This document shows, in pieces, positions 1 through 28,094 of a DNA stretch of 28,094 bases. The notes under the pieces were generated by a model. The model did no database searches and was not told the DNA's origin. It saw only the letters and a list, made by a program, of their open reading frames with translations. Each line of letters begins with the position of its first letter. Position 1 is the stretch's first letter. The stretch spans positions 1 through 28,094 of the IMG/VR virus record IMGVR_UViG_3300028581_000193; one strand, written 5' to 3'. The position numbers and the translations under genes are program-made. The DNA comes from a virus.

Positions 1-111
1 GTCTTCACATCCTTGTGGACGCTTGCTTTCCCTAGCTACGATAGCCTTGAGGTCTTTGAGAATAACTGCGAGGGCAGTGTATTCATTGATGCGTCTTGTA
101 GTGGTAGTCAT
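1..111 (-). CDS. Partial hypothetical protein (N-terminal 37 residues)
   Basis: The gene starts at the ATG ending at 111 on the - strand and runs off the left edge with no stop in 37 codons. The visible part starts MTTTTRRINEY and continues as a charged, probably helical segment rich in Ala, Lys and Arg. I do not recognise a family. It is the last visible gene of the leftward cluster. One copy of the 35-bp repeat sits 32 nt upstream of its start. No clear Shine-Dalgarno site is seen. The coding call rests on an open frame, a good ATG and the same arrangement as the neighbouring gene. Confidence 0.6.
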   Translation of the reverse strand, partial: MTTTTRRINEYTALAVILKDLKAIVARESKRPQGCED

Positions 112-143
112 GTTAGGTGGAGGTTAAAGATTGATTAGATATC

Positions 144-178
144 TGGGACTTACCCCATGGTGATGGGTGCCCAGGTTT
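144..178 (-). repeat. 35-bp direct repeat, copy A
   Basis: This segment is identical over 35 bases to 405-439. Read on the - strand it can fold: an outer TGGG/CCCA stem and an inner ACCCAT/ATGGGGT stem (one bulged G) around a CACC loop. It lies 32 nt upstream of the start at 111. The position suggests a leader-RNA or promoter element shared by two genes. Confidence 0.85.
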
Positions 179-225
179 GGTTAAACGTAAGTAGTAATGT
201 GGCCGTAGCTTGATGATGTGTCTTG

Positions 226-375
226 TTAGTCAAGACAAATGTATGTGTGATCAATAAGGTCTTCACCTTCTTCTTGTTTTAGACATTCTAAGATTGCCTC
301 AGGAATAAATTTGCGAGGATGGCTATTTTCATCAATTTCAACTTCAAGTCTAATAATCCAGGTTTTAGTAGTCAT
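226..375 (-). CDS. Small acidic hypothetical protein (49 aa)
   Basis: The ORF starts at the ATG ending at 375 and stops at TAA (226-228), giving 49 residues. It begins MTTKTWIIRLEVEIDENSHP and continues with an acidic stretch (KQEEGEDL) and a short hydrophobic end (YICLD). The pattern of a beta strand, then a helix, then an acidic tail recalls small conserved cyanophage proteins, but no function is known to me. A 35-bp repeat copy lies 29 nt upstream of its start, matching the gene at 111. No Shine-Dalgarno site is evident. The gene fills the space between the two repeat copies. Confidence 0.65.
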   Translation of the reverse strand: MTTKTWIIRLEVEIDENSHPRKFIPEAILECLKQEEGEDLIDHTYICLD

Positions 376-404
376 TGCGTTTCTGATAAGGTGAAGGTTA
401 ATAA

Positions 405-439
405 TGGGACTTACCCCATGGTGATGGGTGCCCAGGTTT
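405..439 (-). repeat. 35-bp direct repeat, copy B
   Basis: Perfect second copy of the 144-178 sequence. It fills most of the gap between the stop of the gene at 442-804 and the start at 375. It has the same foldable core and lies 29 nt ahead of the downstream start. Confidence 0.85.
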
Positions 440-441
440 AG

Positions 442-804
442 TTATACCAGGCTAAGTATTCTTAACCAGCTATCAGGATGATCAGGTTCTACTTCGTCAC
501 CTGCTGGGGTATAGCAGGTGTCGTCGAACGTGTATTCTTCGATGTCTTCAAGGGTTGGCACGTCGTACCACCCTTGGAGCTCGTCTTTCTCTTCAGAGGT
601 GTAGTTACCTCCTGCTGGAATCCAATAGCAGCGGAGGGTACCGTGCTTATCTTTACGGACGTTCCCTGTGCAGGGGATTGCTCCTTTGGGAGGAGGGGTT
701 GGGAAGTCAATATCGGCTGGGTACTGTGAGGTACCTTCGTCACCATCAAGGGCGACGTAACCGATTGCTGTTGCGATTTGCTGTTGCTCTGGAAGTAATG
801 CCAT
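442..804 (-). CDS. Acidic hypothetical protein (120 aa)
   Basis: A 120-residue acidic protein starting MALLPEQQQIATAIGYVALD. It has a proline-rich part (residues about 30-45), two cysteines near 45-60 and a strongly acidic second half (EEKDELQGWYDVPTLEDIEE). There is no signal peptide or membrane helix. The acidic, aromatic composition would fit a small soluble inhibitor or DNA-mimic type protein, but that is only a guess. It is the longest gene of the leftward cluster and is followed directly by repeat copy B. No Shine-Dalgarno site is visible before the ATG. Amino-acid composition is balanced in this frame, unlike the Ser/Thr/Pro-rich opposing frame (489-896), so I take this as the real gene. 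Confidence 0.65.
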   Translation of the reverse strand: MALLPEQQQIATAIGYVALDGDEGTSQYPADIDFPTPPPKGAIPCTGNVRKDKHGTLRCYWIPAGGNYTSEEKDELQGWYDVPTLEDIEEYTFDDTCYTPAGDEVEPDHPDSWLRILSLV

Positions 805-896
805 GTTTCTAGAATGAGTTGGAATAATACTGTGAATAGGATTGAGATGATGGTAATGCTGATGACTATTACGTCATCTTCTCTTGAGTTGTTCAT
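489..896 (-). CDS. Possible small membrane protein overlapping the next gene
   Basis: The frame opens at the ATG ending at 896, overlapping the end of the upstream gene by 23 nt. The first 30 residues contain a convincing hydrophobic helix (VIVISITIISILFTVLFQLI). After position 804 the reading becomes Ser/Thr/Pro/Lys-rich, which is what an out-of-frame reading of the gene at 442-804 would look like. The N-terminal part may be a real membrane peptide with a fortuitous extension, or the whole frame may be spurious. Listed because the 92-nt gap is otherwise unexplained. Confidence 0.3.
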   Translation of the reverse strand: MNNSREDDVIVISITIISILFTVLFQLILETWHYFQSNSKSQQQSVTSPLMVTKVPHSTQPILTSQPLLPKEQSPAQGTSVKISTVPSAAIGFQQEVTTPLKRKTSSKGGTTCQPLKTSKNTRSTTPAIPQQVTK

Positions 897-1122
897 GTTG
901 TGTTGGAGTCAAGGGTGTGGTTATATCAGAGCCTAACCCTGCTGTTATGACAATAGCCATCACAGCAGCGGCTCCGATAAATGTAATGATATTTAATATG
1001 GTTAGTTTTAACTGTCTGGTATCTTTACTGCGACGATACGTGTCTAGTTCCACGTACCTGCCGCAGATCTTGTGATTGTTCTTCATGGTAATAATGCGAT
1101 GGGATTTCTGATGTGGACTCAT
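874..1122 (-). CDS. Small single-pass membrane protein (82 or 70 aa)
   Basis: The protein has a basic N-terminal half (CGRYVELDTYRRSKDTRQLK), then one membrane helix (TILNIITFIGAAAVMAIVIT), then a short polar tail ending LKRR. The basic side before the helix predicts that the N-terminus stays in the cytoplasm. Either the ATG ending at 1122 or the one ending at 1086 (MKNNHKICGRY) could be the start, and neither has a Shine-Dalgarno site. It belongs to a leftward series of small genes, several with a single membrane helix, a type often seen in phage early regions. Function is unknown. Confidence 0.5.
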   Translation of the reverse strand: MSPHQKSHRIITMKNNHKICGRYVELDTYRRSKDTRQLKLTILNIITFIGAAAVMAIVITAGLGSDITTPLTPTQHEQLKRR

Positions 1123-1143
1123 CAGGGCAGTAATTAACTGCCG

Positions 1144-1180
1144 ACCAGGTTACAGCATCGTTATAATGTTATAACCTGGT
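1144..1180. repeat. Intergenic nested palindrome
   Basis: ACCAGGTTA at 1144-1152 is the reverse complement of TAACCTGGT at 1172-1180. Between them lies a second AT-rich inverted repeat, GTTATAA/TTATAAC. The element sits in the 67-nt space between two - strand genes. It has no T-tract on either strand, so an operator or RNA-processing hairpin fits better than an intrinsic terminator. Confidence 0.6.
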
Positions 1181-1189
1181 TTCGTCCTG

Positions 1190-1390
1190 TTAATTCTTAT
1201 TTGTTAGCCATAATAAAGAATTTAAATAACAGTCGGCCGATAGAACAGCTAACTGTGGTAGGGTTACTTCATTCCATTCGTATACCAATTTGTGAAGATA
1301 CTCATTAGCTTCGTCTTCTGATTCAAAAAGCTCAGGGTCGCCGTTAACAACGACAACCCACGCTTTAATAAAGTCAACAACTTTAGACAT
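1190..1390 (-). CDS. Small acidic hypothetical protein (66 aa)
   Basis: A 66-residue ORF starting MSKVVDFIKAWVVVVNGDPE. It has an acidic helix (LFESEDEANEYLHKLVYEW) and a hydrophobic C-terminal part. The segment VVVNGDPELFESEDEANEYL looks like a compact alpha/beta fold, but I cannot name a family. It lies between palindromic intergenic elements (1144-1180 and 1414-1434) in the leftward cluster. No Shine-Dalgarno site is seen. Coding is supported by balanced composition and by the tight packing of the cluster. Confidence 0.55.
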   Translation of the reverse strand: MSKVVDFIKAWVVVVNGDPELFESEDEANEYLHKLVYEWNEVTLPQLAVLSADCYLNSLLWLTNKN

Positions 1391-1413
1391 GGTAATTAGT
1401 GCAGTGGTGTAGT

Positions 1414-1434
1414 CTGCGTTGTAAGGATGCGCAG
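1414..1434. repeat. Short intergenic hairpin
   Basis: CTGCG (1414-1418) and CGCAG (1430-1434) form a 5-bp stem around an 11-nt loop. It lies in the 58-nt space between two - strand genes. It is a weak element with no T-tract. Confidence 0.35.
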
Positions 1435-1448
1435 CCCCCTATTAATAA

Positions 1449-1652
1449 CTAGTTAAGGTAGCGTTTGTCTACGCAGTACCATGCATCACCTTGGAACAGG
1501 CGAAGGTGGACAAGTTGGCGATTAGGTGTACGCCAACAGTTCTCTAGGGTGTGTGCATTGAGCACCTTCTGGCCAGCTACTGAAAGCAGCATGCCAAGGC
1601 CGGTGCCCATGACAACGGCAAGTACGGGAGTTAGCAATGAGTCAGATTTCAT
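1449..1652 (-). CDS. Small membrane-anchored Cys-containing protein (67 aa)
   Basis: The protein opens with a hydrophobic segment (LLTPVLAVVMGTGLGMLLSV), either a membrane anchor or an uncleaved signal. A polar domain follows with Cys at about 39 and 59 and a DAWYCVDKRY end. Its start is coupled to the stop of the upstream gene by the junction TAA-TC-ATG. The next gene upstream has the same plan (N-terminal helix, a Cys-containing domain with His and Trp, similar length), so the two may be diverged duplicates or two parts of one envelope-associated system. No family is recognised. Confidence 0.55.
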   Translation of the reverse strand: MKSDSLLTPVLAVVMGTGLGMLLSVAGQKVLNAHTLENCWRTPNRQLVHLRLFQGDAWYCVDKRYLN

Positions 1653-1654
1653 GA

Positions 1655-1855
1655 TTAAGGTTGGATGAAGGAAGTTACGTAGCCGTTAGCTGTACACCAG
1701 TCCATGTGGACTTTATGTGCAGCAGTAGGCCAGTCGTGGTTAATGCATTGTTGTGCAGTTGCTTTATCAAGCATACGCACTGCTATTGGCGAACCAATAG
1801 CTATTACAATCACATAACCACATATGAATGCAGCTACGTTATTAACTGAAAACAT
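1655..1855 (-). CDS. Small membrane-anchored Cys/His/Trp protein (66 aa)
   Basis: The N-terminal helix (VAAFICGYVIVIAIGSPIAV) is followed by a domain with the spaced residues C-x4-W-x4-H-x2-H-x2-WC (Cys37, Trp42, His47, His50, Trp53, Cys54). The two Cys could form a disulfide, or with the His residues bind a metal. The pattern recalls small cyanophage proteins, but I have no named family. The stop overlaps no other gene and lies 2 nt before the next start, which implies coupled translation. Upstream, 12 nt from the ATG, lies copy 1 of the pseudoknot-like element (1868-1908). Confidence 0.55.
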   Translation of the reverse strand: MFSVNNVAAFICGYVIVIAIGSPIAVRMLDKATAQQCINHDWPTAAHKVHMDWCTANGYVTSFIQP

Positions 1856-1867
1856 AATCGAGTTGAT

Positions 1868-1908
1868 GTTGTGCAGGTGCCCATCTCCTGCGGACTAGGC
1901 AATACTGA
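1868..1908 (-). promoter_or_regulatory. Pseudoknot-like leader element, copy 1
   Basis: On the - strand this reads a TTGCCT strand, then a GCAGG/CCTGC stem closing the loop AGATGGGCA. The loop end GGGCA can pair back with TGCCT to form an H-type pseudoknot. It starts 12 nt upstream of the ATG at 1855. Copy 2 (2195-2232) keeps the loop and the pairing while the stem sequence differs. Confidence 0.55.
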
Positions 1909-1948
1909 GTGGGAGGTTCGACCTCCCGGCATCACGCCTGGTACTCAG
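1905..1948 (-). promoter_or_regulatory. Possible three-way RNA junction
   Basis: On the - strand, CTGAGT (1948-1943) pairs with ACTCAG (1910-1905). Inside are a small GGC/GCC hairpin and a perfect 7-bp hairpin GGGAGGT-CGA-ACCTCCC (1927-1911). It begins at the stop codon of the gene 1945-2181 and leads directly into the pseudoknot-like element. No T-tract follows, so it is not a standard terminator. Confidence 0.5.
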
Positions 1949-2181
1949 AGAACGTTATGAAACCTTAGAAAAGTATCAAATCTGTCTACTGATCGCCATC
2001 CTTTTGATCCCTCCATCTCGTCGATGAAAGTGATATAACGAGCCCTAGTAGATCCTGGTGCCCAGGCAATTACTGTTGCATAATCAATCCCGTCACTTTG
2101 GTCGTAGCAAACATAGACTTCCCAGCCCATGTTCATAGCTTTATCTACAGCTTGTTTGGCTAGCTGTTGGGTCTTGTTCAC
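1945..2181 (-). CDS. Hypothetical protein (78 aa), GTG start
   Basis: I choose the GTG ending at 2181 rather than an in-frame upstream ATG at 2262 for two reasons. An AGGAG site lies 7 nt before the GTG. The longer reading would also run through the structured element that precedes the neighbouring gene at the same distance. The 78-residue product starts (M)NKTQQLAKQAVDKAMNMGW. It has an amphipathic helix, then beta strands (WEVYVCYDQSDGIDYATVIA) and a charged C-terminal part. Family and function are unknown. The compact alpha-beta look would fit a small regulatory protein. Confidence 0.6.
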   Translation of the reverse strand: MNKTQQLAKQAVDKAMNMGWEVYVCYDQSDGIDYATVIAWAPGSTRARYITFIDEMEGSKGWRSVDRFDTFLRFHNVL

Positions 2182-2194
2182 CGGATTACTCCTG

Positions 2195-2252
2195 GTTGTG
2201 CGGTGCCTATCTCCGCTGGAGGCAATGACTGAAGCCAGGAGTTGCACCTGGC
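2195..2252 (-). promoter_or_regulatory. Hairpin plus pseudoknot-like leader element, copy 2
   Basis: On the - strand a 6-bp hairpin (GCCAGG/CCTGGC, 2252-2234) is followed by TTGCCT, then a GCGG/CCGC stem with loop AGATAGGCA. AGGCA can pair with TGCCT. The element ends 13 nt before the GTG start at 2181, just upstream of its AGGAG site. The stem differs from copy 1 by one matched pair, lost on both sides. Confidence 0.55.
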
Positions 2253-2277
2253 CCTCTAACAAGTGGAGTACTACAGT

Positions 2278-2508
2278 TCAGTTGTTCTCCAGCATCTCAT
2301 CCACGTAGGACTTGATGACCCGGAGATGTTCGGCAGTAAGTGTCTGGCTACGGCCATACTCAAGCAGGTCAAGGACCTGGAGCATGACGTTATCGCCACA
2401 CTTCCGTCGAGACGCGTCAAACATTTCCTGCATTGCAGCCGATGACATATCAGTAATGTCAGTCAGCTCCAACTCAGTAACGTTGGCGCTAGCGGTGGTG
2501 TTGATCAC
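2278..2508 (-). CDS. Hypothetical protein (76 aa), GTG start
   Basis: The frame is open from a GTG at 2577. The GTG ending at 2508 is preceded by TGGAG with 6 nt spacing, while the upstream GTG has no ribosome-binding site, so I prefer 2508. The product starts (M)INTTASANVTELELTDITDM and is mostly helical, with a basic patch (FDASRRKCGDN) and a leucine-rich C-terminal helix pair ending DEMLENN. No motif is diagnostic. It is the first gene of the leftward cluster, next to the gene-free control region, so an early regulatory role is possible but unproven. Confidence 0.55.
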   Translation of the reverse strand: MINTTASANVTELELTDITDMSSAAMQEMFDASRRKCGDNVMLQVLDLLEYGRSQTLTAEHLRVIKSYVDEMLENN

Positions 2509-2737
2509 GGTGTTCTCCAGTAGCTTGGACTTATACCACTGAAGTGTGGATGCCAAGGACACCTGGTGATCTACCACCTGAGTTGTCTGCTGCGTTTAAC
2601 GTCCAGCTTGACGGCCCAACATTCGTTTGAGAACGAAAGCAGGCGATTCTAGCACGACCTAATCTACAAACGTTAAGAAAACGTTAAGATCATCGGTTAT
2701 ACTAGAGATTCCGCTCCTTACGTTCACTTATACTTAA

Positions 2738-2913
2738 TAACGTAGTCAAGTAAACTATCTTCCTAACGTAGTCAGGCCTCAATAAACCTCCTAACGTAGT
2801 CAGGTCTTTATATACTCACTAACGTAGTCAGGTCTTTATATACTCACTAACGTAGTCAGATGTATTCTCCTCTTAACGTAGTTAACCATCTCTTACACTC
2901 ACTAACGTAGTCA
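2738..2913. repeat. Seven-copy iteron-like array (TAACGTAGTCA)
   Basis: The 11-mer TAACGTAGTCA starts at 2738, 2764, 2792, 2820, 2848 and 2903. A variant, TAACGTAGTTA, starts at 2874. Spacing is 26, 28, 28, 28, 26 and 29 bp. Units 3 and 4 are identical over all 28 bp, and unit 2 shares the longer core TAACGTAGTCAGG. Regularly spaced direct repeats in an AT-rich gene-free region suggest binding sites for a replication initiator, a repressor or a packaging protein. Confidence 0.9.
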
Positions 2914-3114
2914 AGTAACACTCTCACCGCACCAACACGCTCACCTCATGGGGCACCACACACAACATATACACAGGCATACCACGTATTCTTTTTTTTT
3001 CTCCCCACATTTCACTTCGCGTGGGTGGGTGGAGAACAGTAACGAAATTTTTACCCTAATTAGACCCTTTTATAGTGTTTTTAGTATGTAAAATCCCTAC
3101 TTAGCCCAAAAATA

Positions 3115-3146
3115 CACACAAAAAATCCGGGTTTTTAAGCCCGGTG
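3115..3146 (-). terminator. Intrinsic terminator for the - strand gene at 3166
   Basis: On the - strand a CCGGG/CCCGG stem (3144-3140 with 3131-3127) is followed at once by ATTTTTTG. It lies about 20 nt after the stop codon of the gene 3166-3393. The stem plus T-run is a good rho-independent terminator in that direction only. Confidence 0.8.
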
Positions 3147-3165
3147 ATTCAACTTTTACTTAAAT

Positions 3166-3393
3166 CTAGTCAACAATAGGATCTGTTGCCTGTTGTCTCT
3201 TGTATTCTAATGCAAGAGTCTTAGATTTTCTAAATTGATCTTCCTCTGGTATTGTATAAGCAAGTCCTTTTTTAGCTTCTGTTACAAAATCACGTATTTC
3301 AAATGCATCTGCACCAGTACTAGCAAGGTTTAAAGCCTTTTTCTTAATACTTTGCAATCCTTTGATTCTTGCTAGCCTGGCTTCTTGGTTCAT
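3166..3393 (-). CDS. Small charged helical protein (75 aa)
   Basis: A 75-residue basic/acidic protein starting MNQEARLARIKGLQSIKKKA and ending ATDPIVD. It is mostly helical with many Lys, Arg and Glu, and has no cysteine, membrane helix or known motif. It is transcribed away from the late genes, alone, with its own terminator (3115-3146), and shares a 90-nt divergent intergenic region with the gene at 3484. That setting resembles a lone regulatory gene, but no helix-turn-helix is clear to me. The start ATG has no Shine-Dalgarno site; the upstream sequence is very AT-rich. Confidence 0.65.
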   Translation of the reverse strand: MNQEARLARIKGLQSIKKKALNLASTGADAFEIRDFVTEAKKGLAYTIPEEDQFRKSKTLALEYKRQQATDPIVD

Positions 3394-3483
3394 TTATGTT
3401 TAAACTTGTTTTATTATTTTACTATAACCTAGATTATCAACATTAGAATATTTACAGAACAAAAATAAAGCTAATAAACCTAA

Positions 3484-5109
3484 ATGGCCCTTTCTCCGAC
3501 TGATTTCTACGCCTATAGTCGTGCAACTGGTGTACCTGTACCAGAAGATCCAGAAGAAAGGGCGCAGATGGTACCTGAGGTACTTGAATTTAGGCGTAAT
3601 CAACTTAAAATACCTGAACAAGGTCCTGATTATGGCAATATTGCTGGTGTTGTTGCAACAGGATTAGGTCTTGCCGCTGGTGGGCTAGGTTTATCTCGTT
3701 TATTTAGAAAATCTGCTCCTCGAGCTACAGCTCAAAGTAATATAGATCTTGCAACAAGAACAGCTCAACCAGTCACGACAGTAGGAAAAGCAGATCTTCC
3801 TGTAGTACAACCGTCCAAAGTTGTAGTAGAACCAAAATCATTTACTAAAAATTATTTAGATGAATTACGAGAAGAAGCAGATGCAAAAATTGGAGCATTA
3901 ACTGAAGTAGAAAGTGCTATTGAACCTAAACCATTTAATTTAACGTATATTGAAACAACTGGAGCAAAAGCACCAGATCTTACCTCAATACAACAATCTC
4001 AATTGCCTGTGATTTCTGCACAGCAACAAGCTGCTATTGAATCAGGAGAAGATCAAATAACAGGTAGAATAAAACATCGTTTACAACAAGATGAAGATTT
4101 AGATACTAGTCAAATAGACGTACTGGAGGGGATGGCAGAGGAGCAATATCGTATCAGCATGGAACAAGAAGAGCCAACATTACGTCGTAGTGTGTCTTCT
4201 CAAGAATTTGTAGATTTAGCAAAACAAGAAATGATCAATAGAAGGCAAGCAGTTGAAGCCAGTGGTTTACGTCCAGGGACAGAAAGATTTGAACGTGCCC
4301 TTGCACAATCTTTTGCAACCAAATCAATACCAGGAGCAGAACCAGGAACTGTTAATTTTAGAAACTTGCAAGATTTAAATAAAATTGATATTTCATTACC
4401 GTCTGCTATACGCAGAGCAGTTGATGTTGTTGAAGAAATAGGTCCAGAAGAAGCTCTTGCACCAAAGACATTACGATCAGTATTGAATGTTGGTCCATTA
4501 GCAGAAATTACTACAACAGCAATGGGAGGCGCAATACGTGGCGCATCTCCGCTTTATCATGAAGCATTACCTAAACAAGAAAGGCGACAACTTTTTGGAA
4601 CACCCGATGTTTTAGTTCCCGGAGCTCCTGATGAATTAGCTGCTGATATACCAGGTAGACAACGTGTATCTAGTGCATTATCTGCTGATGTTCCTGCAGA
4701 GCAACTTTCCAAACAAGAAATCCAATATTCTTTTTTAAACCAAACTCCTATTGAAACAACTAAAGGAGGAAGCGCTGGTATAGGATTGTATGGAATAGAG
4801 CCTAGATATGTCCCTGGTGCAGTAAGTAAAGCTACAGGAGAGTATTCTGAAAAAGCAAGTCAAAAACCTAGTAATGTACCTGGTTGGCTTTTAAGACGAG
4901 AGCAAACGCCTTTTTCGGATGTTTCAAATGAGGGTCTTCAGCGAGCACTAGAAAAGTCAAGTTCATCAGGATCTCGTGCTATTACTAGAGAAATAGATCG
5001 ACGTGAAAAAGCAAATAAAAGTTTAATAGCAAGTGAGGCATTACGTAGAGCTAAGATTGAAGGACGGGATCCACAAATGATTCTTAAGCAATTAGGTATA
5101 GGTATTTAA
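3484..5109 (+). CDS. Large unknown virion-type protein (541 aa)
   Basis: First gene of the rightward block. Residues 50-73 form a Gly/Ala/Leu-rich hydrophobic segment (NIAGVVATGLGLAAGGLGLS) that could insert in a membrane. The rest is long, polar and Gln/Glu-rich, with probable helices (QQDEDLDTSQIDVLEGMAEE) and a basic C-terminus. I do not recognise a family. Size, position at the head of a structural block and the glycine-rich segment suggest an internal or ejected virion protein. The start ATG has no Shine-Dalgarno site and lies 90 nt from the divergent gene at 3393. Codons favour A-ending forms (AGA, GGA, GCA), unlike the capsid gene. Confidence 0.75.
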   Translation: MALSPTDFYAYSRATGVPVPEDPEERAQMVPEVLEFRRNQLKIPEQGPDYGNIAGVVATGLGLAAGGLGLSRLFRKSAPRATAQSNIDLATRTAQPVTTVGKADLPVVQPSKVVVEPKSFTKNYLDELREEADAKIGALTEVESAIEPKPFNLTYIETTGAKAPDLTSIQQSQLPVISAQQQAAIESGEDQITGRIKHRLQQDEDLDTSQIDVLEGMAEEQYRISMEQEEPTLRRSVSSQEFVDLAKQEMINRRQAVEASGLRPGTERFERALAQSFATKSIPGAEPGTVNFRNLQDLNKIDISLPSAIRRAVDVVEEIGPEEALAPKTLRSVLNVGPLAEITTTAMGGAIRGASPLYHEALPKQERRQLFGTPDVLVPGAPDELAADIPGRQRVSSALSADVPAEQLSKQEIQYSFLNQTPIETTKGGSAGIGLYGIEPRYVPGAVSKATGEYSEKASQKPSNVPGWLLRREQTPFSDVSNEGLQRALEKSSSSGSRAITREIDRREKANKSLIASEALRRAKIEGRDPQMILKQLGIGI

Positions 5110-5111
5110 TT

Positions 5112-5336
5112 ATGACAAAAGAAAAAAAAGAAAAGTCCAAAAAATGGATTCAAAAAGCTGAGATCAAAGAAGGTACCTTTACAGCAAAAGCTAAACGAAA
5201 AGGCATTACTTCTTCTCAACTGCAAGAGAATGTTCTTGCTGAACCAGACAAGTATGATGAAAAGACTGTTAAGCAAGCCAACCTGCGTAAAACTTTGGTA
5301 AAGTTAAATAACCGTAAGAAGGAAAAGGCTAGCTGA
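5112..5336 (+). CDS. Small basic protein (74 aa)
   Basis: A very basic, soluble protein starting MTKEKKEKSKKWIQKAEIKE. It contains the segments FTAKAKRKGITSSQLQENV, PDKYDEKTVKQANLRKTLVK and a Lys-rich end. Short proteins with this sort of KWIQKA ... AKAKxxG ... TVKQANLxKTL layout are, as I recall, common in marine phages with unknown role. Nucleic-acid binding or an internal basic virion protein are reasonable guesses. It begins 2 nt after the previous stop. Its TGA overlaps the ATG of the next gene by one base (TGATG), so translation of the pair is probably coupled. Confidence 0.75.
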   Translation: MTKEKKEKSKKWIQKAEIKEGTFTAKAKRKGITSSQLQENVLAEPDKYDEKTVKQANLRKTLVKLNNRKKEKAS

Positions 5337-5977
5337 TGTCAAAGGATGCCCGCCTTGATCTAGGTCGTTATATCACCAACCCTTTTAACAGGGGTAATTA
5401 TGATCATAAGAAACTTTCTTTTGATGATTTGTTTCGTACAAAAGCAAGTAGCAACAGAGCGCCATGGACACCGTCTCGTTTTACAGAAGAAGATTTATTA
5501 AATCGTGTCAAAACAAAACAACTTACTTTAAACTCAGATCTTAACTTTATTTCTAATTCACCTTTCTTTGATAATAACAAAGAAGTCAATAGCAACTATG
5601 AATTATTTAAAGGATTGGGCAGGTTTAAACGTAGAGAAGATTATGATTTTCAAGAAGGTCGTGCGCTTACTAAACAACGTCCACAAGATCAACCAGATTA
5701 TCAACCTCTTTGGATAGATGCATATAAACTTAGTCCTACTTTAAATCCTGCTAAACGAGCTAAAAATCCAATGCCTACAATGTCTAATCCTGATCCAAGA
5801 GGTTTCTTGATGGATATAGCCGAACAACGAGCAGAAGATGAAGCAGAAGGAAAAATGAGTGTTGCTGAATTATTACCATCAAAACAAACAAGTCCACAAA
5901 TACGTAAAGAACAGCAAGAAGGAAGCAAAACTACACAAGAAGAAAATAAGCTTCCTATGGGACCTAATCAGAAATAG
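5336..5977 (+). CDS. Unknown polar protein (213 aa)
   Basis: A 213-residue hydrophilic protein starting MSKDARLDLGRYITNPFNRG. The first half is rich in Asn, Phe and Lys and the second half in Pro, Gln and Glu, ending in a low-complexity tail (SKTTQEENKLPMGPNQK). There are no membrane segments or recognised motifs. The start overlaps the stop of the upstream gene (TGATG). Its position within a run of unfamiliar genes suggests a virion component or a minor assembly protein. A TATAAAAT box lies directly after its stop, so a new transcript probably begins behind it. Confidence 0.7.
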   Translation: MSKDARLDLGRYITNPFNRGNYDHKKLSFDDLFRTKASSNRAPWTPSRFTEEDLLNRVKTKQLTLNSDLNFISNSPFFDNNKEVNSNYELFKGLGRFKRREDYDFQEGRALTKQRPQDQPDYQPLWIDAYKLSPTLNPAKRAKNPMPTMSNPDPRGFLMDIAEQRAEDEAEGKMSVAELLPSKQTSPQIRKEQQEGSKTTQEENKLPMGPNQK

Positions 5978-5981
5978 TTCG

Positions 5982-5989
5982 TATAAAAT
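5982..5989 (+). promoter_or_regulatory. -10-like box TATAAAAT
   Basis: It lies in the 35-nt gap before the gene at 6013, 23 nt from its ATG. It belongs to a recurring set of TANAAT-type boxes before the late genes. Confidence 0.5.
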
Positions 5990-6012
5990 AAAGATAATGC
6001 AGGATAAATGAA

Positions 6013-6597
6013 ATGTTAGGTGGAATAGCAAAATTAGCAGGTAAGTATTTTAGTAAAGGTGGATTGGGAAGAGAAGTGGCAAAAGACGTAGGTATCCAAT
6101 CTGGTATATCAGGATTATTAGGACTGGTTGCTGGAGGTCCAGTAGCTGGTGTTGCCTATGGTGCAGGTGATTTTCTTACAAACTTACCATTGGTAATGGC
6201 AGCAAGAAAATTTGCTCCCGGTACAAAAGGAACTTTACAGGTAAAAGATTCAACTGGCAGGCTTGTAAGTAAACCTTACATGGCACCATCTGCTATAGAA
6301 CAAGGTGTTAATCTAGGCGCTTCCTTGTTATCGCCTGTAGCTGTCGATATGGTAACAGGAGGACGTTTACTTCCACAAGTAACACCTACTGTGCTTTCAC
6401 AAGAACAACAGTTATATCATCAAGGATTACAGTTTCAAACTTTAAATAATGGTGCAACACAATCTATTGCACAAGGAACAAGGTTTCAGTTACAAGGATT
6501 ACCAGAAAGAGTTACGTCTTTACCTGTTCCAGGTATTGAGCTACTTCCTGAACATCAAGCTTATTTAGCAGAACAAATGAAACAACTGCAATATTAA
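6013..6597 (+). CDS. Gly/Ala-rich hydrophobic-segment protein (194 aa)
   Basis: Residues about 28-62 form a glycine-rich hydrophobic region (GISGLLGLVAGGPVAGVAYG and a following LTNLPLVMAA), of the glycine-zipper type that can pack in membranes. The second half is polar, Gln-rich and helical, ending EQMKQLQY. No named family. An AGGA site 8 nt before the ATG supports this start; another ATG at 6008 meets a stop after two codons. Its stop is joined to the next start by TAATCATG. Together with 3484, 6600, 7594 and 8981 it forms a set of glycine-rich proteins that I consider candidate DNA-delivery proteins. Confidence 0.75.
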   Translation: MLGGIAKLAGKYFSKGGLGREVAKDVGIQSGISGLLGLVAGGPVAGVAYGAGDFLTNLPLVMAARKFAPGTKGTLQVKDSTGRLVSKPYMAPSAIEQGVNLGASLLSPVAVDMVTGGRLLPQVTPTVLSQEQQLYHQGLQFQTLNNGATQSIAQGTRFQLQGLPERVTSLPVPGIELLPEHQAYLAEQMKQLQY

Positions 6598-6599
6598 TC

Positions 6600-7556
6600 A
6601 TGGGACTTATTTCACAATTAAAAGATTTAGGAGCAGCAGGGCGAAAGGGATATCAAGTAGGCTCACGGGTTCAAGCCAACATGGCGGGAATAGGTGGAAC
6701 TCAGGGTGGTCGTGCTCCAGGATATTATGGGCAAAGTGTTTTGTCTCCTGAGTTTAAAAAAAAATTAACAGCAGAAGGAATAACAGCACGTGAAACACCA
6801 ATGGAGTTTCTTGGTGCTTACACCTCTCGTGTAATTGTAGATGCAGCAAATGATGGAACACGTACATATTGGTGGCGTTACAATCATCCGTTGGCTATTG
6901 CTCAACGTGTATCGGATCTGGTTTTAGACAAAGCAGGGATGCCTCAAAGTCCAGTAACAAGATCTCTTATTGGGTTAGGTGTAGGGTTACCAGCGATTGC
7001 TGCCGCTGGTACATATGACATTACTAATCCAGAGCAGCAATTTAGACCAAAAGGTTACTCTCAAGCTTATGCAGAAGAAGGTGCAGAAGATCGTCGTGAA
7101 TCAACTCAGCCAGCACAAGAATTATTTGAACGTTTTTTCCTGGGTAGAACAGGACGCCCTCTTAAATATGAAACAGCAAAACAAGATATTCCTGATCTCA
7201 CACCTGAACGATATGGCAATTATTTAAATTATCTTTATAATGATAAAGGTTTTCTTAATCTTGGTATTGTTAAAGGAACCACAGAAAATTTACAAGGTGT
7301 TCCTGAAGCCCGTTTATTAGGTTTTCCTGCTTCTATTCCTATGGTAGGTGGATTTACTGCAGGCACAGCAGGAGCAATCATAGGTGCTAAAACTGCTCCG
7401 CGTACAGCCAAAATTGCAGGACGCAGTGTTATGGGAGGTGTAATAGGATCAGCAGTGGGTGTTGCTATGGGACATGCAGTGAATGAAACAATAGCAGCAG
7501 CTAATAGACAAAAATTACCTAAGCTTTCAGAGTATCAACAACAAGATAATATCTGA
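6600..7556 (+). CDS. Glycine-zipper protein (318 aa)
   Basis: The C-terminal part (about residues 240-291) holds strong glycine-zipper repeats (GGFTAGTAGAIIGAK and SVMGGVIGSAVGVAMG). A shorter hydrophobic segment lies near 125-140 (SLIGLGVGLPAIAAAG). The middle is polar and rich in Tyr and Glu. Such segments can form tight helix bundles in membranes, as known for some ejection or pilot proteins of other phages; a role here is inferred. Translation probably restarts from the upstream gene through TAATCATG. No Shine-Dalgarno site is present. The TAGAAT box follows just after its stop. Confidence 0.75.
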   Translation: MGLISQLKDLGAAGRKGYQVGSRVQANMAGIGGTQGGRAPGYYGQSVLSPEFKKKLTAEGITARETPMEFLGAYTSRVIVDAANDGTRTYWWRYNHPLAIAQRVSDLVLDKAGMPQSPVTRSLIGLGVGLPAIAAAGTYDITNPEQQFRPKGYSQAYAEEGAEDRRESTQPAQELFERFFLGRTGRPLKYETAKQDIPDLTPERYGNYLNYLYNDKGFLNLGIVKGTTENLQGVPEARLLGFPASIPMVGGFTAGTAGAIIGAKTAPRTAKIAGRSVMGGVIGSAVGVAMGHAVNETIAAANRQKLPKLSEYQQQDNI

Positions 7557-7562
7557 TAGAAT
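7557..7562 (+). promoter_or_regulatory. -10-like box TAGAAT
   Basis: 31 nt before the ATG at 7594. A T4-late-like TATAAATA also occurs slightly downstream in the same AT-rich gap. No -35 hexamer at 17-bp spacing. Confidence 0.5.
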
Positions 7563-7593
7563 TTAAATATATAAATAAATGACTGAACAATAA

Positions 7594-8484
7594 ATGGCTC
7601 TTGTATCTCCAGAACAATTTGCACAGACTTATTTAGCTAATAGGATGAGTAGGGACATAGGCATGCTTTCGCCTGAAGCTGCAGCTGCTAGTGTTCTAGG
7701 ACAAGAAAAAATAGGACGAGGTTATAATGAAACTGTTGCAAATACAGCAACAGGCCTTCGTAACCGAGGATTTAATACTAGAAACATAGGAGGAACCGCA
7801 GCATTAGGAGCAGGCCTTCTTTCACTTGGAAATCAACTTCAACAAGATCAGCTTACTGGTGCTATTGCCTCTGTTCCAGGATCTATATTAGGCGGTATTG
7901 GAACGGCACAACTGGTTAAAAATATACCTGGACCACTCGGAAAGATAGCTAGGGTTGTAGCACCTGTAGTAGGGGCATACGGAACAGGAGAAGTTTTTGC
8001 TAGAGGAGCAGAAGGAATTAAAAATGCAATCACTGGGCAACAAACTGGAAATAAATCAGAGACAAAAGGAACTGAACCCCCTGCTTATATCCCTGGCACT
8101 AATATTCCATTAAATGAAACAGCACGATATCTTGAAAGTCAAAAAGCTATAGGTAGTCAACAACTTGATTTGTATAAAGGATACAGTGCAGCAGACAGAG
8201 CAGGAATGAAAGATATTATTCAACATAGTATGGAAACACAAGTACAACTTTCTAAACGGCTAGATCCAATTATTCAACAATCTAAAGATAAAGATATGGT
8301 GCGTACACAAGCCTTAATGAATACAGGAGGAAATATAGATGCACGTCTTGGTATGTTAGCTACACAAGGCGCTCTAGCTAAAGGAGCACAAGCAGAAGCT
8401 GGAGCATTAGCCCGTACTTTTGCAAGCACTAATCCGTATGCGCAATTTGCTGTTCGCCAATCACCTAATATTCAATTTGGTTAA
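7594..8484 (+). CDS. Gly/Ala-rich hydrophobic protein (296 aa)
   Basis: Starts MALVSPEQFAQTYLANRMSR. Residues about 65-142 are a long glycine/alanine/valine-rich region (AALGAGLLSLGNQL, ASVPGSILGGIGTAQLV, IARVVAPVVGAYGTGEVFA) with potential for several short membrane-active helices. The C-terminal half is helical, Gln-rich and ends with a polar NIQFG. No family recognised. It follows an AT-rich promoter-like gap and is coupled by TAATCATG to the next gene. I group it with the other glycine-rich proteins of this block as a likely virion or genome-delivery component. Confidence 0.75.
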   Translation: MALVSPEQFAQTYLANRMSRDIGMLSPEAAAASVLGQEKIGRGYNETVANTATGLRNRGFNTRNIGGTAALGAGLLSLGNQLQQDQLTGAIASVPGSILGGIGTAQLVKNIPGPLGKIARVVAPVVGAYGTGEVFARGAEGIKNAITGQQTGNKSETKGTEPPAYIPGTNIPLNETARYLESQKAIGSQQLDLYKGYSAADRAGMKDIIQHSMETQVQLSKRLDPIIQQSKDKDMVRTQALMNTGGNIDARLGMLATQGALAKGAQAEAGALARTFASTNPYAQFAVRQSPNIQFG

Positions 8485-8486
8485 TC

Positions 8487-8978
8487 ATGGCAAACGCTAA
8501 TAACTACTTTCGGCTTGCTGGATCTTCTATGGGAGTAGGAGCCAAGGATTTACTCACTGCTTTTGGACCCGAACCACAGTTTGGTACTAGGGCTTCTGGA
8601 CAAGCTTCTTTTGATCCTTCAAAAATGAGTGATCTAGCACAGGCGCTATATGTAGGAAATCTAAGTAGACCAAGTCAAGCAGAAGAAGCTAGGGCTTTAA
8701 TGCCAATTATAAATGCCTTAGATGATGCAAGAGCAACAAGAGCTAATGAATTAGCAAAGCAAAAATTTGGACAAGAAATAGCATATGCAGGGCTAGGCGC
8801 TTTATCTAAAGGAATACAAACAGGCATAGCTGGGGGTAGTCCAGAGATGCTTGCTTACATAGCGCAAAGTCCAGTAAGAGCAGCAGAAGCATATCAACGG
8901 GGTTTAACAACTATACCGCGTCAAGATGTTCCAGTATTTTCTCCTCAACCATATCCTAATAGACAATATTTTAGTTAA
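8487..8978 (+). CDS. Unknown protein (163 aa)
   Basis: A 163-residue protein starting MANANNYFRLAGSSMGVGAK. It has Ala-rich helices (DLAQALYVGNLSRPSQAEEA, DDARATRANELAKQKFGQE) and a short polar C-terminus with Pro and Tyr. It has no strong membrane segment, unlike its neighbours. The start is two nucleotides after the previous stop (TAATCATG), and the same junction leads to the next gene, so the three genes 7594-9535 are probably translated as one coupled series. Function is unknown; a structural role is inferred from context. Confidence 0.7.
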   Translation: MANANNYFRLAGSSMGVGAKDLLTAFGPEPQFGTRASGQASFDPSKMSDLAQALYVGNLSRPSQAEEARALMPIINALDDARATRANELAKQKFGQEIAYAGLGALSKGIQTGIAGGSPEMLAYIAQSPVRAAEAYQRGLTTIPRQDVPVFSPQPYPNRQYFS

Positions 8979-8980
8979 TC

Positions 8981-9535
8981 ATGGCTTATGATTGGGGTGG
9001 ATCGTTAGTCAACTCTGGTTTTGGAGACTGGAGTAAACTAGGCTCAGATACAAAAAAAGCAGGAAGTAGTATGTTTGATCCAGTATCTATGGGGATAGCT
9101 GCCGTAGGGCAGATAGGAGGTTCTTTTCTTACAGGACAAGCTAATCAGAGAGCGGCAGCAGAGCAACGTAAATCAGCGGAAAAACAAGCTTTATATAATT
9201 TTATGGGTACGATGCAATCAGCTAATGATGCACGTGCAGGAAGAGCGGTAGCACAATATAATAATGTATTTGGACAACTTGGTGGATCTCTATATAATGC
9301 ACCTATTGATTATGCATGGCAACGGAGAGGTAAAGAAGAAGACTTACAGCGATTTATGCCAATGCAATTTGCAATGGCAAGACAAGAAAATCGCTTAGGA
9401 GAAGAAGAAAGTCAAACTCCTTTATTTAGAGAAGGGAAAGAAAAAGACGCTAGAATGGAAAGATTCGCAGGTAGGTATGCAGCAGCATTACCTGCAATGA
9501 CTCAATATGGTCAGTTTAATTTACCAAACGTATAG
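8981..9535 (+). CDS. Unknown virion-type protein with short hydrophobic segment (184 aa)
   Basis: Starts MAYDWGGSLVNSGFGDWSKL. Residues 36-52 form a glycine-rich hydrophobic stretch (VSMGIAAVGQIGGSFLTG). A long charged helical region follows, rich in Ala, Gln and Arg (NQRAAAEQRKSAEKQALY), and the C-terminus is aromatic. A short hydrophobic hairpin followed by a long amphipathic helix is the sort of arrangement seen in internal virion proteins, but I cannot name a homologue. It is coupled to the previous gene by TAATCATG. Confidence 0.7.
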   Translation: MAYDWGGSLVNSGFGDWSKLGSDTKKAGSSMFDPVSMGIAAVGQIGGSFLTGQANQRAAAEQRKSAEKQALYNFMGTMQSANDARAGRAVAQYNNVFGQLGGSLYNAPIDYAWQRRGKEEDLQRFMPMQFAMARQENRLGEEESQTPLFREGKEKDARMERFAGRYAAALPAMTQYGQFNLPNV

Positions 9536-9545
9536 GAGTTAAATC

Positions 9546-10478
9546 ATGGGAGGCGGAGGATCTAAAGGCGGCGGCGGCGGTAATGATATGGCAATGATGA
9601 TGATGATGAATCAGCAGGCGGTAGCGTCTGCAAGAGAAGCTAGAGATGCACGAGATGCACAAGAAAGAATACTAAGTGAAGCACGAGCTGAAAAACAAAA
9701 AGAACTTGATCGTATTGATCGCATAGCTGCAGAACGTAAAGCCGCAGGAGAAGCGGGTCGTCCTGGATATATTGCTAATGTTAAAAGACGTTTATCAAGT
9801 GGTCTGATTGGAGAAGAATCAGCTCAGAAATTAGTAGAAGATTATTACACAAAATATGAACTTGCTCCAGCAGCAAACGAACTAGAAGATATAACTAAAA
9901 CATATCAAGAATTTGCGCCTAAACGTAGAGAAGCAGATATTTCAGCAGCCTATCAACGTCTTTTGGGTCGTGCGCCAACAGGAGAGGAGCTGGCACGAAA
10001 CCAGCAACAGATGAGCTTAGGGCGTACCACTGGTGCCATCGAGCAAGATATACAAGGAACACCAGAATACAAGAAGGCTCGCCCTAGTAGTGCCTTTGAA
10101 GCTGAGATGGAGGCTCGTTATGGTGGCCCCGTATTAGATGATACAGGTACCAGGACAGGTAAATATAAATATAATTTTGGAACAGGTGCCTTACCTGGTC
10201 TAACAGCTGATTTAATTTCTAAAACAAATGTTACTACCCCAGGTTTTCTTGCTCCTGGCGCTCCTGTGTTCACAGGATCGGCAGAAGAGATCGAAGGAGC
10301 AAAACAGTCTAAAAATAACTATGAAAGTTTTTTATATAATTCAGGATTAAAATCACTAGAAGGAAACATATCAACTGAATTAACTAAATTGCGTACTGAA
10401 GGTGACCTTAAAATAGGTAAGCAGCAAGGACAATACGGTTTATTAGCAAGTACCATAGGAGCTTTTAACTTCTCATGA
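9546..10478 (+). CDS. Gly/Met-rich N-terminus protein with DUF4214-like segment (310 aa)
   Basis: The N-terminus is low complexity: two poly-Gly runs, then a Met run (residues 15-21). A charged coiled-coil-like helix follows (about 25-70). Residues 130-179 (AAYQRLLGRAPTGEELARN ... GAIEQDIQGTPEYKKAR) match the general look of DUF4214-type helical repeats (YxxLLGRxP ... S/TxEY), which occur in bacterial surface and phage proteins; this is pattern recognition only. The rest is polar. An AGGAG site 7 nt before the ATG gives this gene a real ribosome-binding site. Its stop overlaps the next start (ATGA). Confidence 0.75.
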   Translation: MGGGGSKGGGGGNDMAMMMMMNQQAVASAREARDARDAQERILSEARAEKQKELDRIDRIAAERKAAGEAGRPGYIANVKRRLSSGLIGEESAQKLVEDYYTKYELAPAANELEDITKTYQEFAPKRREADISAAYQRLLGRAPTGEELARNQQQMSLGRTTGAIEQDIQGTPEYKKARPSSAFEAEMEARYGGPVLDDTGTRTGKYKYNFGTGALPGLTADLISKTNVTTPGFLAPGAPVFTGSAEEIEGAKQSKNNYESFLYNSGLKSLEGNISTELTKLRTEGDLKIGKQQGQYGLLASTIGAFNFS

Positions 10479-10615
10479 TGGAAGAACCTACACAAGAAGT
10501 AAATAAAACAAAAGAAATGAATGAAGAACGACCTCAGACTGAGTTTGATGTTAACAGATTCAAAGAACTATTAAAACTTTTAAAAACTAAACAAGACTCT
10601 AATACGTCTTTTTAA
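10475..10615 (+). CDS. Small acidic helical protein (46 aa)
   Basis: The ATG at 10475 overlaps the TGA of the preceding gene (ATGA), a classic coupled junction. The product starts MMEEPTQEVNKTKEMNEERP, is acidic at first and ends with a Lys/Leu-rich amphipathic helix (FKELLKLLKTKQDSNTSF). The stop is TAA at 10613-10615. No known family. Its small size and overlap suggest an accessory to the upstream protein. A TATAAT box lies 12 nt after its stop. Confidence 0.55.
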   Translation: MMEEPTQEVNKTKEMNEERPQTEFDVNRFKELLKLLKTKQDSNTSF

Positions 10616-10626
10616 GATTAAGTTGC

Positions 10627-10632
10627 TATAAT
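10627..10632 (+). promoter_or_regulatory. -10-like box TATAAT
   Basis: 23 nt before the ATG at 10656 in a 40-nt gap. Preceded by GC, with no recognisable -35 hexamer at the usual distance. Confidence 0.55.
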
Positions 10633-10655
10633 TAATTCAGTTAACGATAATAAAA

Positions 10656-10922
10656 ATGACCGCCACACCAAAAACGTACGCACAAAGGTTAGCTGGATTA
10701 AAAGCAGAAAAAGAAGCGGGAACGATTAATGAAGAGGCATATGGTGATTTAACAAAAGAATTAGTAGGAGGAGAATATGGTCCTCAGGCAGATCTTACTC
10801 AATTTGAATCCCTTCTTGGTAAATTAGAAGGTTCTAAGATGAAACAACAACGTCAAAAATCTGTTGAAGGACGTCGGGATATCTACAGCCAAGGTCTTTC
10901 TAGCATGATGGCTAACTTCTGA
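10656..10922 (+). CDS. Small charged helical protein (88 aa)
   Basis: Starts MTATPKTYAQRLAGLKAEKE. Lys/Glu-rich helices (AGTINEEAYGDLTKELVGGE) lead to a Gln/Arg-rich end (KMKQQRQKSVEGRRD). No membrane helix or known motif. The region YAQRLAGLKAEKEAGTINEE resembles a short helical-hairpin oligomerisation segment, which would fit a small virion or assembly protein. It follows a TATAAT box and precedes the gene at 10930 by 7 nt, so the two are probably expressed together. Confidence 0.65.
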   Translation: MTATPKTYAQRLAGLKAEKEAGTINEEAYGDLTKELVGGEYGPQADLTQFESLLGKLEGSKMKQQRQKSVEGRRDIYSQGLSSMMANF

Positions 10923-10929
10923 TAAGAAC

Positions 10930-11184
10930 ATGGCAGACGATATAGGCGCAGCATTTGACAACGATGAGTTGTTCACAGACAAAGGTCTTGAGCAATATCG
11001 CAAGGCCGCTGGTGTAGCTTATGAATTTGCTAAACAAAAGTACAAAGATACTGGTGAACAACAAAGAGAAACTATTGGAAAGCAAGCTACAGAAGAACGT
11101 GCAGGATCTAAACAAAAACAAGAGTTCAGTGAAAGCGACGAAGCCAGGGATACTGCCCAGGCCCGTGGAGCTTACAAATACTGA
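10930..11184 (+). CDS. Small charged protein overlapping the possible small terminase (84 aa)
   Basis: Starts MADDIGAAFDNDELFTDKGL and is hydrophilic, with many Lys, Gln and Glu and no hydrophobic core typical of a large domain. The end (SDEARDTAQARGAYKY) overlaps the likely start of the next gene in the +1 frame by 20-56 nt, depending on the start chosen. The overlap could reflect coupling; a programmed frameshift joining the two is a second possibility I rate as less likely. Function is unknown. Confidence 0.6.
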   Translation: MADDIGAAFDNDELFTDKGLEQYRKAAGVAYEFAKQKYKDTGEQQRETIGKQATEERAGSKQKQEFSESDEARDTAQARGAYKY

Positions 11185-11671
11185 AGTCTTTGATGCGTGG
11201 GCAGAAGGCTTAGACCCTGGTACCCATGAGTCATTCTGTTCTTTTTGTGCTGAAAACTATTCAACAATTGAGTGTTTTTTGTATGCTCGTTTCCTTGGTT
11301 ACCTAGGTAGTATTACTGCATGTGAAGAATGGATAAAAGAAAAGTATCAGAAACCTGACCACAGGCAGATACTACTGGATGAAATTGGCTACATGAAAGA
11401 TGATATCCGTTTGTTGCGTGACGATATTGAAAATATGGGTGTAAAAAGAGAAGCAGGGGTAGCACGTATTGCAGCAATGGAAAAAGAGCTTCGTGGTACC
11501 ATCAATCAAGTAGAGCAGTTCACTGCTAATAAAGATAGGAAAGGCTTGTTGATGGCAGGGGCAGACCGTGCCATACGTGAATTAGCTTTTATATTTAAAG
11601 ATGACCCAATAGAAGGTCCTTTAAAAGAAGCAGCAATGAGTGTATGGGCAAGAATGCAATTAGAAGAATAA
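11129..11671 (+). CDS. Possible terminase small subunit (180 aa)
   Basis: The frame is open from an ATG at 11021, but its first 35 residues are Asn/Lys-rich and read over the previous gene. GTG at 11129 (product (M)KATKPGILPRPVELTNTEVF) or GTG at 11165 are better starts, though neither has a strong ribosome-binding site. The protein has an N-terminal helical part with four Cys (Cys37, 40, 49 and 65 counting from 11129), a central coiled coil (GYMKDDIRLLRDDIENMGVK, then MEKELRGTINQVEQF) and a C-terminal helical part. A helical DNA-binding head plus coiled-coil oligomerisation domain, two kilobases or less before the large terminase, is what a small terminase subunit looks like. This identification is from architecture and position only. 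Confidence 0.5.
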   Translation: MKATKPGILPRPVELTNTEVFDAWAEGLDPGTHESFCSFCAENYSTIECFLYARFLGYLGSITACEEWIKEKYQKPDHRQILLDEIGYMKDDIRLLRDDIENMGVKREAGVARIAAMEKELRGTINQVEQFTANKDRKGLLMAGADRAIRELAFIFKDDPIEGPLKEAAMSVWARMQLEE

Positions 11672-11676
11672 TGTAC

Positions 11677-11682
11677 TAAAAT
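11677..11682 (+). promoter_or_regulatory. -10-like box TAAAAT
   Basis: 24 nt before the ATG at 11707, in the gap after the possible small terminase. No -35 hexamer at 17-bp spacing. Confidence 0.5.
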
Positions 11683-11706
11683 AAATTTATCACTCAAGTG
11701 AATAAC

Positions 11707-11883
11707 ATGGCTGGCAAAGTACCCCCTAAAGGGAAAGAAGAAATGAAGGGTGGCAAGAAGGCTATTCCACCTAATCCACCTAAAGGTGGTAAGCCTGGCG
11801 TTAAAGGCGCTGCAAAGCCTGTTGATAAGAAAGAGGACATGAAGGCCAAGATGGATCGTTTACGTGCCCTAAAGGGTAAGTAA
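11707..11883 (+). CDS. Small Lys/Pro/Gly-rich basic protein (58 aa)
   Basis: I use the ATG at 11707 (MAGKVPPKGKEEMKGGKKAI). An in-frame GTG nine bases earlier is possible but less typical. The product is extremely basic and low in complexity (KAIPPNPPKGGKPGVKGAAK), ending in a short charged helix (KAKMDRLRALKGK). Such proteins are usually disordered and may bind nucleic acid or an acidic partner. It sits between the possible terminase subunits in a group of three very small genes. No known family. Confidence 0.6.
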   Translation: MAGKVPPKGKEEMKGGKKAIPPNPPKGGKPGVKGAAKPVDKKEDMKAKMDRLRALKGK

Positions 11884-11890
11884 GGTAGTT

Positions 11891-12262
11891 ATGGGAGCCA
11901 ATAGCGGGTCACCAGGCATGGGAGGCGGAACTGCTGATGCAGGAAAGCAAGCCATGATGGAAGCCATGATGCGTAAACAAAGAGAAGAGCAAGTAACAAA
12001 TGCTCAAAGATCCCCAGTAAATGCTGATTTTCGCCCTGGTTTAGAACCAGATTATAGTGACATGGAAGCCAATAATCGTTACAGCGGTCTTGAAAACAGA
12101 TCTAATGTAGAAGCAGCTAATCCTACTGCTGGATTTAATATGCCTGCTAAAGGCGGTATCTCCATGGGACCAGGTAGATCTACTCGCTATACAGATGAAG
12201 ATGCCCAGGAAATAATGCAACGTGCTCAAATGGCAGCTCGTTCACAAAGACAGATGCGTTAA
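11891..12262 (+). CDS. Unknown Met/Gly/Gln-rich protein (123 aa)
   Basis: Starts MGANSGSPGMGGGTADAGKQ. It has a methionine-rich helix (AMMEAMMRKQREEQV), a polar middle and a helical Ala/Gln/Arg-rich end (DEDAQEIMQRAQMAARSQRQ). No hydrophobic core or motif is evident, suggesting a largely extended protein with helical ends. It begins 7 nt after the previous stop, with a weak TAAGG site upstream. Likely an accessory or structural protein of the packaging region; function unknown. Confidence 0.65.
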   Translation: MGANSGSPGMGGGTADAGKQAMMEAMMRKQREEQVTNAQRSPVNADFRPGLEPDYSDMEANNRYSGLENRSNVEAANPTAGFNMPAKGGISMGPGRSTRYTDEDAQEIMQRAQMAARSQRQMR

Positions 12263-12266
12263 TAGG

Positions 12267-12419
12267 ATGGCTAAAAAATCAATGCCTCCTGAAGTTCTTG
12301 AGATATTCAAGAATAAAGAGGCGAAAAAAGAAGACGGTTCTAATATGACAGACAAGGAAAAACGTAAGGCTGCTTTAGATAAAGCTCGTAAATATAAAGA
12401 ACAAAAATCTAAATCTTAG
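12267..12419 (+). CDS. Small basic protein (50 aa)
   Basis: The ATG at 12267 (MAKKSMPPEVLEIFKNKEAK) fits better than an upstream in-frame start at 12222, which reads through the end of the preceding gene. It is Lys-rich throughout, with a DKEKRKAALDKARKYKEQKS helix. Short basic proteins with an MPPEVLExF start followed by a Lys-rich helix occur in phage packaging regions as I recall, without a known job. It begins 4 nt after the upstream stop and directly precedes the large terminase gene. Confidence 0.65.
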   Translation: MAKKSMPPEVLEIFKNKEAKKEDGSNMTDKEKRKAALDKARKYKEQKSKS

Positions 12420-12421
12420 GC

Positions 12422-12427
12422 TATATT
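12422..12427 (+). promoter_or_regulatory. Weak -10-like box TATATT
   Basis: 21 nt before the ATG of the large terminase at 12449, in the only gap ahead of it. A poorer match than the other boxes. Confidence 0.3.
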
Positions 12428-12448
12428 TGATCTAGTTAGTTTCTTGGC

Positions 12449-15112
12449 ATGCCCTCATATTTACATCTTGCGTATCGACGCAACGCAAGGGCGGCTGCAA
12501 AAAACTACACAGTTAAACCATCTGATAACCAAGAAGCAGTAAAAAAAGCTAGAGAAGATTTTAGTTTCTTTTGTGAATATGTTGCTAATAAACCTCCTGC
12601 CTCCCATCACAAAGATTGGCATGGACACTTTGTAACAGGTGAGAATAGTGTCTGTTTAAAAAATATAGCCGGTCCTAATATTGATCTACTTGGTCCCCGT
12701 GGGCCATTAGCTGTATCTACACCAGTAGCTACTCCTAATGGATGGGTACCTATAGGTGAACTACAAGTTGGTGATATTGTCTTTTCTGAACACGGGCAAT
12801 TAACTGAAGTAGTAGGTATTTCAGATTACGAAGAATCACTTACATGGGAAGTCGTCTTTACTGATGGTTCTTCTGTTCGTTGTGACGATCAACACCTATG
12901 GAAGGTGCGACGAATGGGAACAGACGGAAAAGGAGATTGGCGCAGCATGACGCTTAATGAAATACGTACACAAAAAACAGTAGGAATTAAAGGGAATGGT
13001 CGCCCTGGAGCATTGACCCAAAGAGTTACTGCAACTTGTGAACTAGGAGAAACACCTTGGTTAGACAGTAGAGGTTATCCTCGTTATCAGATTCCTGTCA
13101 CACAACCAGTTGAATATCCAGCAACAGAACTTCCTCTTGATCCATATTTATTAGGAGCATTGCTTGGTGATGGTTCTCTTAGTTCTAATAACCTTTCTTT
13201 ATGCAGTGCAGATCCAGAGATTGTTGAACGTTGTGCCTTAGGATTACCAGAAGATTATCGTTTTAAAAAAGTAGCAAAATATGGATATAATATCTCACAT
13301 GTTAAAGGGGTTCTTGCTGGAGGAAAACCAAGTATTGTGCGAGAGATCCTAAAAACACTCGGGGTCTATGGTAAAACATCAATTGATAAGTTTATTCCTA
13401 AGTCTTATTTGATAGCATCGATACCTGATCGAGAAGCATTGCTACAAGGGCTGCTAGACACAGATGGTACTGTTGCATCTACAGGAGGGGTGTCTTTTTG
13501 TACAACATCTACAGCTCTTGTTAGAGATGTAACAGAACTAGTTCAATCCCTTGGAGGGATAGCAACACAACGTGCGTCACAACTGAATACATACCTAAAC
13601 AAACGTCAAGAGCGCGTACGTACGACAACACCGTCAGTTACCTTAGGTATCAAATTACCAGATAGTATTAAACCTTTTCACTTACACCGTAAAGCCCAAA
13701 GATATTCTCCTTGCACCAAGTATCTTCCTTGCCGCAGCATTAAAAATATTTGCCCATCAACAACAGAAAAAGTACGTTGTATTGAAGTAGCCGATAGCTG
13801 TCATACCTTCTTAACCAAAGATTATATTGTTAGTCACAATTCGGCAAAGTCAACGACCTTAGGTTTGTTTACTGCATGGGCTATTGGTGTACATACCACA
13901 GCTAAGCTACCTTTACAAATTCTTTATCTTTCTTATACAGTTGAAATTGCACGTCCTAAATCAGCAGCAATTAAACGTATTATAGAAAGTCGTAAATATC
14001 AAGAAGTATTTCCGGCAGTCCGTCTATTAAAGAACGTAACAAGTAATGAATATTGGTCCATTGATCATAAATTTGCGGGCATTGATAATATCGGTGATGA
14101 GATGTTTACTCTTTGTGCAGCTGGATTAAAAGGTTCCGTTACATCTAAACGTAGTCATTTATGTTTAATTGATGACTGTATAAAATCAGCAACAGATATA
14201 GCTAATCCTGATATACGTAAAGCAATGCAAGATAACTGGAATGCGGTTATCTCACCAACTATGTTTGAAGGAGGGAGAGCAATATGCTTGGGTACCAGAT
14301 TCAGACATGATGATATACACGCCACTACTTTTAATGAACAAAATAACTGGCAACAAATTGTGTTGTCTGCTATCCAAACAGATCCTAAAACAGGAGATGA
14401 GATTTCTTATTGGCCTGAAATGTGGTCACTGGACTACTTAAAAGAAAAGAAAAGACAAGCACCTGTTGCATTCTCTTTTCAATACATGAATCAGATTGTC
14501 AGGCAAGGAGAGCTATCCCTGGCACCAGAACTGATAGTAAAGGCGGAGATAGCAACTGAATTTGATACACTTGGTATAGGGGTTGATTTATCTGCTGGAA
14601 TTAAAGAAAAAAATGACTACACCGTAATGGTCCTGGGTGGACGTATTGATGATCGTATTCATATCATTGATTACCGCAGGATACGGGCCATGGGTAATCT
14701 AGAAAAGCTAGATGAAATGAAAGAATTGCTTAATGATTGGTCGATCATAGGAAAGGATGACAATGGGAACTACTTCCCAACCTTCTCTACTTGTGATATC
14801 TGGTCAGAAGCCGTCCAGTACCAAGCTTCTCTCGAAGCCGATTTTAAGAGGATTTGCCTTAATGACGAAGGTCTGAACAACTTGATCTGGCATCCCGTCA
14901 AGGGATTCCGTGCAGACAAGCTGGCGCGGTTTAGGGGGATTATAGGCATGTTTGAAGAACGAAAAATAATCTTTAATCGTTTTCGGAACTTCACTAATCT
15001 CTTCGAGGAACTCACAAACTTCGGCGTGAGTAGTCATGATGATTGTGTGGATGCGTTGGTATGGCTAGTAAATGGATTGGCCAAAAAAGGAAAGCTCCAA
15101 TTTGATTACTAG
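12449..15112 (+). CDS. terL: Terminase large subunit containing an intein
   Basis: The 887-residue precursor becomes a 508-residue terminase once residues 86-464 are removed. The Walker A motif is split: GPRG (82-85) and SAKST (465-469) flank the intein, so the motor cannot work before splicing. Walker B is LCLIDD (571-576), and the coupling motif is LGTRF (614-618). The nuclease domain has the expected acidic residues Asp713 (GIGVDLSAG), Glu787 (DIWSEAV) and Asp864/865/868 (HDDCVDAL). The enzyme packages DNA into heads using ATP and cuts concatemers. It lies upstream of portal, scaffold and capsid genes, in normal phage order. The identification is strong. The ATG has no Shine-Dalgarno site. 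Confidence 0.95.
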   Translation: MPSYLHLAYRRNARAAAKNYTVKPSDNQEAVKKAREDFSFFCEYVANKPPASHHKDWHGHFVTGENSVCLKNIAGPNIDLLGPRGPLAVSTPVATPNGWVPIGELQVGDIVFSEHGQLTEVVGISDYEESLTWEVVFTDGSSVRCDDQHLWKVRRMGTDGKGDWRSMTLNEIRTQKTVGIKGNGRPGALTQRVTATCELGETPWLDSRGYPRYQIPVTQPVEYPATELPLDPYLLGALLGDGSLSSNNLSLCSADPEIVERCALGLPEDYRFKKVAKYGYNISHVKGVLAGGKPSIVREILKTLGVYGKTSIDKFIPKSYLIASIPDREALLQGLLDTDGTVASTGGVSFCTTSTALVRDVTELVQSLGGIATQRASQLNTYLNKRQERVRTTTPSVTLGIKLPDSIKPFHLHRKAQRYSPCTKYLPCRSIKNICPSTTEKVRCIEVADSCHTFLTKDYIVSHNSAKSTTLGLFTAWAIGVHTTAKLPLQILYLSYTVEIARPKSAAIKRIIESRKYQEVFPAVRLLKNVTSNEYWSIDHKFAGIDNIGDEMFTLCAAGLKGSVTSKRSHLCLIDDCIKSATDIANPDIRKAMQDNWNAVISPTMFEGGRAICLGTRFRHDDIHATTFNEQNNWQQIVLSAIQTDPKTGDEISYWPEMWSLDYLKEKKRQAPVAFSFQYMNQIVRQGELSLAPELIVKAEIATEFDTLGIGVDLSAGIKEKNDYTVMVLGGRIDDRIHIIDYRRIRAMGNLEKLDEMKELLNDWSIIGKDDNGNYFPTFSTCDIWSEAVQYQASLEADFKRICLNDEGLNNLIWHPVKGFRADKLARFRGIIGMFEERKIIFNRFRNFTNLFEELTNFGVSSHDDCVDALVWLVNGLAKKGKLQFDY
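12704..13840 (+). mobile_element. Intein with LAGLIDADG endonuclease, class-3-like (Pro1)
   Basis: A 379-residue in-frame insertion (precursor residues 86-464) between Gly85 and Ser465 of the terminase. It starts with Pro instead of Cys or Ser (PLAVSTPVATPNGW) and ends His463-Asn464, followed by Ser465. Block B reads GSSVRCDDQHLW, with His149 and Trp151. Block F has Cys444 (VRCIEV), and the residue at G:5 is Ser462. Pro1 with Trp at B:12 and Cys at F:4 matches class 3 inteins, whose usual third marker is Thr at G:5; here it is Ser. Two endonuclease motifs are intact: LLGALLGDGS (Asp241) and LLQGLLDTDG (Asp339). It probably splices itself out and can home into intein-free terminase genes. Confidence 0.92.
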
Positions 15113-15116
15113 ACCT

Positions 15117-15122
15117 TAGAAT
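15117..15122 (+). promoter_or_regulatory. -10-like box TAGAAT
   Basis: 26 nt before the TTG start at 15149, just after the terminase stop. Confidence 0.5.
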
Positions 15123-15148
15123 AGTAGCAGAAAGAACAGGCTAACGCA

Positions 15149-15424
15149 TTGGGACCCGATCTCTTGCTGATTATTATTGGCTTTTCGGTACCAGCTGTCA
15201 CTGGTGTTGGGTGGGTGACGAATAAATTGTTAGGCCGCTTTCATGAACGTATCCTTCGTGTGGAAAAACGAATGGACAACACTGATGCCAACCTGAACTC
15301 CATGCACCACCGTCTGCCAATCGAATATGTACTTAAGGTAGATTTCTTGAGAGAGATGCAACAGATGCAAGATAATTTTAAACAGATTAATATTAAGCTT
15401 GATAAACTAATTGAAAAGCTATAA
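15149..15424 (+). CDS. Membrane helix plus coiled-coil protein (holin-like)
   Basis: A 91-residue protein beginning at TTG (15149). Residues 4-23 (DLLLIIIGFSVPAVTGVGWV) form one membrane helix. The rest is a charged coiled coil (HERILRVEKRMDNTDANLNS ... FKQINIKLDKLIEKL) with an EYVLKVDFLREM segment. One N-terminal helix followed by a coiled coil is a plan shared by small phage holin-like proteins, and an EYVLK segment recalls cyanophage proteins of that sort. It could equally be another membrane-tethered accessory. It lies between terminase and portal rather than next to the hydrolases, so its lysis role is only inferred. Confidence 0.55.
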   Translation: MGPDLLLIIIGFSVPAVTGVGWVTNKLLGRFHERILRVEKRMDNTDANLNSMHHRLPIEYVLKVDFLREMQQMQDNFKQINIKLDKLIEKL

Positions 15425-15428
15425 CCAG

Positions 15429-15611
15429 ATGAATTACACCCTTGAAATTCAAGAAGACAGCAACGGAGATTATTTTATTGAGTTTCCCACTGAAATAGTA
15501 GAAGCTCTTGGCTGGACAGAAGGAGATATTTTAGAATGGAAACTAAAAGGCCAAGGCGTAATTTTATCAAAACTTAATGATCCAACAGGATATGAAGCAA
15601 TAGAAGAATAG
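15429..15611 (+). CDS. AbrB/MazE-like small DNA-binding protein (60 aa)
   Basis: The ATG at 15429 gives MNYTLEIQEDSNGDYFIEFP and continues TEIVEALGWTEGDILEWKLK and GVILSKLN. This layout (FIEFPTEIVEALGWTEGDIL, then a final beta strand) is that of the swapped-hairpin AbrB/SpoVT/MazE fold, whose dimers bind DNA. A TTG 18 bases upstream could also start the frame but would overlap the preceding gene. A DNA-binding switch protein inside a late module is unusual; it may regulate transcription or be a partner of another protein. The tail (DPTGYEAIEE) is acidic. Confidence 0.65.
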   Translation: MNYTLEIQEDSNGDYFIEFPTEIVEALGWTEGDILEWKLKGQGVILSKLNDPTGYEAIEE

Positions 15612-15616
15612 GTTGA

Positions 15617-15622
15617 TAGAAT
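15617..15622 (+). promoter_or_regulatory. -10-like box TAGAAT
   Basis: 22 nt before the ATG at 15645, in a 33-nt AT-rich gap. Preceded by GA. Confidence 0.55.
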
Positions 15623-15644
15623 AGAAACAATAATAAATAGATAA

Positions 15645-16511
15645 ATGAGAGTAAGCGGACTTGCAAACATACCTGGAGCACCTGGAAATTTAGAGTTTTT
15701 TAATACACAAAGAATGCAACCTAGGTTACCGATGACTTTTGGTGGAAGTGAAGCTGAGCCACAAGTAGCTAATGCATTTACTGATTGGTTATTTGGTAAA
15801 AAGTCGTTATCTGATATAGTTGCTCCAGGTGTGGATAGAACTTTAAAGGGAATTCCTGATCCTACACGAATCAATGGTTCCCCTGGTATTCGTGACACTC
15901 GAAACAAACAAGAACAAATAATTGAGCAGCTTCGTAAAGGTCAATCTTTTGTTCCAAAAGAAAATACTTTTCTTGCACAAGCTTTTCCAGGAGGACAAAA
16001 CATAGGTAACGTAGGTGGAATGATGCAGCCCCCTCAAGAATTTATACCTATGACAAACTTTGAAGGATACGGACCTCCTCAACCGACAGGGCCTTCACCA
16101 GAACAGTTAAAAGCATTACAGGTATATGATGCGGCTAAACAACAAAAAGAAGCTCAAAATGCAGCGATTCTTCAACAAGGAATACAAGCTAGAAATGAAA
16201 TGCTAGAGAAATCTCCTACGTCTTCTAAACCATTGTATTTAGATATCAATGCAGTGCCTACAGGACTAGAATCAGTGGGGGCAGGAGCTAAGGTTGATCT
16301 TGGACGTAATCAAAACCTTAATTTTGGAGGCATGTTTACCCCTGGATATGCAGAACAAGGAGTTCAGATTCCCCAAGGGTATACATTAAAAGCTGGTTAT
16401 GGCACTCCAAGTCTTGATGTAAATGTGAACTTTAGAGAAGGTAGGCGAGGATTAGGGCCACAACAAGGTGGTGGCTTTGGTGCTGAAGCAATGTATAACA
16501 CTCGTTTTTAA
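15645..16511 (+). CDS. Unknown virion-type protein (288 aa)
   Basis: Starts MRVSGLANIPGAPGNLEFFN. It is rich in Pro, Gly, Gln and Asn, with a helical Ala/Gln part (QLKALQVYDAAKQQKEAQNA) and a C-terminal half of probable beta strands with Gly-Tyr-Gly turns (GAGAKVDLGRNQNLNFGGMF, then VNVNFREGRRGLG). The last 100 residues look like repeated amphipathic strands ending in an aromatic residue (MYNTRF), as outer-membrane or beta-barrel proteins do, but there is no signal peptide, so that reading is weak. No family recognised. Confidence 0.65.
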   Translation: MRVSGLANIPGAPGNLEFFNTQRMQPRLPMTFGGSEAEPQVANAFTDWLFGKKSLSDIVAPGVDRTLKGIPDPTRINGSPGIRDTRNKQEQIIEQLRKGQSFVPKENTFLAQAFPGGQNIGNVGGMMQPPQEFIPMTNFEGYGPPQPTGPSPEQLKALQVYDAAKQQKEAQNAAILQQGIQARNEMLEKSPTSSKPLYLDINAVPTGLESVGAGAKVDLGRNQNLNFGGMFTPGYAEQGVQIPQGYTLKAGYGTPSLDVNVNFREGRRGLGPQQGGGFGAEAMYNTRF

Positions 16512-16535
16512 ATCCCAAAAAGTTAATAAAGATGC

Positions 16536-16541
16536 TAAGAT
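16536..16541 (+). promoter_or_regulatory. -10-like box TAAGAT
   Basis: 29 nt before the GTG start of the portal gene at 16571. Preceded by GC. Confidence 0.4.
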
Positions 16542-16570
16542 TTACAAAACCAAACCCTAATAACTAATCT

Positions 16571-18859
16571 GTGGACGCTAACTCTCGCCTAAAAGAAATT
16601 GTTGATTCCTATCTTGAGAAAGATGGCGGAGTAAACATTGACACAGGTATTGTTGCGTCCCACGTAGCCCAAATGAAACTCTTTGGTATCCGCCAAGGGG
16701 TAGAATTTTTTCCTTCTCAAGATAATTTTGGTAATCAACGCAAAGATTTTGTCGACAGAGTACTTAAATACAACAGGATGGATACACGCCTAGATTCAAT
16801 CTGGGAGTATTTCCTGTGTGATGGACAAGGTTTGTTTTATATCAGACCTACTGAGTCTAATTACCGACTTTACTTTTTCCGTCAACATGAATATCGTTCT
16901 TACTACGGCATTAATGGCGAGCTAGAAGAAGTAATTATTATCTATAGCTATAAAGTAAGACAGGGAACAGGCTTTAGCGATGGCGTTAATATCACCAATA
17001 TCTCAGGTACTGCTATTACTGGCCCACAGGGGGCCAAACGATATATCAAATTATCAATCAAAGACAAGGTAATTGAAGAAACACATAGTGAAGGAGAGAT
17101 GTCCTTTGACTTACCTAGTTATAATGTCCCAGGGCGTACTCAAACATTCCGAAACACACTCGGATTTATTCCTTGTGTAGAAATATTTAATAGTCCTAAG
17201 GGTTTTTCTAACGAAGGAGTAGGCGAATTTGACGCATTAGCCAATCATATTGTCACGCATGACGAAATGGTACGCACCATGCGTAAGAATGTACAGTTCT
17301 TTGGTAATCCAACCCTTCTCTCATCAAGACCTAAGACAGATCTGATGGAATCTGGGTCAGATTCTACAGTTCAACGTCCTTCTATTGCAGCAAACTCCGG
17401 TTTTACTGGATTAGGAGCCTTAAGTCAGTCAAGATTTAAGTCTGATCCACTCTCTAGGGGTATGGATGGGCAAATTAGGGTGCCTAGGGTGATTGCCAAC
17501 CTGGAACCTAACGACCGTGTTGGTTATATTGTCCCAGATGCTATCACTGGGGACCAAAATAACTTTGCACGTCAGTATCGAGAAGAAATACGGACAGCTT
17601 TAGGGGGTGTAGACGACCTTTCTATCTCCGCTGGTATCACAGCAACAGAATATAAGTCATTATTCGGTCGTGTATCAGCAACATCTAAGAAAAAAGCAAA
17701 TGCTATTTATACATATGGCATTTGTAGGTGTTTAGAGTTAATCATTTATCAAGAAGAGCGTTTATTCCGTGATACCTTAGCTGCTGCCACAGGAATTGAG
17801 AAGCCAGTTGAGCCAACAGAGAACGCAGCTAAAGAAGAAATTGATTTATACGAAGCAGGTTTAAAAGGATTTGAAGAAAAGATTAAACAAATAATGAAGG
17901 CATGTGTAGAGACTCAACATATACCTACAGGAGTCATCGGCCTAATACCAGACGGGGATCTGACCATGCTTTGGCGTTGGTTAGGTCCTGTTTACGAAGA
18001 CTCTACACAAGATATTTTAAATAATTCTATCGTGGTACGTAACCTCCAAGAATTAGGTGTTGATAGTATTGAAGCACTGAAGTACCTCTTCCCGTCAAAA
18101 ACGGATGAGGAGCGGGCCGCGATGTTATCGGGGTTTCCGTTCAGGATGGTCAACGAATTGCAAGGTGCTTACTCAGCTTTTGCAAAATTAGTGGGGGGCA
18201 TGATGCAGACCCCTCACCCGCAGTCACCAGATTTACCGATGGCTGCGGACCCACGTCTTGACCTTACACCTTATCTGTATCGCACCTTAGAAGCATTACA
18301 AAAGGAGATGAGTTATGCAGGACGCTACCGTCCAATCGATCCCACAGATGAGCCAAGTACCAACAGCAGTAGCACCAAGCAGCTACGTGGCAGTACCAGC
18401 GCCTCAGGCTCCGGGACAGAGCTACCAGGGACCGATCAATTACCAAGTGGGTACCAGTTACCCCCAAGCGGTGCCACAAGCACCTATCAGCTACCAATCA
18501 AGCCCTACTCAGTACGCCCCCCAATCCCAACCGGCGGCACCCCAGAGCAGCCCATGGGAATCGGCGTTCAACAAGGTGGTGGGTCTGCTGAGCGCACCAG
18601 TCCAATCCCCGTTCCAGGGTCAACCCTCGGCTCCGACGCCAACATACGCCCCGGCCAATTACGGTCAGACGTACAACGGCCAACCTATGCCCAGCTTGGG
18701 GACGCAGACCTCGTATCCCAACCAGGAATACTCAGCCAACTATTCCCAAACCTCCTCCAGTCCCTCACTGGCGGACGTAGCGGATTACCTGGGCCTGAGC
18801 AACGAAAGCCGCCAGGTGATCGACGCGTTCGGGGTAGAAGCACCAGCCGTCCTAAATAA
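16571..18859 (+). CDS. Portal protein
   Basis: A 762-residue protein starting at GTG ((M)DANSRLKEIVDSYLEKDGG), next to the terminase and ahead of scaffold and capsid genes, as for portals. The body is mixed alpha/beta with an aromatic-rich region (SIWEYFLCDGQGLFYIRPTE) and long helices; there is no enzyme motif. Residues 582-762 are a Pro/Ser/Thr/Gly-rich tail. The DNA coding that tail is also read in the +1 frame by the next gene, and its G+C rises sharply (36 of 60 in 18481-18540 against 19 of 60 in 17701-17760). The portal forms the ring through which DNA is packaged. The identity is from position, size and general look, with no search behind it. Confidence 0.8.
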   Translation: MDANSRLKEIVDSYLEKDGGVNIDTGIVASHVAQMKLFGIRQGVEFFPSQDNFGNQRKDFVDRVLKYNRMDTRLDSIWEYFLCDGQGLFYIRPTESNYRLYFFRQHEYRSYYGINGELEEVIIIYSYKVRQGTGFSDGVNITNISGTAITGPQGAKRYIKLSIKDKVIEETHSEGEMSFDLPSYNVPGRTQTFRNTLGFIPCVEIFNSPKGFSNEGVGEFDALANHIVTHDEMVRTMRKNVQFFGNPTLLSSRPKTDLMESGSDSTVQRPSIAANSGFTGLGALSQSRFKSDPLSRGMDGQIRVPRVIANLEPNDRVGYIVPDAITGDQNNFARQYREEIRTALGGVDDLSISAGITATEYKSLFGRVSATSKKKANAIYTYGICRCLELIIYQEERLFRDTLAAATGIEKPVEPTENAAKEEIDLYEAGLKGFEEKIKQIMKACVETQHIPTGVIGLIPDGDLTMLWRWLGPVYEDSTQDILNNSIVVRNLQELGVDSIEALKYLFPSKTDEERAAMLSGFPFRMVNELQGAYSAFAKLVGGMMQTPHPQSPDLPMAADPRLDLTPYLYRTLEALQKEMSYAGRYRPIDPTDEPSTNSSSTKQLRGSTSASGSGTELPGTDQLPSGYQLPPSGATSTYQLPIKPYSVRPPIPTGGTPEQPMGIGVQQGGGSAERTSPIPVPGSTLGSDANIRPGQLRSDVQRPTYAQLGDADLVSQPGILSQLFPNLLQSLTGGRSGLPGPEQRKPPGDRRVRGRSTSRPK

Positions 18860-19283
18860 TTATGCTCTCCAACTGGAAAGCATGTTGGATAGTGCAGTTG
18901 CATGGGGCTCTAAAGCCAGCGGTTTACTGCATGGCTACGCCAACTTTGCTGTAAATGAACATCAAGAGAATCTCGCTTATAACGAAATTCTGACTAATCC
19001 TGATGTACTGAGTGACTACACTTTGAAGTTCTTCGGTCCTGAAGGTCCTTATCCTGTTTACGAAAGTGAGCAAGATTTGAATACCCCTGGCTATCGCACA
19101 GAGCAAGTAGTACCTGGGTATGGGAATTTCCCTGCACCTCCTGAAGCTGCTGGCCCACAACAACCCCAAAACTTCTGGGGCGGCTTCAATGAAATCATGG
19201 CACGAGATCCCCAGAATGCCTGGCGTGTTCTTAACCAAGCTCAACCTAATACTGTAGCTAACAAGCTATTTGTAATGGAGTGA
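18315..19283 (+). CDS. Scaffold-like protein, overlapping the portal gene by 545 nt
   Basis: A 322-residue protein in the +1 frame relative to the portal. Its ATG is preceded by AAAGGAG with 7 nt spacing, one of the best ribosome-binding sites in the window, so the overlap is very likely translated. Residues 1 to about 140 are Pro/Gln/Ser/Tyr-rich and disordered. From about 150 (SLADVADYLGLSNESRQVID) the protein is helical and acidic, and it ends NTVANKLFVME. A disordered, helical protein between portal and capsid fits a scaffold that organises capsid assembly. G+C falls to 22 of 60 in 18961-19020, once the overlap ends. Confidence 0.7.
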   Translation: MQDATVQSIPQMSQVPTAVAPSSYVAVPAPQAPGQSYQGPINYQVGTSYPQAVPQAPISYQSSPTQYAPQSQPAAPQSSPWESAFNKVVGLLSAPVQSPFQGQPSAPTPTYAPANYGQTYNGQPMPSLGTQTSYPNQEYSANYSQTSSSPSLADVADYLGLSNESRQVIDAFGVEAPAVLNNYALQLESMLDSAVAWGSKASGLLHGYANFAVNEHQENLAYNEILTNPDVLSDYTLKFFGPEGPYPVYESEQDLNTPGYRTEQVVPGYGNFPAPPEAAGPQQPQNFWGGFNEIMARDPQNAWRVLNQAQPNTVANKLFVME

Positions 19284-19287
19284 GGCC

Positions 19288-19785
19288 ATGCGTCCACTTC
19301 TTAAATACGGAATCCCTGCAGCCGCTGGTTTAGCAACAGGTGGATATGCTCTTTCTCAAGGTGAAGATCCAGGATCTGCAGCTCTTGCAGGAGTTGGTGG
19401 CGCCCTTGGCGGAGCTGCTGGTTTACTTGGTGCTCGTCGGTTAGCTGGTAAGTATTCTCCTGAAATAAGGAGCAGGATAGAAGATGCCGCCACTAGACCA
19501 GGTATTCCTACTTTTCTTCAGGAGGTTCTTGAAGAACCATTACAGCTTTCACCTAAAGAATTAGAAAGGCGCCTTGGTAAGGGTACTGCTAGTCTCGCTG
19601 TTCCTGCTGCCGCTGGTCTCGCTGGTCTAGGAGGTGTTGCCCTTGGAGCCATCCCTGGCTCTATGGGTGTACCAGGATTTACAGATCAACGTATTGATCC
19701 TGAATCTTACGGATCTAGTAATTCACCAGGTGCCCGGTACAAACAAACAACAGGCACTGCGGGTATTAGTAACTATCAACGATAG
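19288..19785 (+). CDS. Gly/Ala-rich hydrophobic protein (165 aa)
   Basis: Starts MRPLLKYGIPAAAGLATGGY. Two glycine/alanine-rich hydrophobic regions, about 8-50 (AALAGVGGALGGAAGLLGA) and 98-125 (VPAAAGLAGLGGVALGAIPG), are joined by a polar helical part (EIRSRIEDAATRPGIPTFLQ). The end is polar with Pro and Tyr. The doubled glycine-rich segments resemble those of 6600 and 7594, but it stands between the scaffold and the capsid gene. It may be an internal head or membrane-active delivery protein. The start follows the upstream stop by 4 nt with a GAGG stretch nearby. Confidence 0.65.
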   Translation: MRPLLKYGIPAAAGLATGGYALSQGEDPGSAALAGVGGALGGAAGLLGARRLAGKYSPEIRSRIEDAATRPGIPTFLQEVLEEPLQLSPKELERRLGKGTASLAVPAAAGLAGLGGVALGAIPGSMGVPGFTDQRIDPESYGSSNSPGARYKQTTGTAGISNYQR

Positions 19786-19801
19786 TTAAATTAATACCTG
19801 C

Positions 19802-19807
19802 TAAAAT
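19802..19807 (+). promoter_or_regulatory. -10-like box TAAAAT with long leader
   Basis: It lies 73 nt before the capsid gene, longer than the usual 17-30. The leader contains an AGACAGTTGTACGTCT inverted stretch and ends in AGGAGG, 10 nt before the GTG start. Confidence 0.4.
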
Positions 19808-19880
19808 TTTCATAGATAAAGACAGTTGTACGTCTGAATCTTTTCACCATACATCCTGCAATATAGGAGGATAAACTAAA

Positions 19881-21047
19881 GTGTTTATTGATACCGATTT
19901 TCCAAAAATCTTAGGTGCAGAACTTTACCGTCCTCACCCTGCTTACATCTGCGAGATGGCCGTAGAACCAGTAGTGGTTCATGACTTTACTCGTCAGCCT
20001 GGTCAAACCGTTCAACTTGATCGCTACAAATTCTGGGGCACTCCTGGTACTAAGGATAGCCGCGAACGTATTTCCGATCAAACCATTGGTACTGCTAACA
20101 GCCGTAACATCACTAAGGAGAAAGTCCTTGTGGTGCTTAAGGAATACACTGGCCCTGCGGATCCTTCTGATCCTACTCAACCCAGTACCTTTAAGATTGC
20201 TCGTGAAACTCTGATTACTGCTCAGCGCATGTTGCTGGACACAGGTAATCTGAATATGTTCCACCAGTCTATTGGCTCCCTTACACTTCTTGATGATTAT
20301 CGTCGTTGGCGTGATCGTGTGTTTATTGATGAACTAGCCAAAGCAGAAGCCAATGGTGAAGCATCAACATCACAAGGTGGTTACTATTTCCCAACTGGCG
20401 CTGCTAAGGATTCCAGTGGCCGTATTTCTTACACCACTGCTCAGTACACAGCTAACTCACAACAGTTCCACGTATCTACCGACCTGTTGAATGTAGTTAA
20501 GGATCTCCGTAAGCGCAACGTACCTACCTTCTCTGATGGTTTGTATCGTTGTATTTGCGATCCTACTTTCATGATGCACTTGCGTCGTGATGCTGACTTC
20601 CGTGAAATCGCACGTTATTCAGGTAATCCTGGCCAAGGCATGTATATGTCTGGCAATCCCATGATGCCTAATAACGCTAGCTTCTATCAAGGTCCTCAAG
20701 CGGGCCAAGGTTACTTCCTGGCTGGTGAACCTGTAATGCCTACTGGCGTTCAGTTTGAAGGTGTTAAATTCTATGAATCTACCAACTTCCCAACCAAGAA
20801 TATTACAGCTAGCTTTACTGATGCTCCTGCTTATACTTCCCAGGAAGTAGCCCAAGGTTTCTTCTTTGGTCCTCAAGCAGTAGGCGTTGGTGTAGGCGGT
20901 CCTAATGCTCAAGTTCTCATTAACAATAATGATGACTTCAGCCGCTTTATCATTCTTATCTGGCAACTGTATGCTGGTTTTGAAATCCTGAACAAGGACT
21001 TTGTTACCACTGCTTACAGCTTCGTCAGCGATGACGGCGTTCTTTGA
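19881..21047 (+). CDS. Major capsid protein
   Basis: A 388-residue protein from a GTG start with an AGGAGG site 10 nt upstream, the strongest in the window. The N-terminal pattern (VHDFTRQPGQTVQLDRYKFW, then TIGTANSRNITKEKVLVVLK) resembles the N4-gp56-type HK97-fold capsid family, in which G-x-TV and a conserved Arg precede alternating strands; this is from memory of the family. The middle is rich in Gly, Pro and Asn. Codons are strongly biased to GGT, GCT and CGT, as expected for a highly expressed protein. Position after portal and scaffold agrees. Confidence 0.8.
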   Translation: MFIDTDFPKILGAELYRPHPAYICEMAVEPVVVHDFTRQPGQTVQLDRYKFWGTPGTKDSRERISDQTIGTANSRNITKEKVLVVLKEYTGPADPSDPTQPSTFKIARETLITAQRMLLDTGNLNMFHQSIGSLTLLDDYRRWRDRVFIDELAKAEANGEASTSQGGYYFPTGAAKDSSGRISYTTAQYTANSQQFHVSTDLLNVVKDLRKRNVPTFSDGLYRCICDPTFMMHLRRDADFREIARYSGNPGQGMYMSGNPMMPNNASFYQGPQAGQGYFLAGEPVMPTGVQFEGVKFYESTNFPTKNITASFTDAPAYTSQEVAQGFFFGPQAVGVGVGGPNAQVLINNNDDFSRFIILIWQLYAGFEILNKDFVTTAYSFVSDDGVL

Positions 21048-21053
21048 TACAAT
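21048..21053 (+). promoter_or_regulatory. -10-like box TACAAT
   Basis: 24 nt before the ATG at 21078. AAGGAG lies between it and the start. Confidence 0.5.
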
Positions 21054-21077
21054 AAATAAAACAACAAGGAGAAATAA

Positions 21078-21911
21078 ATGACTTATTTGACTTCCAAAAA
21101 GATCTACCCTGGTAACTGGGTAGAAGCTCTTAATGGCTGGTACAAAAACTTTGATTCCACTGGCGCTGGTGGAAGTGCAGATGCGTCTAAGGCTGGTCCT
21201 ACATCTGTTCTAGCTATTCCTGGCTATCGTTACTTTCAGCAACGTGGTTATGTTCCTGTAACCTGGGTGTCTGGTGATTCTGCTACTTATGGTCAAACCA
21301 TGAGTGTTATCATCCCATCTCCTTACAGGCAAGATGATACTCGTACTGATATTACCGGAATGGTAATCAGTGGCAACTCCACCCAAGCAGGCTATGTTTA
21401 CCGCGCTGCAATCTCCGTTGGTTCTGGCTGGGGAGACAATCGTGTTGCTTCTGGCGTGTATAACACTACAGGTAACGTAATTGCTTTTGGTCGTGACAGT
21501 TCTGGTCCAGTTGCTGCTTCTGGTGAATCAGTAGCTGCTGCTGTATTATCTTCTACTGTTTCAGGTGAAGGTGCAGGTACTGTTTATTTTGCAGGTGGTA
21601 ATCAAGCCTTTGGTTCAGTTCCTGTATTTATTGGACCTGCCTCAGGTCTACAAGTTACAGCTGGTTCAGGTTTCGTAAACAGTGGCGCTGTATACAAACA
21701 GATCACTTCTGCTACAACCTTTAAGGTATACTCTAAAGCTTCTGGTGATGCCACTGCTGTTTCAGGCGGTGTGTACATCTCACAAGCAGACAAAAATGCT
21801 GGTTTAACCGGTTATCTGTTTGTGGAAGTTTGCTACCTGGTTCCTGATAACGCCCCTGATTACAGTGATTTGGAAGCTTATCTTAATAATCGGACCGTCA
21901 GTTCGACTTAA
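21078..21911 (+). CDS. Beta-rich structural protein, capsid decoration candidate (277 aa)
   Basis: The ATG has an AAGGAG site. After MTYLTSKKIYPGNWVEALNG the protein is Ser/Thr/Gly/Val-rich with regular short strands (TMSVIIPSPYRQDDTRTDIT, then SVAAAVLSSTVSGEGAGTVY). It ends with an aromatic strand (YLFVEVCYLVPDNAPDYSDL) and a polar tail. This composition is usual for surface decoration or head-fibre proteins. It follows directly after the capsid gene and shares its codon bias, so it is probably made in similar amounts. No named family. Confidence 0.7.
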   Translation: MTYLTSKKIYPGNWVEALNGWYKNFDSTGAGGSADASKAGPTSVLAIPGYRYFQQRGYVPVTWVSGDSATYGQTMSVIIPSPYRQDDTRTDITGMVISGNSTQAGYVYRAAISVGSGWGDNRVASGVYNTTGNVIAFGRDSSGPVAASGESVAAAVLSSTVSGEGAGTVYFAGGNQAFGSVPVFIGPASGLQVTAGSGFVNSGAVYKQITSATTFKVYSKASGDATAVSGGVYISQADKNAGLTGYLFVEVCYLVPDNAPDYSDLEAYLNNRTVSST

Positions 21912-21917
21912 TTAGGG

Positions 21918-21923
21918 TAAACT
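21918..21923 (+). promoter_or_regulatory. Weak -10-like box TAAACT
   Basis: 22 nt before the ATG at 21946; deviates from TANAAT at one position. Confidence 0.3.
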
Positions 21924-21945
21924 AATACCAGAACACCTGGTACCC

Positions 21946-22356
21946 ATGCTTTATCAACACACCAAAACCGGCGCTCGGGTCAAAGTTATTAGTGAATGGG
22001 ATAACGGCGAATGGTTCATGGTCGAAGATCAGGACGGTCGCCTTTATACCGTATACAAGACTGAGATCAAACCGGATGAGTCAGCCACTAAAACGGTTAA
22101 GACTCTACAGGTAAAAGATAAAGCAGCAAAGGAAGCGCCCCGTGCTTTTCCCCCAGATCATCGCTTGAATATTAATTCAGCAACCGCTCAAATGATTGCT
22201 GACCATATTAAAGGGATTGGTCTCAAGACAGCACGTGAGATTAAAGACATACAGATGAGTCTTTCTGGTGAAAAGTTCAGCAATCTAGATCAGTTAAAAC
22301 AGATCAAACGTGTTGATTGGGACTCTGTATTTGCTGCTAACCTGGTACGCGTGTGA
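21946..22356 (+). CDS. KOW/SH3-like plus ComEA-type helix-hairpin-helix protein (136 aa)
   Basis: Residues 1-45 form a small beta domain (KTGARVKVISEWDNGEWFMV) like a KOW or SH3 barrel. Residues 74-136 carry a ComEA-type double helix-hairpin-helix: LNINSAT (74-80), the KGIG hairpin (89-92), KTAREI, then EKFSNLDQLKQIKRVDWDSV. Proteins of this type bind DNA without sequence specificity. The gene is followed by a strong UUCG terminator. In this head region it could be a connector or a DNA-binding minor head protein; free DNA-metabolism work is the alternative. The fold call is fairly secure, the role is not. Confidence 0.7.
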   Translation: MLYQHTKTGARVKVISEWDNGEWFMVEDQDGRLYTVYKTEIKPDESATKTVKTLQVKDKAAKEAPRAFPPDHRLNINSATAQMIADHIKGIGLKTAREIKDIQMSLSGEKFSNLDQLKQIKRVDWDSVFAANLVRV

Positions 22357-22359
22357 TAT

Positions 22360-22390
22360 AAGCCCTGCTTCGGTGGGGCTTCTTCATTTT
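22360..22390 (+). terminator. Intrinsic terminator with UUCG loop
   Basis: Nine paired bases (AAGCCCTGC / GTGGGGCTT, with two G-U pairs) close a UUCG tetraloop and are followed by CTTCATTTT. It lies 3 nt after the stop at 22356. It should end the transcript of the capsid block. Confidence 0.85.
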
Positions 22391-22395
22391 AGAAT
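22390..22395 (+). promoter_or_regulatory. -10-like box TAGAAT
   Basis: It overlaps the end of the terminator T-tract and lies 17 nt before the ATG at 22413, so one transcript probably ends as another starts. Confidence 0.5.
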
Positions 22396-22412
22396 TGAAA
22401 TAAAGTAGTAAA

Positions 22413-23117
22413 ATGGCAAACTCAGGTGGTAGGTTCTTTGTAGGAAATATTGGCAGTACTGGTACAGCCACTGGCCCTCATATTCATAAATACGTTAAGG
22501 ATTTAAAAACAGGTTCTTATATTGATCCATCAACAATTAAAAGCGCTTTAACCGGGATTCAGATCGGAGAGAAAAGAACTCCTTTGGTTAGACGCACCTC
22601 TACGGGTGGTTTTGAGTGGAATCCAGATACAGGATTAGTGGTTACCTCACCGTTTGGCCAAAGGACAGCACCAACGGCTGGAGCATCGACTGATCATAAA
22701 GGCATCGATTTTGGTGGCGCAGCTGGAACACCAGTTTATTTACAAGGTTATGGTAAAGCTTTACCTGTACCATCAGCAGGTGGTTACGGTAACTTAATGA
22801 CGTTTAGAACAGGAGATAATAAATATGAATTAGGTTTTGGACATATGAGTAAGCTGGGACCAGAAGCGCAGGTATATGCATCAAATTTAAATTCAAAACC
22901 AGCAGTACCTTCAATTGAACAACGTCAACAAGAACAGTTAATAGGCGCTGGTACAGCATTGGCTTTAATAAGTAAATTATTTGGACAAGCAAAAAACGAT
23001 AAAGATAGTTCCCGTGGTTTATACAGCAGTTTAGTTGGATCAATGTTAAACCCTAAACAAGACACAACCACAGATTTTTTAATGAATTACATGATGCAAA
23101 ATCCGTATGAAGCATAA
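22413..23117 (+). CDS. M23 peptidase with circularly permuted motif order
   Basis: All M23 (LytM-type) residues are present but in changed order. The HxH motif that normally ends the domain is at the N-terminus (GSTGTATGPHIHKYV, His23 and His25), with the matching tail (TGSYIDPSTI) right after it. The HxxxD zinc motif comes later (STDHKGIDFGGAAGTPVYL, His95 and Asp99), then GYGN (124-127), and the last catalytic-type His144 in GFGHMSKLG. The C-terminal 70 residues are helical and Gln/Lys-rich. M23 enzymes cut peptide cross-links of peptidoglycan. It may open the wall at entry, or act in lysis. It starts a new transcript after the UUCG terminator. Confidence 0.8.
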   Translation: MANSGGRFFVGNIGSTGTATGPHIHKYVKDLKTGSYIDPSTIKSALTGIQIGEKRTPLVRRTSTGGFEWNPDTGLVVTSPFGQRTAPTAGASTDHKGIDFGGAAGTPVYLQGYGKALPVPSAGGYGNLMTFRTGDNKYELGFGHMSKLGPEAQVYASNLNSKPAVPSIEQRQQEQLIGAGTALALISKLFGQAKNDKDSSRGLYSSLVGSMLNPKQDTTTDFLMNYMMQNPYEA

Positions 23118-23134
23118 GATTGATTTATTACACC

Positions 23135-23140
23135 TATAAT
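23135..23140 (+). promoter_or_regulatory. -10-like box TATAAT
   Basis: 22 nt before the GTG start at 23163; preceded by CC, no -35 hexamer at 17-bp spacing. Confidence 0.55.
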
Positions 23141-23162
23141 AAAAGAATGATGGTAACAAGAA

Positions 23163-23624
23163 GTGCAGCTATCTGATTTTGACAAAAGTAGAGTAAGGTA
23201 CCATCTAGGTTATTTTACTGTTTCTATTCCAGCAGGAGACTATGCTCGTCTGGAAGAAGCAATGAATACTATACCTGATTCTTATTTCTACAATAAGATT
23301 ACTATTCAGGTTGGTCGTTGTGATACAGCAGAAAAGAAAACTGAAGTTGCAAGTTCTCCTTCTACTAGGATTGAAAGTATTCTTGGAGACGTAGACCGTA
23401 CTATTCGATCTTCTAATGCAAAAGAAGCTCTTAAAGTATGGGATGAAATATACTTGTATGAAACAAATCGACTAGCCATGATTCTTTATGTGCCAAATTA
23501 TAAAGATCCATTCCAAGCTCGATATCGTTATGAGCGTTCAGGTGCTGAATATATTCAAGCATTACCTGGACCCGCAGATACTGCCGTAGGTAGTAATCTT
23601 TATCTTCACGTAAACCACAGGTAG
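23163..23624 (+). CDS. Unknown alpha/beta protein (153 aa), GTG start
   Basis: Starts (M)QLSDFDKSRVRYHLGYFTVS. The first half alternates strands and helices (VSIPAGDYARLEEAMNTIPD), the middle has a charged helix and the last third is rich in Tyr and Pro (DPFQARYRYERSGAEYIQAL), ending LYLHVNHR. No membrane segment or known motif. The size and position after the hydrolase and before other structural genes suggest a head-completion or connector-type protein, but I cannot name a family. GTG start without a strong ribosome-binding site. Confidence 0.65.
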   Translation: MQLSDFDKSRVRYHLGYFTVSIPAGDYARLEEAMNTIPDSYFYNKITIQVGRCDTAEKKTEVASSPSTRIESILGDVDRTIRSSNAKEALKVWDEIYLYETNRLAMILYVPNYKDPFQARYRYERSGAEYIQALPGPADTAVGSNLYLHVNHR

Positions 23625-23628
23625 TGTC

Positions 23629-24510
23629 ATGAATCCATTTGAGAAGTTTATTCAAAAAGCATCCGGATTAAATCCAGTCGGTAGAGTTGGAGGATTATTT
23701 AATAAACCAATTGGTAGATTAAGCTCTGTAGGCGCTTTAGTAGACACTGGATATAAAGGAGCTACACAGCAATCACGTCTAGGAGGGCTTTTTACCCCTG
23801 AAGGAGCCGCATATAATGTAGTAAGAAATGCTACAGGAGGCCCCTTTTCGCTATTACCTCAAGTGGTATCGGGACTACAAGAGTTGCCTTATGGCTCAAG
23901 GACACTTGGCCTTGCCACAAACAGTCTTGCTAATGAAATAAAATATGGTGGATCAAAAATAGCAAATGAATCCAATTATATTATTGATCGTTTAAAACTA
24001 GGTAATCTACCTTATGGCGAAGTAGATAGGCGTATAAACACAGGTGATTATGGAAGGAATGCTCCTCCAGGAAGCGGTAAGTTCTTTGGGACAATGACGT
24101 ATTCCCCAGAAGGCTCTCTTGATAACGCTCCAGCTCGTGAACGCGCTTATGCTGCAGAGCTTTCCAGTACTGCGCAACAAGCAGCACAGAATCCTATGTT
24201 AAATCAATATAGATCTTTAAGTAAAACAGATCCAACAGCGGCCCTTAATTTAGGCATGCAAATGTGGGCACAAGCAAACCCTGGCTTGGCACAAAAAGTT
24301 AAACCTGGTCAGTCAGGATATGAGGCTATTCAACCGGCCATTGATAATTATTATACTAATCAGTACCGTGATTATGGAGAACCTGCCTCAACACCTATTA
24401 CTCCCCCTGGACCGACAGAAGAAGAAATACAAGCTTATTATAAAAACCAATACCGCGATTATGGTGAACCAATATTTAATCCTGCTGAAATGTTAAACTA
24501 TAAAAAATAA
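23629..24510 (+). CDS. Unknown structural protein with C-terminal YRDYGEP repeats (293 aa)
   Basis: Starts MNPFEKFIQKASGLNPVGRV. A glycine-rich, moderately hydrophobic first half (VGGLFNKPIGRLSSVGALVD) passes to a polar, Ala/Asn/Gln-rich middle. The C-terminus has two near-identical motifs, YYTNQYRDYGEP and YYKNQYRDYGEP, about 30 residues apart and separated by a Pro-rich linker. Such short aromatic repeats often mediate binding in virion proteins. It begins 4 nt after the previous stop. The family is not recognised. Confidence 0.65.
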   Translation: MNPFEKFIQKASGLNPVGRVGGLFNKPIGRLSSVGALVDTGYKGATQQSRLGGLFTPEGAAYNVVRNATGGPFSLLPQVVSGLQELPYGSRTLGLATNSLANEIKYGGSKIANESNYIIDRLKLGNLPYGEVDRRINTGDYGRNAPPGSGKFFGTMTYSPEGSLDNAPARERAYAAELSSTAQQAAQNPMLNQYRSLSKTDPTAALNLGMQMWAQANPGLAQKVKPGQSGYEAIQPAIDNYYTNQYRDYGEPASTPITPPGPTEEEIQAYYKNQYRDYGEPIFNPAEMLNYKK

Positions 24511-24742
24511 TAATTATTTAATTCTTGGCATTGTAAACCATATAAGTCCAAGCCAGCTGGATAAGAATCTTTGATTCACGGGGACCAGTGTTGTTGCAAT
24601 AAACTGATGATTCTTTGCCCTAATTTTGTTAGACGCCTTGCAGCTACAGTGAGTTTAATTACGTCTGTTCAAGCCGTATTCACGCCAGGTCTCAAGGCTG
24701 AGTCAAATTGGGTTAACTGAAACACCATTAAAAATAGAATTT
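24511..24742 (+). other. 232-nt gap with inverted repeats and a small ORF
   Basis: AAGAATC (24563-24569) and GATTCTT (24609-24615) form a 7-bp inverted repeat. An ORF at 24607-24720 would give 37 residues (MILCPNFVRRLAATVSLITS then VQAVF), which looks like a secretion signal with an AxA-type cleavage site, but has no ribosome-binding site. A TAGAAT box at 24735-24740 lies only 2 nt from the next ATG. I saw no tRNA cloverleaf. Confidence 0.4.
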
Positions 24743-25441
24743 ATGGCACCACGTACAGTACAACAGCTTTTTGGGTTTAAAGATCCAGAAGTTAATATGC
24801 TTACTGTCCTTTCTGGATTAGAAGGATATAGGGGGCACGGTGGAAAGGACACTGCTGCTGTAGCTGCAAACGCTCTTTCTAGAATGTTAAGTGGACAGTG
24901 GGGAGGTAAAGATATTGGTAGCGTCATCAAAGCCCCTGGGCAATATGAAGCTGTTTTTAAATATTCAAAACAACAATTAGCTGATCCTGCTTTTGGCGCA
25001 AAAGTATTAGGTGGACAAGACGAATACAATCGAATACGAAACCTTGTAAATAATCCAGATCTTGTCAAACAAGCGTATGAAGCTTCCAGAGGAGCACAAT
25101 CTTTTCGTGGTACAGCTGCATATGCGCACAAAAAACCCACTGATTACGTACCTGTCCCAGGGAAAAGTAACTATTACTTTGATCCTTTAGATAAGACTGT
25201 TTACAATAAAGGGCTACAGCTCTTTGGTGGAGCAGGAGCACCCCCAGTAAAACCTAAAGAAGTTTCTTCTGCTCTGGGATTAGAAAATCTTGTTGCAGGA
25301 GGTAATTTATTTGGTAAAGAAACATTGGAAAACATTATGAAACAAGGTGTACAAGAAGAACTTTTAACTAGTTTGATTCAACCTGAAGAAGACAATACCA
25401 ATCTGTTTACTCAACTTCTGAATCAAACTAGACCATATTAA
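24743..25441 (+). CDS. SleB/Hydrolase_2-like cell-wall hydrolase
   Basis: A 232-residue protein with the layout of SleB-type hydrolases: Glu27 in LSGLEGYRGHGG, then DTAAVAANALSRMLSGQWGG (residues 36-55), then VIKAPGQYEAVF (61-72), which matches the family pattern of a Glu, a xxNR-like helix and a PGQF/Y segment. These enzymes act on peptidoglycan glycan strands. The family usually has an Asn-Arg pair; here the helix reads NALSR. The rest has no similarity I know, ending in an acidic helix. A start at an internal ATG (24797, MLTVLSGLEGYRG) is possible, since the TAGAAT box is right before the first ATG. It may be a tail- or head-borne hydrolase or an endolysin. Confidence 0.65.
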   Translation: MAPRTVQQLFGFKDPEVNMLTVLSGLEGYRGHGGKDTAAVAANALSRMLSGQWGGKDIGSVIKAPGQYEAVFKYSKQQLADPAFGAKVLGGQDEYNRIRNLVNNPDLVKQAYEASRGAQSFRGTAAYAHKKPTDYVPVPGKSNYYFDPLDKTVYNKGLQLFGGAGAPPVKPKEVSSALGLENLVAGGNLFGKETLENIMKQGVQEELLTSLIQPEEDNTNLFTQLLNQTRPY

Positions 25442-25453
25442 AGTTCAATAAGC

Positions 25454-25459
25454 TAGAAT
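25454..25459 (+). promoter_or_regulatory. -10-like box TAGAAT
   Basis: 28 nt before the TTG start at 25488; preceded by GC. Confidence 0.5.
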
Positions 25460-25487
25460 TTAAATACGAAGAATTAAGGTAAGGAAC

Positions 25488-26273
25488 TTGTCATCTACTT
25501 CCACAAATAAACAACCACTGTTTATTGATCGTCCTTTATTTGATACTGTACGTGTAACAACACAGACAGTTGGTAGTGCAGGCTCCAATACACTAGAGGT
25601 ACAAGGTGGGCAGGTTCCTTCTATCCTTGTTGATGTAGATGCAGCTCTTAGTGATGACACGAACAATGGTGTTGTTGTAGACGCTATCACAATTGCCCGC
25701 AGTGATTTCTATAGGCCAGCAGATTACACCCTGAGTGCAGGCACATCAGGTACGGTAGTTTCAATTGCCAGCGGTCAAATTATCAATGTAACGACAACAG
25801 GAAGTTTCACTGGTGCAGGCGTTGTTGAAAGCGGCATTGGTTATTACACATATACAGGATCAACTACATTAACAGGCGTCAACACAACACTACGTTACTC
25901 AGGTGGCACCTCCTCAGGTTTTACATATAAAGGTGTATCCTATGGGCAACAACCTGCCGTAACGTTTGTCTTCTATCAAACCCGTGGTACAACAGTACCA
26001 ATCCCCGCATCTTTTGACTACCACATATTATTTGCTAAGACTGTTCCTGATGGTAGCGGTGTGATTGATTGCTCTGATGTGATGCCTCAATTGGCTGCTC
26101 CTGTTATGTCTGCTGGTAATACCAACGGTTTAGGTAGTACTGCACCACTACGCAATAAAGGAATATACCTGGAACGAGGCGACCGTTTATATGTAGGTGT
26201 TTTCCCTGATGGACCTAATATTGGTGGGTATACCCCAGGAGCTTATGTGTATGCACAAGGTGGTTTCTTCTAA
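25488..26273 (+). CDS. Beta-rich virion structural protein (261 aa), TTG start
   Basis: Starts at TTG ((M)SSTSTNKQPLFIDRPLFDTV) after an AAGGTAAGGA purine stretch. The protein is rich in Thr, Ser, Gly and Val, with many short strands (SAGSNTLEVQGGQVPSILVD, then SGTVVSIASGQIINVTTTGS) and an end in YVYAQGGFF. There are no membrane helices or enzyme motifs. Composition and size resemble head-decoration or fibre-like proteins. The next gene starts 2 nt after its stop, so the two are probably made together. Not recognised as a known family. Confidence 0.65.
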   Translation: MSSTSTNKQPLFIDRPLFDTVRVTTQTVGSAGSNTLEVQGGQVPSILVDVDAALSDDTNNGVVVDAITIARSDFYRPADYTLSAGTSGTVVSIASGQIINVTTTGSFTGAGVVESGIGYYTYTGSTTLTGVNTTLRYSGGTSSGFTYKGVSYGQQPAVTFVFYQTRGTTVPIPASFDYHILFAKTVPDGSGVIDCSDVMPQLAAPVMSAGNTNGLGSTAPLRNKGIYLERGDRLYVGVFPDGPNIGGYTPGAYVYAQGGFF

Positions 26274-26275
26274 CA

Positions 26276-27844
26276 ATGCCTCTTAAAGGCAATACTAGTT
26301 TTGGATCCTTTGGTAGACCAAAAGACTTTAAACCTTTTGAAATAAAACCGATCACCACAGAATTTTCACAAGGTGGTGTACCAGGTTCAATTACTGTATT
26401 AAACAGAGAATCAGCATGGGCTAGATGGCGTCGTGGCTATGAAATATATTCTTCTAATATCTATAACAACCCATATGAGTTCAAATTTATTTATAATATT
26501 CCCTTCCCTTCTGGAACAATAACTCCCTCCGGTTCTAATCCGACATCCATCGTCTCAGGTGCTTTTAAAGGTTTTCCAACTCGAACAAAAGAATTTGGAA
26601 TGCATTGGACTGGATTAAGACGAGGGGGAAATATGCGTACAGATAATTTACTTGATTCAGCTGGCACCAGGCTTTCTATCGCAGGTGTAACAGAAGATTC
26701 TTCTTATTGGTACGTACAATTAGCCGGAACCTGGAGCTCAGGTAATCCTTTACCTTCTCCTTTATTTGCCACGGTATCTGGTATAACAACACCTTTGAAA
26801 CCAACTAACGGTGAAATACTAGAAGATAGAATCCTCACTGTTAGTGGCGAAGTGCTCACACCTGATTCTATTAATCCAGATACACAAAGAAGATATGGTT
26901 ATGTACAGGCTGTTTTGGTAGATGTCATTGAAGACACAGGCGTCCTAAAACTAAAGAAGGCAGGGTCAGTAGAAGTCACACATGATAAACAATTCTTAAC
27001 CCCCTCGACAAAACCTCCTGCTATTGGACGATTCCTATTGACAGGTAATAGATATGCCTGCACGTGTCAAGACTTTACACGCAGAGAATATACCTTTATG
27101 ACAACAATCAATGATACAAGTAAAACTAAAAGGAGAAAATACTTTCCTCACTCTAGTGTTGCTTCTGTTAAGCCAGGAAGACACGAAGACATTTTAAGTG
27201 ACGGCGTATATAACAATAATGCAATGGTAACATCTTTAGAAAACAGATCTTTGAATGTAGAAGCGCCTGCCGCATCGTTTGTACTACCTGATTCAATTGC
27301 AACATCAGCAGTAAACCGCTTATCAACAAGAGACAACCCTGGTATATATCAAGATTTTGGAGCTACGTACAAACGTAATATAGAAGCTCCGTCTCTCCCT
27401 GGTAACAAACCAGATGGTTTACCTGTATACGAAGACTACACTGTTTCTCAAGACGTCATAACTTCTTTGGGAGATTACTGGGAACCTGTATTAGATGAGA
27501 TGCGTTATTGCAAACATGTCTATGCACTTAAGTTTGCAGAAAAAGTATTTCCTCCTGAGCCTTCCGATTATCCTGTTGAGTATGAATCAATGGCGGAATG
27601 GGAACAAACCTTAGTACAAGAAGCAGAAAGTAATCAACAAAGATATGAAACGTTTCAAGTAACCAAGAATTCTTTAAGCTATATGGATGTTCCTCCTTAT
27701 AATTGTCAATCACCAACTGTTGCACCCATGTTGCAAAAGCTATTTAATATTCCTAATCAAATCGTATTCTTGTCAGGGTTCACCATGATAGACAAGACAG
27801 GGCGTACATATGTACCAGCCTCAGGTGAAAAACCTTCCCTTTAA
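26276..27844 (+). CDS. Large structural-type protein with split SWIM-like zinc motif (522 aa)
   Basis: A 522-residue protein. Cys262-x-Cys264 lies in YACTCQDFTRREYTF, and Cys412-x-His414 lies in RYCKHVYALKF. CxC followed later by CxH with a hydrophobic helix is the SWIM zinc-finger pattern, but the two halves are here 147 residues apart, where the known motif needs only a short link. The protein also has an early part rich in aromatic residues (SAWARWRRGYEIYSSNIYNN) and an acidic helix near the end (SMAEWEQTLVQEAESNQQRY). The zinc site could stabilise a domain made from distant parts, or bind DNA or protein. Its place after structural genes suggests a virion component. Confidence 0.6.
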   Translation: MPLKGNTSFGSFGRPKDFKPFEIKPITTEFSQGGVPGSITVLNRESAWARWRRGYEIYSSNIYNNPYEFKFIYNIPFPSGTITPSGSNPTSIVSGAFKGFPTRTKEFGMHWTGLRRGGNMRTDNLLDSAGTRLSIAGVTEDSSYWYVQLAGTWSSGNPLPSPLFATVSGITTPLKPTNGEILEDRILTVSGEVLTPDSINPDTQRRYGYVQAVLVDVIEDTGVLKLKKAGSVEVTHDKQFLTPSTKPPAIGRFLLTGNRYACTCQDFTRREYTFMTTINDTSKTKRRKYFPHSSVASVKPGRHEDILSDGVYNNNAMVTSLENRSLNVEAPAASFVLPDSIATSAVNRLSTRDNPGIYQDFGATYKRNIEAPSLPGNKPDGLPVYEDYTVSQDVITSLGDYWEPVLDEMRYCKHVYALKFAEKVFPPEPSDYPVEYESMAEWEQTLVQEAESNQQRYETFQVTKNSLSYMDVPPYNCQSPTVAPMLQKLFNIPNQIVFLSGFTMIDKTGRTYVPASGEKPSL

Positions 27845-27848
27845 CTTT

Positions 27849-27864
27849 TTGTAGTATAATACAA
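27849..27864 (+). promoter_or_regulatory. TATAAT box inside an inverted repeat
   Basis: TTGTA (27849-27853) and TACAA (27860-27864) flank GTATAA; the whole 16-mer is palindromic at 14 of 16 positions. The TATAAT itself is 27855-27860. A regulator could bind this operator-like site over the -10. It lies about 100 nt before the recombinase-like gene. Confidence 0.5.
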
Positions 27865-27865
27865 C

Positions 27866-27918
27866 AAAGGTTAAAAACCTTGTAAGTTTAAGGGCCGACA
27901 AATCTTGTATTCAGGGTC
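27866..27918 (+). other. Structured leader between structural genes and recombinase
   Basis: AAGGTT-AAA-AACCTT (27867-27881) is a perfect 6-bp hairpin. Further on, CCGAC and GTCGG form a second stem around 27893-27918. There is no U-tract, so it is more likely a leader RNA than a terminator. No tRNA found. Confidence 0.4.
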
Positions 27919-27958
27919 GGTTCTGTCTATAGTCCAGGTAAAAATATGATCCCCTCCC

Positions 27959-28094
27959 ATGACCCATGTAATTTCCCCTCCTCTAGATCAGAGGATAGTT
28001 GACGATTTTTTCCAGCTGGCACAAAGCAGAAAAACCTATAAGCTAGCCTGGTTCTATGGAATGCTTGCCACCTTTGGTGTAAAAGCTGAACATC
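27959..28094 (+). CDS. Possible tyrosine recombinase (partial, N-terminal part missing)
   Basis: The open frame begins at ATG 27959 (MTHVISPPLDQRIVDDFFQL) and runs off the right edge. YKLAWFYGMLATFGVKAEH resembles the first catalytic block of cyanobacterial-type integrases, as I remember them (YGMLATYGLRPHE). In that comparison the essential first Arg is Lys here. An in-frame stop at 27947 limits the start, so only about 30 residues precede the block: the usual N-terminal core-binding domain of about 100 residues is absent. It may be a catalytic-domain-only enzyme, a decayed gene or a different protein. Only 45 codons are visible. Confidence 0.45.
   Translation, partial: MTHVISPPLDQRIVDDFFQLAQSRKTYKLAWFYGMLATFGVKAEH

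Follow-up and report, generated by a model that had tools for sequence, protein, structure and literature searches.

The window analysed here is a DNA stretch of 28,094 nucleotides from IMG/VR virus record IMGVR_UViG_3300028581_000193 (positions 1 to 28,094). It carries a cyanophage gene for an M23-type peptidase downstream of a major head protein gene, one further gene, and an HhH gene, in that order. The features of this part of the window are as follows.

19881–21047, plus strand: major head protein gene, upstream of the peptidase gene (phrog_1357, E 7e-17)
22360–22391, plus strand: terminator-like hairpin with a T-rich tail, separating the upstream HhH gene from the peptidase gene
22413–23117, plus strand: gene for a predicted circularly permuted M23 peptidase of 234 aa, ATG start (PF01551, ordinary-M23 profile, AlphaFold2)
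22428–22538, plus strand: residues 6–42, the normal M23 C-terminal part, now N-terminal (GQxIG-type strand, HxH strand, DP end)
22470–22487, plus strand: TGPHIH, with His23 and His25 (His23 is invariant; either His or Asp occurs at position 25)
22539–22634, plus strand: linker, residues 43–74, connecting what are ordinarily the C- and N-termini (modelled with high confidence)
22635–22856, plus strand: residues 75–148, the normal M23 beginning (profile positions 6–78 and PF01551)
22695–22709, plus strand: HKGID, with His95 and Asp99 of HxxxD (invariant in 53 sequences)
22833–22847, plus strand: GFGHM, with His144 (invariant in 53 sequences)
22884–23114, plus strand: residues 158–234, a variable C-terminal tail with predicted helices, modelled at low confidence (pLDDT <50)

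The motifs follow one another in the 234-aa ORF as TGPHIH, HKGID, and GFGHM. An earlier, sequence-only reading had named five active-site residues, and exact codon coordinates confirmed their positions: His23 (nt 22479), His25 (nt 22485), His95 (nt 22695), Asp99 (nt 22707), and His144 (nt 22842). In M23 enzymes, the second His of HxH and both the His and the Asp of HxxxD are zinc ligands. We take His144 to be the M23 catalytic His of the YxH-type motif. Because the motif order is HxH, HxxxD, His instead of HxxxD, His, HxH, the protein was classed as a permuted M23 variant and not as an ordinary member.

A TAA codon stands in frame 12 nt before the ATG. A missing part is thus not provided by an extension at the N-terminus, and a hidden upstream exon or an alternative start was ruled out. 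A six-frame motif scan of the window detected a single plausible HxH site and a single HxGxD site, each within the peptidase ORF, and the sole extra pattern match fell in a 31-residue frame. A second M23 domain in a neighbouring frame, the finding that the sequence-only reading had named as counting against a complete permuted domain, was present in no frame. The start region of the gene is similar across many sampled relatives, and a terminator-like hairpin lies at the matching place in many of them. The element TTTAGAATTGAAATAAA is located at window positions 22388–22404, 5' of the start codon; it has one exact copy in the window, several relatives have a similar sequence, and it is a possible promoter element.

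Two further observations concern other genes of the window. The region 24743–25441, a few genes 3' of the M23 gene, yielded a weak SleB-type Hydrolase_2 match (E 0.0022, below the cut-off), and its product is possibly a second cell-wall enzyme. The large terminase gene (12449–15112) is split by an intein-like insert with LAGLIDADG (residues 86–464, nt 12704–13840), which sits in a Walker-A-like GPRG/SAKST sequence and apparently starts with Pro.

We assessed the motif order by profile comparison. PF01551 recognized the window protein with 37.7 bits (cut-off 28.7) in two stretches, residues 94–148 matching model positions 2–55. A profile built from the 79 ordinary-order M23 domains of the fetched loci matched an N-terminal piece (residues 10–42 to positions 92–122, i-E 1.6e-4, Z=1000) and a second piece (residues 75–148 to positions 6–78, i-E 3.2e-16, Z=1000), so that both halves are found in reverse order, as first proposed from the motifs. 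All 112 permuted proteins matched this profile, 87 in two segments and 25 in one, and the order was swapped in each of the 87. As controls, the 79 ordinary-order domains, which are the profile's own members, each gave one colinear segment. Profile positions 79–91 are absent from the window match; they correspond to the turn from the His144 strand to the next strand and thus mark the site of the permutation cut. The sequence-only reading had placed the cut in a loop before the last strand. The cut does lie in an inter-strand turn, but it shifted two strands to the N-terminus (E6–14 and E23–30), not one. Judged from these sequence comparisons, the M23 domain at 22413–23117 is a real and complete circular permutation.

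Structure prediction gave a consistent picture. The AlphaFold2 model of the full protein had pLDDT values in the nineties over most of residues 21–150 and a low-confidence tail. Residues 1–158, modelled with an alignment of 53 sequences, formed one compact, strand-rich domain (pLDDT 93.6, pTM 0.88, five models alike), with 10-residue blocks of the linker (residues 43–74) at pLDDT 95–97. Foldseek searches of the PDB with the full-length and 1–158 models returned nothing significant; a sequential aligner can miss a permuted fold, but the lack of matches lends the permutation no positive support. Among viral models, the best match was A0A510E7V3 and the second best was the virion protein H6WFX6 of S-TIM5 (E 1.6e-4, 147 columns), which is permuted by its own sequence; an ordinary phage M23 protein aligned to the window model over just 88 columns.

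Very probably, then, the window protein contains a complete, circularly permuted M23-type zinc endopeptidase domain. The segment that usually closes an M23 domain (GQxIG-type strand, TGPHxH strand, DP end) would stand at the start, about 32 linker residues would bridge the former C- and N-termini, and the segment that usually opens the domain (TSxFG.R, HxxxD, His144 strand) would come next. The new termini would fall in the turn joining one strand to its neighbour, and His23, His25, His95, Asp99, and His144 may be expected to form the usual M23 zinc site. That the domain is complete and not a partial fusion, as had been suggested, is supported by the swapped profile pieces, the conserved sites, and the single confident predicted domain.

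A search for phage proteins with the identical motif order, proposed with the original observation, found many. With the window protein as a query, the IMG/VR scan returned 60 loci, nearly all of them permuted; the few weakest matches, L056 and L060 among them, have the ordinary order. A scan with the S-EIV1 homologue returned 45 loci, whereas IMG/VR relatives of the S-TIM66 permuted domain were not found. The fetched loci contained 267 full-length matches to a permuted profile, Acinetobacter and Moraxella forms included (111 distinct; 20 clusters at 72% identity). The window peptidase is thus one member of a broader permuted lineage and not the single odd protein it had been taken for. In bacteria, profile A3 at E 1e-15 detected the permuted domain in one of 369 genomes of the Acinetobacter sichuanensis class, namely the A. 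sichuanensis genome itself, and in four of 149 genomes of its family, that genome included. A tight-motif scan of genome contigs detected full-length permuted matches in at least eight Acinetobacter genomes among the 80 loci listed; as only one tight motif was used, this spread is a lower bound. Motif position showed the ordinary order in several candidates, which are thus not permuted relatives: four human-gut phage loci (L143, L145, L147, and L148) and M23 proteins from ACG-2014f, Sf-CH3, Vibrio phage XC31, Listeria phage B054, and ctEw122. Another human-gut phage locus, L144, apparently has the ordinary order and was left unclassed because the HxGxD pattern failed there.

Conservation was assessed across 53 diverse aligned sequences. 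All five active-site positions claimed for the window protein are conserved: His23, His95, Asp99, and His144 are invariant, and position 25 is His in the window group and Asp in the S-EIV1 and tape-measure groups. The active site takes three forms. The window has TGPHIH and HKGID; a second form pairs TGPHKH or TGPHAH with HxGED; and in tape measures and S-EIV1 relatives, TGPHLD or a near variant of it is combined with a third motif of LLH type. The change from His to Asp at position 25 may alter metal binding. Residues 5–158 are under purifying selection (dN/dS 0.05–0.26 in 11 comparisons), and the dN/dS of tail residues 158–234 was above that of the domain in nine of the 11.

The permuted M23 domain was found in three contexts: stand-alone proteins of S-EIV1-like cyanophages, tape measures of Acinetobacter/Moraxella siphophages, and a tail-lysozyme protein of S-TIM5-like cyanomyoviruses. 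The 'peptidase M23 family' protein of Synechococcus phage S-EIV1 (AHV82231.1) is about 33% identical to the window protein over 86% of the query. Like the window protein, it has the permuted order and a neighbouring HhH gene, which lies directly 5' of the peptidase gene in S-EIV1 as well; unlike it, the protein has HxD for HxH and LLHT for GFGHM and is missed by PF01551. The siphophage tape measures (phrog_3519, phrog_1506) share the permuted M23 order in one frame but differ in having HxD, a much shorter linker, and the domain lying within a chain of about 1,460–1,485 aa, as in Acinetobacter phage Aclw_8 (1,485 aa) and Moraxella phage Mcat19 (about 1,460 aa). In Moraxella phage Mcat22 (KR093646), the tape-measure match is divided between two annotated tail proteins, which suggests that the gene is split within the M23 domain. 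This domain is also where PHROGs 20119 and 20905 break.

The third context is a virion structural protein with Phage_lysozyme2 in S-TIM5 and S-TIM66. It resembles the window protein in its permuted order, its HLH, and its Foldseek match to the window model, and differs in that the domain is embedded with long flanks. The 1,020-residue S-TIM5 frame has HLH at residue 558 and HTGVD at 613. The ordinary-M23 profile matched the S-TIM5 protein weakly (i-E 0.64 and 0.076); in the S-TIM66 protein, the HxH half matched clearly (4.3e-4), the remaining half weakly (0.07). In 100-nt steps, the S-TIM5 (L359 16059–19118) and S-TIM66 (L365 1426–4482) genes are 98–100% identical outside the unit, except at the very end, and 38–82% identical over about residues 515 to 700, the stretch that holds the permuted M23 unit. 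On this sequence comparison, the unit is exchanged between the two phages within an otherwise near-identical gene, which suggests that it is self-contained. The S-TIM5 protein has a further weak M23-like stretch at residues 453–487 (PF01551 positions 45–79), upstream of the permuted unit.

The gene neighbourhood and the relatives bear on the role of the enzyme. With the major head protein gene upstream, the peptidase gene falls in the structural module, and among the relatives are tape measures and a protein annotated as a virion protein that has a tail lysozyme domain. The window peptidase is therefore best read as a virion-associated M23 endopeptidase. It would be carried in the virion and would cut the peptide cross-links of host peptidoglycan at entry. 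The same permuted enzyme could instead be an endolysin for host lysis, a rival on role alone: many of its PHROG matches are endolysins, and the cyanophage form is small and stands alone. With the gene lying in a structural block after the head protein gene and with relatives that are tape-measure or annotated virion proteins, we consider lysis the rather unlikely role.

A permuted domain without catalysis, acting as a structural or regulatory LytM-like module, is improbable. Degenerate LytM domains are known in bacteria, and two groups have Asp at position 25, but the other four active-site residues are invariant, the window group retains His25, and HLD is also seen in an ordinary-order M23 domain (L143). 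We give even less weight to a strand-swapped dimer, in which the N-terminal piece would complete the active site of a second chain. The sequence is compatible with strand swapping and the AlphaFold2 model is of a monomer only; against this, confidence is high within one chain, linker included, and the permuted order recurs inside long tape measures and as the unit exchanged between S-TIM5 and S-TIM66. Least probable of all are two unrelated M23 remnants, in which a leftover C-terminal piece would be fused ahead of a second, truncated domain and the two would share no active site. The usual route to circular permutation, by tandem duplication and then loss of the outer ends, makes the sequence alone resemble two fragments, and the S-TIM5 protein has the extra M23-like stretch noted above, but the pieces stay paired in 111 distinct sequences down to about 25–30% identity, the five catalytic positions are conserved in a single predicted domain (pTM 0.88), and the window is devoid of any further M23 piece.

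The origin of the permuted forms was approached with a tree built on re-ordered columns and containing gappy rows. Cyanophage and tape-measure forms grouped together at 86/91, and all permuted forms together at 39/77, a weak branch. The tree is weakly compatible with a single origin. We tentatively propose, at somewhat less than even chances, that one ancient M23 permutation gave rise to a plug-in module with its ends in one turn, which was passed between stand-alone, tape-measure, and tail-hub proteins of unrelated phages. The permutation might be helpful because both ends lie side by side, allowing insertion into long virion proteins and exchange as a unit. The S-TIM5/S-TIM66 exchange is a natural experiment that makes this idea of permutation favouring insertion directly testable.

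The open-access literature searched yielded no published description of an M23 peptidase that is circularly permuted in nature. The case gains interest because the domain recurs in three virion contexts and has been exchanged as a cassette between natural phages. Since colinear family models score permuted M23 domains partly or miss them, as PF01551 misses S-EIV1, the class is probably under-annotated.

Compared with family M23 (PF01551; LytM, lysostaphin, MepM, ShyA, Csd3), the window protein has HxxxD, HxH after TGP, a His at the catalytic position, and a score above the PF01551 cut-off, and it shares the TSxFG.R entry strand, the GTPV region, and the DP end. It differs in its linear order, which is not HxxxD, His, HxH: the halves are swapped, and the new termini fall in the turn that follows the His144 strand. 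Circular permutation has been described for NlpC/P60 enzymes (YaeF, LRAT), another peptidoglycan peptidase fold (PMC6403190). Unlike the window protein, these enzymes have a cysteine peptidase fold that is unrelated to M23.
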